This document shows positions 1 to 64,000 of a DNA stretch of 64,000 nucleotides, one piece after another. Made by a program: the position numbers and the translations under genes. Where the stretch lies: contig NZ_CP060436.1 of assembly GCF_003590145.2 (NCBI RefSeq), forward strand, positions 220,001-284,000. Reading direction: 5' to 3'. The stretch is from Pseudooceanicola algae (GTDB lineage: Bacteria > Pseudomonadota > Alphaproteobacteria > Rhodobacterales > Rhodobacteraceae). The number at the start of each line of letters is the position of its first letter. Within the stretch, counting starts at the first letter, position 1. Under the pieces are notes generated by a model, which was not told the DNA's origin, made no database searches, and saw only the letters and a list, made by a program, of their open reading frames with translations.

Positions 1-209
1 GCCGATCCTGCTTTCGTCTGCCTCATCGACAAAAAGTAACCGTTGTCCAAGTCAAGTACACTAACCCGTGTGATTAACCATCACACAGTCTGGACGACAG
101 TCCAGGCGGGAAATGTATGACTTTTGATCCGGAACAGAGTGCCAAGCGGACGAACCAGCCCGCACATACGATGGCACGCGACAGACTTGTCTGTCTTCTT
201 CTGGATCAG
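1..209 (+). other. 3' part of the 16S-23S rRNA internal transcribed spacer
   Basis: This stretch lies directly upstream of the 23S rRNA and has no open frame or complete tRNA. The tRNA-Ile and tRNA-Ala genes normally found in alphaproteobacterial spacers would lie upstream, outside the window. It contains short self-complementary segments (for example around positions 70-105) likely used in rRNA processing stems. I assign it by position only. Confidence 0.75.
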
Positions 210-3047
<2,838 letters not shown>

Positions 3048-3153
3048 TCCAGTAGAAGACAGAAACTTCTACGGAAAATCAAAAGCATACACATCAACAA
3101 GTAGACTTGAACCTGAACAACAATTGATAATCTCTCGACTTTGGATTTTTCCT

Positions 3154-3272
3154 CGGTCTGGTGGTCATAGCGCGAGCAAAACACCCAGCCCCATCCCGAA
3201 CCTGGCCGTTAAGTGCCGTAGCGCTGATGGTACTGCGTCTTAAGACGTGGGAGAGTAAGTCGCCGCCAGACC
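3154..3272 (+). rRNA. 5S ribosomal RNA
   Basis: The terminal stem GGTCTGGTGG (from 3154) pairs with CCGCCAGACC (ending near 3272). The internal segments CACCC, CCCATCCCGAAC and GGGAGAGTA are typical of 5S rRNA. It lies about 105 bp after the 23S gene in the usual operon order. Confidence 0.95.
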
Positions 3273-3305
3273 TAGAAAAAATCCAAAACGATCAAAAAAA
3301 CAAAA

Positions 3306-3340
3306 AAGCCCCCGCAAGAGAAATCTCGCAGGGGCTTTCT
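3306..3340 (+). terminator. Intrinsic terminator of the rRNA operon
   Basis: AAGCCCC at 3306-3312 pairs with GGGGCTT at 3331-3337. An inner GCAAGAG/CTCGC stem and a T-rich tail follow. It is placed 33 bp after the 5S gene, as expected for the end of an rRNA operon. Confidence 0.85.
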
Positions 3341-3386
3341 TGCGTAAACAAAATCACGCAATCGACACAAGACGTAAGCGAAGAAA

Positions 3387-3418
3387 AGGTCCCCCTGCAA
3401 CCGCCACAAGGGGGACCT
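3387..3418. terminator. Second hairpin downstream of the rRNA operon
   Basis: AGGTCCCCC (3387-3395) is perfectly complementary to GGGGGACCT (3410-3418). There is no strong T tract on the plus strand, but AAAA precedes the stem, giving a T run on the minus strand. It may be a back-up or minus-strand terminator shielding the rRNA operon from the IS remnants. Confidence 0.45.
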
Positions 3419-3499
3419 GCCGTCGTCGTGCCTTGCTCTCCTCCAGACGCCTGAAATAATGTTGATGGTGAGCGGGTCATAAGCCTCCGGGCGCATACC

Positions 3500-3814
3500 G
3501 TGCACGCGTTTACGCGGCATGGCTCGGCTTGACGCCGAAAGCCGATTTCAGCGACGGGAAAGAAGGGCTCGGGCGGATCACCAAGGCAGGCAATCGATAC
3601 CTGCGAAGGATGCTCTACCTCGGCGCAATGGCCCAGATCAGCGCGCCGCGAGGACGGTGAGAGGTTGCATCAGGCCCAGGCACCGGACTGGGTTGATCAG
3701 ATGCTCGCTTGCAAGCCCGTGAAGGTGGTCGCAATCGCGCTGGCCAACCGCATGGCTCGAACGGTCTGGCCACTGATTGCCCGTGGCGGCAGCTACCGAG
3801 CTGCTCCAGCCTGA
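3500..3814 (+). pseudogene. IS110-family transposase, C-terminal remnant with frameshift
   Basis: Reading from about 3511 gives YAAWLGLTPKADFSDG, then GRITKAGNRYLRRMLYLGA, the C-terminal Transposase_20 signature of the IS110/IS116/IS902 family. The frame stops at 3657-3659 (PRGR-stop). The family sequence resumes in another frame near 3683 (PDWVDQMLACKPVKVVAIAL) and ends at the TGA at 3812-3814 after ARTVWPLIARGGSY. The N-terminal RuvC-like DEDD catalytic domain is absent, so this is a dead fragment. It starts about 80 bp after the rRNA-operon hairpins. Confidence 0.85.
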
Positions 3815-3821
3815 GACGGAA

Positions 3822-4070
3822 TGAACCGCCCCGAGTTTGCCGGAGGCTGATTTCGGTTAGTTACGCGGCCATGTCTTCAGTTTCCAGAGCGGCGTAGAAG
3901 TTTGCCTCTGCTTCTGCCGGCGGGATGTTCCCGATCGGCTCGAGCAGGCGGCGGTTGTTGAACCAGTCGACCCATTCGAGGGTGGCATATTCGACGGCCT
4001 CGAAGTTGCGCCACGGCCCGCGACGGTGGATGACCTCGGCCTTGAACAGGCCGCTGATTGTCTCCGCCAG
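3822..4070 (-). mobile_element. IS3-family element, right-end fragment with transposase (OrfB) C-terminus
   Basis: The minus-strand frame ending at 3861 reads LAETISGLFKAEVIHRRG, then WVDWFNNRRLLEPIGNIPP, the end of the DDE integrase core (rve) domain of IS3-family OrfB. Outside it, TGAACCGCCCC at 3822-3832 resembles the terminal inverted repeat of this IS group. Homology stops abruptly at about 4070, where plasmid mobilisation sequence on the other strand begins. The rest of OrfB, OrfA and the other end are missing. The element is inactive. Confidence 0.85.
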
Positions 4071-4415
4071 ACCCTGAACGCGGTCGAGGAGAGGATCGAA
4101 GCGCTGCAAGCGCGCAGCCTGCGGATGGACCGCCTGCTGACCCGTCACACGCTGGCTCGGGTGGCGCTGGTCGGCGGGGTGATGGCCGCGCTAACCCTCA
4201 GCGGGTCCTTCCTGGCGGTGACGTTGATGATCGCCAGCCAGCAGCCCACGCCAACGCCAAGCTTGGCGCAACCGCCCGAGGCACTGCAAGGCAGCCGGAC
4301 GATCCGGGGTGTGGGCGGCCTTGGCGAATTGATCGCACTGCCGCCCGGCCTCGTGCCGGCACGCTGTCCGCTGGGGACAGGGGCTGGACGCACTTGTCTT
4401 CAACGAGAGGAGTAG
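4071..4415 (+). pseudogene. MbeB/MobB-like plasmid mobilisation protein, 5'-truncated
   Basis: The frame running to the TAG at 4413-4415 encodes a coiled or charged stretch, one transmembrane segment (VALVGGVMAALTLSGSFLAV) and a C-terminal LIALPPG...C...C tail. That layout matches MbeB proteins of ColE1-type mobilisation modules, which help relaxosome function and contact the inner membrane. The natural start is lost: the IS3 fragment abuts at about 4070, and the open frame now extends into IS sequence as far as a GTG at 4026. The next gene follows at 3 bp and is MbeD-like, supporting the family call. I saw no relaxase (MbeA) gene. Confidence 0.6.
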
Positions 4416-4418
4416 AGG

Positions 4419-4631
4419 ATGGCCCTGACGAACTTGGAGCGCGAGTTGCTGTCCTGCGTCGAAGAGCTCGGCAAGAGCGTGGAAGACTGCATGAGGAAAT
4501 TGATCGAGCAAGAAAGGTCGCTCGCGCGCTTGCAGGAGGAGTTGCACGAGTCATTGAACGGATTGGAGCGTTCCTTGCAGGCCCCGAATCCGGAGGAAAG
4601 GCCTCCGCGCGGGTTTCTGTTCACGAAGTGA
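4419..4631 (+). CDS. MbeD/MobD-like plasmid mobilisation protein
   Basis: A 70-residue, highly charged and probably coiled-coil protein beginning MALTNLERELLSCVEEL, resembling the MbeD/MobD family of ColE1-type mobilisation regions (small accessory proteins, function poorly defined). AGAGGAG (4406-4412) is a good ribosome binding site, and the ATG is 3 bp after the stop of the MbeB-like gene, the same order as in ColE1-type plasmids. Without relaxase and oriT it is probably a relic. The family match is by pattern and length and is moderately sure. Confidence 0.6.
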   Translation: MALTNLERELLSCVEELGKSVEDCMRKLIEQERSLARLQEELHESLNGLERSLQAPNPEERPPRGFLFTK

Positions 4632-4660
4632 AGAATCAGTCCCCGGATGCGCCGAAACGA

Positions 4661-4686
4661 AGGGGTGCAAAGCCGGCGCCACCCCT
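4661..4686 (+). terminator. Possible terminator after the mobilisation remnant
   Basis: AGGGGTG (4661-4667) pairs with CACCCCT (4680-4686) around a GC-rich loop, 30 bp after the MbeD-like stop. There is no clear T tract, so the assignment is weak. Confidence 0.3.
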
Positions 4687-4714
4687 CCAGGGGCCTTCAT
4701 AAGTTATTGAAAGA

Positions 4715-5017
4715 ATGCGTGGAATGAAAAGAGCCAATTTTACTGACGAACAGATCATCGGTATCTTGGAAGAGCACCAGGTTGGTGCGACCTGCCCGGA
4801 GCTGTGTGACAAGTACGGCATGTCCACCCGAACCTTCTACAGCTGGAAGGCCAGGTTCGACCTGCCGCAGGCATCGGGGTCAGACCGGATCGAGCGTCTC
4901 GAAAACGAGAACGCGAAGCTGAAGAAGATGCTGGTGGAGCAGATGTTAGCTTTGGAAACGGTCAAGGAAGAAGTCGCTCTGCGGAAGGTGACGCTGCCAA
5001 GCCATGAAGCGCCGTAG
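4715..5017 (+). pseudogene. IS3-family OrfA (transposase_8 helix-turn-helix) remnant
   Basis: The protein begins MKRANFTDEQIIGILEEHQ (ATG 4724; an earlier in-frame ATG is at 4715), then CDKYGMSTRTFYSWKARF and a leucine-zipper-like LENENAKLKKMLVEQM. This is the DNA-binding OrfA of IS3 elements. The family sequence ends around VKEE (about position 4978) and a short unrelated tail runs to 5017. No OrfB follows. It is in the opposite orientation to the OrfB fragment at 3822-4070, so the two are not halves of one intact element. Confidence 0.75.
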
Positions 5018-5062
5018 ACGCAACAAAACTACCAACATACATAGGAATGGAAAGGCTTCGCC

Positions 5063-5102
5063 ATGTATCACACCTTGACACATGCATCACATCATGATAC
5101 AT
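5063..5102 (+). promoter_or_regulatory. Promoter and operator of higBA
   Basis: A perfect 8-bp inverted repeat, ATGTATCA at 5063-5070 and TGATACAT at 5095-5102, brackets a TTGACA -35-like hexamer at 5075-5080. The right arm overlaps the expected -10 region and lies just before the higB ATG at 5110. HigA antitoxins autorepress by binding palindromes at the promoter, so this is the likely operator. No Shine-Dalgarno precedes higB, and the message could be nearly leaderless. Confidence 0.6.
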
Positions 5103-5109
5103 CCCTGTC

Positions 5110-5391
5110 ATGATCCAGAGTGCCAAGGGCAAACTTGCCACGAACGCCTTGCAAGGCAAGTATGGGAAGAGGTTTCCCACCGATCTCGTAAAGCGCACGC
5201 GGGCCATGCTCACGGCGCTGGACGCGGCTGTTGTGGTGGAAGACCTGCGCTTCCCTCCTGGCAACAAACTCGAGGAACTCAAGGGAGATCGTGCCGGGCA
5301 GCACTCGGTACGGATCAATGGCCAATGGCGTATCTGCTTCGTCTGGACACCGAAAGGACCAGCCGAGGTCGAAATCGTCGATTATCACTGA
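5110..5391 (+). CDS. higB: HigB-type toxin of the RelE/ParE superfamily
   Basis: A 93-residue protein. The segment RFPPGNKLEELKGDRAGQ, then HSVRINGQWRICFVW, and the end VEIVDYH are characteristic of HigB (GraT-like) ribosome-dependent mRNA interferases. The length is normal, and the antitoxin gene follows by 11 bp in the HigB-then-HigA order typical of this family. It sits among IS and mobilisation relics, the usual habitat of such modules. It appears intact, so it may still act as an addiction module stabilising the island. Confidence 0.9.
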   Translation: MIQSAKGKLATNALQGKYGKRFPTDLVKRTRAMLTALDAAVVVEDLRFPPGNKLEELKGDRAGQHSVRINGQWRICFVWTPKGPAEVEIVDYH

Positions 5392-5402
5392 AAGGAGACG
5401 TC

Positions 5403-5690
5403 ATGAGTTTGCTTGAAGACCCGATGCACCCAGGCGAAGTACTAAAAGAGCTATACCTTGATCCGCTTGATATCGGCGCGATCGGGCTGGCCCGTCGCCT
5501 CGGCGTTCCGCGGACGCGGATCGAACGGCTAGTGAAGGGGGCGACGAGCATGACGCCGGATACGGCGCTGCGGCTCGCTCACGTGTTCAACACGACCCCG
5601 GAGTACTGGATGAACATGCAGACCAATTTCGACATGCATGCCGCCATCCAGCAGATTGACGTGTCCGACATCGAGCCTCTGGTGGCCTGA
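5403..5690 (+). CDS. higA: HigA-type antitoxin, XRE family
   Basis: A 95-residue protein with the hallmark start of HigA, MHPGEVLKELYLDPL, then an XRE helix-turn-helix (LARRLGVPRTRIERLVKG) and HVFNTTPEYWMNMQ. The ATG at 5403 is preceded by AAAGGAG (5391-5397), which overlaps the higB stop, so translation is coupled. It neutralises HigB and represses the operon through the palindrome at 5063-5102. The frame is open further upstream through higB, but that part is a shadow of the toxin gene. Confidence 0.9.
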   Translation: MSLLEDPMHPGEVLKELYLDPLDIGAIGLARRLGVPRTRIERLVKGATSMTPDTALRLAHVFNTTPEYWMNMQTNFDMHAAIQQIDVSDIEPLVA

Positions 5691-5829
5691 ACGGGCACCA
5701 GTCCCGTCCCTCCTACGGCCCGTCATTATGCGAGCGTGCAGGGCCTGGCCTCCGCCGCCTTGAAGGACATCGCCCCCACAAGGCAGGGGACGGAAAGGCG
5801 GCTGCCGCCAAGGGCGGCAAGGTTTTACG

Positions 5830-8800
5830 TCATGTGATCTCGTGCAGCAGTGCTTCGGCCTGTTCGAGGACAATTTGAACAGCCTTTTTCGATAGGTCAG
5901 GAGGATAGCCGTATTTTCGAAGGATGCGTCGCACAAGAATCCGCATCTTGGCCCGTGCACTTTCCTTCGTATGCCAGTCGACCGTAGCGTTGCGGCGCAC
6001 TTGATCCAGCAATTCATGAGCGATGAGGCGCAGTTTCTCATTTCCCATCGCTTCCACGGCAGTAACATTCTGTGCCAAGGCATCATAGAAGGCCAGCTCG
6101 TCATCTGACATCCCCTCAGCTTCACCACGCATGGCCGAAGCCTTGACGTCTTTAGCGATATCAATAAGAGCTTGAATCATCTCAACCGTAGAGATTGCAT
6201 TGGCATGGTAACGAGCGACGGCTTCCTCAAGTCGCTGACTGAATGCCCGGCTTTCAACAACGTTGCGCTTAGTTCGGCTCATAATTTCTCCATTGAGCAG
6301 CTTCTTAAGCGCTTCCAGAGCGAGATTTTTTCGCTCCATAGATTGAACTTCTAACAAGAAGTCGTCTGACAAAATGGAAATATCTGGTGTCTTGATGCCG
6401 GACGCCTTTAAAATATCGACGATCTCGGCGTCAGCGACAGCCTTATTTAAAAGTTGCTCGATGGCAAAGTTTTTTGCCCGCGAGGACAGTTTGCCTTTCG
6501 CTGATGTCTTCGCCATCGCTGCGCGAACAGCTTGCAAAAAACCAACTTCGTCCTTCACAGACTTTGCCAGGTCGCTGGACGATGCCAGCGCAAAAGCACG
6601 TGACATCTCAAGACTGGCATCCTGAAAACGTGATAGCTGCTTCTTCTTTTCAGCTTCTGTTGACGCGGCTTGAGCCTTGTTGGTCTGCTGCCCAACGATC
6701 CAATCAACGGCATCGCCCAAGGCCTTCAATCGGGCTTGTGCGGTGCCGCTGAGCCCTAGACTGTAGTCGTGGCCGCTGAACATGCTACGCACTACATCGA
6801 GCTTCTCGGCGAGCAAGGCGACCGCCTGCTCTTCGTCAATTCCGGTTCGCTCTCGATCCGCATCAGAGTACTGCGAAAGCGCATCTTTAAGATTCTGGGC
6901 GATGCCGATGTAATCGACCACAAGCCCGCCCGGCTTGTCTCTGAAAACTCGGTTTACGCGCGCAATGGCCTGCATCAGACCGTGCCCGCGCATAGGCTTG
7001 TCGACATACATTGTGTGCATACTTGGCGCGTCGAACCCTGTCAGCCACATGTCCCTTACGATCACAAGCTTCAACGGATCATCTGGAGTGCGCGCGCGTT
7101 TGGCCAAGTCGTCCCGGCGCTTCTTATTGCCGATGTGCTCCTGCCATTCTAGGGGATCAGAGGCTGAGCCAGTCATGACGACCTTTACGGCTCCAACTTC
7201 GTCAGTGTCTGAATGCCATTCCGGACGCAGTTTGACAATTTCATTGTATAGAGAGACGCAGATGCGGCGGCTCATGCAAACCGCCATGGCTCTGCCACCC
7301 AAAGCGGAGGTTCGTGCCTCCAGATGTTCTACCAGGTCCGCAGCGACCTGCTTCAGGCGCTTATCTGCGCCGACGAGGGCTTCAACCGTGCTCCACTTGG
7401 CTTTAGCCTTTTCCTGCTCGGATAGAGTATCGTCTTCTAGGATGGCGGCAATTTCTTCATCGATCTTGGGCTTTTCGTCTTCACCCAACTCGATGCGGGC
7501 CAAGCGACTTTCATAATAGATGGGAACCGTAGCTTTGTATTCGACCGCTCTAGTGATGTCGTAAATGTCAACATAGCCCCCGAAAACTGCAGGTGTGTTC
7601 ACATCAGCCGTCTCAATCGGAGTGCCGGTAAAGCCAACGAATGAGGCATTAGGAAGTGCCTGCCGGACGTAGTGAGCATACCCGTATCTCCGTTCACCGG
7701 TCTTGGCGCTCACTTTGGCATTCAGCCCATATTGGCTTCTGTGTGCTTCATCGGCGATCACGATGACGTTGCGGCGGTCCGTCAATGTAGGAAAACGCTC
7801 TTCCCCCTTCTCGGGAGCGAATTTCTGCATGGTTGTGAATATCACACCACCGGATTGACGCTCTAGAAGCTCGCGCAAGTCGTCTCGGCTCTCTGCATGT
7901 TCTGGGGTTTGCCGGATCAGATCCTTAGTAGTCGCGAACGTCTGGAACAGCTGGTCGTCGAGATCATTTCGATCAGTCAAGACAATCAGGGTCGGATTCT
8001 GAAGCTCAGGACTTCGAACCAACAAGCCTGCGAAAAAGGCCATTAGTAGTGACTTCCCTGAGCCCTGAGTATGCCAGATCACACCAATGCGGCGATCGCC
8101 TTCAGGCTTTGAGGCCTCGATCGCGTTAGTTAGGGCTTTTCGCGCGCCGAAAAACTGGTGGTAGCCAGCGATGATCTTGAACGGACCATCGCCTGTGTCA
8201 CCAAAAACCGTGAAATCGCGCAGCAGCTCCAGGAAGCGACCTTTGTCGAATACGCCCTTCAGCAGCGTCTCCATTTCCTGCGGGCCTTCAGGGGTAAAGT
8301 CCTCCGCAGCGCCAGTTACGGAGCGCCATGGCATGAACCGCTCTTCATTGGCTGTCAGTGATCCGATCCGGGCTAGCAAACCGTCTGAACTGACCAACAC
8401 AGCGTTTGTACGAAACAGGGATGGGATCTGCTGCTTGTAAGTTTGAAGCTGGGCGAAGGCATCTTCGATCGTAGCGGTTTCGCTTGCAGCGTTCTTCAGC
8501 TCGATCACCGCCACCGGTAAGCCGTTCAAGAATACTATCAAGTCAGGGCGGCGCTTGTGCTTCCCCTCGATCACAGTGAACTGGTTGGTCACCAGCCAAT
8601 CGTTAGACTGAAAATCCTCAAAGTCGATCAGCCAAACTTTGTCACCCCGGATCGTCCCGTCATCCGCCTTGAACTCGACATCCACACCATTGACCAGAAG
8701 CGCGTGTATGCGTCGGTTCTCTTCGGTCATCTTAGATTGAATAATCGGTTCTTCGTTCCCGATGGGGCCCTCGACGAGTTCATTGAGCGGAAGATGATTG

Positions 8801-8832
8801 TCCCAGCAGTTATGCGTGAGCGCGGGGGCCAA
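5830..8832 (-). CDS. hsdR: Type I restriction enzyme R subunit (HsdR), 5'-truncated orphan
   Basis: A 1000-residue protein with the HsdR core. It has a PD-(D/E)xK nuclease motif (PD at 96-97, ELK at 111-113), an SF2 translocase Walker A TQGSGKS (255-261), DEAH (361-364) and FTGTPIE, and a C-terminal helical region that normally docks to HsdM. Family members usually carry about 80-110 further residues before the [14 protein letters not shown] segment. Here the first 30 or so residues look unrelated, so the 5' end seems replaced. No hsdM or hsdS lies nearby. Without the methylase and specificity subunits it should not cut DNA by the classical mechanism. Base composition looks less GC-rich than the flanking core genome. 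Confidence 0.85.
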
Positions 8833-8983
8833 TCATGATGACCGTGGATGATCAGTCCCTTCATGCGTGGATGCTGTCGAGACCGCCTCAAAGCCGGAGC
8901 AAGGGTTTGTCGAACGAAGCCTGCGTCAGCCGGTCTGGTTCGACTAGAAACGTAGCCAAGATGGCTCTGCAGGAGGGTAGGGT

Positions 8984-9241
8984 ATGCTGCGAGAAATTCA
9001 GCTGATTTCCACTCAACAATTGGCAGAGCACCTCGGATACGACAAAGCGTCGACTTCCTTCTATGAGTTTTGTCGGCATCTTCGTATCGCACCAGTGCCT
9101 GGTCGACGTGGATGGTACGACCCCAAGTTGGTGCGGTCGAGGCTGGACCAGTCGCAAGGCATGGATCAAATATCCAGAGATGTGAGCTCTAGCTCTCGAA
9201 ATTTGGTTGCGGAAAGGAGGGCCCGCCTTGGTAAAGCGTAG
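8984..9241 (+). CDS. Small putative DNA-binding (excisionase-like) protein
   Basis: An 85-residue protein whose first half (STQQLAEHLGYDKAS...FYEFCRHLRI, then PGRRGWYDPKLVRSRLD) looks like a winged-helix or AlpA/excisionase-type helix-turn-helix. AGGAGG at 8971-8976 gives the ATG at 8984 good support. It overlaps the integrase start at 9228 by 14 bp, indicating translational coupling. Small DNA-binding genes in this position usually act as recombination directionality factors or regulators. I do not recognise the exact family. Confidence 0.6.
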   Translation: MLREIQLISTQQLAEHLGYDKASTSFYEFCRHLRIAPVPGRRGWYDPKLVRSRLDQSQGMDQISRDVSSSSRNLVAERRARLGKA

Positions 9242-10304
9242 TCTGCCTAAAGGGGTTCATAGGGTTCGCCGAAAAGTTAAGGGCGGGGTCAAATACCACT
9301 TTTACGCGTGGCGCGGCGGCCCGAAGTTCTGGGAAGATGTCATCCCATACCCAGTGGTGCCTGAGTTTTTCCAAGCATTCTCCGCTTGCACCGCTTCGCA
9401 AAAATCTAGCTTCACTCTAATCGATGAACTTGTAACAGATTTTCTGAGTAGTGATGCCATGCCCCCTAGGACACGTTCGCGGGAGGATGTCGAGCTCTGG
9501 GTCAAGAGATTTCAAAACGAGTTCGGTGGAGATCCCATGGCCATGTTCGAAGAGCCTGCCTCTCGATCTGAACTTAATACTTGGCGCAAGCGCTGGATTC
9601 ATTCACCGAAACAGTACGACATGGCGGGCACACACGCAGTTAAATTACTGAATTGGGCTGTCGGCGAGGGGCGACTTAAGGAGCATTACTGCCATAAACT
9701 GAAGAAGATCTATGTGGCCAATCGTAGCGAGATTGTGTGGACGCCAGCAGATATTGAGGCGTTTAGCAAGGTCGCGCCTGAATGGGTCCAGCGCATCCTG
9801 ATGCTGGGTTGTGAGACTGGGCTGCGCGTGGCGGATTTGGTGAAGGTTCGGAGGAACCACTTTGAGAAAACGACGCATGGGAAGCGTCTACGCTTCAAGA
9901 CGGGCAAGCGTGGGCGCGTTGCATATATTCCTGTAACTCATGGTCTTCAGACGCTCTTGGAAACGACGCCTGATGGTCAGGAAACACTTCTGGTAGGGCA
10001 GCTTGGTGATCCCCTAACGCCCCGATGGGCATCTCACCAGATAACGAAGTGGCGGCGTGAAGCCAAGGTGTCCCCTTGGGAAGATGGGCGAGAAAAAACG
10101 CTTGCGGACACTCGGGGCACAGCAGCGACGCGTTTGCTCAATGCAGACCTCTCGCTGCGTCAGATTGCAACACTCATGGGCTGGTCAGTGCGCTATGCTT
10201 CTGAGGTCATTGAAATATATGCGCGTGTCAGTCCTGATGAGAGCGACAACGTTCTTGCCCTCATGAAGGCAGCTGAAAAACGTCAGGATGCACCGAAATT
10301 GTAA
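9228..10304 (+). CDS. Tyrosine recombinase (island or phage integrase)
   Basis: A 358-residue protein from the TTG at 9228, chosen because AAGGAGG (9214-9220) lies 7 bp upstream; the frame is open to 9207. The catalytic domain shows Arg200 (CETGLRVADL), the beta-hairpin Lys (KTGKRGRVAYIPV), Arg296 in LADTRGTAATRL, Trp319 (MGWS) and Tyr331 (EVIEIYARV). The usual His of the HxxR box is Ala293. It ends 62 bp from the 3' end of tRNA-Cys, the classic place for an integrase whose attachment site is that tRNA. It probably inserted the accessory patch to its left. Confidence 0.9.
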   Translation: MVKRSLPKGVHRVRRKVKGGVKYHFYAWRGGPKFWEDVIPYPVVPEFFQAFSACTASQKSSFTLIDELVTDFLSSDAMPPRTRSREDVELWVKRFQNEFGGDPMAMFEEPASRSELNTWRKRWIHSPKQYDMAGTHAVKLLNWAVGEGRLKEHYCHKLKKIYVANRSEIVWTPADIEAFSKVAPEWVQRILMLGCETGLRVADLVKVRRNHFEKTTHGKRLRFKTGKRGRVAYIPVTHGLQTLLETTPDGQETLLVGQLGDPLTPRWASHQITKWRREAKVSPWEDGREKTLADTRGTAATRLLNADLSLRQIATLMGWSVRYASEVIEIYARVSPDESDNVLALMKAAEKRQDAPKL

Positions 10305-10315
10305 ACGCAACTGTA

Positions 10316-10330
10316 AACGGCTTGGCCGTT
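10316..10330. terminator. Short hairpin after the integrase
   Basis: AACGGC and GCCGTT (6 bp, loop TTG) lie 12 bp after the integrase stop, without a T run. It could be a weak terminator or part of the attachment region between integrase and tRNA-Cys. Confidence 0.3.
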
Positions 10331-10366
10331 ACATCGAGAGGAGTGATCTAAGTGTTTGAAAATAAA

Positions 10367-10440
10367 TGGAGGCGAGTACCGGAATCGAACCGGTGTGGAC
10401 GGATTTGCAATCCGCTGCGTCACCACTCCGCCAACTCGCC
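10367..10440 (-). tRNA. tRNA-Cys (GCA)
   Basis: On the minus strand the acceptor stem GGCGAGT pairs with ACTCGCC. The anticodon loop reads TTGCAAA (anticodon GCA), the T arm contains GGTTCGATTCC, the discriminator base is U as expected for tRNA-Cys, and CCA is encoded. The 3' end faces the tyrosine recombinase gene, so this is the likely integration target. I did not see a second copy of its 3' end to the left within the window. Confidence 0.95.
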
Positions 10441-10623
10441 TGCCGTGGTGTGGCTCCATTGAACGTGAAGCCGTGAGCCCGGTTCAAAGCGGGCCTGTTA
10501 CAGCCGCTTGCATCGGGTTCGGAGCGCTTTATTGCCGCTTTTGCATCTCTTGTCCAGAGCAGCCACCGGAAATATGTGCTCCATATCGTCGGGGCAGGTA
10601 ACCTGACTGAAAACAAATGAAAA

Positions 10624-11571
10624 TTACTGTTCGGCCTCGCAGAGATAGCGGGAGGTCATGTAACCGATGACCCGGTCGACGATGGCGGGGCGGACGTGGA
10701 CGTTGTCTTCGCCATAGGCGTTCAGGCCGAGGGTCGTGATGATCTCGTAACTGGGGAAATAGTCGACATCCTTAAAGCTCTGGATCGCGAGTTCGGCCAC
10801 GACACGCAGCACGGATTTAGAATAGGCATTCCTGGAAACGGCGTCTCCGCCGGCGAAGGTGACCTGGATCGGGACCGGCGAAACTGTCAGCAGGACCTTG
10901 CGGCGGCCCTTTTCCATCAATCGTTCGAGCATTTCGAAAATCAGCATCTGACTTTGCCCGATATCCAGTTGCTGGAACAGGAAGCGGCCAGGGTGCGCGT
11001 TCATCAACTTCCGGCTCGGGGCCTCGTTCAGATAGGTGCCTGTTTCATTGTCGTACCAGGTTTCCACCAGCCCGAGGGTCACCACAACTACATCTGACTG
11101 CGCAAGGCCCTCGGCATAAAGGTCGCGGATCTGTCCACGCCGTTCCATCGCGCGGGCTTCGGCGACCGGGCGGGACCCGGTAGCAAGCAAGCAATCGAGA
11201 ACCTCTCCCTTGCCGGCGGGATACAGACCAGCCCCATCGACGGGGCGATCCAATGCGGTGACGCATTGCAGCATCGTGCCGGGGTTGTACTGGTTCAGGA
11301 TCCGGTTGGGCTGGCCCGGTGCCTCTTCCTGCGGGGCGGTGAAATGGGCGGTCGGCACGGTCAAGCCCCGCGCCAGCAGGGCTTTTTCCACATTGCGCGC
11401 GAAGCAGGAACCGATGGTAAAGACACTGTCGCCCGTCGACAGGTGAAAGCCCGGCGTGACCTCGGGAAAGATCATCCCGCCCTCGTAACGAGCATCGCTG
11501 CGGTCGGGGTATTTGCGCGCCTTGTTTCTGAGCGCCTCGGAAAAGGCCTCCTGTCCGGCAATCTGGTTCAT
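10624..11571 (-). CDS. GSCFA domain protein
   Basis: A 315-residue protein with the family signature GSCFARN at 54-60 and later blocks typical of the GSCFA family (VTLGLVETWYDNETG, TVSPVPIQVTF, NVHVRP), distantly related to SGNH-type hydrolases and acyltransferases. The biochemical role is unknown. It is transcribed towards tRNA-Cys, with 183 bp between, where I see nothing further. Its ATG is at 11571. It is divergent from pcm across about 217 bp. Confidence 0.85.
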   Translation of the reverse strand: MNQIAGQEAFSEALRNKARKYPDRSDARYEGGMIFPEVTPGFHLSTGDSVFTIGSCFARNVEKALLARGLTVPTAHFTAPQEEAPGQPNRILNQYNPGTMLQCVTALDRPVDGAGLYPAGKGEVLDCLLATGSRPVAEARAMERRGQIRDLYAEGLAQSDVVVVTLGLVETWYDNETGTYLNEAPSRKLMNAHPGRFLFQQLDIGQSQMLIFEMLERLMEKGRRKVLLTVSPVPIQVTFAGGDAVSRNAYSKSVLRVVAELAIQSFKDVDYFPSYEIITTLGLNAYGEDNVHVRPAIVDRVIGYMTSRYLCEAEQ

Positions 11572-11788
11572 GGCGTATCCTTTGGACTGACGGGCAGGGG
11601 GCCCGGCTTTCTGCTGCCTCAGGGCTAATCCTGTGAAGTTAAGAAAGCTTCAATTCCGGGCAGTCACACTGCGGCGCGACAGCCAGTCACAACGACAAAG
11701 GTGGGATCACACGCATCGTGGCGTTGCTGCCGCCTTTTCTATGTGGCAAAACCTTCGCAGAGAAGATTCTGAACGGAAGAGTCTAGTT

Positions 11789-12442
11789 ATGACCGACTAC
11801 GCTGCCCGGCGGACCATGATGGTCGATGCCCAAGTCCGGCCCTCGGATGTTACCAAGTTCCCGATCATCGAAGCGATGCTTGCCGTCCCCCGAGAGGTCT
11901 TCGTGCCTCGGGACCGCAAGGAAGCCGCTTATCTCGGTGAAAACGTGAGCCTTGGTGGCAACCGCGTACTGCTGGAACCCCGGACCCTGGCCAAGATGCT
12001 GGATGCGCTGGATATTCAACCGGACGAGCTGGTGCTCGATCTCGGGGCGGCGCAGGGCTACTCCGCCGCCGTGATCTCGCGCTTCGCAGAGGCCGTGATC
12101 GCCGTCGAGGAACAAGAGGACCTCGTGGCGGACAGCCAGCAGATCCTCAGCGATCTGGGGGCCGACAATGTCGTCCTGCATGACGCGAAACTGGCCGAAG
12201 GCGCGCCGGAACATGGACCCTATGACGTGATCCTCGTCGAAGGCGGGGTCGCCTTCCTGCCCGACGCCATCACCGACCAGCTCAAGGAAGGCGGCCGGAT
12301 CGCGGTCCTGTTCCTGGAAGGGCACCTGGGCGAGGTTCGCCTTGGCTACAAGGTCGACGGCAAGGTCAGCTGGCGCTTTTCATTCAACGCCGGGGCCCCG
12401 GTTCTGCCGGGCTTCGAACGACATTCTGCCTTCACGCTCTGA
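11789..12442 (+). CDS. pcm: Protein-L-isoaspartate O-methyltransferase-like protein
   Basis: A 217-residue protein. It has the opening MVDAQVRPSDVTK common to alphaproteobacterial Pcm proteins and the SAM-binding motif LVLDLGAAQGYSAAV (about 75-89), with conserved DVILVEGGV and GGRIAVLF strands. It would transfer methyl from SAM to isoaspartyl residues, or be a paralogue with altered substrate. The ATG at 11789 follows GGAAGAG. The tolC-type gene begins 69 bp downstream, a pairing often seen in this group, so the two probably form an operon. Confidence 0.85.
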   Translation: MTDYAARRTMMVDAQVRPSDVTKFPIIEAMLAVPREVFVPRDRKEAAYLGENVSLGGNRVLLEPRTLAKMLDALDIQPDELVLDLGAAQGYSAAVISRFAEAVIAVEEQEDLVADSQQILSDLGADNVVLHDAKLAEGAPEHGPYDVILVEGGVAFLPDAITDQLKEGGRIAVLFLEGHLGEVRLGYKVDGKVSWRFSFNAGAPVLPGFERHSAFTL

Positions 12443-12511
12443 TCCCGCGGGGATGGTGGCGCAGGCGCGGTAAAGACAGACCGGCGAACCGGTCGCATGA
12501 AGGAGCAGAAG

Positions 12512-13966
12512 ATGGCGAAACGGTTTGGGGCCGAAGTGGTCCGGCGCGGGCGCATGGATGTCGGCACGCATGTTCGCAGGCTGCTGACCGGTTCTGCGGC
12601 GGGTCTTGCGTTGCTGGTGATGCCGCTTGCGGCGGGGGCCGAAAGCCTGGGCGACGCGCTGGCCGACGCATATCGCAACAGCGGCCTGCTGGTACAGAAC
12701 CGGGCGGTCCTGAAGGCTGCCGATGAAAGCGCAGCCCAATCGCTTGCCACCCTGCGCCCGGTGCTCAGCTGGTCGTCCGGGGTGACCAACAGTTTCGCCC
12801 GCACCTATGCTTCCGGCGTGGATTACGGCACCGCCTCGACCTCGGCCAATGCCGGTTTGACAGCCACGCTGCTGCTGTTCGATTTCGGCGCCAGCCAGAT
12901 CGCCATCAACGTGGCCAAGGAAACCGTCTTGCTGACCCGTCAGCAGCTTGTGCAAATCGAACAACAGGTCCTGCTGCGCGCCGTCAGCGCCTACATGGAA
13001 GTGCGCCGGTCGACCGAAACCCTGTCGCTGCGTCAGGCCAACGTGCGCCTACTTTCGCAGGAACTTCAGGCGGCACAGGACCGGTTCGATGTTGGTGAAG
13101 TGACCCGCACGGACGTGTCCCAGGCCGAAGCGGCCCTTGCCGAAGCGCGCAGCGGTCTTGCGGTGGCGCAGGGCAGCCTGGAACAGGACAAGCTGGAATA
13201 CGAGGCCGCGGTGGGGCATCTGCCGGGCACGCTGCCCGAACCCTCGCGTCTTGGCACTGTGCCGTCTTCGGTCGAAAGCGCGACCCAGACGGCCCTGCAG
13301 ATCCATCCTTCCATGGACGTGGCACGCCGGCAGGTGACGATCGCCGAAATGCAGGTCGATATTGCCACCGCGAACATGAACCCGACGCTGAACGCCACCA
13401 CCAGCTATGGCCTTACCAAACCGTTCGAAGGCGATACCCACACGCTTGGCGGCTCTGTCGGGCTGACACTGTCGGGACCGATCTACAGCGGCGGGGCGCT
13501 GGCCTCGGTCGAACGTCAGGCATTGGTGAACCGCGAAGCGACGCTGGCCAACCTGCATGTCGTTTCCGACACCGTGAAGCAAAACGTCGGCACCGCCTAT
13601 ACTGCCGTCAAGGTCGCTCAGGCGGCAACGGTGTCGGGCCGCGAACAGGTGCGCGCCGCTGAAGTCGCCTTTGAAGGTGTCCGTGAGGAAGCGACCCTTG
13701 GGGCGCGGACCACGCTCGACGTCCTGACCCAGGAACAGACCCTGCTGGATGCCCGGACGTCCTACCTTTCGGCCCAGGTGGACGAAGTGCTTGCCCGCTA
13801 TTCGCTGATCAGCGCCATGGGGCAGCTGACCGCACAATCGCTTAGCCTGAACGTCGAGATCTACGACCCGACCGCCTATTACAACATGGTGAAATCGGCC
13901 CCCGCGCGCCTGTCCAAGCAGGGCCAGCAGCTTGATTCCCTGCTGCGGCGGATCGGGCAGGAGTAA
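12512..13966 (+). CDS. tolC: TolC-family outer membrane channel protein
   Basis: A 484-residue protein with an N-terminal export signal (RRLLTGSAAGLALLVMPLAAGA, cleaved near AGAESL) and the two long helical repeats of the OEP/TolC fold: DRFDVGEVTRTDVSQAEAAL in the first half and TLGARTTLDVLTQEQTLLDA in the second. It forms the outer-membrane and periplasmic tunnel for type I secretion or RND efflux. The start at 12512 is preferred over 12497 because AAGGAG (12500-12505) lies between them at correct spacing. No inner-membrane partner is adjacent. Confidence 0.92.
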   Translation: MAKRFGAEVVRRGRMDVGTHVRRLLTGSAAGLALLVMPLAAGAESLGDALADAYRNSGLLVQNRAVLKAADESAAQSLATLRPVLSWSSGVTNSFARTYASGVDYGTASTSANAGLTATLLLFDFGASQIAINVAKETVLLTRQQLVQIEQQVLLRAVSAYMEVRRSTETLSLRQANVRLLSQELQAAQDRFDVGEVTRTDVSQAEAALAEARSGLAVAQGSLEQDKLEYEAAVGHLPGTLPEPSRLGTVPSSVESATQTALQIHPSMDVARRQVTIAEMQVDIATANMNPTLNATTSYGLTKPFEGDTHTLGGSVGLTLSGPIYSGGALASVERQALVNREATLANLHVVSDTVKQNVGTAYTAVKVAQAATVSGREQVRAAEVAFEGVREEATLGARTTLDVLTQEQTLLDARTSYLSAQVDEVLARYSLISAMGQLTAQSLSLNVEIYDPTAYYNMVKSAPARLSKQGQQLDSLLRRIGQE

Positions 13967-14036
13967 CTCTGCCCCATCCGCTTGAGACATTCGGTATCGC
14001 GGGCTAGACTTCTGCCCATACCAAGAGGGCGGCGGA

Positions 14037-14498
14037 ATGGCGGATCACAATGACGGCTCGGGCATGGGTGACGAACCGGACGCCCCTACGGGGGCGGCCC
14101 CCTCTGGCAGGGGGCAGGCAGGACAGGAAGCTGACCCGCTGGTCCTGTCGCCGGAACTGCGTGTGGCCCCTGGCGCTGCGGATAGCCTGCCGCCCGAAAC
14201 CGAGGCCTGGCCGGGGGCGCCTGTGGACCGGCGCGTCCTGGACAATCGACATTACGGGAATGATGGTCCGGCTGCGCCTGTCGCCGGGCGTGACACCAGC
14301 CATCTTTCCGCCGAAGAATGGGATGAAGTCTGGGAAGACGCCCGTGCCTTCGACGAAGCAGAGCTTCGCGAATTCATCCGTGGCATCGTGCGCGAAGAGA
14401 TGGAGATCGCCCTGCGAGACGTCAACCTGCGCAACATCCGCAAGCATGTGAAACGAGAGATCGCCAAGGCCCTCTCGGGCGCGTCCAAGAAGGGCTAG
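14037..14498 (+). CDS. Small acidic protein with conserved helical C-terminus (PopZ-like?)
   Basis: A 153-residue protein with a long acidic, Pro/Gly-rich disordered N-terminal half and a compact C-terminal segment (FDEAELREFIRGIVREEM, then NLRNIRKHVKREIAKALSG). The disordered acidic part followed by charged helices resembles the organisation of PopZ (DUF2497) and relatives encoded near tolC and valS in alphaproteobacteria, but the similarity is weak and I do not claim orthology. It lies 70 bp after tolC on the same strand and is probably cotranscribed. Confidence 0.6.
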   Translation: MADHNDGSGMGDEPDAPTGAAPSGRGQAGQEADPLVLSPELRVAPGAADSLPPETEAWPGAPVDRRVLDNRHYGNDGPAAPVAGRDTSHLSAEEWDEVWEDARAFDEAELREFIRGIVREEMEIALRDVNLRNIRKHVKREIAKALSGASKKG

Positions 14499-14505
14499 GG
14501 AGCGC

Positions 14506-15969
14506 CTAGGCCCTGACGGGGTCTGCCATGGCCAGCAGGCGGTCTAGGTCCATGTGGGCCTCGATATGGGCAGCAAGGTCGTCCAGCACCCGGTCGACCG
14601 ATGCGCCATATCCTGGCTGTGACGGCGCGCCCAACCGATCCAGGAAAGTGGCGCGGAACCCATCCGAGGCAAACAACCCGTGCAGGTAACAGCCCTGAAT
14701 CCGCCCATCTTCGGAGGCCGCCCCTTCCCGGCGTCCCGACAGGTCCAGCCAGGCACGATCGCAATCCGGTCCGCTGGTTTCACCAAGATGGATTTCATAT
14801 CCCGACAGCGCCGCGCCGCTGGCAGGGTGGCGCGCCGCGCTTAGCGCGACACGTTTGCCCGGTCGCATCACAGTGTCGATATTCAGGTGCCCAAGACCGG
14901 GATAGCGGCCGGGTCGGCCCTCCAGCCCTTCGGGGTCGCTGACGCTTTGCCCCAGCATCTGGTAGCCGCCGCACAGGCCAAGCACATGCCCGCCGCGCCG
15001 GATATGCGCGGCAAGGTCAATGTCCCAGCCGTTGGCGCGGAAGGCATCCAGATCCGCGATCGTCGCCTTGGAGCCGGGGATCAACACCAGTGCTGCATCG
15101 CCGGGCAGGGGGCGTCCGGGGGCGATGATCTCAAGCGTGACGCCCGGTTCGGCCGCCAGCGGGTCGAGGTCATCGAAATTGGCGATCCGGCCAAGGCGGG
15201 GCACGGCGATCTTCAGCGCGCCGGTGCTGCCGGGCCGGGCGCGGTCCAGGTCCATGACGTCTTCGGCGGGCAGGCGCCAGGCATCCGCGAACCAGGGCAG
15301 CACCCCCAGCGATGGCCAGCCGGTGTGATCGGAAATCGCCGTCACGCCGGCATCGAACAGCGCCACGTCGCCCCGGAACTTGTTGACCGCAAAGCCCTTG
15401 ATCCGGGCGCGGTCGGGGGCCGAGATGACTTCCCGCGTGCCGACGATCTGCGCGATCACGCCGCCCCGATCGATGTCCCCGACCAGGATGACAGGCACAT
15501 CAGCGGCCTCGGCAAAGCCCATGTTGGCGATGTCCCCGGCGCGCAGATTGACCTCGGCTGGGCTGCCGGCACCTTCGATCAGCACCAGGTCGGCGCCCGC
15601 TCCAAGGCGGTGGAAACTGTCCAGAACGGCCGGCAGCAAGCTGGCCTTGAGGCGGCCGTAGGCGCCGGCGGCGGCGGTGGAATGTAGCTGCCCGCGCAGG
15701 ATCACCTGGGCGCCGGTTTCGGATTCGGGCTTCAGCAACACCGGGTTCATATCGACCTCGGGCGGGCGGCGACAGGCCAGCGCCTGAAGCGCCTGAGCGC
15801 GCCCGATCTCGCCGCCGTCAGGGGTGACGGCAGCATTGTTGGACATGTTCTGCGGCTTGAAGGGCGCGACCGACAGGCCGCGATTGGCAAAGGCACGTGC
15901 CAACCCCGCGACCAGCATCGACTTCCCGACGTTGGAGCCGGTGCCCTGTATCATGATCGCCCTGGTCAC
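14506..15969 (-). CDS. cobQ: Cobyric acid synthase (adenosylcobyric acid synthase)
   Basis: A 487-residue protein. It performs ATP- and glutamine-dependent amidation of adenosylcobyrinic acid a,c-diamide in cobalamin synthesis. The N-terminal dethiobiotin-synthetase-like domain shows [13 protein letters not shown]. The C-terminal class I glutaminase domain shows [11 protein letters not shown] with the nucleophilic Cys and the His in [10 protein letters not shown]. The start is GTG at 15969 (VTRAIMIQG), matching family starts; the frame stays open to 16029 without support. Its stop is 8 bp from the stop of the convergent small acidic protein. No other cob gene is nearby. Confidence 0.93.
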
Positions 15970-16064
15970 ATGCCCCGCCTTTCGCCGCACCAACCGGCGG
16001 CCTTGCTGTTCTTCGGGCGGTTGTGCCACGGCGTCTCGGCGCTGCCAATCAAAACCCGCAAACG

Positions 16065-16094
16065 AAAATCGCGCCCCCTCGGGGACGCGATTTT
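16065..16094 (-). terminator. Strong intrinsic terminator
   Basis: AAAATCGCG (16065-16073) is perfectly complementary to CGCGATTTT (16086-16094), with an inner CCCC/GGGG pairing. It works in both orientations; on the minus strand it terminates the small gene ending at 16122 before cobQ. Confidence 0.85.
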
Positions 16095-16121
16095 CTGGGA
16101 AACCACTGAGGGAACAGAGGC

Positions 16122-16442
16122 TTATGCGGCTTCAGCTTGCTCTGCCGCGTGGCGGCGTTCGCTTTCTTCACGGCTCAGGGCGACCGAGGTCCGGATCCCC
16201 TTGGAGACGAAGTCCATCAGGCCTCCGACAACGCGTTCGTTCGGGTCGATCCCGGCGCAGGACAGCACTTCGCGGCCATCGCGCGAGCGTGCCCACCGAG
16301 CGATCTGCTCGGGGCCGTTGCCGTACTTCTTGTCATCCGCGATCGCGTCATCCAGGGCTGCAAGGACAACGGCGGCGAAGAGTTTCCGTGCGCGGTTGCC
16401 CTGTTCGTTATTGAAGGCGGTGCCATCAACGAAATCTTTCAT
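16122..16442 (-). CDS. Conserved hypothetical protein of Rhodobacterales (probably DUF6280)
   Basis: A 106-residue soluble protein: [39 protein letters not shown], then [15 protein letters not shown] and a charged C-terminus. I recognise this as a very conserved small protein of roseobacters, which I believe is catalogued as DUF6280. No function is known to me. It is divergent from efp and has its own terminator at 16065-16094. The strong conservation suggests a housekeeping role. Confidence 0.75.
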
Positions 16443-16666
16443 GATCCGTCCTTGCTTATTGCTCTTGTGTTTCGGGCGTGCCGCCCCTTATGACGAACTG
16501 AATGCGATTCGGGTAGCGCAATCATGCATCCCCGTCATGCGTTCAGCGCATGCCTCGCAGAGCGATATTCGCAGCGGCTCCGGACAAGTGCGGCGCGCTT
16601 GCCACAAGCGCGCACCGGATATATAGGCTGCGCAACCCAACGTTCAACCAGTACAGGCGAGCCGAC

Positions 16667-17230
16667 ATGCCCAAGATCAACGGAAACGAAATCCGCCCCG
16701 GTAATGTGCTGGAGCATAACGGCGGCCTCTGGGCAGCCGTGAAGGTCGACCACGTCAAGCCCGGCAAGGGCGGTGCCTTTGCCCAGGTCGAGATGAAGAA
16801 CCTGCGCAACGGGTCCAAGCTGAATGAACGCTTCCGTTCTGCGGACAAGGTCGAGCGCGTGCGCCTGGAACAGCGCGACATGCAGTTCCTGTATGAAAGC
16901 GACGGCATGCTGGCCTTCATGGATACCGAGAACTTTGATCAGGTCGAACTGCCCTCTGACCTGCTGGGCGACCGCCGGCCCTTCCTGCAGGACGGCATGA
17001 CCATCGTGGTGGAATTCCATGAATCAGAAGCGCTTAACGCCACCGTCCCACAGAAGGTCGTCTGCAAGATCGTCGAGACCGAGCCTGTCGTGAAGGGCCA
17101 GACCGCCGCCAACAGCTTCAAGCCCGCGATCCTGGACAATGGCGTGAAGGTCATGGTGCCACCCTTCGTCGGTCAGGACGAAGACATCGTGGTCAACACC
17201 GAATCCATGGAATATTCCGAGCGCGCCTGA
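16667..17230 (+). CDS. efp: Translation elongation factor P
   Basis: A 187-residue protein with the three beta-barrel domains of EF-P (KOW-like N-terminal, then two OB domains ending [20 protein letters not shown]). It rescues ribosomes stalled at polyproline. The loop KPGKGGAF carries Lys34 at the position that is beta-lysylated in E. coli; no epmA or epmB is seen in the window, so its modification state is open. The length is normal. An efficient terminator follows at 17299. Confidence 0.96.
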
Positions 17231-17298
17231 GCGCGCTGCATCGGTCCGGCAGGGCACCGCGAGGCCGCAATCACAGGCCTTGGACCTCTGGAGAGTGA

Positions 17299-17330
17299 AC
17301 GCCGCCGCTCGGGGAACCGGGCGGCGTTTT
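17299..17330 (+). terminator. Intrinsic terminator of efp
   Basis: ACGCCGCC pairs with GGCGGCGT around a GC-rich loop, followed by TTTT at about 17327-17330, some 70 bp after the efp stop. Confidence 0.8.
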
Positions 17331-17664
17331 GCATTGGCGAACCAGGGGAAGGTGAGGGCCCTTAGAGGCGACGCGGATGCCTTGGGGCAGGGGGCCGGGC
17401 CTTGGGGTGGAAGGGCGATCCTGTCGCCTGTGTGGCTGCCTTGTCATGCTTGCCCGTCATCCGTCAGGGTGGTTGCCCAACCGCCCCGGTCGAGGTGCCA
17501 GGAGGGCGGGCAGGCGGCGGATACCGACCCTTAAGGCTCGTAAAACCGCCGACACTCCTCCGATTGCAGGCACCACAAGACATCCCGCCCAAGATTTGCG
17601 CCATGGCCCGGTTTGCTGACCATTCCCGCGGCGGATTTCGAACCGGACGCCCTTGGCCGCTTGC
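17331..17664. other. Gene-free stretch between efp terminator and ygfZ
   Basis: About 330 bp with only short open frames lacking ribosome binding sites or recognisable protein character. I see no RNA gene or repeat. It is the 3' flank of both neighbouring genes. Confidence 0.5.
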
Positions 17665-18438
17665 TCAGCTATCCTCTGGCAGAAAAACGCGAGCTTCCCC
17701 GGCCTGCATCGCCCCGGTCGCGCGGTCAAGGCGCAGGTAGGCGATGGCCTGATCGCCCGCAACGCTGTGCAGGGTGCCGACGGACTTGCCCTCGGCCGTG
17801 ATCTCGGTGCCCGGCGTGGCGGGGCCTTCCAGCGTGACGCGGCGCAGGCCCTTGCGCAGCTCGGTCTTGTGTTTCATCCGGGCGGTGACTTCCTGCCCGA
17901 CATAGCAGCCCTTGCGGAAATCCACGCCATTCAGGTGCTCGAACCCGGCCTCAAGGATAAAGGTGTCGGGGGTCAGTTCGATGCCAGTTTCGGGGATGCA
18001 ATGGGCGACGCGGATAGCGTCGAAATCGGTACCATCGGTACCGCCCTCGGCGCCGATCAGATGCCAGCCGAGCGCCGCATGGCGGGGGTCGGTGAAGGCC
18101 CCCTCGGGCGCCGGGCCGGTGCCGCGCAGGACCTGAAGGTCCGTGACATCGATCGTCACATCCGCGCGCAGGCGGTACATGGTCAGGCGCTGCGCCAGGG
18201 CGGCGGCCTGGGGTTCGGCGACCTCCAGCAGGATGTCCGCGCCATCCTCGATCAGGATGAAATCGCAGATGAATTTGCCCTGCGGGGTCAGCAACGCGGC
18301 ATAGACCGGGCCGTCCCCCAGCCGATCAAGGCTGTTGGTGACCAGGTTCTGCAGGAAATGCTGCACATCGGCGCCGCCAAGGCGCAGGATCTTGCGGGGG
18401 ATCATTGGGCTGTCGGGCATGGGACTTTCGCTTGTCAT
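17665..18438 (-). CDS. ygfZ: YgfZ/GcvT-domain tetrahydrofolate-dependent Fe-S cluster protein
   Basis: A 257-residue protein. It carries the YgfZ signature KGCYVGQE (176-183) with the conserved Cys and the GcvT-like fold that binds tetrahydrofolate (YAALLTPQGKFICDF at about 46-60). YgfZ proteins help assemble or repair Fe-S clusters in selected enzymes such as MiaB. The ATG at 18438 or one a few codons in (MPDSPM) could be the start. It is divergent from the glycosyltransferase relic across 46 bp. Confidence 0.88.
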   Translation of the reverse strand: MTSESPMPDSPMIPRKILRLGGADVQHFLQNLVTNSLDRLGDGPVYAALLTPQGKFICDFILIEDGADILLEVAEPQAAALAQRLTMYRLRADVTIDVTDLQVLRGTGPAPEGAFTDPRHAALGWHLIGAEGGTDGTDFDAIRVAHCIPETGIELTPDTFILEAGFEHLNGVDFRKGCYVGQEVTARMKHKTELRKGLRRVTLEGPATPGTEITAEGKSVGTLHSVAGDQAIAYLRLDRATGAMQAGEARVFLPEDS

Positions 18439-18484
18439 TGGCCCCGAGTATACCGCGTGGCGCAGAGGTTAACAGGGGGGTGCC

Positions 18485-18983
18485 ATGGCAGCCGCGCTTT
18501 CGGTGGTGATCGCGACCATGAACGACGAAGCCGGGCTGGCACGCTCGGCCGCCGCGCTGTTCGAGGGCGTGCAGGCCGGCATCCTGCGGGAACTGATCGT
18601 CAGCGACGGCGGGTCGGGCGACGGCACCGTGACCCTGGCCGACGAAATCGGCGCGCGTCTGATCACCGGACAGGGCGATCGTGCCGCCTTGCTGGCGCAG
18701 GGCGCGGCGGCGGCGCAGGGCGAATGGTTGCTGTTGCTTGGTGCAGGTGCATCGCCCGCGCGGGGCTGGAGCGATGCGGTTCTGGCGCAGATGCAGGCCG
18801 GGCGCGCCGGGGTCTTTCGTCAGGCACCGGGGGCGGGCCTCGGGGGGCGGGTCGCTTCCTGTGCGCGAACCTGCGGGTGCGTTTCGGCGGGCGGGTCACG
18901 CCCGGCCGGTGCTTCTGGTCCGGGCGCGGGATTTCGGCGGGGCGATCCGCCCCGACCTGATGTCGGTCAGCGCCCGAACATAG
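18485..18983 (+). pseudogene. Family 2 glycosyltransferase with two apparent frameshifts
   Basis: The N-terminal half from the ATG at 18485 is a good GT-A start (LSVVIATMNDEAGL, ELIVSDGGSGDGTV). After about residue 115 the coding signal leaves this frame. A plausible continuation, RFLCANLRVRFGGRVTPG, is one frame away, and PVLLVRARDFGGAIRPDL in the third frame ends at the TAG at 18981-18983. Two single-base deletions, the first near the G run at 18841, would explain it. In the original frame an unconvincing Arg/Ala/Gly-rich tail runs to 19114. Sequencing error in homopolymers is an alternative. Confidence 0.6.
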
Positions 18984-20955
18984 CCCAGATCATCCGGCGC
19001 GCCATTGTCGCATCGACGGGCGGCGGCGGCAGGTCCTTGCCCTCGGCCCGGCGGCGCGCGGCTTCGCGTTGTTGCGCAACCGCATCGGCCGTGGGGCCGT
19101 CGGTCTTGAACTGAAGGTCATGCAGGTGGGCATAGATCCCGCCGCGTTCCAGCAGTGCCTCGTGCGGGCCGGCATCCACCGCATGGCCGCTTTCCATCAC
19201 AACGATCTTGTCGGCATTGCGCACCGTCGCCAGCCGGTGGGCGATGACGATGGTCGTGCGCCCCTCGGCCAGCCGGTCCAGCGCGCTTTGCACCACCGCT
19301 TCGGATTTGGCATCCAGCGCCGAGGTCGCCTCGTCCAGCAGCAGGATCGGCGTATTGCGCAACAGGGCGCGGGCGATGGCCACGCGCTGACGTTGCCCGC
19401 CCGACAGGTTCGACCCCCGCGGCCCCACGGGGCTGTCCAGACCCTGCGGCATCCGGGCGACGAAATCAGACACATGGGCGGCGTCCAGCACGCGGCGCAA
19501 TTCGTCTTCGCTGACATCCGTGCGACCCAGCAGGATGTTCTCGCGCAAGGTTTCATCGAAAAGCAGCGCGTCCTGGCTGACCACGGAGAACATTCCGCGC
19601 AGATCGGGCAGGGACATTTCGCCCACCGGCACGCCGCCGATTTCGACAGAGCCCGCCTTCGGATCGACCAGCCGGGTCAGCAAGTTGAACACCGTTGATT
19701 TGCCCGCCCCCGATGCGCCGACAAGCGCCGTGGTCGTGCCCGGCTCTGCGGTAAAGCTCAGCCCGTCCAGCACCTCGGTTTCGCCATAGGACAGGCGCAC
19801 GTCCTTCAGGGTGATCCCCGGCACGCCGCTCGGCGCGGGCTTGGGGGTCGCGGGGGACACCAGTTGCGGTTGGGTTTCCAGCAATTGCCGGATCCGCTCG
19901 ATCGCGGCCGCCGCGACCTGCCAGGTGCCGGTGACCCCGCCCAGACGGCGCAGGGGTTCAAAGGCGAACCCGATCGCGGTGAAGAAGGACACGAACTGGC
20001 CCACGGATTTCTCGCCCGAGATGATCTCGGCCCCGCCGAAGATCAGCACGCCGAGGAAGCCGAGCCCGGCCATGACATCGATCATGCCGGGGATCGCCGA
20101 GGTGCCCACGGTGGCGCGGATCTCGGCCTTCACCAGCTTGTCGGTCAGGGCGGAATAGCGGGTGTACTGGTAGTCTTCCAGCCGGTTCAGCTTGACCGGG
20201 ACGATGCCGTGAAAGACCTCGTCCAGACGGATGGCCAGCCGGGCGCCCAGATCGCGTGCCTCGCGGGACCGCGCGCGGATAAAGCGTTGCACGACGAAGG
20301 AGGGCGCGATCAGCAGCGGCGCGCCGACCAGCGCGACCAGCGTCCATTTCCAGTCGACCGAGACCGCGACCCCCATCAGGATCACGAGCGAGATCAGATC
20401 GCGCCCCGCCCCGGTCAGGATCGCTGCCCAGACATCGTTGATCGAGGCGACATCGGTCTGGATCCGCTGGATCAGGTAGCCGGGCGGGTGGCTTTGGTGG
20501 AAGGGGCCGTCTTGACGCATCAGGTGGCGCAGCAGGTCGCGGCGCAGGTCGGCGGCATTGACCTGAGCGATCCGCGCCAGCAGCACCTTCTGCGCGACCG
20601 AAGCAAAGGCCCGGGTAATGAAGATCGCGACGACAGCCAGCCCGACCCAGCCCAGGGCCGAAGTATTGCCCTCGATGAAGACGCTGTCGAACATCGGCTT
20701 CATGATCCAGCTGAGCGCGCCCAGCATCGACCCTTCCAGCGCCATGAACAGCGCCGCAAAGATCAGCGCCAGCCAATGCTTGTGCAGGTAGCCCTTCCAC
20801 AGCCAGCGGATCAACACGCCGCCCTTTTCATCAGCCGTGCGCGGCAGGTCGCGTTCATCCGGCGCCACGGGGGGTGTTTGCGATGCGGCTTTGGGCGGTT
20901 CAGCGGGAACGGCGGTGTCGCCGGCAGGGGCGGGTTTGGCGTCGTGATCGCTCAT
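18967..20955 (-). CDS. MsbA-like ABC exporter (fused permease and ATPase)
   Basis: A 662-residue half-transporter. It has an N-terminal Pro/Ala-rich cytoplasmic extension of about 45 residues, six membrane helices in an ABC exporter domain (about 55-340), and a nucleotide-binding domain with Walker A GASGAGKST, signature LSGGQRQR and Walker B ILLLDEATSALD plus the H-loop (IVIAHRLAT). It is closest in layout to lipid A or lipid flippases and multidrug exporters; the substrate cannot be read from sequence. Its ATG overlaps the stop of the upstream phosphatase (ATGA), so the two are translationally coupled. Its 3' end overlaps the glycosyltransferase relic by 17 bp. Confidence 0.92.
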   Translation of the reverse strand: MSDHDAKPAPAGDTAVPAEPPKAASQTPPVAPDERDLPRTADEKGGVLIRWLWKGYLHKHWLALIFAALFMALEGSMLGALSWIMKPMFDSVFIEGNTSALGWVGLAVVAIFITRAFASVAQKVLLARIAQVNAADLRRDLLRHLMRQDGPFHQSHPPGYLIQRIQTDVASINDVWAAILTGAGRDLISLVILMGVAVSVDWKWTLVALVGAPLLIAPSFVVQRFIRARSREARDLGARLAIRLDEVFHGIVPVKLNRLEDYQYTRYSALTDKLVKAEIRATVGTSAIPGMIDVMAGLGFLGVLIFGGAEIISGEKSVGQFVSFFTAIGFAFEPLRRLGGVTGTWQVAAAAIERIRQLLETQPQLVSPATPKPAPSGVPGITLKDVRLSYGETEVLDGLSFTAEPGTTTALVGASGAGKSTVFNLLTRLVDPKAGSVEIGGVPVGEMSLPDLRGMFSVVSQDALLFDETLRENILLGRTDVSEDELRRVLDAAHVSDFVARMPQGLDSPVGPRGSNLSGGQRQRVAIARALLRNTPILLLDEATSALDAKSEAVVQSALDRLAEGRTTIVIAHRLATVRNADKIVVMESGHAVDAGPHEALLERGGIYAHLHDLQFKTDGPTADAVAQQREAARRRAEGKDLPPPPVDATMARRMIWAMFGR

Positions 20956-21650
20956 GACGGGGTCTTCCCGCGGCCGCGCGACTTGCGGGCGTCAAATTCG
21001 GCCTGCAAGGCCTTGGGGTCGTATTCCGTCTTCACCCAGTCCTCGAAACCGATGGGATCCCGTGCATTGCGCGCGGCATAGCTGTCCAGAATATGGTCGA
21101 GAATGCCGGTCTTCGTCCAGCGGAAGTGGACATATTTCGCCGACAACATCTTTTGCGCCTCCGCGACGGGGCGGCCTTCGATCACCAGCAGGTAGATGGC
21201 CGAGGCGAACCCGGCCCGGTCTGCCCCGGACTTGCAATGCATGACAAAGGGTTTCTCGATGCTGCGGAAGGCCTCGATCACCGACAGGATCTCTTCTGCC
21301 GAGGCTGCCTCGCGGGCATAAAGATTGCGGTCCACCAACGTCAGGCCAAGGGCCTCGCAGCTTTCCTTTTCCGTGAGGTAGTGCGCCGCACCACCCGCGC
21401 CCCGCAGGTTCAGCACCGACTTGATGCCGAGCGCCTTCATCTTCTCGAACCGTACATGGGTCGGGTGATTGGAACGCCAGACATCCGGGGCGATCAGAAA
21501 GAAGTTGGTCCAGACCTTGCGCAGGATCGCATGGTCGAACCAGTCGTTGTAGATCGCGGCCCGGCGCCGGTTTTCCGGCGTGGACAGGTCGGTATTGTAG
21601 GAGGCGCGCAGGTCGCGCTCCCAGTTCTTGACCCGGTCGACCAGTTTCAT
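20952..21650 (-). CDS. Tyrosine/dual-specificity phosphatase family protein
   Basis: A 232-residue protein with the Cys-dependent phosphatase loop HCKSGADRAG (138-147; Cys139, Arg145) and upstream VLNLRG (79-84) typical of DSP-PTPase proteins. The start chosen is the ATG at 21650 (MKLVDRVKNWERDLR); the frame runs on upstream through low-quality sequence. The 4-bp ATGA overlap with the MsbA-like exporter suggests a shared pathway, possibly dephosphorylation of a lipid-linked or polysaccharide intermediate. That role is inference. Confidence 0.85.
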   Translation of the reverse strand: MKLVDRVKNWERDLRASYNTDLSTPENRRRAAIYNDWFDHAILRKVWTNFFLIAPDVWRSNHPTHVRFEKMKALGIKSVLNLRGAGGAAHYLTEKESCEALGLTLVDRNLYAREAASAEEILSVIEAFRSIEKPFVMHCKSGADRAGFASAIYLLVIEGRPVAEAQKMLSAKYVHFRWTKTGILDHILDSYAARNARDPIGFEDWVKTEYDPKALQAEFDARKSRGRGKTPS

Positions 21651-21987
21651 GCGGCGGTTCCCTTGTGAAGTCGGGGTGGTTTCGGGCCCCGGCAAGGGGC
21701 TGGTCCCATGTAGGCGAGGATGGGGGATGAGGCAAGCGGAGGTCCGGGACGCGCGGGCGCGCAGGGACCCGTGACAGGCGGCGAACGCCGGCGACCGAGG
21801 TAGCGATCCGACCTCGGCCCGGACCAGGCGCGGGGAAATTTCCACCGGGCCAAAGCGGTGCCCCCAGGGGCAGGGCGGCCCGTGACGGCGATTGCTGGCC
21901 TCCCGTGCATTGACCTTGCCCGACACGGCGCTATTGCTGGGGCGTCCCGGTGCCGCGCCGGGGCTTTCCGCTTCGAAAGGACCGACG
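21651..21987. other. Intergenic region between divergent phosphatase and aminotransferase
   Basis: About 340 bp that must contain both promoters. It has GC-rich palindromes (for example around 21755-21770) but no convincing -10/-35 pair or operator that I can name. Confidence 0.4.
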
Positions 21988-23202
21988 ATGTCTCTCGCCC
22001 ACGGCCGCCCCTACCTTGCCATTCCCGGCCCTTCCGTCATTCCCGACCGGGTCTTGCAGGCGATGCATGCGCCGGCGCCGAACATCTACGAAGGCGACCT
22101 TGTCGAGATGACCTTCGGCATGATCCCCGACCTGCGGCGGGTGGCGCGCACGGCGCATGATGCGGCGATCTACATCGCCAATGGCCATGGCGCCTGGGAA
22201 GCGGCGCTGAGCAACGTTCTGAACCCCGGCGACAAGATCCTGGTGCCGGCCACCGGGCGCTTTGCCTTCGGCTGGGCCGATATGGCCGAAGGTCTGGGCC
22301 TGGTGCCGCATATCGTCGATTTCGGGCGCAAGGCCACCATCGACCCCGACCGCCTGCAAGAGATCCTCGAACAGGACAAGGCGCATGAGATCAAGGCGGT
22401 TCTGTTCAGCCACGTCGATACCGCGACCTCGGTGCGCAATGATCCGGCCGCGCTGCGGGCCGCGCTGGACGCCGCCGGTCACCCCGCCTTGCTGATGGCC
22501 GATTGCATCGCCTCGCTGGCCTGCGACCGTTTCGAAATGGATGCCTGGGGCGTGGATATCATGGTGGCGGGCTGCCAGAAGGGGCTGATGGTGCCGCCGG
22601 GCCTGTCCTTTGTCTTCTTCAATCCGCGCGCCGCCGAGGCCCGCGAAAAGGTCACGCGCGTCAGCCGCTACTGGGACTGGAAGCCGCGCTCGGCGCCGGA
22701 TTTCTTCTACAACTTCTTCGGGGGCACCGCGCCCACGCATCACCTGCTGGGGCTGCGGACCTCGCTCGACATGATCGCCGAGGAAGGGCTGGAGAATATC
22801 TGGGCCCGTCACGCCACCCTGGCCCGCGCGGTCTGGGCGGCCTGCGATCATTGGGCCTCTGCCGGGCCGCTTGAGATGAACCTGGCCGATCCCGCGATCC
22901 GCAGCCATGCAGTGACCGCCCTGGCAATCGGGCCGGGCAATGGGCAGGCGCTGCGCCGCTGGACGGCGGATCAGGCCGGGCTGACCCTGGGTCTCGGCAT
23001 CGGAATGGACAGCGAAACGGACCCCGGTGGCACCGGCTTTTTCCGCATCGGCCACATGGGGCACCTGAACGGGCACATGGTCCTTGGTGCGCTGGGCGTG
23101 ATCGAGGCCGGGATGACCGCGCTTCAGATCCCCCACGGGAAGGAGGCGCTTAGCGCCGCCGCAGGGGTCATCGCCGCCGGGCGCATCGATCTGGCGCAGT
23201 AG
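21988..23202 (+). CDS. Class V PLP aminotransferase, serine-glyoxylate aminotransferase-like
   Basis: A 404-residue protein. Class V aminotransferase features are the start YLAIPGPSVIPDRVLQAM, the GHGAWEAALSN region, the PLP lysine in AGCQKGLMVPPG, and FRIGHMGHLN near the end. This pattern is that of serine-glyoxylate (and alanine/phosphonoalanine-type) transaminases of the methylotrophic serine cycle or glyoxylate metabolism. Substrate is not certain; pyridoxamine-pyruvate transaminase is a close relative. The ATG at 21988 has AAAGGA upstream. Confidence 0.8.
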   Translation: MSLAHGRPYLAIPGPSVIPDRVLQAMHAPAPNIYEGDLVEMTFGMIPDLRRVARTAHDAAIYIANGHGAWEAALSNVLNPGDKILVPATGRFAFGWADMAEGLGLVPHIVDFGRKATIDPDRLQEILEQDKAHEIKAVLFSHVDTATSVRNDPAALRAALDAAGHPALLMADCIASLACDRFEMDAWGVDIMVAGCQKGLMVPPGLSFVFFNPRAAEAREKVTRVSRYWDWKPRSAPDFFYNFFGGTAPTHHLLGLRTSLDMIAEEGLENIWARHATLARAVWAACDHWASAGPLEMNLADPAIRSHAVTALAIGPGNGQALRRWTADQAGLTLGLGIGMDSETDPGGTGFFRIGHMGHLNGHMVLGALGVIEAGMTALQIPHGKEALSAAAGVIAAGRIDLAQ

Positions 23203-23222
23203 CCCGCGCCTCGGTAGAAGGC

Positions 23223-23257
23223 CAGGGGCCCGGAACCGCAAGGATGCCGGGCCCCTG
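23223..23257 (+). terminator. Intrinsic terminator after the class V aminotransferase
   Basis: CAGGGGCCCGG (23223-23233) is perfectly complementary to CCGGGCCCCTG (23247-23257), 20 bp after the stop codon. Confidence 0.75.
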
Positions 23258-23637
23258 TTCTATCGGAAGGGGTCTCTCGGCACTGGAGCATCCGCGCGGC
23301 GTTGCCTGGCGCGGATCACCTCGATGCCGCCAAGGATCAGATCGGCGAGGGCAAGCGCCACCGGCATACCCAGTGCCGGCGGATCGCGACGCGGATCCAC
23401 AGCAGGTTGATCAGCCCCATGACCGGCGCCGCGATGGTCTAATCGGGCGCGCCTTTGGGAGCAGGAGCTTGCAGGCTGTGATGTTGGGGGCTGCCGGGCC
23501 ATGGCCAGGCTCTTTGCAGTCTTCCCCAACCCATCGGATGGTCGGCCCGTTTGCGCCCTGACACGAGCCTTTCCAAAACAAGGCTGACGCCGATGTGACC
23601 CCATGCCCACGGGGGGCGTCAATGCGACCTTTCTGCC
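23258..23637 (-). other. Gene-free stretch with traces of a degraded small membrane protein
   Basis: On the minus strand, two pieces look like coding debris. One is PVMGLINLLWIRVAIRRHW (near 23360-23420). The other, in another frame, is ALALADLILGGIEVIRARQ, running to a stop at 23260. Joined, they would resemble the end of a small membrane protein, but no start or family can be recognised. The remainder up to the hisC-like stop is featureless. Confidence 0.3.
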
Positions 23638-24780
23638 TCAGGCAGACAGGTCGAGACGCGCAAGCGCGCGGGGCAGGGCCGCTTCCAACTGGGCCATCTG
23701 GTCTTCGGGGCCGCATGAAATACGGATGCAGCGATCCTGCGGGGCCACGAAGGGCATGCGCACGAAAACGCCCTCCTCGGCGAGCGCCGCAACCATGGCG
23801 CGGGCGCGGGCACCGTCGGCGCCCAGGTCCATACAGACGAAATTGGTGGCCGATGGCAGCGTTGTCAGGCCATTGGCGGTGGCCATCCCGGCGATCCGCT
23901 GGCGCGAGGCGGCAATTTCATCGCAGATATGGGGCAGCCAGGCAGTATCTTCCAGTGCGGCCAGCGCCCCGGCCTGCGCGGTCCGGTTCATGCCGAAATG
24001 GTTGCGCACCTTGTCGAAGGCCCGGATCAGACCCGCCGCGCCAAGCGCATAGCCCACCCGCGCGCCCGCCAGCCCGTAGGCCTTGGAAAAGGTCCGCATG
24101 CGGATCACCCGCGGGTCGTCGATCGGCAGCGGCAGTGCGGCCTCCGCTGGGGCAAGCTCGGCATAGGCTTCGTCGAGGATCAGCAACGTGCCCTCGGGCA
24201 GGTCGGACAGGGCGGCCGCGATCCGGTCGCCGGGCAGGTAGCTGCCCATGGGATTGTCGGGATTGGCAAAATAGACCAGCTTGGCGCCGGTTTCGCCGGA
24301 CTTGGCGATCAGCGCCGGCAGGTCTTCGGAATCGTCGCGATAGGGCACCGTGTGGATCGTGCCGCCAAAGCCCGTGACATGGTAATTGAAGGTCGGATAG
24401 GCCCCAGCAGAGGTCACTATATTGTCGCCGGGACCGATGATTAGGCGGACAAGATCCGCCAGCAACCCGTCGATGCCGGTGCCGACCACGATATTGTCGA
24501 CCTCGCACGACCAGTGCCGGGCCAATGCGTTGCGCAGATCGTGGCTGGCCGGATCGCCATATTGCCAGATCCCGTCAAGCGAGGCGCGCATCGCCTCCAG
24601 CGCACGGGGTGAAGGCCCAAAGCCGTTTTCGTTGGCGCCGAGGCGCGCGGCAAAGGGGGCATTGCGCCGGCGCTCAAGCTCTTCCGGGCCGGTAAAGGGC
24701 ACGGAAGACGGCAATCCGGCAGCAAGCGGGGTCAGGCGCGCGGCAGAGCCGGCAGGGCGGGTGGCACTGTGCTTGGTCAT
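23638..24780 (-). CDS. Histidinol-phosphate aminotransferase-like class I/II PLP aminotransferase
   Basis: A 380-residue protein with the HisC-type layout: LGANENGFGPSPRALEAM near the N-terminus, FANPDNPMGSYLPG, LLILDEAYAELA, and the PLP lysine in TFSKAYGLAGARVGYALG. It would interconvert imidazole-acetol phosphate and histidinol phosphate, or act on aromatic amino acids; bacteria often have several HisC paralogues. It is not in a his operon here. The ATG at 24780 is the natural start. Confidence 0.85.
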   Translation of the reverse strand: MTKHSATRPAGSAARLTPLAAGLPSSVPFTGPEELERRRNAPFAARLGANENGFGPSPRALEAMRASLDGIWQYGDPASHDLRNALARHWSCEVDNIVVGTGIDGLLADLVRLIIGPGDNIVTSAGAYPTFNYHVTGFGGTIHTVPYRDDSEDLPALIAKSGETGAKLVYFANPDNPMGSYLPGDRIAAALSDLPEGTLLILDEAYAELAPAEAALPLPIDDPRVIRMRTFSKAYGLAGARVGYALGAAGLIRAFDKVRNHFGMNRTAQAGALAALEDTAWLPHICDEIAASRQRIAGMATANGLTTLPSATNFVCMDLGADGARARAMVAALAEEGVFVRMPFVAPQDRCIRISCGPEDQMAQLEAALPRALARLDLSA

Positions 24781-24883
24781 GGCGCGTCATAGCTGCGCCG
24801 GGCGGGGTCTTGCAAGATTTTTGACGCGTCTTTTGACGGCGAATTTTATGCCTCGATCAAAGCGGCCCTGGACCCGGTCGCGC

Positions 24884-24917
24884 GGTGTTTGCAAAGTTGG
24901 CGAGGGGTGTTTGCAAA
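24884..24917. repeat. Direct repeat GGTGTTTGCAAA, two copies 22 bp apart
   Basis: GGTGTTTGCAAA occurs at 24884-24895 and again at 24906-24917, exactly two helical turns apart, in the leader of the hisC-like gene and the 3' flank of the 24957-25784 gene. The spacing suggests a possible tandem protein-binding site; no regulator can be named. Confidence 0.5.
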
Positions 24918-24956
24918 AGGTGCCTGGGGCGGCAGAGATGCGCGGTCAGGGGGCGG

Positions 24957-25784
24957 TCAGGGTTCGTCTGGGGCCGGTTGATAGCGTCCGTTCTCGGTCC
25001 GCCGCAGTTTGCCTTCTCGCAGCAAGGTGCCAAGCGCGCGCAGGCTGTCTTCGCGGTCGAACGCTGCCGGGGCCATGGATTTCACCTGCGCCATCAATTG
25101 CCGACGCGAGAAATGCGGCTGACCTTCGACCCTGGTCAATTCCCTTGCGGCCTGATGCAGGATTTCTGTCGGCAGGGGCATTCTGCGTCCCGGTGAAGGA
25201 TCCGCGACCGGACGGGGCGCAGGCGGAGTCACCTCGGGTTTCCCGACCCCGCCTTCATGCCCCTGCTGAGATGCTGCCGGTTCGGAAGGCGGTCCATCGT
25301 CAAAGTGTTCCCCGCGGGGCTGCGCGGAAGGCGCTGCCACGCCATGCGAGGCTTGCTCCAGATCCTGCCGGTATGGGGCTGCAGGGCCCGCGTCCCGCTC
25401 CGGGGTCTTGATTTCGGCCCGGCGGGTGGCAACGGCGGCCCGCAGATGGGCAAAGGAGACCCGGCGGCGGCTGGAGTCACTCTGGTCGAAGGCCCGGTCG
25501 GTTTCATGCAGAAGGCGGTCGATCTGCGGCCCGGCAATCGGGGCGGTGTCGGCCGGTTCGTTGTGCTCCGCCGGGGGGCGGGCTGGCGGGGGCGTTTCAG
25601 CAGGCGGCGCAGCGTTCCCTTGTGGCGCCATGCCCGCCGCCGCGATCTGCGGGCCAAGCACCCGCAGGCATCCTTCCAGGGCCGCGAGGATTTCTGCCGG
25701 GTCATCGTAGCCTTCCAGGGTGCAGGAAAAGTCGCCAAAAGACACCGTGAGGCTTTTTGTGGTCGCACTCACTTTTCGCCGCAT
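24957..25784 (-). CDS. Hypothetical protein with TVSFGDFSCTLEG N-terminus
   Basis: A 275-residue protein. The first 45 residues (KSLTVSFGDFSCTLEGYDDPAEIL) match my memory of a conserved N-terminal module in larger roseobacter proteins sometimes labelled CheA by automatic annotation. The middle (45-200) is Pro/Ala/Glu-rich and probably disordered. The C-terminal 70 residues (FSRRQLMAQVKSMAPAAFDR, then LRALGTLLREGKLRR) look like a small winged-helix fold. No kinase motif is present. Function unknown; possibly a DNA- or protein-binding adaptor. Confidence 0.7.
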   Translation of the reverse strand: MRRKVSATTKSLTVSFGDFSCTLEGYDDPAEILAALEGCLRVLGPQIAAAGMAPQGNAAPPAETPPPARPPAEHNEPADTAPIAGPQIDRLLHETDRAFDQSDSSRRRVSFAHLRAAVATRRAEIKTPERDAGPAAPYRQDLEQASHGVAAPSAQPRGEHFDDGPPSEPAASQQGHEGGVGKPEVTPPAPRPVADPSPGRRMPLPTEILHQAARELTRVEGQPHFSRRQLMAQVKSMAPAAFDREDSLRALGTLLREGKLRRTENGRYQPAPDEP

Positions 25785-25982
25785 CGCCCCTGTCCTGACG
25801 TTTCTGACCCTTGCCTGTTCCCGTGGGCTTAGGGGGCCGCGCGTCGGCCCGCAAGGGGCGCGTGGCTGGAACGTGCTCCTTTGGCTCGTGACGGGATAGA
25901 CTGGTCAGGGTGTGATTCTGTGGTGCAGAGCGTCCCATTTTGTGACGATAATGTGGAGACTTCCACTGACCCCGGGGCCTTC

Positions 25983-26729
25983 ATGACCGACCAATCTGCA
26001 CCTTTGCCCGTGATCCGCAGCACGCGGCCCGTGGCCCTGTTCGGTGGCGGCGAGATCCCGGGGCAACTGGCGGAAACCGTTCTGGCCATGGCTGGCGCGG
26101 TTGTCGGCGCGGATGGTGGCGGGGAATGGTTGCTGGAGCGCGGTCGGCTGCCCGATGCGGTGATCGGGGACATGGACTCGCTGCGCTCCGAACGCGTTCA
26201 GGACATCCCGCCCGAGCGGTTCATTCGCATCACCGAACAGGAAAGCACTGATTTCGAGAAATGCCTGACCCGGATCGAGGCGCCGTTGGTGCTCGGGATC
26301 GGCTTCATGGGCGGTCGGGTCGACCACATGCTGGCGGCCTTTTCGGTGCTGCTGCGCCATCCCGACCGGCCCTGCCTGTTGGTGGGAAGCGAAGACCTGG
26401 TGTTTCATGCGCCGCCGGATGTCACGCTGACCTTGCCATGCGATCAGCCGCTGTCCCTGTTCCCACTGGCGCCGGTCCGGGGACAGTCCAGTGGGCTGAC
26501 CTGGCCAATCGAGGGGCTGGATTTCGCCCCCGGCGGGCGGATCGGGACGTCGAACAAGGTGGTCGGCAGGAACGAGGCAGGCGCGGCCCAGGCCGCAGAA
26601 GGTTCAGTCGCGGTCTCGCTGGCCTTCGACGGGCCCGGCATGTTGGTCATAATGCCGGTGGCGGCGATGGCGGATGTGGCAACGGCGTTGCTGAGCCGGC
26701 CCGCGCGATGGCCCGCTCGCGCAGGATGA
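25983..26729 (+). CDS. Thiamine pyrophosphokinase
   Basis: A 248-residue protein with the TPK motifs GADGGGEWLLERG, VIGDMDSL, ESTDFEKCL and GGRVDHMLA, and TSNKVV in the C-terminal thiamine-binding domain. It transfers pyrophosphate from ATP to thiamine. The start is the ATG at 25983; the frame extends to 25881 without a ribosome binding site. Its last 83 bp overlap the convergent transporter gene at 26647. The 198-bp upstream region shows no TPP riboswitch that I can recognise. Confidence 0.88.
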   Translation: MTDQSAPLPVIRSTRPVALFGGGEIPGQLAETVLAMAGAVVGADGGGEWLLERGRLPDAVIGDMDSLRSERVQDIPPERFIRITEQESTDFEKCLTRIEAPLVLGIGFMGGRVDHMLAAFSVLLRHPDRPCLLVGSEDLVFHAPPDVTLTLPCDQPLSLFPLAPVRGQSSGLTWPIEGLDFAPGGRIGTSNKVVGRNEAGAAQAAEGSVAVSLAFDGPGMLVIMPVAAMADVATALLSRPARWPARAG

Positions 26730-27597
26730 TATACAGCCCGGCGCCGATGATGATCGCGATACCGACCAGGGCCAGCCCATTGGGAAATTCGCGGAACACA
26801 AGCCAGCCGACCAGCGCGGTCACCGGCAGTTCAAGATACTGCATCGGCGCCAGGGTCGAGGCCGGGGCATAGCGCAGCGACCAGGTCATCAGGAGATGCC
26901 CGAAGGAGCCGAAGATCCCGGTCAGCAGTACCAGCCCCCAAAGCTGCCCCGGCGGTATGTCGAGGGCCAGTTCCTCAACCCCGAACGCGCTGCCGATCAG
27001 CAGCACGGGCAGCAGGATGACGGTGGCCATGATTCCGCTCAGCGCCTGCATGGCGATGGGGTCGGTCGCCCGGGCCACCTGTCGGGTGACCAGGCTGAAG
27101 GCGGTGAAGTTCACTGCCACCAGCAAGGGCAGCAGCGCGGGCAGGCCGACGGCGGCAAAGCTGGGCTGGATCACCAGCAGCGTGCCGGCGAACCCGACCG
27201 CCACGGCAGCGATGCGGCGCGGGCCGATTTCCTCGTTCAGGAACAGCCGCCCGGCGATCAGGGTCAGGAAGGGCATGACAAAGGCAATGGCGATGGCATC
27301 GGCCAGCGGCAGGTAGCGCAGCGAGACGATCATGAAATAGACGCCGCCCATATGCAGCACGGTGCGCAGCAGGGTCAGGCGCATGGGGCGGCCGCGTGCC
27401 GGCCAGGGCTTGCGCAGCAGAATTGCCAGCGGCAGCAACAGCAGCGCCTGCAATGCGAACCGAAACAACAGGATCATGGCCGAGGTCATCTCGGCCCCCA
27501 GGATCTTGACCACCGCGTCGGCGCAGGGCGCGACGACGCAGAAGGCGGACATAAGGGTGATGCCCAACAAGGGGTTGTCGCGATGCGGTGTTTCCAT
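26647..27597 (-). CDS. DMT-superfamily (EamA) permease
   Basis: A 316-residue membrane protein with about ten hydrophobic helices arranged as two EamA repeats (for example PLADAIAIAFVMPFLTLIAG in the first and YLELPVTALVGWLVFREFPN in the second). It probably exports or imports a small metabolite; substrate unknown. The Pro-rich tail after about residue 295 lies over the end of the thiamine pyrophosphokinase gene on the other strand (83-bp overlap). It is 130 bp downstream of pepT on the same strand. Confidence 0.9.
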   Translation of the reverse strand: METPHRDNPLLGITLMSAFCVVAPCADAVVKILGAEMTSAMILLFRFALQALLLLPLAILLRKPWPARGRPMRLTLLRTVLHMGGVYFMIVSLRYLPLADAIAIAFVMPFLTLIAGRLFLNEEIGPRRIAAVAVGFAGTLLVIQPSFAAVGLPALLPLLVAVNFTAFSLVTRQVARATDPIAMQALSGIMATVILLPVLLIGSAFGVEELALDIPPGQLWGLVLLTGIFGSFGHLLMTWSLRYAPASTLAPMQYLELPVTALVGWLVFREFPNGLALVGIAIIIGAGLYIILRERAIARAGSATPLPHPPSPPPAL

Positions 27598-27727
27598 GGC
27601 GCGACGCTAGGTGCGCGCGGGGGAACTGTCCATGGCCGGCGTGACGGGACCGGTGCAGGGCAATGGCGCCTGTGCAGCAAGGGGGGGGCGGGCCCCCGGT
27701 TTGGGGACCCGGCCGGGCGGCGGGGCG

Positions 27728-28966
27728 TCAGGCCCTTGCGGCGCCCTGCAAAAGTTCGATGCAAAGATCCGTCGCCTTGGCCATGTCCTGGACCGAGATC
27801 CATTCCAGCGGGCCATGAATGTTTTGCATCCCGGTGAACAGGTTCGGCGTCGGCACGCCCATTTCGGTCAGCCGCGACCCGTCGGTGCCGCCGCGAATGG
27901 GGACCGAGACGGGATCCAGCCCCAGCTTGCGGGCCGCATCGCGGGCCAGGTCCACCGGGGTCATGTCGTTTTCAAGCCAATACCGCATGTTGCGATATTG
28001 CGGCGTGATCTCGCAGGAAATCGTCGCGCGCGGTTCGGTGGCCTGAACGGCAGCGCAGATCTGGCGGAGCATCTCGCCCTTCGCGGCCAGGCCGTCGCGT
28101 TCGAAATCCCGCAGGATCAGCTTGATCCGCATTTCGTTCGCGCCGCCGGACATGTCGGTGGCATGGATGAAGCCGTCACGCCCATCGGTCAGTTCGGGAC
28201 GCATGGTGGATTGGGGCAGGGCGGCGATGATTCTGGACGCCAGCTGGATCGCATCGACCAGCTTGCCCTTGGCAAAGCCCGGATGGATCGAGACGCCCTT
28301 GACCAGGACTTCGGCCCCATCGGCGGAAAAGCTTTCGTATTCGATCTCGCCCAGCTTGCCGCCGTCGAAGGTATAGGCGAAATCGGCTGCCAGATCGCGG
28401 GGCAGGTCGGGACCGACGCCGCGCCCGATCTCTTCGTCCGGGGTGAAGGCGATGCGCACCGGCCCATGGGGAATGTCGGGGTTTTCCAGCAAGTGACGCG
28501 CCGCCGTCATGATGATCGCGACGCCCGCCTTGTCGTCCGCGCCCAGCAGGGTCAGCCCGGAGGCGGTGATGATGTCGTGGCCCTGCTTCTGCGCCAGATA
28601 GGGGAAATCCTGCGGCGACAGCACCAGATCGGGGTCGTCGGGATAGGTGATGTCGCCGCCGTTATAACCACGCACCACGCGGGGCTTCACGCCGGTCGCA
28701 TTGAACTGTGGGGCGGTGTCCACATGGGCCAGCAGCCCGATGGTCGGCGCCTCAATATTGCCGGGGATGGTTGCCAGCACCACGCCGTAACTGGTCAGGG
28801 ACACATCCTCTGCGCCGATCTCGGTCAGCTCGGCTTCCAGCATCCGCAGCAGATCATACTGGATTTCGGTGCTGGGGGCGGTGGGGCTGTCGGCGTCGCT
28901 TTGGGTATCCACGGCCGCATAGCGGACAAGGCGGGTTTCAAGCTCTGTATCGAACGGGCTGGGCAT
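27728..28966 (-). CDS. pepT: Peptidase T (tripeptide aminopeptidase)
   Basis: A 412-residue M20 family metallopeptidase with the di-zinc ligands in LLAHVDTAPQ, the bridging Asp region LLGADDKAGVAI, the catalytic Glu in FTPDEEIGRG, and PIRGGTDGSRLTEMGVPTPN near the end. It releases N-terminal residues from tripeptides in the cytoplasm. The start is the ATG at 28966, directly after AGGAGG; the open frame continues 5 codons upstream. The length is normal for PepT. Confidence 0.94.
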   Translation of the reverse strand: MPSPFDTELETRLVRYAAVDTQSDADSPTAPSTEIQYDLLRMLEAELTEIGAEDVSLTSYGVVLATIPGNIEAPTIGLLAHVDTAPQFNATGVKPRVVRGYNGGDITYPDDPDLVLSPQDFPYLAQKQGHDIITASGLTLLGADDKAGVAIIMTAARHLLENPDIPHGPVRIAFTPDEEIGRGVGPDLPRDLAADFAYTFDGGKLGEIEYESFSADGAEVLVKGVSIHPGFAKGKLVDAIQLASRIIAALPQSTMRPELTDGRDGFIHATDMSGGANEMRIKLILRDFERDGLAAKGEMLRQICAAVQATEPRATISCEITPQYRNMRYWLENDMTPVDLARDAARKLGLDPVSVPIRGGTDGSRLTEMGVPTPNLFTGMQNIHGPLEWISVQDMAKATDLCIELLQGAARA

Positions 28967-29092
28967 GGGGCCTCCTGACAAGGGGGTGCGCCGGGGCGCT
29001 TGACGGAAACCTATGTGGAGCCGCGGTCCGAGGAAAGGGGGGCCGCGCGCCCCGGCGCAGGGCTCTGCGGGTTCGCCGGGCCTGAGGGGGCG

Positions 29093-29164
29093 GGACTGGG
29101 TTCAGGTGAAGGACCGGGCTCTGGGAAAGGACTGGGCTCGGGTGAACGATCAGGCTCTGGCCCG
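29093..29164. repeat. Four degenerate 18-bp tandem repeats
   Basis: Units begin at 29093, 29111, 29129 and 29147 (consensus about GGACTGGGCTCNGGTGAA; the fourth is diverged). They span the stop codon of opgC (29150-29152) and its 3' flank, next to pepT. In the reverse reading they could extend opgC with a short repetitive tail if the stop were lost. Probably slippage-prone DNA. Confidence 0.6.
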
Positions 29165-30319
29165 GCTGGCGTTGCGTTCCCGCCAAAGCGGGGGCACCCA
29201 GAGCAGGGCCATGGTGGTCAGGGCCAGCAGCGTGTTGGCGGCCTGTCCGCCAGGGCCCCAGGTGCTGTCGATGTAGCGCACGCCATAGACCAGCACGACA
29301 TGCCAAAGGTAGACCTGCAGCGAATGGCGCCCCAGCAGGCACAGGGCGGGCCGGGTGAAGATCCAGCCAATACCGTTCGAGATGGCGCGCACAATTGCCG
29401 ACGGATCGTTGCGCCCGCCGATGGCCAGCCAGGTGAACAGGAACCCCGCGGCCATGAAGTTCAGCAGGTAGACCGGCCCGAAATTCGAGCGCAGTTCGAA
29501 GGGACGGAAGGCCTTGAAGACCGCTTCGGGCATCCAGCCATGGGCCGAGGCCAGTCGCAGCGGCGCGAACAGCAGCAGGAACAGCAACGCGACCAGCGCA
29601 AGGTCGCGGGTGCGCGGGCCAAAGACCTCTTCCCAGCGGATCCGGCCTGCGGCCCATGCCGCCCCCAGCATCAGCCCGGCGATGAAGGGCACCTGCCAGC
29701 CCATCGGATCGAAGGCCATGCGCAGGCCCTGGGTGTCCGAGGCTTCGAACAGCCGGTCCACCCCGCGCGACCAAAGCAGCGAAACCTGCAATTGGCAGGC
29801 CGTCCAGACCAGCGCCGACAGCCCGGCGGCCAGCATCCAGCGCCCGTCGAAAACCCAGCGGATCAGCAGCGGCGAGATGGCCATGAACAGGATGTACATC
29901 TGCAGGATATCAAGGAAGGTCGGCTGGAATGCCAGCGTCAGGATCCCGAGAATGCGTATCGGATCGTCCATCGGGGCGGTGCCCAGCCAGTTGCGCCAGG
30001 CCATCACGCCTCCGGGCAGCAGATCGCGCATCGCGAGCCCGAGAAAGATCAGCGCCACGGTCCAGAGCCAGAGTTCCAGCATCCGTGCATGGACAGATTT
30101 ACGCATCGCCTGCATGCCGCTGCGCAGATATTGCCGGCCCTTGAACAGCCCGAACATCAGGCCGGACAGAAAGACGAATCCTTGGGTGCTTTCGACGAAC
30201 ATCACCTCGCGGAAATGCAGTTTCTGAACCCAGACCCCGTTCTGCAGAACGAGGTGGGACAGGACCATCGTCAGAAGGAAGAACCCACGCAGGCCATCCA
30301 GAAAGTCGATACGTTTCAT
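29150..30319 (-). CDS. opgC: OpgC-family membrane protein
   Basis: A 389-residue polytopic membrane protein starting KRIDFLDGLRGFFLLTMV with about ten hydrophobic helices, the OpgC/acyltransferase-like architecture. OpgC proteins succinylate osmoregulated periplasmic glucans at the inner membrane; other members modify different glycans. No opgG/opgH is in view, so the precise acceptor is unproven. The ATG at 30319 has only a weak ribosome binding site. Confidence 0.82.
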   Translation of the reverse strand: MKRIDFLDGLRGFFLLTMVLSHLVLQNGVWVQKLHFREVMFVESTQGFVFLSGLMFGLFKGRQYLRSGMQAMRKSVHARMLELWLWTVALIFLGLAMRDLLPGGVMAWRNWLGTAPMDDPIRILGILTLAFQPTFLDILQMYILFMAISPLLIRWVFDGRWMLAAGLSALVWTACQLQVSLLWSRGVDRLFEASDTQGLRMAFDPMGWQVPFIAGLMLGAAWAAGRIRWEEVFGPRTRDLALVALLFLLLFAPLRLASAHGWMPEAVFKAFRPFELRSNFGPVYLLNFMAAGFLFTWLAIGGRNDPSAIVRAISNGIGWIFTRPALCLLGRHSLQVYLWHVVLVYGVRYIDSTWGPGGQAANTLLALTTMALLWVPPLWRERNASRARA

Positions 30320-30569
30320 GGCTTCAGTTCGAAATGTGACGGGCTGGTAACCACGCGGCGTCTCCGGAAGGAGGGGAAGGGATGGAGTGTTCCGTTTAGA
30401 GATAGCGCGAAAGTTGCGCGTTCATAGCCGTGCCGCACGGCAGGCTCAATTGGCCAAGCAAGCGAAAGTGCCGCGCTGCCGTCGCGATAGGCGAAATCGG
30501 GGCGCGATGGGCGATTTTCTGCGCCTTTGCATGCCGGTGGGCCCGATGGGCACGGGCGTCGACGTTGCT

Positions 30570-31943
30570 TCAGCAGTTGGGGACGTTCACCGCCAGCCCG
30601 CCAAGCGAGGTTTCCTTGTACTTCTCGTGCATGTCCCGTCCGGTCTGGCGCATGGTTTCTATGCAGGCATCCAGCGGCACGAAATGCTGCCCGTCGCCGC
30701 GCAGCGCAAGCGAGGCCGCCGAGACCGCCTTGATCGCGCCAAGGCCGTTGCGTTCGATGCAGGGCACCTGCACCAGACCGGCGACCGGATCGCAGGTCAT
30801 GCCCAGGTGATGCTCCAGCGCGATCTCGGCTGCGTTTTCGATCTGCTCGGGGGTGCCGCCCATGACGGCGCAAAGCCCGGCGGCAGCCATGGCTGCGGCC
30901 GATCCGACCTCGGCCTGACAACCCGCTTCGGCGCCGGAAATGGAGGCGTTGAATTTCACCAGCCCGCCGATGGCGGCTGCGGTCAGGAAAAAATCGTCCA
31001 GCTTGTCGCGACTGGCCGTGGGCACATGGGTCAGCCAGTATTTCACCACCGCCGGCAGGACCCCCGCCGCGCCATTGGTGGGGGCGGTGACGACCTGACC
31101 GCCGGCCGCGTTTTCCTCGTTCACCGCCATGGCATAGGCGGAAATCCAGTCGTTGATCACATGGGGAGGGGCCAGGTTGCGCCCGGCCTCGTCCTTCAGC
31201 GCGTCATGGATGGCGGCAGCGCGGCGGCGCACGGCCAGACCGCCGGGCAGGGTGCCGGGCGTGCTGAGGCCCCGGTCGATGCAATCGGACATGACCTGCC
31301 AGACCTGGGCGATGCCGCCCGACAGGGGCTTGCCACCTCCCCGCGCGGTTTCATTGGCCGCTTTCATTCCGGCAATCGTCAGGCCGGATGCCCGTGCCAT
31401 GTCCAGCATCTCGGCGGCGGATTTGAACGGATAGGGGATCGGCGGGCCCTCGGCCTCTGCCTTGCCATCAGCCAGTTCGGCTTCGGTCAGGACGAAACCG
31501 CCGCCGATGGAATAATAGACTTCGGACAGGATCACATCGCCCTGGGCATCCAGCGCCATGATCCGCATCCCGTTGGGGTGGCCGGGCAGGGGGGTGTCGT
31601 AGTCGAAGATGAGGTCGGTCGCGGGGTTGAAGGCCAGTTGGCCCAGCCCGCTGGGCGCGACATGACGGTGTTCGTCGATCCAGGCCAGGGCGGAGTCTGC
31701 AGCCCCGGCATCATAGCTGTGGGGCAGGAACCCGGCGAGGCCCAGCACCGTGGCGCGATCCGTCGCATGGCCCTTGCCGGTGAAAGCCAGCGATCCGTGC
31801 AGCGAGGCGCGCAGCCCATGGGCATCGAAGGGCGCGGCGCGCAGCCGGTCCAGAAACCGCCCCGCAGCCACCATCGGCCCCATGGTATGGGACGAGGACG
31901 GGCCGACCCCGATCTTGAAAATGTCGAAGACAGAAAGGAACAT
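30570..31943 (-). CDS. sdaA: L-serine ammonia-lyase, single-chain iron-sulfur type
   Basis: A 457-residue protein. Serine to pyruvate plus ammonia. It begins with the beta-subunit part ([22 protein letters not shown]) followed by the alpha part with [14 protein letters not shown] and the cysteines in [20 protein letters not shown] and NVPNC that bind the [4Fe-4S] cluster. The start at ATG 31943 follows AAAGGAA. It may connect with the serine/glyoxylate aminotransferase-like gene in the same region, but they are not in an operon. Confidence 0.95.
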
Positions 31944-32041
31944 GCGCGTACTCCGGTTTGCGGGCAGGATAGGGCGGTAGCCCGGGCGCTGTCGCCATGA
32001 AAGCGACACTTTCCGCGATTGCCGCGCCAGAGGTCCCAACC

Positions 32042-32065
32042 GGCTTGCGGACTGGCTTGCGGACT
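32042..32065. repeat. 12-bp tandem duplication
   Basis: GGCTTGCGGACT occurs twice in direct succession in the space between divergent sdaA and rpiA. Probably a slippage duplication; it may alter promoter spacing. Confidence 0.5.
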
Positions 32066-32196
32066 GGGTCCCAGCTTGCCATCCGGCTTGGGGCCCCGGC
32101 CAGGCATCCGGGACTTGTGAACCAGCACGGGAAATCCGTACTCGCATCCCTTGCCTTACCTGCCTATAACCACCCCGGTATTACGGAGTGAGCCGC

Positions 32197-33030
32197 ATGA
32201 GCCAAGAGCCTTCCCCTGCGACCCAGACTGCGACCCCTGCAACCCCGAACGGCGCGCCTGATGCGCTGGGCGCGGCCGACCGGGCGAAATTCGCGGCCTC
32301 CTGGCGGTCGGTGGGCTTTGTCGAGGACGGAATGAAGGTCGGTCTTGGCACCGGCAGCACGGCGGCCTGGATGGTGAAATGCCTCGGCCTGCGGGTCCGG
32401 CGCGAAGGGCTTAAGATCGTCGGCGTGCCGACCTCGTCTCGCACCGCGGCGCTGGCGCGCGAGGTCGGGATCGAGGTGACGTCTCTGGATCAGGCCGGTT
32501 GGCTGGATCTGACCATCGACGGCGCGGATGAATTCGACCCCGCCTTTCGTCTGATCAAGGGCGGCGGCGGCGCGCATCTGCGGGAAAAGATCGTGGCTGC
32601 CGCCAGCGACCGCATGGTCGTGATCGCCGACCCGGACAAGGATGTGGCGACCCTTGGCGCCTTTCCCCTGCCTGTCGAGGTGATCCCGTTCGGCATGGAC
32701 GCTACCCGGCGACTGGTCGAGCGCGCGCTTGCGGATCTGGACGTGGATCAGCGCAGGACCGTCTTCCGCCCCGCCGGCGAAGGTCTGTTCGTGACCGACG
32801 AGGGCAACCATACGCTGGATCTGCACCTCGGCCGGATCGGCGACCCCGAAGCCCTGTCCCAGGCGTTGAACGCCATTCCGGGCGTCGTTGAAAACGGCCT
32901 GTTCATGGATATCTGCGATGCGGTCGTCATCGGACGGGAAGACGGCCATGTCGTGACCCGCCACAAGCAGGGCGCAACAGAAGAAACCCACCTTGATTTC
33001 GCAGCGGAACTGGCCCTTTTCGACGCCTGA
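32197..33030 (+). CDS. rpiA: Ribose-5-phosphate isomerase A
   Basis: A 277-residue protein with the RpiA motifs KVGLGTGSTAAWM, DGADEFDPAFRLIKGGGGAHL (phosphate-binding and catalytic Asp region) and the catalytic Lys/Glu block AHLREKIVA. It interconverts ribose 5-phosphate and ribulose 5-phosphate in the pentose phosphate pathway. The N-terminal 30 residues are a Thr/Pro/Ala-rich extension. The ATG at 32197 has GGAG upstream. It is followed by gor at 84 bp on the same strand. Confidence 0.95.
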   Translation: MSQEPSPATQTATPATPNGAPDALGAADRAKFAASWRSVGFVEDGMKVGLGTGSTAAWMVKCLGLRVRREGLKIVGVPTSSRTAALAREVGIEVTSLDQAGWLDLTIDGADEFDPAFRLIKGGGGAHLREKIVAAASDRMVVIADPDKDVATLGAFPLPVEVIPFGMDATRRLVERALADLDVDQRRTVFRPAGEGLFVTDEGNHTLDLHLGRIGDPEALSQALNAIPGVVENGLFMDICDAVVIGREDGHVVTRHKQGATEETHLDFAAELALFDA

Positions 33031-33114
33031 ACCGATGCCGGACAGCACCCGGTCCGGCCATTGGATCGGGGTCCGCAAACGAACGCCCTCAGGGCTCAGA
33101 AGAAGGATCCTCGC

Positions 33115-34482
33115 ATGAGCTTCGACTATGACCTCTTCGTGATCGGCGCCGGTTCGGGCGGCGTGCGCGCGGCCCGCGTGGCAGCCGGTGAAACCGGCGC
33201 CCGCGTCGCCATCGCCGAAGAAAGCCGTTACGGCGGTACCTGCGTCATCCGGGGCTGCGTGCCGAAAAAGCTGATGGTCTTCGCCTCGACCTATGGCCGT
33301 GTCGCCGAAGAGGCCGCCGCCTACGGCTGGGACGCGAAGATCGAGAATTTCAACTGGACCGCTTTCTGCAGCAAGCTGAACCTGGAACTCGACCGGCTGG
33401 AAGGGGTCTACAACCGCCTGCTGGATGGCTCCGGTGTCGACAAGTTCTCGCAGCGGGCCACGGTGCGCGATGCCCATACGGTCCTGCTGGCCGATGGCAC
33501 GGAAAAGACCGCCAAGCATATCCTGGTCGCCACGGGCGGGCGCCCGGTGCGGCCCGATCTGCCGGGGGCGGAACTGGGCATGGTGTCGGACGACATTTTC
33601 CACATGGACAGCCTGCCGGGCAATGTCCTGATCGTCGGCGGGGGCTATATCGGTAGCGAATTTGCCTGCATCCTCAACGGGATGGGCGTTTCCGTCACGC
33701 AATATTACCGGGGTGATCAGATCCTGCGCGGCTTTGACAACGAGGCCCGCAACCTGATCGCGGAGGAAATGCGCGCCTCGGGCATCGACCTGCAGACCGG
33801 CACAGACATCACCGGGCTGGAACGGGACGGCGACCAGATCGTCGCGCTGCGCTCGGACGGTGCAAAGGCGCGGTTCGACAAGGTGATCTTTGCCACCGGA
33901 CGGCGCCCCAACACCGACGACATGGGCTTTGAAGAGGCCGGCGTGACGTTGAAAGGCAACGGCGCGATCACCGTGGACGAATACAGCCAGACCGGCGTGC
34001 CCTCGATCTATGCGATCGGGGATGTGACGGACCGGGTGCAGTTGACCCCGGTGGCGATCCGCGAAGGCATGGCCTTTGTTGCGACGGTCTTCCGGGGCGA
34101 ACCGACGCGGCCTGATCACGAACTGATCCCGACGGCGATCTTCACCCAGCCCGAAATGGGCACTGTGGGCCTTTCTGAAGAACAGGCAAAGTCCGTCGCA
34201 GGAGAACCGGTCGAGATCTACGCGACCTCGTTCAAGCCCATGCAGCAAAGCTTTGCCGGGGGTGCCGCGCAGAAGATCCTGATGAAACTGGTTGTCGGCA
34301 AGGAAAGCCGCAAGGTCCTGGGCTGCCACATCGTCGGCCCGGCGGCCGGGGAAATGATCCAGATGGCCGGAATCGCGGTCAAGATGGGCGCCACAAAGGA
34401 GGACTTTGATCGCACGGTCGCGGTCCATCCGACGGCAGCAGAAGAGATGGTGACCATGCGGACTCCGGTCAGAACCATCTGA
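33115..34482 (+). CDS. gor: Glutathione-disulfide reductase
   Basis: A 455-residue flavoprotein disulfide reductase. It has an FAD dinucleotide fold GAGSGGVRAAR, the redox CxxxxC in GGTCVIRGCVPKKL, an NADPH fold GGGYIGSEFA followed by Arg residues (YYRGDQILRGF) that select NADPH, a second FAD motif AIGDVTDRVQLTP, and the dimer-interface active base HPTAAEEMVT. It keeps glutathione reduced. It is probably cotranscribed with rpiA, whose pathway supplies NADPH. Confidence 0.96.
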   Translation: MSFDYDLFVIGAGSGGVRAARVAAGETGARVAIAEESRYGGTCVIRGCVPKKLMVFASTYGRVAEEAAAYGWDAKIENFNWTAFCSKLNLELDRLEGVYNRLLDGSGVDKFSQRATVRDAHTVLLADGTEKTAKHILVATGGRPVRPDLPGAELGMVSDDIFHMDSLPGNVLIVGGGYIGSEFACILNGMGVSVTQYYRGDQILRGFDNEARNLIAEEMRASGIDLQTGTDITGLERDGDQIVALRSDGAKARFDKVIFATGRRPNTDDMGFEEAGVTLKGNGAITVDEYSQTGVPSIYAIGDVTDRVQLTPVAIREGMAFVATVFRGEPTRPDHELIPTAIFTQPEMGTVGLSEEQAKSVAGEPVEIYATSFKPMQQSFAGGAAQKILMKLVVGKESRKVLGCHIVGPAAGEMIQMAGIAVKMGATKEDFDRTVAVHPTAAEEMVTMRTPVRTI

Positions 34483-34550
34483 AGCGCTTGTAATTCGGCC
34501 CGAGGACGCACACGTATCGGGCGAGAAGACTATAACGGAAGGGGAGATTG

Positions 34551-35726
34551 ATGGCTGGAAACAATGGCGGTCCCTGGGGGGGCGGCGGTTCCGGCGGAGG
34601 GCGACCGACGCCACCCGGAAACAACGGGGGCAACGACGGACGTCGGCCCGGCGGAAACGGTGACAAGCCGACAGGTATTCCGGATATCGACGACCTGGTC
34701 CGCAAGGGCCAGGACCAGTTGCGCGTCTTGATGGGCGGCAAGGGCGACACGCCCCGGCGTCCGGGCGGCGATGGCCCCGGTGGCGGCGGCGGCGGTGGCC
34801 CGCTGGTCACCCGTGGCACCCTGCTGATCGGGCTGGTGGTGCTGTTCGGCCTCTGGGTCTTTGCCAGCTTCTACACCGTCCGCCCCGAGGAAAAATCGGT
34901 GGAACTGTTCCTGGGCAAGTATTCCTCGACCGGGGAACCGGGCCTGAACTTTGCGCCCTGGCCCGTCGTGACGCATGAAGTCATCACCGTGTCGCGCGAA
35001 CGCAACGTCGACATCGGCGTCGGCGCCCGTGGATCGGATGCCGGGCTGATGCTGACCGGGGACGAGAACATCGTCGACATCGATTTCCAGGTCGTCTGGA
35101 ACATCACCGATCCGGCGCAATTCCTGTTCAACCTGCGTGATCCGCAGATGACCATCGAAGCAGTGTCGGAATCCGCCATGCGCGAGATCATCGCGCAGTC
35201 TCAGCTGAGCCCGATCCTGAACCGGGACCGTGGGGCGATCTCCGGCCGTCTGCAGGACATGATCCAGAGCACGCTCGACAGCTACAATTCCGGCATGAAC
35301 GTGATCCGGGTGAACTTCGACAAGGCCGACCCGCCCGCGCAGGTCATTGATGCCTTCCGCGAAGTCCAGGCCGCCGAGCAAGAGCGCGAACGCCTGACCA
35401 ACCAGGCCGATGCCTATGCCAACCGGGCCACGGCGGCCGCACGTGGTGCCGCAGCGCAGATGATACAGGAAGCCGAAGGCTATCGCGCCCGCGTGGTCAA
35501 CGAAGCCGAGGGTGAAACCAGCCGCTTCACGGCCGTGCTGAACGAATACCGCAAGGCACCTGAAGTGACCCGCAAACGCCTTTACATCGAAACGATGGAA
35601 GAGGTGCTTGGCAACGTGAACAAGGTGCTGATCGACGAAAACGCCGGGTCGGGTGTGATGCCCTATCTGCCGCTTTCCGAACTGACGCCCCGCGCTTCGG
35701 CACCTGCCGACGCAAGCGGCAACTGA
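34551..35726 (+). CDS. hflK: HflK, regulator of the FtsH protease
   Basis: A 391-residue SPFH/prohibitin-domain membrane protein. It has a Gly/Pro/Asn-rich cytoplasmic N-terminus (about 1-85), one transmembrane helix (TLLIGLVVLFGLWVFASFY, about 89-107), then the SPFH domain and an Ala/Glu-rich coiled coil. With HflC it forms a large periplasmic cage around FtsH that modulates membrane-protein degradation. The ATG at 34551 follows AAGGGGAG. hflC starts 13 bp downstream. Confidence 0.95.
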   Translation: MAGNNGGPWGGGGSGGGRPTPPGNNGGNDGRRPGGNGDKPTGIPDIDDLVRKGQDQLRVLMGGKGDTPRRPGGDGPGGGGGGGPLVTRGTLLIGLVVLFGLWVFASFYTVRPEEKSVELFLGKYSSTGEPGLNFAPWPVVTHEVITVSRERNVDIGVGARGSDAGLMLTGDENIVDIDFQVVWNITDPAQFLFNLRDPQMTIEAVSESAMREIIAQSQLSPILNRDRGAISGRLQDMIQSTLDSYNSGMNVIRVNFDKADPPAQVIDAFREVQAAEQERERLTNQADAYANRATAAARGAAAQMIQEAEGYRARVVNEAEGETSRFTAVLNEYRKAPEVTRKRLYIETMEEVLGNVNKVLIDENAGSGVMPYLPLSELTPRASAPADASGN

Positions 35727-35739
35727 GGAGGATCCGGTC

Positions 35740-36798
35740 ATGAAAAAACTAACGATAGCCCTGGTCGTCCTGGTCGTCGCCCTGATCGGCTTCTTCAGCT
35801 CGATCTTCATCGTGGACGAGCGTGAGAATGCGCTGGTCCTTCAATTCGGTCGTGTGGTGGACGTGAAGGAAGACCCCGGTCTTGCCTTCAAGATCCCGCT
35901 GATTCAGGAGGTCGTGACCTATGATGACCGCATCCTGAGCCGCGACATCGATCCGCTGGAAGTCACGCCGCTGGATGACCGCCGCCTGGTCGTGGACGCC
36001 TTTGCGCGTTATACGATTTCGGACGTGCGCCAGTTCCGGCAGGCCAATGGTAGTGCCGGTCTGGTGGCTGCCGAAAACCGGCTCGATTCCATCCTGCGCT
36101 CGCAGACCCGCGAAGTGTTGGGCTCGGTGACCTCGGACGAGATCCTCTCGGCGGATCGTGCCGAGCTGATGACGCGGATTCGCGATGCCGCCTACACCGA
36201 AGCGCAAAGCCTTGGTCTGGATATCATCGATGTGCGGATCAAGCGGACCGACCTGCCGACCGAGAACCTTGACGCGACCTTTGCCCGGATGCGGGCCGAA
36301 CGGGAACGTGAAGCGGCAGATCAGATCGCGCGCGGTAACGAACGTGCGCAGGAGATCCGCGCCGAAGCCGACCGCAAGAAAGTCGAGCTGGAATCCGATG
36401 CGCAGCGCCGGTCCGAGATCACCCGAGGCGAGGCCGACGCCCTGCGCAACGGCATCTTCGCCGAGGCCTTCGGCGCCGACCCGGAGTTCTTTGACTTCTA
36501 CCGGTCGCTGAACGCCTATCGCGCCGCGCTGAGCGGGAGCAATTCGACAATGGTGATTTCGCCTGACAGTGAATTCTTCAACTATCTGAAGTCGAACAAT
36601 CCCGGAAACGCCAGCCCTTCGACCTTTACCGCTGCGGCCCCGACTGCAGGGGCGCCGTCAGAGGACGGGCTGGAAGGCGATGCCATGGAAAGCGAGGATG
36701 CGGCCCCGGAAGAGACCGGCAACGGCGCGTCTCTGGTGCCCCTGGCTGATCCGGCCACCGCACCGGAAAGCGACCCGGCGACGGTCCCGGTCGACTGA
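35740..36798 (+). CDS. hflC: HflC, regulator of the FtsH protease
   Basis: A 352-residue partner of HflK. It has a signal-anchor helix at 1-25 (LTIALVVLVVALIGFFSSIF), an SPFH domain (DERENALVLQFGRVV), a charged coiled-coil region rich in Ala/Glu/Arg (REREAADQIARGNERAQEIR), and an unusually long acidic, Ala/Pro-rich C-terminal tail of about 60 residues after FFNYLKS. That tail is longer than in E. coli HflC. GAGGAGGA precedes the ATG. The terminator follows at 36822. Confidence 0.95.
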   Translation: MKKLTIALVVLVVALIGFFSSIFIVDERENALVLQFGRVVDVKEDPGLAFKIPLIQEVVTYDDRILSRDIDPLEVTPLDDRRLVVDAFARYTISDVRQFRQANGSAGLVAAENRLDSILRSQTREVLGSVTSDEILSADRAELMTRIRDAAYTEAQSLGLDIIDVRIKRTDLPTENLDATFARMRAEREREAADQIARGNERAQEIRAEADRKKVELESDAQRRSEITRGEADALRNGIFAEAFGADPEFFDFYRSLNAYRAALSGSNSTMVISPDSEFFNYLKSNNPGNASPSTFTAAAPTAGAPSEDGLEGDAMESEDAAPEETGNGASLVPLADPATAPESDPATVPVD

Positions 36799-36821
36799 CA
36801 TCGCCCCCATTCGGGGCGCAG

Positions 36822-36854
36822 AAGGGGGCTGACCGCAGGGTCGGCCCCCTTTTT
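36822..36854 (+). terminator. Intrinsic terminator of hflKC
   Basis: AAGGGGGCTGACC pairs with GGGTCGGCCCCCTT around a short loop and runs into TTTTT at 36850-36854, 24 bp after the hflC stop. Confidence 0.85.
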
Positions 36855-37235
36855 CGTGGGCCGGTTCCTGGCCTCGACCGCCAATCCTGTGCCGCCATTT
36901 CTGCATCGGCTCTCGCAGAGGTGAACTTTGTGTCACCCGGTTTGGCCGGGTCGCAGGTCGCACGGATGTCGGGAGGCTCTTGCGAAAAAAATTTACCAAA
37001 AATCAGGGCTTCGGTGAAAACCTCGCACCTGAACGGGACGGGCGCCGCCGGGGCTGGTGGGTTGGCCGGAGTCTCGATGCGGGCGAAAATCCTCTCACAG
37101 GGGGGTCACGGCCTGTTGACGTGTCGCGATAGGCTTTGTGTTGCAGTCAGGAGAGCCTACATTAGAAAACAATGACATGTTCGGCCCCGCCGGGGTTTCG
37201 GACGTTGTCCTCACGAAGATGAAGGAGATATGGGA
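36855..37235 (+). other. Upstream region of the DegP-like protease
   Basis: About 380 bp without a gene. It includes an A-rich patch (about 36984-37006) and a palindrome near 36935-36950 (CCCGGTTTGGCCGGG). It must hold the degP promoter; the likely sigma factor is stress-related by analogy, but I cannot point to a convincing consensus. Confidence 0.4.
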
Positions 37236-38705
37236 ATGACCAGCCAGGCCTTGGCCTTCCGATCCCGACAACCGCAAATGTTCCGCGCCTTCTGGCTGAC
37301 CGTTCTGGCCGTCGCGCTGCTGCTGGGGCAGGCACTGTCCGCCCGCGCGCTGCCCGACAGCTTTGCCGATCTTGCAGACCAGATCAGCCCCTCGGTCGTG
37401 AACATCACCACATCGACGACGGTGACGGGGCGTGACCAGCCCTCTCCCATGGTGCCTGAAGGCTCGCCTTTCGAGGATTTCTTCCGCGAATTTCAGGACC
37501 GTAACGGCGGCAACGACGAAAGCCGCCCGCGCCGCAGCCAGGCGCTCGGCTCCGGGTTCGTGATTTCGGAAGATGGCTATATCGTCACCAATAACCACGT
37601 GATCGAAAACGCCGACGAAATCGAGATCGAATTCTTCAATGGCGAACGTCTTGATGCGACCCTGGTGGGCACGGATCCGAACACCGACATCGCCCTGCTG
37701 AAGGTCGAAGCCGAGGAACCGCTGCCCTTCGTTACCTTCGGGGACAGCGATACCGCTCGGGTCGGCGACTGGGCCGTGGCCATGGGCAACCCGCTGGGGC
37801 AGGGCTTTTCCGTCTCCGCCGGGATCGTTTCGGCCCGCAATCGCGCGCTGAGCGGCACCTATGACGATTACATCCAGACCGACGCGGCGATCAACCGCGG
37901 CAACTCGGGCGGTCCGTTGTTCAACACCAACGGCGAAGTGATCGGCGTCAATACCGCGATCCTGTCGCCCAATGGCGGCTCGATCGGGATCGGCTTCTCG
38001 ATGGCCTCCAACGTGGTCTCCAAGGTTGTGACCCAGTTGCAGGAATTCGGGGAAACCCGCCGCGGCTGGCTGGGTGTGCGCATCCAGGACGTGACCGATG
38101 ACATGGCCGAAGCCATGGGTCTGCAACAGGCCAAGGGGGCCATGGTCACCGATGTGCCCGATGGTCCGGCCAAGGATGCGGGCATGGAAGCCGGCGACGT
38201 GATCACGAGCTTCGACAATGTCGATGTGGATGACACCCGCGGCCTCGTGCGTCAGGTCGGCAATACCTCGGTCGGCAAGACCGTTCGCGTCACCGTCTGG
38301 CGCGATGGCGAGACCGAGACGCTGCGGGTGACCCTTGGACGTCGCGAGAACGCCGAAGCTGTGCCTGCGGCCCAGACGCAGGACATGCCTTCCGAACCGG
38401 AAGTGCTTGACCTGATGGGCATGTCGATCAGCGAACTGACCCCGGATTTGCGTCAGCAGCTGGATCTGGACGAAGACGCGACGGGTCTTGTCGTCACCAA
38501 TGTGGACGAGATGGCCAACGCCTTTGAAAAGGGCATTCGCGCCGGTGATCTGATCACCGATGCGGGCCAGCAGAAGGTGACCGGCCTGACCGATCTTGAG
38601 GACCGGATCACCGAGGCACGGGATGCGGGGCGCAAGTCCATCCTGCTGCTGGTGCGTCAGAACGGCGATCCGCGCTTTGTCGCGCTGCCGCTCGACGCGG
38701 ACTGA
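37236..38705 (+). CDS. degP: Do-family periplasmic serine protease
   Basis: A 489-residue protein with a signal peptide (AFWLTVLAVALLLGQALSARA), a trypsin-like domain with His121 (TNNHVIENA), Asp151 (DPNTDIALL) and Ser224 (RGNSGGPLF), and two C-terminal PDZ domains (GWLGVRIQDV at about 280 and a second after 385). It degrades or refolds damaged envelope proteins. The start at 37236 is chosen over the ATG at 37230 because AAGGAG (37222-37227) is 8 bp away. It follows hflKC, making a membrane quality-control block. Confidence 0.95.
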   Translation: MTSQALAFRSRQPQMFRAFWLTVLAVALLLGQALSARALPDSFADLADQISPSVVNITTSTTVTGRDQPSPMVPEGSPFEDFFREFQDRNGGNDESRPRRSQALGSGFVISEDGYIVTNNHVIENADEIEIEFFNGERLDATLVGTDPNTDIALLKVEAEEPLPFVTFGDSDTARVGDWAVAMGNPLGQGFSVSAGIVSARNRALSGTYDDYIQTDAAINRGNSGGPLFNTNGEVIGVNTAILSPNGGSIGIGFSMASNVVSKVVTQLQEFGETRRGWLGVRIQDVTDDMAEAMGLQQAKGAMVTDVPDGPAKDAGMEAGDVITSFDNVDVDDTRGLVRQVGNTSVGKTVRVTVWRDGETETLRVTLGRRENAEAVPAAQTQDMPSEPEVLDLMGMSISELTPDLRQQLDLDEDATGLVVTNVDEMANAFEKGIRAGDLITDAGQQKVTGLTDLEDRITEARDAGRKSILLLVRQNGDPRFVALPLDAD

Positions 38706-38746
38706 CGAACCGGCCGGCAAACGGGCTGATGATCCTGCGGGATTGC

Positions 38747-38774
38747 AAAAGGGGCGCTTTCGGGCGCCCCTTTT
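38747..38774 (+). terminator. Intrinsic terminator of degP
   Basis: AAAAGGGGCGC (38747-38757) is perfectly complementary to GCGCCCCTTTT (38764-38774). It can act on both strands, serving degP and the convergent OB-fold gene. Confidence 0.88.
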
Positions 38775-38822
38775 CCTGTGCGGTCTTCGTGGTGTCAGGA
38801 GGGCAGGCAGTCGAGGCTGGTC

Positions 38823-39215
38823 TCAGCCTGTCAGGCTGTCGAGCATGGCGGAAATATCCTCGATCTCTTCAGCCAGGACATGGGTCACGCCATCACCGCG
38901 CTGGATCCGCCCGGTGACCCGCAGCATCCGTCCCGAGATCACCGCGCGGCGGAAGCGTTCGAAGATCTTGCGCCAGGCAATGACATTGACCACGCCGGTC
39001 TCGTCCTCCAGCGTCAGAAAGATCACCCCCTTTGCGGTGCCTGGCCGTTGGCGCAGGATGACCAGCCCCGAAACCGTGACCCGTGCGCCATTGGGCGGAC
39101 GCGTCTGCCAGCCGGCGGGCAGGCTGGCGGGGGGGGGGCCAGACATCGGCTGGGCGCTGCCTTCCGGCGGGGCTGTCCGGGCAGGGGGCTGTGGTGTGGC
39201 GGGAAGGGCGGGCAT
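38823..39215 (-). CDS. Stand-alone OB-fold protein matching the C-terminus of DnaE2
   Basis: A 130-residue protein. Residues about 40-128 (VTVSGLVILRQRPGTAKGVI, then DETGVVNVIAW and TGRIQRGDGVTHVLAEEIED) match the OB-fold that ends error-prone DNA polymerase DnaE2, normally preceded by about 900 residues of PHP and polymerase domains. Here there is only a Pro/Ala-rich leader of 40 residues with its own ATG at 39215. A perfect alphaproteobacterial LexA box lies 69 bp upstream. It may be the residue of a large in-frame deletion of dnaE2, or a functional small single-stranded-DNA-binding protein of the SOS response. Confidence 0.75.
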   Translation of the reverse strand: MPALPATPQPPARTAPPEGSAQPMSGPPPASLPAGWQTRPPNGARVTVSGLVILRQRPGTAKGVIFLTLEDETGVVNVIAWRKIFERFRRAVISGRMLRVTGRIQRGDGVTHVLAEEIEDISAMLDSLTG

Positions 39216-39283
39216 AGGCCTGCGGTCTCCGGGCTGGGGTATGGCGGGGGCTTCGGCGCTGGCTACGACTTGGGCGGCGATGC

Positions 39284-39298
39284 GAACATTTATAGAAC
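39284..39298 (-). promoter_or_regulatory. LexA (SOS) box, GAAC-N7-GAAC
   Basis: GAAC at 39284-39287 and GAAC at 39295-39298 are separated by exactly 7 bp; on the minus strand this is GTTC-N7-GTTC, the direct-repeat LexA operator known in alphaproteobacteria. It is 69 bp before the start of the minus-strand DnaE2-type OB-fold gene and 109 bp before the plus-strand ferredoxin gene. The DnaE2 connection makes the former the likely target. Confidence 0.75.
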
Positions 39299-39376
39299 AT
39301 CTGTCCGGATTCGCAAGAATCGCACTGGGCGCGCGGGAAAATTGACTGGAAGCATGCAGATGGCGCAGCTAGGTAG

Positions 39377-39729
<353 letters not shown>

Positions 39730-39730
<1 letters not shown>

Positions 39731-40533
39731 TGCGGCGCTGGCGGGGGCCACCTGCCAGGGGGGCGCGGCGTCAGCCCGCCCGCACCTTGCAGCGGTGCGC
39801 CCGCCGCGCCATGCCGGTGGTTTGCCTGGTGGCCGCGGCGCTGCTGCTGCCCTGTCCCGCCACGGCAACGGAGATCCACTCGGCCCGTTTCGCAGGGCCG
39901 ACGGAACGCTACCGCCATGGTATCCTTGGTGACGAGATCGAATTTTCCATGCTGGAGATCAGCCTGTCGGAAGGACCAGGGCGGCGCTTTACCCTGCCCG
40001 AAACGCTGGTTTTCGAAGACGTCGCCCCGCGCCTGCTGGATGTCGACGGAGATGGCACACCCGAGATCCTCGTGGTGGAAAGCAGCCTGACCGGAGGCGC
40101 GCGCCTGACGGTCTGGGACGAGACCGGGCGCATCGCCGCCACCCCGCATATCGGGCGCAGCCAGCGCTGGCTGGCCCCGATCGGCGCCGCCGATCTGGAT
40201 GGCGATGGCCGGATCGAGATCGCCTATATCGACCGACCCCACCTGGCCAAGACCCTGCGGATCTGGCGGTTCGACGGCGATCCGGCAGACGGCACAGGCC
40301 AGCTGACCGAAATCGCCTCGGCGCCCGGATACAGCAATCACCAGATCGGCTGGAGCTTCATTCCCGGCGGAATACGCCACTGTGACGGCGTGGCGCCGGA
40401 GATGATCCTGGCGGATGGCAATTGGCAGCATGTGGTTGCGGTGACGCTTGATGCGGACGGCCAATTGAACGCGCGGGAGCTTTCAAGTTATGCCGGGCCG
40501 CAAAGCCTGTCGCGCGGGGTCGATTGCCCCTGA
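39730..40533 (+). CDS. FG-GAP/VCBS-repeat protein, probably exported
   Basis: A 267-residue protein. A twin-arginine-rich basic N-terminus and a hydrophobic stretch (PVVCLVAAALLLPCPATA) suggest a signal peptide cleaved near ATATEI. Two Ca-binding-like FG-GAP segments are visible: LLDVDGDGTPEILVVE (about 102-117) and AADLDGDGRIEIAYID (about 155-170). Such repeats form part of a beta-propeller; two or three blades alone would be incomplete. Function unknown. It is translationally coupled to the cytoplasmic ferredoxin, an odd pairing. Confidence 0.75.
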
Positions 40534-40562
40534 TCAAGTCGGGTGTCCCGACGGCTGAGCGG

Positions 40563-41198
40563 TCAGGACATCGGTGTGGTCTGGTCGGGGGAAATGCCCT
40601 CGGGCCTTGGTCCGCCCATGGTCCACAGAAGGAACGGCAACGTGGCGATGGGAAATTCGTCCGGTTGCCGCAGCGGCCAGTTGCGCCAGATCACCACGGC
40701 CCCGAGGATCTTGGTCATTGCGAGAAAGGGCAGGGTCAGCACCAGCCGCAAGATATGGTCGTGCAGGTTCAGGACCGCCGCGCCGGTCAGCCCCAGGCCC
40801 AGACACAGGATGCAGAGGCCGATCATGAACAGGATCATGCGGGTGCGTCCCATCTCCTCCATCCGGTAGGTCAGGTCGGGCAGGCGATGCGACAGGTGTG
40901 TCGCTGTTTCCGACACCAGAGACAGGAATTGCCGCTGATCCGCATCCGGCGTTGCGTTTGACGCGTTGAGGGCGATCTGCAGCTTCACCCGCTCGCGGCC
41001 GCTGGCAAGGATGAAACGGATCAGACGATGGTCGCCGGTGTGGATCTGGATCAGGGCTGCTTCGCGCACCCGGCTCAGGTCCAGCGAGACGCCCGGCCCG
41101 GTCAGCGCATTCTTCGACAGAACCCATTTCTGCGTCTTGCGGGTAAGGGCAGGACGAAAGGAATACGTCAGCTCTGGGGCAGGTTCATGCAGATCCAT
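40563..41198 (-). CDS. Hypothetical membrane protein with two transmembrane helices
   Basis: A 211-residue protein. The start ATG at 41198 (MDLHEPAPE) is preferred because the 25 codons before it look non-coding. A soluble N-terminal half (TRKTQKWVLSKNALTG, DHRLIRFILASGRERV) resembles a PH-like regulatory or sensor fold; two hydrophobic helices follow (LFMIGLCILCLGLGLTGAAV and LVLTLPFLAMTKILGAVVIW). I do not recognise the family. It is convergent with the FG-GAP gene. Confidence 0.7.
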   Translation of the reverse strand: MDLHEPAPELTYSFRPALTRKTQKWVLSKNALTGPGVSLDLSRVREAALIQIHTGDHRLIRFILASGRERVKLQIALNASNATPDADQRQFLSLVSETATHLSHRLPDLTYRMEEMGRTRMILFMIGLCILCLGLGLTGAAVLNLHDHILRLVLTLPFLAMTKILGAVVIWRNWPLRQPDEFPIATLPFLLWTMGGPRPEGISPDQTTPMS

Positions 41199-41324
41199 CG
41201 TGCGGCAGGTTACGCGAAAGTCACTTGGGTGCAAGCAACCTTGGGGGGCCCTGCGCGGTGGACTGCCGGCCATACAGCTTGATCGCAGAAGCGGCGCGGC
41301 CCCAAGGACCGCACCGCGTGCCGT

Positions 41325-42605
41325 TTATTTCTTCGCCGTGGCAAGGGCGCGCCAGCCGATGTCGCTGCGGTGAAACCCCTCGGGCCAGTCGATGGCCTGG
41401 ACCATGGCATAGGCCTTTTCGCGGGCTTCCTGCAGGCTGCTGCCGCGCGCGGTCAGGTTCAGCACCCGCCCGCCGTTCGCCAGGATCCCGCCCGCGCCGT
41501 CGCTGCGGGTGCCCGCATGGAAACACATCTGCGTGGCGGTTTCGGGCAGGGCATCCAGACCGGAAATTTGCGTGCCCTTGGCATACCCGCCGGGATAGCC
41601 CTTTGCCGCCATGACCACCGAAATCGCATGATCGTCGGACCAGTTCACCCGGGCCTCGGCCAGACGGCCCTCGGCGGCGGCCTGCAACAGGTCGAGGACC
41701 TGACCGCCAAGGCGCATCATGATGGCCTGGCATTCGGGATCTCCGAAGCGGCAGTTGTATTCCACCAGCCGCGCCTGACCGTCCTGGATCATGAAACCGG
41801 CATAAAGAACCCCCTGGTAGGGCGTGCCGCGCCGGACCATCTCGGCCAGGGTGGGGCGGATGATCTCTTCCATGGCGCGTTCAGCCACGCCATCGGTCAG
41901 CACCGGCGCGGGGGAATAGGCACCCATGCCGCCGGTATTGGGCCCCGTGTCCCCGTCAAAGGCGCGTTTGTGATCCTGCGCCGTGCCGATGGGCAGGGCG
42001 GTTTCCCCGTCGCAAAGGATGAAATAGGAAGCCTCTTCGCCCTCCATGAATTCCTCGATCACCACCTCGGCCCCGGCTGCGCCGAACTCTCCGCCGAACA
42101 TGTCGTCGATGGCCGCCAGCGCCGCGTTTTCATCCATCGCGACGACGACGCCTTTGCCTGCGGCAAGCCCATCGGCCTTGACCACGATCGGAGCACCCCG
42201 CTGGCGGATATGGGTGCGTGCAGGCTCGGCCTCGGTGAAACGCGCATAGGCCGCGGTCGGCGCGCCGGCGGCATCGCAGATCATCTTGGTGAAGGCCTTC
42301 GAAGCTTCCAGTTGCGCCGCCGCCCGGCTGGGTCCGAAGGTCAGCACGCCGGCCACGCGCAAGGCATCCGCGACACCCGCCGCCAGCGGCGCCTCGGGGC
42401 CGATGATGACAAAATCGATGGTCTGCGCTTCGGCGAATTCCACCACGGCGGCCCCGTTGAGAATGTCGAGATCCGCACATTCCGCGATGGCCGCGATCCC
42501 GGCATTGCCGGGCGCGACAATCAGCCGGTCGCACTTGGGGTTCTGGACCACCGCCCAGGCGAGGGCATGTTCGCGGCCGCCGCCGCCTAGGATGAGAATG
42601 TTCAT
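41325..42605 (-). CDS. purD: Phosphoribosylamine-glycine ligase
   Basis: A 426-residue ATP-grasp enzyme with the expected blocks LILGGGGREHALAW at the start, VVKADGLAAGKGV, the signature FGDPECQ (RFGDPE), and TGGMGAYSPAPVL. It joins phosphoribosylamine and glycine in step 2 of purine synthesis. The length is normal and the start ATG is at 42605. It is divergent from xseA, with a structured palindromic element between. Confidence 0.96.
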   Translation of the reverse strand: MNILILGGGGREHALAWAVVQNPKCDRLIVAPGNAGIAAIAECADLDILNGAAVVEFAEAQTIDFVIIGPEAPLAAGVADALRVAGVLTFGPSRAAAQLEASKAFTKMICDAAGAPTAAYARFTEAEPARTHIRQRGAPIVVKADGLAAGKGVVVAMDENAALAAIDDMFGGEFGAAGAEVVIEEFMEGEEASYFILCDGETALPIGTAQDHKRAFDGDTGPNTGGMGAYSPAPVLTDGVAERAMEEIIRPTLAEMVRRGTPYQGVLYAGFMIQDGQARLVEYNCRFGDPECQAIMMRLGGQVLDLLQAAAEGRLAEARVNWSDDHAISVVMAAKGYPGGYAKGTQISGLDALPETATQMCFHAGTRSDGAGGILANGGRVLNLTARGSSLQEAREKAYAMVQAIDWPEGFHRSDIGWRALATAKK

Positions 42606-42672
42606 GAAATCTCCGCTCGGTTCCAGCGCGGTTTAGCGTCAGGGCGCCTGCGGAGCAAGCGTCGCGCGGTCA

Positions 42673-42768
42673 GGGGGCGCTGCCCCCGTCTCCTTGGCGG
42701 AGACTCCCCCGGAGTATTTTTGGCCAGATGATAAAGAGCGGGCTCGCTCATCTGGCGGGAAATACTCC
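42673..42768. repeat. Structured intergenic palindromic element, copy 1
   Basis: Successive hairpins GGGGGCGCTGCCCCC (42673-42687) and GTCTCC/GGAGAC (42688-42693 with 42699-42704) are followed by a large inverted repeat: GGAGTATTT (42711-42719) and CCAGATGA (42724-42731) pair with TCATCTGG (42748-42755) and AAATACTCC (42760-42768). I recognise the CCCCCGGAGTATTT...AGATGA core as a recurring Rhodobacteraceae intergenic motif. A second, diverged copy is at 49522. It may end transcription of both flanking transcripts or act as an RNA stabiliser. Confidence 0.65.
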
Positions 42769-42874
42769 CGCCGGAGGCATCTTTCTGGCGATCAGCCAAG
42801 CGACACAAGGCACGCTCGGGGCTTTTGGTCGCCGCCCGGTCTGATATGCTGTTTGCGCAGAGACGAGGTGCGCA

Positions 42875-44470
42875 GTGGATCTTTTCGAAGAAGACGAAGC
42901 CGGCAATGCCCCCGAATTTTCGGTCACCGAAATATCGGGTGCGATCAAGCGGGTGATCGAGGGAGAATTCGGCCATGTCCGGATCAAGGGCGAGATCGGG
43001 CGGGTCAGCTTCCCCCGGTCAGGGCATGTCTACCTGGATCTGAAGGATGATCGCAGCGTGATCTCCGGTGTGATCTGGAAAGGCGTGGCCAGCCGGCTGG
43101 AAACCCGCCCCGAAGAAGGGATGGAAGTGGTCGCCGTCGGGAGGATCACCACCTTTGGCGGGCAGTCGAAGTACCAACTGGTGATCGAGGATCTGAAGCC
43201 CGCCGGCATGGGCGCCCTCATGGCCATGCTGGAAAAGCGCAAGGCGGCCCTGCAGGCCGAAGGGTTGTTCGCGCCTGAACGCAAGAAGGCGCTGCCTTAC
43301 CTGCCCGACGTGATCGGAGTCGTGACCTCGCCCTCCGGGGCCGTGATCCGCGACATCCTGCACCGGCTGAGGGATCGTTTCCCGCGCAAGGTGCTGATCT
43401 GGCCCGTAGCCGTTCAGGGCAAGGCTTGCGCGCCTGAGGTTGCACGCGCAATCGAAGGCTTCAACGCCATGTCCATCGGGGGGGGCATGCCGCGCCCGGA
43501 TCTGCTGATCGTGGCGCGGGGCGGCGGCTCGATCGAGGATTTATGGGGGTTCAACGAGGAGGTCGTCGCGCGGGCGGCGGCGGCGTCGCAGATCCCGTTG
43601 ATTTCGGCCGTGGGGCACGAGACAGACACGACCTTGATCGATTTTGTCAGTGACCGCCGCGCCCCGACGCCGACCGCCGCGGCCGAGCTTGCCGTGCCGG
43701 TGCGCGCCGAGCTTCTGAGCTGGGTCGCCGAACAGGGCGCGCGGCTGGTGCGGGCGGAAACCCAGGCGCTGGAGCTGCGGGGCCAGCGGCTGCGGGACTT
43801 GGGGCGTGGCTTGCCGCGCGCCGAGACCTTGTTGGAAGGGCCGCAGCAGCGGCTGGATCACCTGGGTGAACGGCTGCCACGCGCGCTGGTGGGCCTTGCC
43901 CAGACCCGTCGCGTAGCCCTGTCCGAGGCTGCGGGGACCCTGCGGCCCGGCATGCTGACTCGTCGCCTGGCCGAGGAAACCCGAAGGCTCGACGCCGTTT
44001 CGGGGCGGCTGGGTCCGGCCTTGACGCGGGCTGTTGCGGGCAAGCGCGAGGCGCTCGGGCGGCGCAGTGACCGTCTGAGCCTGGCGCCGATCCAGCGCGA
44101 AATCGACCGACAGGGGCGAGATTTCAGCCGGGCATTGCAACGTCTGGTGCACTACGGTGAAGCGGATCTGCGGCGGCGCGGCGATGCGCTGGAAAGCCTC
44201 GACCGGTTGCGCCTGTCGGTGGGCTACGAGGCGACGCTGGACCGCGGCTACGCGGTGGTGCGCGATGGCGATGGCCGGATCCTGCGCCGCAAGGCCGAGG
44301 CCGAGGCCGCCGCAGAGCTTGAGATCCAGTTTGCGGATGGGCGGATCGGTGCCATGACCGGTGCTCCGGGGTCCGATGCCGCGTCGGGTCGTGCGACGAA
44401 GGCGGCTGCGACCAAGCCCGCGCGGGCGAAACCTGCGCCGAAGGCGGATGATCAGGGGTCGCTGTTCTAG
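42875..44470 (+). CDS. xseA: Exodeoxyribonuclease VII large subunit
   Basis: A 531-residue protein with an N-terminal OB domain (FSVTEISGAIKRVIEGEFG, VRIKGEIGRVSFPRSGHVYL), the catalytic region with TSPSGAVIRDILHRL and RGGGSIEDLWGFNEE, SAVGHETDTTLIDFVSDRRAPTP-type core, and a long coiled coil. It degrades single-stranded DNA together with XseB, which is not in this window. The start is GTG at 42875. The Ala/Lys-rich tail (about 500-525) is common in this group. Confidence 0.94.
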   Translation: MDLFEEDEAGNAPEFSVTEISGAIKRVIEGEFGHVRIKGEIGRVSFPRSGHVYLDLKDDRSVISGVIWKGVASRLETRPEEGMEVVAVGRITTFGGQSKYQLVIEDLKPAGMGALMAMLEKRKAALQAEGLFAPERKKALPYLPDVIGVVTSPSGAVIRDILHRLRDRFPRKVLIWPVAVQGKACAPEVARAIEGFNAMSIGGGMPRPDLLIVARGGGSIEDLWGFNEEVVARAAAASQIPLISAVGHETDTTLIDFVSDRRAPTPTAAAELAVPVRAELLSWVAEQGARLVRAETQALELRGQRLRDLGRGLPRAETLLEGPQQRLDHLGERLPRALVGLAQTRRVALSEAAGTLRPGMLTRRLAEETRRLDAVSGRLGPALTRAVAGKREALGRRSDRLSLAPIQREIDRQGRDFSRALQRLVHYGEADLRRRGDALESLDRLRLSVGYEATLDRGYAVVRDGDGRILRRKAEAEAAAELEIQFADGRIGAMTGAPGSDAASGRATKAAATKPARAKPAPKADDQGSLF

Positions 44471-44518
44471 GCGGCTGAAGTCTTCAGTCGATTGGTCAGC
44501 TGAATGACCGGGCTGCGC

Positions 44519-44944
44519 TCAGACCCCAACCTCGGGGCCCATGCATTGCAGGGGTTCCGGGGTGTTCTCGATCTCGTAAAGCTCGGTCCCGACCTCGTCG
44601 CTCTGGAAGCTGGCGGTCATGCCGTCGGGACCGTTGAAGAACAGCCAGCATTGCGGGGCGCTCTGGTCTTCGTAGACAAAGCAGATCTCGCCGTTTTGTT
44701 CGTACCAGGTGCCGTCCTTGCATTGCCCGTCCAGGAAGGACCAGCGCACGCGGCGGCCTGGCAGGTATTCCTCGATCCCGTAGGGCTGGCCGCCGGAGCC
44801 ATAGTAAAAGGTCTTGCCCTGGGAATAGCTGTCGAATTCCTGTGCCGTCATCGCCTGCTGGGCCAGCAGGGGCGTGGCGATCAGCAGGGTCAGGGCCGTC
44901 AGGGCGGGAATGTTCAGGGCGGGGCGCGCATGCGGATGTCTCAT
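44519..44944 (-). CDS. Secreted hypothetical protein
   Basis: A 141-residue protein with a signal peptide (LNIPALTALTLLIATPLLAQ) followed by a mature domain rich in aromatic residues and four Cys (GKTFYYGSGGQPYGIEEYLP, VRWSFLDGQCKDGTWYEQNG). It looks like a small periplasmic beta-rich domain seen in roseobacters; I have no function. The ATG at 44944 is chosen for the signal peptide. It lies downstream of the AlkB-like gene on the same strand, 53 bp away, and is convergent with xseA. Confidence 0.7.
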   Translation of the reverse strand: MRHPHARPALNIPALTALTLLIATPLLAQQAMTAQEFDSYSQGKTFYYGSGGQPYGIEEYLPGRRVRWSFLDGQCKDGTWYEQNGEICFVYEDQSAPQCWLFFNGPDGMTASFQSDEVGTELYEIENTPEPLQCMGPEVGV

Positions 44945-44997
44945 CCCCTGACCCTGACAGAAGCCATCCGAGTCGGGAATATCCAAGCGCATGGCCT

Positions 44998-46062
44998 TCA
45001 GCCCGGCGGCGAAGCTCTGCCGGGTTCCGCGCCACCCGCACGGCGCCAATCGGCCAGGTGCGGGTCCATCACCCGTCGCCAGCCTCCTGGCCAAAGCGCC
45101 AGGGTTGCCATGACAGGCAGGCTGCGCGGCAGGATCGGCATGGTCTCGCGCGCCAATTGCAGGCCGGGATAAAGCCGCTGTGCATGCAGGTGGTGGTCCG
45201 AATGGCGCGGCGCATTCAGCATCATCGCCTGGCTGGCGGCCTGGGGGGCATTCCAGGAATGGCGCAGGCCGGTGGGTTCATACCGCCCCGTAGCCAGCTG
45301 GCGGCGCTCCAGCCCATAGTGCTGCACGTAATCCGACAATAGCACCTGGTTCTGGAACAGCAGGCACAGCCCGAGATACAGCAGCAGCCCCGTCGCGCCA
45401 CCCGACAGCAGCGCCAGCAGGCACAGGGTCAGCGCCACTGCCAGATCCCCGAGGTAGGGGGTGCGCCAACGCGCCCGCCCCGCGCGCGTCAGATCGCGCC
45501 GCTCGGCCGCCAGCCCGGCGCGGAAGGAGCCGATCCAGGCGCGCGGGAAATACCGCCAGTAGCCTTCGCCGCGCCGCGCGGTATTTGGGTCGTCCGGCGT
45601 GGCGACATGGATGTGATGCACCTTGGGATGGGACGAGGCATGATGCCCGAACAGCATCGTGCCATAGAGCAGCCTGCCAAGACAACGCAGTGCGCGGCGC
45701 GGTCGGTGGATCAACTCGTGGGCATTGGGATGGGTGACTTGCCCCGTCCAGGTTGCCAGCGCCAGCAGGCAGGGCAGGACCGACCAGCCCGCAACACCGC
45801 GCGGCCCGCAAAGCAGCGCGATGGCCAGCAGCACAAGGCCGATATGAGCCAGTGCAAGTCCGACCGAAAGGGCGGAGCCGGCGGTGAAATCCTGCCCCGG
45901 GTCGGCGTTGTCCCATTCTTCGGGCAGAAGGCGGTCCATCAGCGCCACGCCGAGCGTCAGCCAGGCCAGCGCGATCCAGCCCCAGACCCCGCCCAGTACC
46001 AAAGCCGCCAGCAAAAGCGGCAGCGGCAGGCAGGTGGCAAGCACGAAACGGGTCATCTTCAT
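44998..46062 (-). CDS. AlkB-like membrane alkane/fatty-acid hydroxylase
   Basis: A 354-residue integral-membrane di-iron protein. Histidine boxes typical of alkane 1-monooxygenase are present: HELIH (HPNAHELIHRP), HHASSHPKVHHIH, the HYG motif YVQHYGLERR, and NAPRHSDHHLHAQRLYP. It would hydroxylate an alkyl chain using O2 with electrons from a rubredoxin or ferredoxin. No rubredoxin is adjacent; a [2Fe-2S] ferredoxin lies 5 kb away. A xylene-monooxygenase-type or other substrate is possible. Confidence 0.85.
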   Translation of the reverse strand: MKMTRFVLATCLPLPLLLAALVLGGVWGWIALAWLTLGVALMDRLLPEEWDNADPGQDFTAGSALSVGLALAHIGLVLLAIALLCGPRGVAGWSVLPCLLALATWTGQVTHPNAHELIHRPRRALRCLGRLLYGTMLFGHHASSHPKVHHIHVATPDDPNTARRGEGYWRYFPRAWIGSFRAGLAAERRDLTRAGRARWRTPYLGDLAVALTLCLLALLSGGATGLLLYLGLCLLFQNQVLLSDYVQHYGLERRQLATGRYEPTGLRHSWNAPQAASQAMMLNAPRHSDHHLHAQRLYPGLQLARETMPILPRSLPVMATLALWPGGWRRVMDPHLADWRRAGGAEPGRASPPG

Positions 46063-46245
46063 CCTCTGGTGCGGGGCGGACCCCCGATCTGGCTAAGGGA
46101 TGCCCCTTGCCGGGTCAACGACGGCCAAATGCGGGCACAGGCCGGTGTGACCGATGGGGGCGGGCCCGGCACGGCGCTGACGCCGCCCCCTTCCATCACT
46201 GGGCAATAGGCATTACCTCTGCGGGAAACCACAGGCGGACCCAAG

Positions 46246-47538
46246 ATGGCTCTTTTCACGAAACTGCGCGAGCGGCTTTTCAAATCCTCTTCGAAGCTCG
46301 AAGAGGGGCTGGATGCGATCATGGAAGACGGTGGCACGGCAGAGGCCGATCCGCAGCCGGATCCGCCCCAGCCGGAACCCGAGAAAGAGCCGCAGCGGGA
46401 CCCTGAACCGGCGCCTGATCAGGAACCGGAACCAACGCCAGAACCTGCCCCTCAGCCGACGCCGAAACCGGACCTGCCGCGCCCCGCCGCGCCGGAGCTT
46501 CCGGTGCCCGAACTGCCATCCCCCGGTCCGACCGAGGTTCCGGCGCCCGCGCCCGACATGGTGCCCGTGCCGCCCCGTGAAATCCCGGCCCGCGCCCCGT
46601 CTGAAATCCCGACGGGCACGCCCACCGAACTGCCTGCCGATGTGCCGAAGGACGGCGGCGGCCTGATGTCGCGGCTGTTCCGGCGCGACAGCGCGCCAGT
46701 GGTACGCCGGGTGCTGGACGACGACATGCTCGAACAGCTCGAAGAGCTGCTGATTGCCTCGGACATGGGCGTTGACACGGCCCTGCGGGTAACGGCGAAC
46801 CTGGCCGAGGGGCGCTATGGTCAGCGCCTGTCGACGGCCGAGATCAAGAAGCTGTTGGCCAGCGAGGTCACGCGGATCATGGAACCCGTGGCCCGCCCCA
46901 TGCCGCTATACCCGAAGAAACCGCAGGTGGTGCTGGTTGTCGGCGTCAACGGATCGGGCAAGACCACCACCATCGGAAAGCTTGCCAGCCAGTTCCGCGA
47001 TGCGGGCAAGAGCGTCATCATCGCCGCGGGCGATACGTTCCGCGCCGCTGCGGTCGAACAGCTTCAGGTCTGGGGAGATCGGGCCGGGGTGCCGGTGCTG
47101 AAGGCCGCGCAGGGCAGTGACCCGGCCAGCCTTGCCTATGACGCGATGGTCAAGGCCGAGGCAGAGGGCGCCGACCTGCTGCTGATCGACACCGCCGGGC
47201 GCCTGCAGAACCGTGCCGACCTGATGGAGGAACTGTCCAAGATCGTCCGCGTGATCCGCAAGAAGGACCCCGAGGCGCCGCATAACACCCTGCTGGTGCT
47301 GGATGCGACCACCGGTCAGAATGCCCTGTCCCAGGTTGAAACCTTCCGCAAGCTGGCCGATGTCTCGGGTCTGGTGATGACCAAGCTCGACGGCACCGCC
47401 AAGGGCGGCGTGCTGGTCGCGCTGGCCGACAAGTTCGGCCTGCCGATCCATGCCATCGGGGTCGGGGAACAGATCGACGACCTTGCGCCCTTTGATCCGG
47501 CGGATTTCGCCCGCGCTTTGACCGGGGTCGAAGCTTAA
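46246..47538 (+). CDS. ftsY: Signal recognition particle receptor FtsY
   Basis: A 430-residue protein. It has a short basic N-terminus, then an acidic Pro/Glu-rich A domain of about 110 residues made of PEP and PTP-like runs, then the NG domain: VVGVNGSGKTTTIGKLASQ (G1), AAGDTFRAAAVEQL, LLIDTAGRLQNRADL, and TKLDGTAKGG with GVGEQIDDLAPF at the end. It docks SRP-ribosome complexes at the membrane. The ATG is at 46246. Confidence 0.96.
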   Translation: MALFTKLRERLFKSSSKLEEGLDAIMEDGGTAEADPQPDPPQPEPEKEPQRDPEPAPDQEPEPTPEPAPQPTPKPDLPRPAAPELPVPELPSPGPTEVPAPAPDMVPVPPREIPARAPSEIPTGTPTELPADVPKDGGGLMSRLFRRDSAPVVRRVLDDDMLEQLEELLIASDMGVDTALRVTANLAEGRYGQRLSTAEIKKLLASEVTRIMEPVARPMPLYPKKPQVVLVVGVNGSGKTTTIGKLASQFRDAGKSVIIAAGDTFRAAAVEQLQVWGDRAGVPVLKAAQGSDPASLAYDAMVKAEAEGADLLLIDTAGRLQNRADLMEELSKIVRVIRKKDPEAPHNTLLVLDATTGQNALSQVETFRKLADVSGLVMTKLDGTAKGGVLVALADKFGLPIHAIGVGEQIDDLAPFDPADFARALTGVEA

Positions 47539-47643
47539 CGACCGCATAGCCGACCCCGACAACATCATGTCCACCCTGCCTGCCCGCCGCGAACCGCCCC
47601 GAGGGCGCTAGGCGGGCAGGGGGCGCAAAAACAGGAGGTCCGC

Positions 47644-48273
47644 GTGGCCGAAACGAACAGCCGAAAGATCAGCCCTCTGGTAAAGACGGGCCTGGAACTG
47701 GGACCCGTGGTCCTGTTCTTCATCGCCTATGTGCTGGTGAAGAACCGGACCTTCGACATCGGGGGCCGCAGCTACGAAGGGTTCATCCTTGTCACTGCCG
47801 GATTCGTGCCGCTGGTGCTGCTGTCCACCGCCTTGCTGTGGAAGCTGACCGGCAAGCTGTCGAAGATGCAGCTTGTCACGGCCGTTCTGATCACCGTCTT
47901 CGGCGGCCTGTCGGTCTGGCTGAACGACGACCGGTTCTTCAAGATGAAGCCGACGCTGATCTACCTGCTGTTCGGTGGTGCGCTCGGCATCGGTCTGCTG
48001 CGCGGCGAAAGCTGGCTGCAATCGGTGATGGAAGGCGCCATGGCGATGAAACACGAAGGCTGGATGATCCTGACCCGGCGGCTTTGCGTCTTCTTCCTGG
48101 CCCTGGCCGCGCTGAACGAGATCATCTGGCGCACCCAGAGCACCGATACTTGGGTCTATTTCAAGACCTTCGGGCTGACCATCGCGGTCTTCCTGTTCTT
48201 CATGACACAGGGCAAGGTCCTGCAGACCTATGCGCTGGAAGAGGAGGACAAGACCCCGGACGAAGCCGGCTAG
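47644..48273 (+). CDS. yciB: Inner membrane septation protein YciB/IspZ
   Basis: A 209-residue protein with five hydrophobic helices and family blocks LELGPVVLFFIAYV, LNDDRFFKMKPTLIYLLFGG and LNEIIWRTQSTDTWVYFKTF. The IspZ/YciB family takes part in cell envelope synthesis and division in proteobacteria. The start is GTG at 47644 with GGAGG upstream. It follows ftsY by 105 bp, a conserved order in Rhodobacteraceae. Confidence 0.93.
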   Translation: MAETNSRKISPLVKTGLELGPVVLFFIAYVLVKNRTFDIGGRSYEGFILVTAGFVPLVLLSTALLWKLTGKLSKMQLVTAVLITVFGGLSVWLNDDRFFKMKPTLIYLLFGGALGIGLLRGESWLQSVMEGAMAMKHEGWMILTRRLCVFFLALAALNEIIWRTQSTDTWVYFKTFGLTIAVFLFFMTQGKVLQTYALEEEDKTPDEAG

Positions 48274-48441
48274 GCTGCCGGCGACGGGGCTGCCTGCTGC
48301 ATCGGGCGTCGGGCGGTTGGCATTTCTGCGGCGCCTTGCGGGGATCGCGCGGCTTGTTCTTGCGATTCGCGTGAGGCTGGGGTCACGTGCGCTTCGGTTG
48401 CCCCAGGCGGGCGGCCGTTTGCCATTCCGAAAGGCCAGCCC

Positions 48442-48912
48442 TTGCCCGATCGTCCCGCCGTGGAAAGCCTGCCCGTCATCCTGACCCATATGAAGCGCAA
48501 CTGGCCCTTCTACTGGGTGTCGCGGGTCAATGCGCGCTATGTCCATGTGCTGGAACGCCGGTTGAAACCCCTGGGTCTGGACATGCCGCGCTGGCGGGTG
48601 CTGATTTCGCTATATGAAGAGGAATATCTGGGCGTGTCGCAGATCGCTGAAATCTCGACCATGCGGCTGAACACGACGACCAAGGTAGTCCAGCGCATGG
48701 TGGCGGATGGCCATGTCTCCACCCGGATCAGCCCCGAGGATGGCCGCGTCACCCAGGTGCGCCTGACCCCGGCGGGCGACGCCCTGCGTGCCGCGGCGCT
48801 GGAAGAGGCCAATCGCGTGCTGGCCGCCGGTTTCGTCAATATCTCTGCGCAGGAACTCTCGCAGCTGAATGCCACGCTGGAAAAGGTCTTTGACCAGTTG
48901 CAGCGGATCTGA
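48442..48912 (+). CDS. MarR-family transcriptional regulator
   Basis: A 156-residue winged-helix protein with LDMPRWRVLISLYEEEYLGV, ISTMRLNTTTKVVQRMVADG (recognition helix), and the wing RISPEDGRVTQVRLTPAG, the DxR signature of MarR proteins. The start is uncertain: TTG at 48442 with CGAAAGG upstream, or the ATG at 48490. It may regulate the NTF2-like gene that starts 42 bp downstream; the ligand is unknown. Confidence 0.88.
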   Translation: MPDRPAVESLPVILTHMKRNWPFYWVSRVNARYVHVLERRLKPLGLDMPRWRVLISLYEEEYLGVSQIAEISTMRLNTTTKVVQRMVADGHVSTRISPEDGRVTQVRLTPAGDALRAAALEEANRVLAAGFVNISAQELSQLNATLEKVFDQLQRI

Positions 48913-48953
48913 GCCTGCCGCCTTGCCCCCCCTTGCCGTCGAAAGGAAAACCG

Positions 48954-49511
48954 ATGTCCCTTGAAGATAAGATTGCCGCGCTCGCGACCCGCGTCGAGGT
49001 GCTGGAAGCAGAAGCCGAGATCCGGCGCCTTCAGGCCCGCTACATGTTCCTGTGCGACACGCCCCTGCCGGAACATGGGGTGGACAGCGATGCCGGGCGG
49101 ATCGACCGGATCATGGCGCTATATGCCGAGGATGCGACCTGGGAAGGGGTCGGGGAATATTACGATGGCCAGTTCGGAAAGCTGGAAGGGGCGCCCGCCA
49201 TCCGGGCGCATTTCGAACGCTTCTGGGGCGAAAAGCAGGATCCGGCGCTGCTGCTGAACTGCCATTATCTGACCTCGGAACAGATCCATGTTTCGGGGGA
49301 CACGGCGGAAGGCCAATGGGTGCATATGCAGCCCTGGCTGTTTTCGGATGGCAAGGCGGTGCTGCGGTCCTCGCGTCTGAACAACGGTTTCCGCAAGGAG
49401 GCCGGGGGCTGGAAGATCACCCGGACCCGGACCGAGAACGTCTTTGTCGCGCCGCTGGCTGAGGGCTGGGCGTCGGATTACCCCTCGAAGATGGTGCTGA
49501 TGGCCCCCTGA
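48954..49511 (+). CDS. NTF2-like (SnoaL-type) protein
   Basis: A 185-residue protein of the SnoaL-like/nuclear transport factor 2 superfamily (EIRRLQARYMFLCDTPLP, IDRIMALYAEDATWEG, and FRKEAGGWKITRTRTENVFV), a cone-shaped fold used by dehydratases, isomerases and hydroxylating-dioxygenase small subunits. The catalytic role is unknown. GAAAGGA precedes the ATG at 48954. Coupling to a MarR regulator suggests aromatic or steroid-like substrate handling, which is inference. Confidence 0.8.
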   Translation: MSLEDKIAALATRVEVLEAEAEIRRLQARYMFLCDTPLPEHGVDSDAGRIDRIMALYAEDATWEGVGEYYDGQFGKLEGAPAIRAHFERFWGEKQDPALLLNCHYLTSEQIHVSGDTAEGQWVHMQPWLFSDGKAVLRSSRLNNGFRKEAGGWKITRTRTENVFVAPLAEGWASDYPSKMVLMAP

Positions 49512-49521
49512 CCGGGAGCTG

Positions 49522-49600
49522 AGGGGGAGAGGGCGCTGCCCCCTCTTGGGTCCATGGCCCCATTCACCCCCGGACTGTTTCCGACAGGATGAAGAAGGGC
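49522..49600. repeat. Structured intergenic element, copy 2 (diverged)
   Basis: GAGGGGGAGAGGGCGCTGCC then CCCTC, followed by CACCCCCGGACTGTTTCC and AGGATGAAGA, parallel the GGGGGCGCTGCCCCC ... CCCCCGGAGTATTT ... AGATGA order of the copy at 42673. The large inverted arm is not preserved. It sits between the NTF2-like gene and the GST relic. Confidence 0.5.
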
Positions 49601-49617
49601 CGCGCGGCGCGAGGTGT

Positions 49618-49968
49618 TCAGCCATTCTGGCCGAAAAGGATCTTATGTTCCTCGGCCCTGTTGCTGCTGGTATGCAGGTTTTCGGCCAGGGCCTTGTCCT
49701 TCCGGACCGCCGGGCGCGCAGCGACCAGGTCCAGCCATCGTTGCAGGGCGGGTTTGTCCGAAATGTCCCGTTGCTGGCCTTGTCAGAGGCAGGCCCGGGG
49801 CCAGTTCGCCATGTCGGCGATGGAAAAGAAATTCCCCGCCAGATATTACAGGATCGCGCCGCTTTCGAAGACCGGGCTCGGGGCGCCGTCCGGACTTTCG
49901 GGATCGATGACCGCCGGCATCCGGTTGTTGGGCGTGGATCAGTCGGAAGGCGGGATCGGATCGGTCAT
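49618..49968 (-). pseudogene. Glutathione S-transferase remnant with internal deletions
   Basis: The minus strand has GGAGG and an ATG at 49968 (MTDPIPPSD, then a stop), followed in another frame by PNNRMPAVIDPESPDGAPSP and FESGAIL, the G-site loop of a GST. After an in-frame TAA it jumps to YLAGNFFSIADMANWP, then PALQRWLDLVAARPAVRKDK, ending at the TGA at 49618. Parts of the thioredoxin fold and most of the first helical-domain segment are missing. This is a decayed GST of the YghU/Nu type. Confidence 0.8.
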
Positions 49969-49992
49969 GGCGGGTCCTCCGTGTCGGAGCCG

Positions 49993-50898
49993 TCATGAGG
50001 CATTCGCCCCCCAGGGCAAGGGCAGCGACCAGCCCGAGGCAACGGCGAGGGCGGGTGTGGGCGCGGTGATCGCACTGACTTCTGCGTGAAGGGCGGCACC
50101 ACATGTATCCGTGAGGTCGCGGTATAGGTCGAAGATGCCGGGGCGCAGGTAGCTGGACCAGTGGCAGATGCGCCGCTGCGGCGGGGCGACGCGGTAGCCG
50201 AGCCCCGACAGCCCGTCGAGATGGCGGGGGTCATCCAGCCGCAGGGTCGGCAGCCCCGGCAGGTCCGCCCGGCCGAGCACCAGATCTCCGGGGTGTGCGG
50301 GCGGCAAGGCCGAGCGCAGCATCAGGTCGTAGACCCGGTTTTCACCACTGGTGACATGCAGCATCCGGGCCCGGCGCCCGGCGGGGCTGTCCAATGCGCG
50401 GCGCGCGGAGCTTGCGTAATCCGCACCCGCCAACAGCAGCACGCGGTCCAGCGTCCCGGCCTCGAGCTCCGGCAGGGCAGACAGGATCACCCGCGCGCCA
50501 AGCGAATGGCCGATGGCATGGATCGGGCGCAGCGGATCGGCGTCGCGCAGGCGGCGCAGCAGCCCGGCGAGGGCCTGACCGGCAAAGGCGGCCTCGGCAT
50601 GGGCCTGCCAGATCGACCCCCGGGCCCGCCAGCCGAAGGCCAGACCCTGGCGCAGCGCCCCGATGCCCAGACCGCGGGGCCAGCTTTCGGCCTTGTAGCA
50701 GGGGTGATCCGGGGCCTCGCTGAAGATATGGTCATGCGGGCAGTGGTCGGGATGTTCGGGTTCGAAACGGTAGCCATGCACCATGACCACGATCGGCCCC
50801 GGTCGCGCGACCAACGGGTCCAGCGCAGCCGACGTGGATCTGGGCGTACCATGTGCCTGCACGGCGGTGCCCGTTGCATTCATCCTGATCAAGGCCAT
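49993..50898 (-). CDS. Alpha/beta hydrolase
   Basis: A 301-residue protein with the alpha/beta hydrolase fold: oxyanion region VVMVHGYRF, nucleophile elbow AIGHSLGARVI (Ser), and strand LDRVLLLAGADYA. It is similar in layout to DUF900-type or serine esterases. The substrate is unknown. It sits between the GST relic and the divergent metZ riboswitch. The ATG at 50898 has a weak ribosome binding site. Confidence 0.8.
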   Translation of the reverse strand: MALIRMNATGTAVQAHGTPRSTSAALDPLVARPGPIVVMVHGYRFEPEHPDHCPHDHIFSEAPDHPCYKAESWPRGLGIGALRQGLAFGWRARGSIWQAHAEAAFAGQALAGLLRRLRDADPLRPIHAIGHSLGARVILSALPELEAGTLDRVLLLAGADYASSARRALDSPAGRRARMLHVTSGENRVYDLMLRSALPPAHPGDLVLGRADLPGLPTLRLDDPRHLDGLSGLGYRVAPPQRRICHWSSYLRPGIFDLYRDLTDTCGAALHAEVSAITAPTPALAVASGWSLPLPWGANAS

Positions 50899-51020
50899 TT
50901 CTGCGTGCCCATTGCCCGATGTTCACCCGACCATAGCGCGGGACTGCAAACCGGTGATGAACGGGGCATGACAGAGCCGTGACGGCTTGACCCGACGCAA
51001 TGGCAGCGTTAATCCGAGGC

Positions 51021-51074
51021 TCGTGGCGCTTTGTTACCGGATTGCGGGCCACGTTAAACATGCCGCTAAAGAGG
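51021..51074 (+). promoter_or_regulatory. SAM-II riboswitch aptamer (metA/metZ leader)
   Basis: P1 GTGGC (51023-51027) pairs with GCCAC (51048-51052). The loop holds TTACCGGATTGC, followed by TTAAACATGCCGCTAAAGAGG, which matches the pseudoknotted SAM-II consensus (Taacc..aTTGC, taAAcATG..GCTAAA-AGG). This class of S-adenosylmethionine aptamer is known upstream of metA, metX and metZ in alphaproteobacteria. It sits 82 bp before the metZ start and is followed by a terminator. Confidence 0.88.
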
Positions 51075-51086
51075 TCGAGGATGGGG

Positions 51087-51121
51087 ACCCCCTTTCGCTT
51101 GACCGCGATTGGGGTTTTTTT
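51087..51121 (+). terminator. Intrinsic terminator or attenuator between SAM-II aptamer and metZ
   Basis: ACCCC (51087-51091) pairs with GGGGT (51111-51115) and TCGC (51095-51098) with GCGA (51105-51108), followed by seven T (51115-51121). A GGGG run at 51083-51086 could pair with the CCCC arm as part of an antiterminator. The position 13 bp after the aptamer suggests SAM-dependent transcription attenuation. Confidence 0.78.
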
Positions 51122-51155
51122 GTGCCCGTCTCAGGCGGGTGGGAAGGAAAAGAAG

Positions 51156-52340
51156 ATGAGCACCGACTGGAAGCAGGGTACCAAGCTGGTTCACGGCGGC
51201 ATCCGCCGTTCGCAATATGGCGAGGTGGCCGAAGCCATCTTCATGACCCAGGGGTTCGTCTACGAGACCGCCGAAGCCGCGCAGGAACGGTTCGAGGAAA
51301 CCGGCCCGGACGAATTTATCTATGCCCGCTACGGCAACCCCACCGTCGACATGTTCGAAAAGCGCATTGCCGCGCTGGAAGGGGCCGAGGATGCCTTTGC
51401 CACCGCGTCCGGCATGGCGGCGGTGAACGGGGCGCTGACCTGCCTTTGCGCGGCCGGGGATCACGTGGTTGCGGCCAAGGCGTTGTTCGGCTCCTGCCTT
51501 TACGTGCTGGAACAGGTGCTGGGCCGCTTCGGGGTCGAGATCACGCTGGTCGATGGTACCGATCTTGACGCATGGCGCGCGGCGATCCGGCCGGACACCA
51601 AGGTTGTCTTCTTCGAATCCACCTCGAACCCGACACTGGAAGTCATCGACATCAAGGGGGTCGCCGACATCGCCCATGCGGTTGGTGCCACGGTCGTGGT
51701 GGACAATGTCTTTGCCACCCCGGTCTATTCGCGCGCCATCGATCTGGGCGCCGACGTGGTGGTCTATTCCGCGACCAAGCACATCGACGGCCAGGGCCGG
51801 GCCCTGGGCGGCGTCGTGCTGGGCACGCAAAGCTATATCCGCGAAAAGCTGATGCCTTACCTCAAGCATACGGGCGCGGCGCTGTCGCCGTTCAACGCCT
51901 GGCTGATGCTGAAGGGGCTGGAAACGATCAAGCTGCGGGTCGATGCCCAAAGTCGCAACGCGATGGCCGTGGCCAAGGCGCTTCAGGGGCACGAAAAGCT
52001 GGCCCGCGTGATCTACCCCGGCCTGCCCGACCACGCCCAGCACGCCCTGGTGCAAAGCCAGACCGGCGGGCAGGGCGGCACCGTGATCGCCATCGACCTT
52101 GCGGGGGGCAAGGAGGCAGCCTTCCGGTTCCTCAACGCGATCGAGATCGGCGTGCTGTCCAACAACCTCGGGGATGCCAAGTCGATCCTGACACATCCGC
52201 AGACCACCACGCATTCCAGCCTCAGCGATGAGCAGCGCGCGGACCTTGGCATCACGCCGGGGCTGGTGCGCATCTCTCTCGGGATCGAGGACGAAGAGGA
52301 TCTGGTCGCGGATATCCTCGGGGCGCTCGAGAAGGCCTGA
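51156..52340 (+). CDS. metZ: O-succinylhomoserine sulfhydrylase
   Basis: A 394-residue Cys/Met-metabolism PLP enzyme with IYARYGNPTVDMFEKRIAAL, FFESTSNPTLEV, the PLP lysine in YSATKHIDGQGRALGG, and SNNLGDAKSILTHPQTTTHS near the end. It makes homocysteine from O-succinylhomoserine and sulfide. The ATG at 51156 follows GAAGGAAAAG. It is controlled by the SAM-II aptamer and terminator in its leader. Distinguishing MetZ from MetY relies on length and the riboswitch context. Confidence 0.93.
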   Translation: MSTDWKQGTKLVHGGIRRSQYGEVAEAIFMTQGFVYETAEAAQERFEETGPDEFIYARYGNPTVDMFEKRIAALEGAEDAFATASGMAAVNGALTCLCAAGDHVVAAKALFGSCLYVLEQVLGRFGVEITLVDGTDLDAWRAAIRPDTKVVFFESTSNPTLEVIDIKGVADIAHAVGATVVVDNVFATPVYSRAIDLGADVVVYSATKHIDGQGRALGGVVLGTQSYIREKLMPYLKHTGAALSPFNAWLMLKGLETIKLRVDAQSRNAMAVAKALQGHEKLARVIYPGLPDHAQHALVQSQTGGQGGTVIAIDLAGGKEAAFRFLNAIEIGVLSNNLGDAKSILTHPQTTTHSSLSDEQRADLGITPGLVRISLGIEDEEDLVADILGALEKA

Positions 52341-52535
52341 TTGAAGCCGAGCTATCCTTAACCATTCGTGACCCATCGGCCCCGCCGGGGTTGGATGGGG
52401 CACGATCCCGCGACGAGATTTAATGATCCGTTAGCTACCGTCCGGCGTATACCGTGCAGGAATGGAAAAAGGTGCTATTGGACCTTACATGTTGCGGGAC
52501 GGCGCCATTTGCGGCGCAAGGGAAAAGGGGCCGGT

Positions 52536-53624
52536 ATGAATATCCACCCGAACGATCTGTCACCCAAGGACGATGACGCCAAAGCGGCGCTTGACCTTTT
52601 GCGCCATTGGGCCGCGCAGGCCAGCGATGCCGAGATCAATGCGCTTGATCCCTCGATCGCGCGGCTGCTGCCGGGGCAGGGCGAATACCCCCTGCTTTCC
52701 AATGTCTACCCGACGGATTTCACCGCAGGCGCCAATTACCGCGCCACCATGCCCGACCTGCAGAATGGCCCGGCCAGCCTGATCCGCGGCGCCAACAAGG
52801 CCATCCAGCATGTCGGGATCTCGAATTTCCGCCTGCCGATCCGCTATCACACCCGTGACGGTGCCGAGCAGATGCTGGAAACTGCAATCACCGGCACCGT
52901 CAGCCTTGAGGCCGACAAGAAGGGCATCAACATGTCGCGCATCATGCGCAGCTTCTATGCCCACTCCGAGAAAAGCTTTTCTTTCGACGTGATCGAGGCG
53001 GCCCTGGACGATTACAAGGCCGACCTCGACAGCATGGATGCGCGGATCATGATGCGCTTTTCCTACCCGGTAAGGCGGGAAAGCCTGCGTTCGGGTCTCA
53101 GCGGCTACCAGTTCTACGATATCGCGCTGGAACTGGTGGACGAAGGTGCGACGCGCAAGCATTTCATCCATCTCGACTACGTCTATTCCTCGACCTGCCC
53201 TTGTTCGCTGGAACTGTCGGAACATGCCCGGCGCGAGCGCGGCCAACTGGCGACGCCGCATTCGCAGCGCTCGGTGGCGCGGATTTCGGTGCAGGTGCTG
53301 GATGGCAAGGTGCTGTGGTTCGAGGATCTGATCGACATGGCCCGCAGCGCCGTCCCGACCGAGACGCAGGTCATGGTCAAACGCGAGGATGAACAGGCCT
53401 TTGCCGAGCTGAACGCCGCCAACCCAATCTTTGTCGAAGATGCTGCGCGGCTTTTTTGCGAGCAATTACAGGATGATAATCGGGTCGGGGACTATCGTGT
53501 CGCCGCCAGTCATCAGGAAAGCCTGCACAGCCATGACGCGGTGTCGATCCTGACCGAAGGCGAAAGCTTCCGCTCCGGCAGTGTCGATCCGCGCTTCTTC
53601 GCGACCCTGCATCACGCCGGGTAA
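52536..53624 (+). CDS. folE2: GTP cyclohydrolase FolE2
   Basis: A 362-residue type IB GTP cyclohydrolase with VGISNFRLPIRYHT, the cysteine block SSTCPCSLELSEHARRE and VEDAARLFCEQL near the C-terminus. It opens the folate/7-deazapurine pathway and can use metals other than zinc, so it often substitutes for FolE during zinc limitation. The start is the ATG at 52536 (MNIHPNDLSPK); the open frame to 52368 is unsupported. I looked for but could not identify a Zur operator in the 195-bp leader. Confidence 0.93.
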   Translation: MNIHPNDLSPKDDDAKAALDLLRHWAAQASDAEINALDPSIARLLPGQGEYPLLSNVYPTDFTAGANYRATMPDLQNGPASLIRGANKAIQHVGISNFRLPIRYHTRDGAEQMLETAITGTVSLEADKKGINMSRIMRSFYAHSEKSFSFDVIEAALDDYKADLDSMDARIMMRFSYPVRRESLRSGLSGYQFYDIALELVDEGATRKHFIHLDYVYSSTCPCSLELSEHARRERGQLATPHSQRSVARISVQVLDGKVLWFEDLIDMARSAVPTETQVMVKREDEQAFAELNAANPIFVEDAARLFCEQLQDDNRVGDYRVAASHQESLHSHDAVSILTEGESFRSGSVDPRFFATLHHAG

Positions 53625-53644
53625 CCCCTTTTCAGGGCGCACAA

Positions 53645-53666
53645 ATTGCGGGCAGAGGCCCGCAAT
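53645..53666. terminator. Perfect hairpin after folE2
   Basis: ATTGCGGGC (53645-53653) pairs with GCCCGCAAT (53658-53666), loop AGAG, 20 bp after the folE2 stop. No T run follows, so termination strength is uncertain. Confidence 0.5.
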
Positions 53667-53786
53667 CTCCGGTGCCGTCTGGTCTGGGATCTGAATAGGG
53701 CTTACACTCCTGCCATCGCTTGCTAATCTGCCGGGCGACGGAGGGACCAGACCATCAACGCCGAACTGCAAGACCTGCGCCCGTCA

Positions 53787-54590
53787 GTGACGCGCCAGCC
53801 CCGGTCCCGGGGTGTTCTGCGGCTGTCGGCGCGGCCCGGCGCGCGGATCGGTGATCTGCATCAGTCGGGGTCCCTCAAGGCGCTGTTTCCCGCTGCACGC
53901 CATGGCATGTTGAATGCGGTGTTCCTGAACACGTCCGGCGGGGTGACCGGCGGCGACCGCTATTCCATCACCGCAGAGGCCCGCGATGGCGCGGCCCTGT
54001 CGCTGACCTCTCAGGCGGCAGAGCGGCTTTATCGCGCGCAACCGGACGAGACGGGCCATGTGGAAGTGTCCTTGCGGGTCGGGGCGGGCGGTCGGCTGGA
54101 CTGGCTGCCCCAGGAAACCATCCTGTTCGATGCCGCCCGCGTCTGTCGCCGGTTCCAGGTCGACCTGGAACCCGATGCGCGTTTCCTTGCAGTCGAGCCG
54201 CTGGTCTTCGGCCGCGTCGCCATGGGCGAGGTGGTGCGCGACGGGCTGCTGAAGGACCGCTGGCGGCTGCGGCGGGACGGGCGCCTGATCTTTGCCGACA
54301 ACCTGACCTTTGATAGTGCGGACCTGCCGCTGGACCGCCAACGCATGCGCCCCGGTGTCGCGGCGGGCGCCGGCGCCATGGCGGCGCTGCTGTTTGCCGC
54401 CCCCGGTGCCGAGGCCGCGCTGGCCGATCTGCGCTGGCTGCTCGGCCCCACGGGGGGCGCGAGCCTTGTTGCCCCCGATCTGATTTTCGCCCGGATCGTC
54501 GCCCCCGACGGGTTCGAGCTGCGCAAGCGGCTGATCCCTGCCGTCACGCGGCTGTCCGGGCAGGACATTCCCAAAACCTGGACGCTTTGA
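53787..54590 (+). CDS. ureD: Urease accessory protein UreD
   Basis: The protein has UreD hallmarks [45 protein letters not shown] and [10 protein letters not shown]. It scaffolds UreF and UreG on apo-urease during nickel insertion. The annotated start is GTG 53787, giving 267 residues, but the only good Shine-Dalgarno in the region (GGAGGGA at 53740-53746) points to an in-frame ATC at 53754 (reading INAELQDLRPS), which would add 11 residues. See findings. It is the first gene of the urease cluster, 2 bp before ureA. Confidence 0.9.
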
Positions 54591-54591
54591 C

Positions 54592-54894
54592 ATGCAACTG
54601 ACCCCCAGAGAAAAAGACAAGCTTCTGGTCGCGATGGCCGCCGAGGTCGCGCGCAAGCGCCTGTCGCGCGGCGTGAAGCTGAACTACCCTGAAGCCATCG
54701 CGCTGATCACCGACGCGGTGGTCGAGGGCGCGCGGGACGGACGTTCGGTCGCCGAGATGATGGAAGCCGGCGCCCAGGTCATCACCGTCGATCAATGCAT
54801 GTCGGGCATCCCCGAGATGATCCACGAAGTGCAGGTCGAAGCGACCTTTCCCGATGGGACCAAGCTGGTGACGGTACATAACCCGATCCGCTAG
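54592..54894 (+). CDS. ureA: Urease gamma subunit
   Basis: A 100-residue protein with [40 protein letters not shown] and the C-terminal [11 protein letters not shown] typical of UreA. It is part of the (alpha-beta-gamma)3 urease that hydrolyses urea to ammonia and carbamate. Begins 2 bp after the ureD stop, so it is probably translationally coupled. Confidence 0.97.
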
Positions 54895-54974
54895 GACCTT
54901 GGGCCAAAACAGATTTCACGCGCCGGGCGCGGCATCCCCAGCCGCCCGCCGCCTCAGGAAAGGAACGGAGCATC

Positions 54975-55082
54975 ATGACCCTGCTTGAAAAGATCCTGAC
55001 CACCCTCGGCCTGGCGCCGCAGGTTCAGCCAATCCCCCTGCGCGTCCCCGGCGCGCCCGCCTTCTGGGAGAAACGCCAATGA
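54975..55082 (+). CDS. Small ORF (35 aa) between ureA and ureB
   Basis: An ATG at 54975 with AAAGGAACGGAG just upstream opens a 35-codon frame ([15 protein letters not shown]..., ending PAFWEKRQ) whose TGA at 55080-55082 overlaps the ureB ATG at 55079 (ATGA). The ribosome binding site and overlap suggest a coupled leader or a real small protein. The first half could be an amphipathic helix. I recall hypothetical genes at this position in related urease clusters, but cannot verify conservation. Confidence 0.55.
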
Positions 55083-55384
55083 TCCCGGGAGAGCTTTTCC
55101 CCGCCGAAGGCAGCCTGACCCTGAACGAAGGCGCGGAGTCCATCACCCTGATGGTGGCCAATACCGGTGACCGCCCGGTGCAGATCGGCAGCCACTACCA
55201 TTTCGCCGAGGCCAACGAGGCGCTGGATTTCGACCGCGCCACTGCCCGTGGTCTGCGCCTCGATATCGCCGCCGGCACTGCCGTGCGGTTCGAACCGGGC
55301 CAGCGCCGCGAGGTCAGCCTTATTCCGATCTCCGGGGATCGCCGTATCTTCGGTTTCAATCAGAAGGTCATGGGGCCGCTGTGA
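55079..55384 (+). CDS. ureB: Urease beta subunit
   Basis: A 101-residue protein with [40 protein letters not shown] and [20 protein letters not shown], matching UreB throughout. It has no Shine-Dalgarno of its own other than within the overlapping 35-codon ORF, pointing to coupled translation. Confidence 0.97.
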
Positions 55385-55479
55385 CCGGGACGGGGCGCTT
55401 GCCCCGCCGCTGATCCACGCCCTTTCGACCTGACCCCCATTCGCCGCCTCACCGCGACCAGACATTTCAGGAGCCCGCA

Positions 55480-57188
<1,709 letters not shown>

Positions 57189-57189
<1 letters not shown>

Positions 57190-57815
57190 TGCGGCGGGCG
57201 CTTTCCCTCGGGCTGGTGCTGCCCGCGCTTCTGCCGCTGAGCGCGCAAGCGCAATCGTTCTATTGCCCGACCGCGACGGATCTGGAAACCGGCATCGCCC
57301 TGATCACCCGTGATGCGGATTACGAGACGATCGAGGTCTTTCAGCGCGTCTCGAACGATGTGACCTCCTATTGGGTGATGGAGGACGCGACGCCGAGCTA
57401 TTTCGAACTGATCGGCAAGGGGATCTTCACCCTGTCCAACAGTTATCTCGAAGGCGGGCCAGGTGAATCCGAAATCTATGTCTATCCGGTTCCCACCGAC
57501 GGGCTGCCGGTCGTGATCTCGGGCCTGAGCTGGAGCACGGAAGTCGATATCTTCTCGCCCACGGGCAGCAGCACGACCCGGATGGAGGTCTCGGTAGGTC
57601 CGGTGCAGGACCTCGACATCGGGCCCTGCCGCTATTCCGCCATGCCGGTGCGGATCGAGACGGTGCCGGCAGAGGGTGAAAGCAGCTATACGACCTATCT
57701 TTACGCGCATGATCCGGGCATTTCGGTGATTTCCGAAAGCGGCTCGGGGGACACGTCCCACATGATCGACCTGCCGACCGAGATCATTGCCCTGCGCAAG
57801 AGGTTCGAAAATTGA
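57189..57815 (+). CDS. Secreted hypothetical protein within the urease operon
   Basis: A 208-residue protein with a signal peptide (RRALSLGLVLPALLPLSAQA) and a mature domain predicted to be beta-rich with two cysteines (SFYCPTATDLETG, DIGPCRYSAMPV). It is coupled to ureC by TGATG overlap. I know of no urease accessory protein of this type; it may be a periplasmic component of urea or nickel handling, or a passenger. I do not recognise the family. Confidence 0.7.
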
Positions 57816-58121
57816 CATTTCGCGTCGCATACCTGGCCTGTTGCCACGCTGGAACGACCCTTTCCGGCGCCCGTCGCGCCCTGTTTCACGGGGTCGGACT
57901 CCTGTGCCGCAGCGCAGCAAATCTAGCCCCTTCCGTCATGCAATTAGCGCAATGCGGCCCTGTTTCACGCTCATTAACAGGGGTTTTAGAAGAATTCTCT
58001 GCGTTGCAGCGGGCGCATGGCGGTGTTGAGGGATTGACTGTAGTAAGGACGCAATCGCTGACCTATCTCTTGGACAACGGAGCAAAACGCCCCAAACCAA
58101 AGTCCAAAGAGGTTACTCATC
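57816..58121 (+). other. Upstream region of the DUF1127 gene
   Basis: About 300 bp separating the first urease transcript from the DUF1127-ureEFG half. It is less GC-rich near 57940-58000 (TTAACAGGGGTTTTAGAAGA) and near 58040-58070 (GATTGACTGTAGTAAGG). It probably holds a promoter. GTTACTCATC just before the ATG has no strong Shine-Dalgarno; AAAGAGGTT at 58107-58115 may serve. Confidence 0.45.
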
Positions 58122-58343
58122 ATGGCTACTGCAACTCATATCTCTTCCGCACCGTCCTTCGGCAGCCGCTTCTCGGCTCTGATGAACAGCATCGGCACCG
58201 GCCTGAACAACTACATGGAACGCCGCACGCGTCACGACCAGATCACAGCGCTGAACGCGAAGTCGGACGCCGAACTGGCCAAGCTGGGCATCCGTCGCGA
58301 CGAGATCCCGGCCTACGTCTTCCGCCACCTGTTCTACATCTGA
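58122..58343 (+). CDS. DUF1127 small protein
   Basis: A 73-residue protein ending with the DUF1127/YjiS signature (ALNAKSDAELAKLGIRRDEI, then YVFRHLFYI). Small DUF1127 proteins are numerous in alphaproteobacteria, some linked to RNA binding and stress or phosphate responses. Its position between ureC and ureE is unusual. It has its own upstream region, so it may be transcribed independently or divide the urease cluster into two transcripts. Confidence 0.9.
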   Translation: MATATHISSAPSFGSRFSALMNSIGTGLNNYMERRTRHDQITALNAKSDAELAKLGIRRDEIPAYVFRHLFYI

Positions 58344-58383
58344 TCGGGTTTGACGGCGTTGGTTTGACGGTTGGGGGCGCGGC

Positions 58384-58932
58384 ATGATCCGCGCTCTCTC
58401 CACCCTCACCAGCGAGGCCGTCGATTCGACGAGGGTCACCGACAGCGTGACGCTCGACTACGACGCCCGGTTCATCCGGCGTAAGGGGCTGCAGACCGAC
58501 GGGGGCAATCGCATCCTGGTCGACCTGGCCCAGACGATGTCGCTGAACGAAGGCGATGCGCTGCAGTTGGAAGACGGCTGTCTGATCACCGTCCGCGCCG
58601 CGCCCGAGCCGCTTTTGCAGGTGACGGGGCCGCATCTTGTGCGCCTTGCCTGGCATGTCGGCAATCGTCACACCCCCTGCCAAATCCTGGACGACCACCT
58701 TCTGATCCGTCAGGACAAGGTCATTGCCACCATGCTGACGCATCTCGGCGCGACCCTTGTCCCGGTCCAAGCGCCCTTTGTCCCCGAAGGCGGGGCCTAT
58801 GGACACGGGCGGACCCATTCCCATGAACATGGCAAGACGCTGAATGGCGGAGATCATGACCATGGGCATTCTCATGGCGATGGTCACGCGCATGACCACG
58901 GGCATTCGCACAGCCACTCCCATGACAACTGA
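58384..58932 (+). CDS. ureE: Urease nickel metallochaperone UreE
   Basis: A 182-residue protein. Its UreE core (LDYDARFIRRKGLQTDGGNR, PLLQVTGPHLVRLAWHVGNRH) carries the conserved nickel-binding His in HVGNRHTPCQI. It is followed by a His/Asp/Gly-rich tail of about 45 residues (for example DHDHGHSHGDGHAHDHGHSH) likely to store several nickel ions. It delivers nickel to the UreDFG complex. Its 3' end overlaps the ureF start by 11 bp. Confidence 0.94.
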   Translation: MIRALSTLTSEAVDSTRVTDSVTLDYDARFIRRKGLQTDGGNRILVDLAQTMSLNEGDALQLEDGCLITVRAAPEPLLQVTGPHLVRLAWHVGNRHTPCQILDDHLLIRQDKVIATMLTHLGATLVPVQAPFVPEGGAYGHGRTHSHEHGKTLNGGDHDHGHSHGDGHAHDHGHSHSHSHDN

Positions 58933-59578
58933 GCAACTGCATGTCGACCCGGCGCTGATCCTGCATCGCTGGCTCTCGCCCGCCTATCCGGTCGGGGCCT
59001 TTGCCTATTCTCACGGGATCGAGGCCGCGGTGGCCGATGGCTGGATCACCGACACCCCGACAGCCGAGGCCTGGATTCGCGACATCCTCGATCATGGGGC
59101 AGGGCACAATGATGCGCTTCTGCTGGCCGCCGCATGGCATGCCGCCCCGCAGGACCTGCCCGAAATTGCGGAACTGGCGCTGGCGCTGGCCCCTTCGGCC
59201 AGCCGACGCCTGGAAACCAGCGCACAGGGCGCCGCTTTTGCCGCCACCACGGCCGAGATCCACGGGATTGACCTGCCGGCCATGCCTTATCCGGTCGCCC
59301 TTGGCCGGGCGGCCCGGTTGATGGATCTGCCTCTGGACATGCTGCTGCGGCTGTCTCTGCTGGCCTTCGCCTCGACCCTGACATCGGCAGCGGTGCGTCT
59401 GGTGCCTCTTGGCCAGACCGATGGGCAACGTATCCTGTCGGGTCTTGAACCCTTGTGTCAAACACTGGCACAGAGGGCGGAAACCGGCGACCTGGAAGGG
59501 CTTGGCGCGCGCGCCATTTTGTCCGACATTGCCGCCATGCGGCAGGAAGCCCTGACGACGCGACTCTTTCGTTCCTGA
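58922..59578 (+). CDS. ureF: Urease accessory protein UreF
   Basis: A 218-residue helical protein with [40 protein letters not shown] and a TRLFRS end. It is a GTPase-activating partner of UreG in the UreDFG complex. The ATG at 58922 is 11 bp inside the 3' end of ureE; the open frame to 58844 is a shadow of the histidine-rich UreE tail. Confidence 0.93.
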
Positions 59579-59601
59579 TTCCCGATGGAAAGGATCCAGC
59601 C

Positions 59602-60225
59602 ATGCCATCCCCCCACGGTCCTCTTCGTATCGGTCTGGGCGGCCCGGTGGGTGCCGGCAAGACCACGCTGACGGCAGCCCTGTGCCGGGCGCTGCGCGAC
59701 CACCTGTCGGTCGCAGTGGTGACCAACGACATCTACACGCAGGAAGACGCCGAGGCGCTGGTGCGCATGCAGGCGCTGACCTCGGACCGTATCAGGGGCG
59801 TTGAAACCGGCGGCTGTCCGCATACGGCGATCCGCGAGGATGCCTCGATCAACCTGGCGGCCATTGCCGAGCTGAACAAGGATTTCCCGGACCTCGACCT
59901 GGTGCTGGTGGAGTCGGGGGGCGACAACCTGTCGGCGACCTTCTCGCCCGAACTCGTCGACATGACGATCTATGTCATCGACGTGGCGGCGGGCGAAGAG
60001 ATCCCGCGCAAGGGCGGTCCGGCGATCACCCGTTCCGACATCCTGGTCATCAACAAGACCGACCTCGCCCCCCATGTGGGCGCCGACCTGAGCGTCATGG
60101 AGCGCGACGCAACGGCACAGCGCAAGGGGCGGCCCTTCGTCTTTACCAATCTCAAGACCGGAGAGGGGCTGCCGGCCATCCTGTCCCTGATCGAGGAGAT
60201 CGGCGGACTTGTCCCGGCTCTCTGA
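59602..60225 (+). CDS. ureG: Urease accessory GTPase UreG
   Basis: A 207-residue SIMIBI GTPase with P-loop [48 protein letters not shown] (nickel-binding CPH) and [10 protein letters not shown] (base specificity). It hydrolyses GTP to drive nickel insertion. The ATG at 59602 follows AAAGGA. Its 3' end overlaps the possible TTG start of trkH. Confidence 0.97.
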
Positions 60226-61693
60226 CGCCTCCCGTCGCTCGGCGATGATCGACATTCGCCCCATCGGCTATGTGATCGGCCTGCTTGTCGCCGTGCTGGG
60301 CATGACGATGCTGTTGCCGATGCTGGTCGACATGATCGAAGGGCAGGGACATTGGTACGTCTTTGCCGAAAGCGGTATCATCACCTTCGTCGCGGGGGCC
60401 CTGACGGCGCTGGCCTGCCAGAACGGCAACCGTGACGGGCTGACCCTGCAACAGACCTTCCTGCTGACCTCGGGTGTCTGGGCAACCCTGCCGATCTTCG
60501 GTGCGCTGCCATTCATGCTGGGAGAGACGCAGGCCAGTTTCACCGACGCTTATTTCGAGGCCATGTCGGGGGTGACCACCACCGGTTCGACCGTCTTCGT
60601 CGGCCTTGACGACATGGCGCAGGGGCTGCTGCTGTGGCGTGGCATCCTGCAATGGCTGGGCGGCATCGGGATCATCGTCGTGGCCATGGTCTTCCTGCCC
60701 GAACTGCGGGTCGGGGGGATGCAGGTCTTCCGCTCCGAAGCTTTCGAAACCATGGGCAAGATCCTGCCCCGCGCCACGGCTATCGCCAGCCAGATCTCGG
60801 TCATCTATGTCGGGCTGACGCTGGCCTGCCTGATGACTTACCTGCTGCTCGGCATGGGGACCTTCGATGCAACGGTCCATGCGCTGACCACCGTGTCGAC
60901 AGGCGGATTTTCCACCCGGGATGCCAGTTTCGGCGCCTTTGCGGGGGGGATGGAATATGCCGCCACGGTCTTCATGATCCTCGCGGCGCTGCCTTTCGTG
61001 CGCTACGTGCAACTGCTGCATGGCAACAAGACCGCGATCTTTCGCGACGTGCAGGTCAGGGGCTTCATGGCGACGATCGGCGTGCTGGTCCTGGTCAGCA
61101 GCCTGGCCCTGCTGCACCTGTTCCCGCATCACTGGGAACAGGCCTTGCGCGAAAGCCTTTTCAACATCGTCTCGATCATCTCGGGGACGGGCTATGCCTC
61201 GGTCGACTACATGCAGTGGGGGTCGTTCCTGATCACCCTGTTCTTCTTCATCGGACTGATCGGCGGCTGTGCCGGATCGACGGCCTGCTCGGTCAAGATT
61301 TTCCGCTACCAGATCCTGCTGGCCTCCATCGGGGCACAGATCCGCCGCATCCACGCGCCCCACGCGGTGTTTTCGCCCCGCTACGAAGGCCGGCCCCTGG
61401 GCGAAGAAGTGCTGGGGTCGGTCATGTCCTTCTTTGTCTTCTTCGTGGTGTCTCTGGGTGTGTTTTCGGTGCTGCTGGCGCTGACGGGCCTCGATTTCAT
61501 CACCGCGCTCTCCGGCGCGGCGACGGCGCTGGCCAATATCGGCCCTGGCCTTGGCGACATCATCGGCCCGGCAGGCAATTTCGCGCCCCTGAACGATTCC
61601 GCCAAGTGGATCCTGAGCATCGCCATGTTCTGCGGCCGGTTGGAGCTGATGGTGGTCTACGCCATGCTCACGGTCCAGTTCTGGCGTGGGTGA
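60209..61693 (+). CDS. trkH: TrkH-family potassium transporter subunit
   Basis: A 494-residue membrane protein with the four-repeat pore layout; selectivity-filter-like segments [34 protein letters not shown] and [11 protein letters not shown] are all visible. It conducts potassium with a TrkA-type regulator. The start is uncertain: TTG at 60209 (GAGGAG 11 bp upstream, within ureG) or ATG at 60245 ([14 protein letters not shown]). It follows ureG with overlap, although it has no known urease role. Confidence 0.93.
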
Positions 61694-61714
61694 GCGGCGG
61701 TCCGGCGCAGCCGG

Positions 61715-61737
61715 CAAAAGGTCCGGTGGACCTTTTG
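61715..61737. terminator. Perfect hairpin terminator after trkH
   Basis: CAAAAGGTCC (61715-61724) is perfectly complementary to GGACCTTTTG (61728-61737), loop GGT, 22 bp after the trkH stop. TTTT lies within the right arm. Confidence 0.7.
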
Positions 61738-62027
61738 AACCGCGAACGGGCGGGGGCTTCCAGGCGTCCGAGCCTTTGCCAAGGATTTGCCGGCCCGATC
61801 CCCCGAAACGCCCGCTAACCTCGCAAATAGCCGCCCTGCCAGCCCGCGCAGGCCCATGACCCTTGCCAGAGGCCCCTGTTCTGCGGCATCATGACCCTCA
61901 ACGCTGCGGCAACGACGCCGGGCGCCTTTCCCGATGACTGGGACTTTCATGAGCATGGCCGTGTGACCCTTCGCCCTTGGCGGGGCGCGTTCCGGCCCTA
62001 TTCGTCCTGATCCGGCAAGAGGCTGAT
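61738..62027 (+). other. Intergenic region upstream of cysG
   Basis: About 290 bp. It contains one small open frame (ATG 61891 to TGA 62010, 39 codons, MTLNAAATTPGAFPDDW...) with no Shine-Dalgarno; this could be chance or a leader peptide. The cysG promoter should lie here, but I cannot name a binding site. Confidence 0.4.
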
Positions 62028-63428
62028 ATGAAGACCTTTCCGATATTCCTGACCATGACCGGCCGCCGCGTGGTGATCTGCGGCTCTGGCGCCGAGGCGG
62101 CGCGCAAGGCGCGTCTGGTCCTCAAGACCGAGGCCGAGATCGTCATCGCGGGCCGCGACCTCGACCCCGAACTTTCTGGCCTCGTGGCTACCGGGCGCGC
62201 CCTGCATGTGCCCGAAGCCGGCCCCGAGACCTTCGAAAACTGCACGCTGGCTTTCATCGCCACGGGGGACGAGGCGCTGGATCTGCGCATCGCCGCCATG
62301 GCGCGGGCGGCGGGGGCGGTGGTCAATGTCGTCGACCAGCCGGATCATTGCGACGGGTTTACCCCGTCGATCGTTGACCGCGACCCGGTCGTCGTCGCCA
62401 TCGGGACCGAGGGCACGGCCCCGGTGCTGGGCCGCATGATCAAGACCGAGATCGAGACGATGCTGCATCCCCGTCTTGGTGGTTTCGCCGCCCTTGCGGG
62501 GCGCTTGCGCGATGCGGTCGCGGGCCGGATCGCGCCGCGCAACCGGCGCGCCTTCTGGGAATGGGTCTTTACCGGCGAGGCCTTCGCCCGGCATCGCGGC
62601 GGCGACGAACATGCCGCTGCCGACATGCTGAAGCAGGCCATCGCAAATGGCGAGGCGCCCGGAGAAACCGGACTTATATCCCTTGTCGGGGCAGGGCCGG
62701 GGGCGCGGGATCTGCTGACCCTGCGCGCGGTGCGCCGCCTGCAGGAGGCCGATGTGATCTTCTACGATCGCCTGGTCGATCCGGAGGTTCTGGAACTGGC
62801 GCGCCGCGATGCCGACCGGGTCTATGTCGGCAAGGAGATCGGTGCCCATGCCTGGCCGCAGGACAAGATCGACCGCCTGATCGTTGCCGAAGCCGCCAAG
62901 GGCCGCCGCGTCGTGCGGCTGAAATCCGGCGATCCGTCTATCTTTGGTCGCGCGGCCGAGGAAATCGCCGCCGCCCGCGCCGCCGGGATCGCGGTCGAGA
63001 TCGTGCCGGGCATCACCGCCGCCTCTGCCGTGGCCGCCGCCACGACCCGGCCACTGACCGAGCGCGGCGAGACCGATACGCTTGTCATCACCACGGGCAC
63101 CTGCCGCCCCGGAGATTGCGCGCCCGACTGGCGCGCCGCCGCCCGTCCCGGCACGGCCATGGCCTTCTACATGGCGGTCGATCGGGCCGCCCGTGTCGAA
63201 GCCGAACTGCTGGCCGCCGGGGTGCCGCCGAATTGTCCGGTCGATGTGATCGCCTCGGCCAGCATGCCGCAGGAACGGCGTCTGAGCCTGACCCTGCAGG
63301 GCATGGCCGAGGCCTTGCAGCGCGAAAAGGTGCAGAGCCCTGCGATCCTGTTACTGCGCTATTCCAAGACGCTGGCGGTGGATGCGGTGCCCTCTGCCGA
63401 TGTCGCCGCGCTGCCGTCCCGCGCCTGA
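62028..63428 (+). CDS. cysG: Siroheme synthase CysG
   Basis: A 466-residue trifunctional protein. Residues 1-200 form the precorrin-2 dehydrogenase/ferrochelatase part (RRVVICGSGAEAARKARLVL, VVNVVDQPDHCDGFTPSIVD). From about 215 the SAM-dependent uroporphyrinogen-III methyltransferase follows (ISLVGAGPGARDLLTLRAVR, VRLKSGDPSIFGRAAEEIAA, VPGITAASA). It converts uroporphyrinogen III to siroheme for sulfite or nitrite reductase. The start ATG is at 62028. The terminator follows at 63457. Confidence 0.96.
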   Translation: MKTFPIFLTMTGRRVVICGSGAEAARKARLVLKTEAEIVIAGRDLDPELSGLVATGRALHVPEAGPETFENCTLAFIATGDEALDLRIAAMARAAGAVVNVVDQPDHCDGFTPSIVDRDPVVVAIGTEGTAPVLGRMIKTEIETMLHPRLGGFAALAGRLRDAVAGRIAPRNRRAFWEWVFTGEAFARHRGGDEHAAADMLKQAIANGEAPGETGLISLVGAGPGARDLLTLRAVRRLQEADVIFYDRLVDPEVLELARRDADRVYVGKEIGAHAWPQDKIDRLIVAEAAKGRRVVRLKSGDPSIFGRAAEEIAAARAAGIAVEIVPGITAASAVAAATTRPLTERGETDTLVITTGTCRPGDCAPDWRAAARPGTAMAFYMAVDRAARVEAELLAAGVPPNCPVDVIASASMPQERRLSLTLQGMAEALQREKVQSPAILLLRYSKTLAVDAVPSADVAALPSRA

Positions 63429-63456
63429 GAAGGTCATGTGGAGTTTGCAATGAAAG

Positions 63457-63490
63457 AAGCCCGCGCATCTGACTGCGCGGGCTTTTGTTT
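63457..63490. terminator. Intrinsic terminator of cysG
   Basis: AAGCCCGCGCA (63457-63467) is complementary to TGCGCGGGCTT (63474-63484) around loop TCTGAC, followed by a T-rich tail TTTGTTT. It ends cysG and may also serve the minus-strand gene. Confidence 0.88.
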
Positions 63491-63536
63491 GCTTTGTCGA
63501 AGGGCCGGCTTGTTCGGGCCTGGCGCGGATCCTGGG

Positions 63537-64000
63537 CTATTCCCAGCATTCCACGAGGGCGGTCATCTCGCGGGCCTGGCGGGCCAGGGTCAGGGGGGGC
63601 AGCGTGCCGCTGGTAATTGAGGCCGGAGTAGAGATGCCCGCGCCGGACAGAAAAGTCGCAAGGCTGGCTCCGTCGGTGGCGAAGGCGACCGATTGCGGCA
63701 GGCTGCGATCCCCGTCGGGGCCAGCCTGCAGCAGGCCGATCACGGCGCCGGAGGCGTTCATCACCGGGCCGCCCGCATCGCCGGGCAGCGTTGCGATCTC
63801 GAGGCGCGAAACCCCGGTTTCCCCGTTCAGCCCACCCCGGTCCGCGAGGTCCCCATAGGTGACGCTGGCCGCGCCCAGCATCCCGGCATAGGAATAGCCC
63901 GCCACGGCAATTTCGCTGCCGATTTGCGGCACGGCCGAGGAGACCTCGGCGACGCGCATGGGGGCAAGGGCGGCGGTGGGGCGCAGCAGGGCAAGGCCGC
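63537..64000 (-). CDS. Trypsin-like serine-protease-fold protein, C-terminal part (runs off the window)
   Basis: The frame is open to the window edge and includes LALLRPTAALAPMRVAEVSS, AGYSYAGMLGAASVTYG and LEIATLPGDAGGPVMNASGA. The GDAGGP sequence stands where trypsin-like proteases have GDSGGP, so the catalytic Ser is Ala in this protein. The N-terminal half with His and Asp lies beyond 64000. It may be a pseudoprotease of the envelope. The C-terminal tail ends MTALVECWE. Confidence 0.75.
   Translation of the reverse strand, partial: GLALLRPTAALAPMRVAEVSSAVPQIGSEIAVAGYSYAGMLGAASVTYGDLADRGGLNGETGVSRLEIATLPGDAGGPVMNASGAVIGLLQAGPDGDRSLPQSVAFATDGASLATFLSGAGISTPASITSGTLPPLTLARQAREMTALVECWE

Follow-up and report, generated by a model that had tools for sequence, protein, structure and literature searches.

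A LexA-boxed stand-alone OB-domain gene in Pseudooceanicola algae as the probable separately encoded part of a split DnaE2 in Rhodobacteraceae

The 64,000-nucleotide stretch of the Pseudooceanicola algae genome analysed here (the window) carries on its minus strand a stand-alone gene for a DnaE2-type OB domain (38823..39215; ORF of 130 aa), and the lone DnaE2 OB-domain gene described in the initial annotation is therefore real. The gene is flanked by two genes on the plus strand, a convergent neighbour (37230..38705) whose product we take to be a degP/htrA-like protease and a divergent neighbour (39407..39730) presumably encoding a 2Fe-2S ferredoxin-like protein. Both belong to the conserved context and lie outside the system: in 117 of 123 loci (L238 left out), the ferredoxin gene stood no more than 1.3 kb upstream of the OB gene, and the degP/htrA-like gene was present in the fetched flank of 77/133 loci, many of these flanks being short.

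The encoded protein consists of a proline-rich leader and an OB domain at about residues 41–127. Residues 46–121 matched the OB-fold family PF01336 above the Pfam cut-off (E = 1.6e-13), and residues 41–127 matched positions 952–1038 of the DnaE2 model NF004225 (1047 positions) with an E value of 4.4e-30, whereas the DnaE1 models gave far weaker matches (1.4e-07 or worse). Membership of the SSB family PF00436 was rejected, as the score of 15 bits fell below the cut-off of 26. The protein holds the OB domain only, not the PHP and polymerase core with catalytic Asp motifs expected of a DnaE2 polymerase; the core sits in a separate gene, and the SRDFH C-terminal tail of DnaE2 is absent. An AlphaFold2 model based on 71 aligned orthologues displayed a confident OB barrel and a less certain leader (mean pLDDT 85.9, pTM 0.72); an earlier model built on 16 sequences was of poor quality (pTM 0.44). 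Foldseek matched the model to the OB domains of AspRS/AsnRS, Stn1, RPA, and ExoVII, which speaks for the modelled fold and not for a function, and a PDB sequence search with the OB family profile returned no match at E 0.01. In addition, the median pairwise dN/dS of the OB core, roughly estimated from 5916 pairs with much saturation, was 0.215, which suggests that this core is under purifying selection. To our knowledge, the role of the OB domain in DnaE2 is not well understood.

A perfect GTTC-N7-GTTC LexA (SOS) box (GTTCTATAAATGTTC; 39284..39298, minus strand) lies 68 bp upstream of the ATG; a perfect box had also been noted in the initial annotation. The box encloses a −10-like hexamer, TATAAA (39289..39294, minus strand), and a −35-like hexamer, TTGCGA (39311..39316, minus strand), stands 16 bp before it. 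In 129 aligned OB upstream regions, the box holds the consensus TATNTT, a conserved T, T/G, G triplet at box −18 to −16 opens the element 16 bp before, and the most frequent position of the ATG is 2 nt downstream of the box. We infer from this geometry that LexA would cover the −10 and that the OB mRNA would be leaderless or nearly so. In the window, an in-frame ATC (39279..39281, minus strand) occupies the usual ATG place of the orthologues, 2 nt after the box, and the ATG of the ORF lies further down, so the true start of the window gene is uncertain; it is presumably the ATG at 39215–39213. The conserved W of WPRPP is G in the window protein. An out-of-frame ATG with an early stop was also noted at the LexA box (39279–39289).

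A lone box of this kind is weak evidence, because the window genome contains 115 exact matches to the eight-base pattern and 102 to a reversed control pattern, and the first of these numbers is what could be cited for a chance match upstream of a constitutive gene. At orthologous loci, however, the box becomes significant: it is perfect at 118 of 124 unique stand-alone OB loci, mostly at a fixed place over the −10-like hexamer, compared with 12 of 3609 control windows taken from those OB loci. A chance box is thus highly improbable and was rejected. The set of 124 comprises 136 loci minus ten duplicates and two with less than 200 bp upstream, the window locus being outside it. The loci lacking a perfect box are L232, L233, L130, L147, L238, and L022; L022 has a box with one mismatch, and L238, which is without a core match, was counted as a box-less stand-alone locus. 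Of the perfect boxes, 101 lie 1–5 nt before an in-frame ATG (123 loci, L238 left out). Among the 80 best matching OB loci, which are not a random sample and for which the box was no criterion for inclusion, the carriers include Pseudooceanicola (nearest), Ruegeria, Roseivivax, Shimia, Marivita, Salipiger, Rhodovulum, and Gemmobacter. The initial annotation had pointed to other Rhodobacteraceae as the place to look for the same boxed short protein, and had held that absence from all relatives would speak for a deletion relic; gene and box proved to be conserved in relatives.

The approximately 900 codons that the initial annotation had considered deleted are not lost from the genome. Searching the whole window genome (G000, 4.09 Mb, four contigs) with NF004225 recovered DnaE1, the window OB gene, and an OB-less dnaE2 at C1:2663215-2666094, a 972-codon frame matching positions 6–938 of 1047. 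An imuA-like gene was located at C1:1405655 and an imuB-like gene at C1:3242049. No contiguous imuA-imuB-dnaE2 cassette, the possible presence of which had also been raised, was found in the window genome; its parts are dispersed over four distant places on contig C1. All four genes carry a LexA-type box, and so does the lexA gene of this genome (C1:1142193), with the box GAACAGCTATAGAAC at C1:1142092-1142106, about 90 bp upstream of the DNA-binding domain. Boxes were likewise found at 20/20 imuA loci, at 17/17 imuB loci (no more than about 150 bp from the matched domain), and at 23/23 dnaE2 core loci (20 GAAC-N7-GAAT and three GAAC-N7-GAAC). Since each gene has its own LexA-type box, all parts could be made together upon DNA damage. 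The fused cassettes at L092:2599, L110:4358, and L091:6813 have a LexA-type box within the 3′ end of imuA, directly ahead of imuB, and the operator that imuB carries once the cassette has broken up may derive from this box.

The association between the OB gene and the OB-less polymerase was evaluated in two samples. In a 22-genome test, each of the 16 genomes carrying a stand-alone OB gene had a DnaE2 match ending at NF004225 positions 938–962, the match being in two pieces in three of them (at contig ends in G001, at a frame break in G034, and within one frame in G007), whereas the matches in the fused controls G012, G017, G030, and G031 reached positions 1039–1047. In a survey of 198 Rhodobacteraceae genomes, almost one per genus, that combined DnaE2 and OB searches and counted DnaE2 matches only above about 1207 bits, a short OB frame (up to 400 codons, stop to stop) was present, among the matches listed and with kinship ignored, in 59 of 62 genomes with OB-less DnaE2 and in 1 of 79 genomes with fused DnaE2 only; part of the 59 frames were fetched. 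The 62 genomes remained from 64 after removal of G130 (one continuous frame) and G030 (match divided between the two ends of one contig), neither of which was added to the 79, and a Fisher test on the uncorrected counts (60/4 vs. 1/78), which ignores ancestry, is not relied on. The lone fused-only exception (L148) is a DnaE2 end cut off at a contig boundary and terminating in SRDFH. A further 28 genomes, the window genome included, had a short OB frame and no DnaE2 among the matches listed.

As OB-less DnaE2 co-occurs with the OB gene (59 of 62 genomes among the matches listed) and the gene is nearly absent beside fused DnaE2, the OB domain probably works in trans. The proposal of an SOS-induced module acting on its own is accordingly upheld in part: the LexA-boxed lone OB gene is conserved in relatives, but the co-occurrence with OB-less DnaE2 makes it improbable that it acts alone. 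The main rival explanation remains such an independent SOS function, in which the OB gene would be induced for a job of its own, encoding a small single-stranded DNA (ssDNA)-binding protein for ImuB, DnaE1, or RecA that shares only ancestry with DnaE2. Its best hint is the near-complete genome G096 (seven contigs; L142, L277), in which a perfect-boxed OB gene, imuA, and imuB are kept and no DnaE2 core was found. It is also favored by five genomes in which the OB gene was not found despite an OB-less DnaE2, namely the drafts G089, G207, G225, and G109 (100–490 contigs) and G020 (66% complete). However, a gene with a job of its own should also persist alongside fused DnaE2, and among the matches listed, a fused DnaE2 together with the split pair occurs only in G080; with the near-exclusive distribution described above, in which the single fused-only case is a contig-end frame, this makes an independent job unlikely.

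The distribution outside the family was assessed by a class-wide search of 289 genomes, at least 149 of which had a match. Outside Rhodobacteraceae, the matches listed lay in long frames except for ten (frames <700 aa), all of which were fetched. Those of G386, G276, G466, G356, G467, G430, and G414 were fused DnaE2 cut by a contig end, that of G272 was a frame break, and those of G476 and G471 are likely decay remnants, which keep the SRDFH/R tail; one of these two is without a box in the fetched stretch and the other is part of a decayed cassette. This bears on the reading of the window gene as a relic of a deleted dnaE2 whose frame is open by chance. A fragment of a known enzyme, with the usual start codon changed in the window genome, is what such a relic could look like, but the likely decay remnants outside the family differ from the window gene as described, the gene keeps its place and a conserved box across the family, the dN/dS estimate, rough and saturated as it is, points the same way, and the remainder of DnaE2 is present elsewhere in the genome. 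A deletion relic is therefore scarcely credible and was rejected on the basis of conservation and the separate core gene. Judged by their sequences, many Rhodobacteraceae have a DnaE2 that is cut into two distant genes.

The position of the cut was deduced from both sides of the junction. The sequence across it is ...AHPMELLRPRLPESLPHERL...GLVITRQRPGTASG in fused relatives; split cores terminate in ...AHPVALLRHVLTPG followed by a variable tail, and the OB proteins have a variable leader followed by WPRPPACLPAARL...GLVILRQRPGTAKG. Because the split-core end AHPVALLRxxLTPG and the OB start WPRPPxCLPAxxL jointly span the fused AHPxELLRPRLPESLPHDRL region, the break lies in the linker before the OB domain. 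The SRDFH tail, with which nearly all fused DnaE2 end, is kept in 1 of 136 tabulated OB frames (G238), indicating that it is lost from the OB gene in nearly all genomes. The motifs PDIDVDFE and K(V/I)D(V/I)L, which we take to be the active-site motifs holding the catalytic aspartates, were found in 23/23 OB-less cores. Inspection by eye of 16 core ends and 11 OB starts revealed no intein-like sequence at the split, and an intein-mediated split was rejected on this basis; the split ends differ between genomes, the cores having tails that range from 0 to about 100 residues and the OB proteins having short leaders.

Core and OB trees were quick ones, computed without bootstrap, and the DnaE1 sequence of G096 and the partial sequence of G001 were omitted from the core tree. 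One clade with an SH-aLRT of 100 united 22 of the 23 OB-less cores, and the 23rd, that of G238, was placed near the base. The split clade had the fused DnaE2 of G025 as its sister in the core tree (89), and in the OB tree, which is too short for most forks, G025 stood among the fused ones; as G025 is placed differently in the two trees, any exact order of events is tentative. A single origin of the split is likewise not certain, because G238, which may stem from the same split or from a second one, is unplaced and the position of G025 conflicts between the trees. G238 (L141) has, about 1 kb apart, an OB-less dnaE2 with a box and a boxed OB gene with the SRDFH tail, separated by an opposing gene, presumably dimethylargininase-like, while its imuA and imuB lie side by side on another contig. 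From this arrangement, G238 could possibly represent an early state of the split. In G025 (L250, L279), DnaE2 is fused and imuA is found on another contig under its own box, and the cassette may have been dispersed before the polymerase was split.

Both forms occur within the genus of the window. Ten genomes have the OB gene and its box beside the ferredoxin gene, and ten genomes of the fused type have neither OB gene nor box in the fetched stretch, degP being outside the view in three; one of the latter ten, G004, has a frame-broken fused DnaE2. A ferredoxin tree of the genus, weak and poorly resolved, needs four changes.

Read from these genomes, DnaE2 is split and its cassette dispersed, with the boxes and active-site motifs retained and the two parts co-occurring. 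We therefore assign a probability of about 0.8 to the window gene being the OB domain of a split DnaE2, which would serve as an SOS-induced trans subunit of a dispersed ImuA-ImuB-DnaE2 mutasome and would associate physically with its other parts. In an ancestor within Rhodobacteraceae, the imuA-imuB-dnaE2 cassette would have broken up, and dnaE2 would have been cut in the linker ahead of the C-terminal OB domain, the polymerase part staying one gene and the OB domain becoming a second one between degP and the ferredoxin gene. According to this model, LexA is predicted to bind over the −10 of the OB promoter, and its removal upon damage would induce the gene, so that the OB protein would be translated from a short-leader or leaderless mRNA. 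The OB protein would then bind the single-stranded template and associate physically with OB-less DnaE2 and/or ImuB, completing the mutasome in trans. A doubtful extension of this model is that the OB domain has become an independently dosed, exchangeable subunit, whose level, set by its own (leaderless) LexA promoter, determines DnaE2 activity, and which also serves a partner other than DnaE2; this last point is suggested by the OB-only genome G096.

Several known systems offer a comparison. GTTC-N7-GTTC has been described as the alphaproteobacterial operator and imuA-imuB-dnaE2 as being under steady LexA control (PMC3323433), and ImuB as the hub of the mutasome (PMC10421592). The genes described here resemble this LexA-regulated ImuA-ImuB-DnaE2 cassette (PMC3323433, PMC10421592) in that imuA, imuB, and the core of DnaE2 are present, all of them LexA-boxed and the core with its active-site motifs, but they occupy four loci instead of one operon, and DnaE2 consists of two proteins. 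Three fused cassettes from Rhodobacteraceae have imuA, imuB, and dnaE2 side by side. The GTTC-N7-GTTC operator predicted over a promoter in the alphaproteobacterial LexA regulon has its counterpart at 39284–39298, and the lexA gene of the window genome is similarly boxed.

The OB-less polymerases found here fit a remark that several DnaE2 are without an OB domain (PMC3919608), where, in the part available, no separate gene is identified for the missing domain. Split ImuB, composed of an inactive Y-family polymerase and a stand-alone ImuB-C, has been described in PMC6511836 and PMC12926913; it is alike in that a mutasome module is encoded apart from its parent protein, but there ImuB is split, whereas here the split affects the C-family polymerase and the genome has an ImuB-type gene. 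Cyanobacteria, too, have C-family polymerases encoded by two genes, there split by an intein (PMC3919608); in contrast, the polymerase here is DnaE2, cut at a domain border with no intein-like sequence seen by eye. A 2026 survey of bacterial polymerases (PMC12926913) mentions a possible split ImuB and, in the sections on hand, no split DnaE2. In further reports, multiple binding of DnaE to 30-base ssDNA is likened to all polymerases with a C-terminal OB fold (PMC5627055), and D. shibae is reported to carry a cassette of the imuA-imuB-dnaE2 type on one of its plasmids (PMC9426580); among the LexA sites predicted for D. shibae and named in the part available of PMC6473078, there is no such gene. 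Searches of the open-access literature listed no title or abstract opening that describes a split DnaE2.

The window gene probably encodes the OB domain of a split DnaE2, conserved, under a LexA box, and supplied in trans. As the OB domain is separated in many genera, with both parts under LexA-type boxes, its role would be testable without touching the polymerase. The finding may also explain at least some of the OB-less DnaE2 of surveys, and it shows that a mutasome cassette can be dispersed over four LexA-boxed loci rather than lost.
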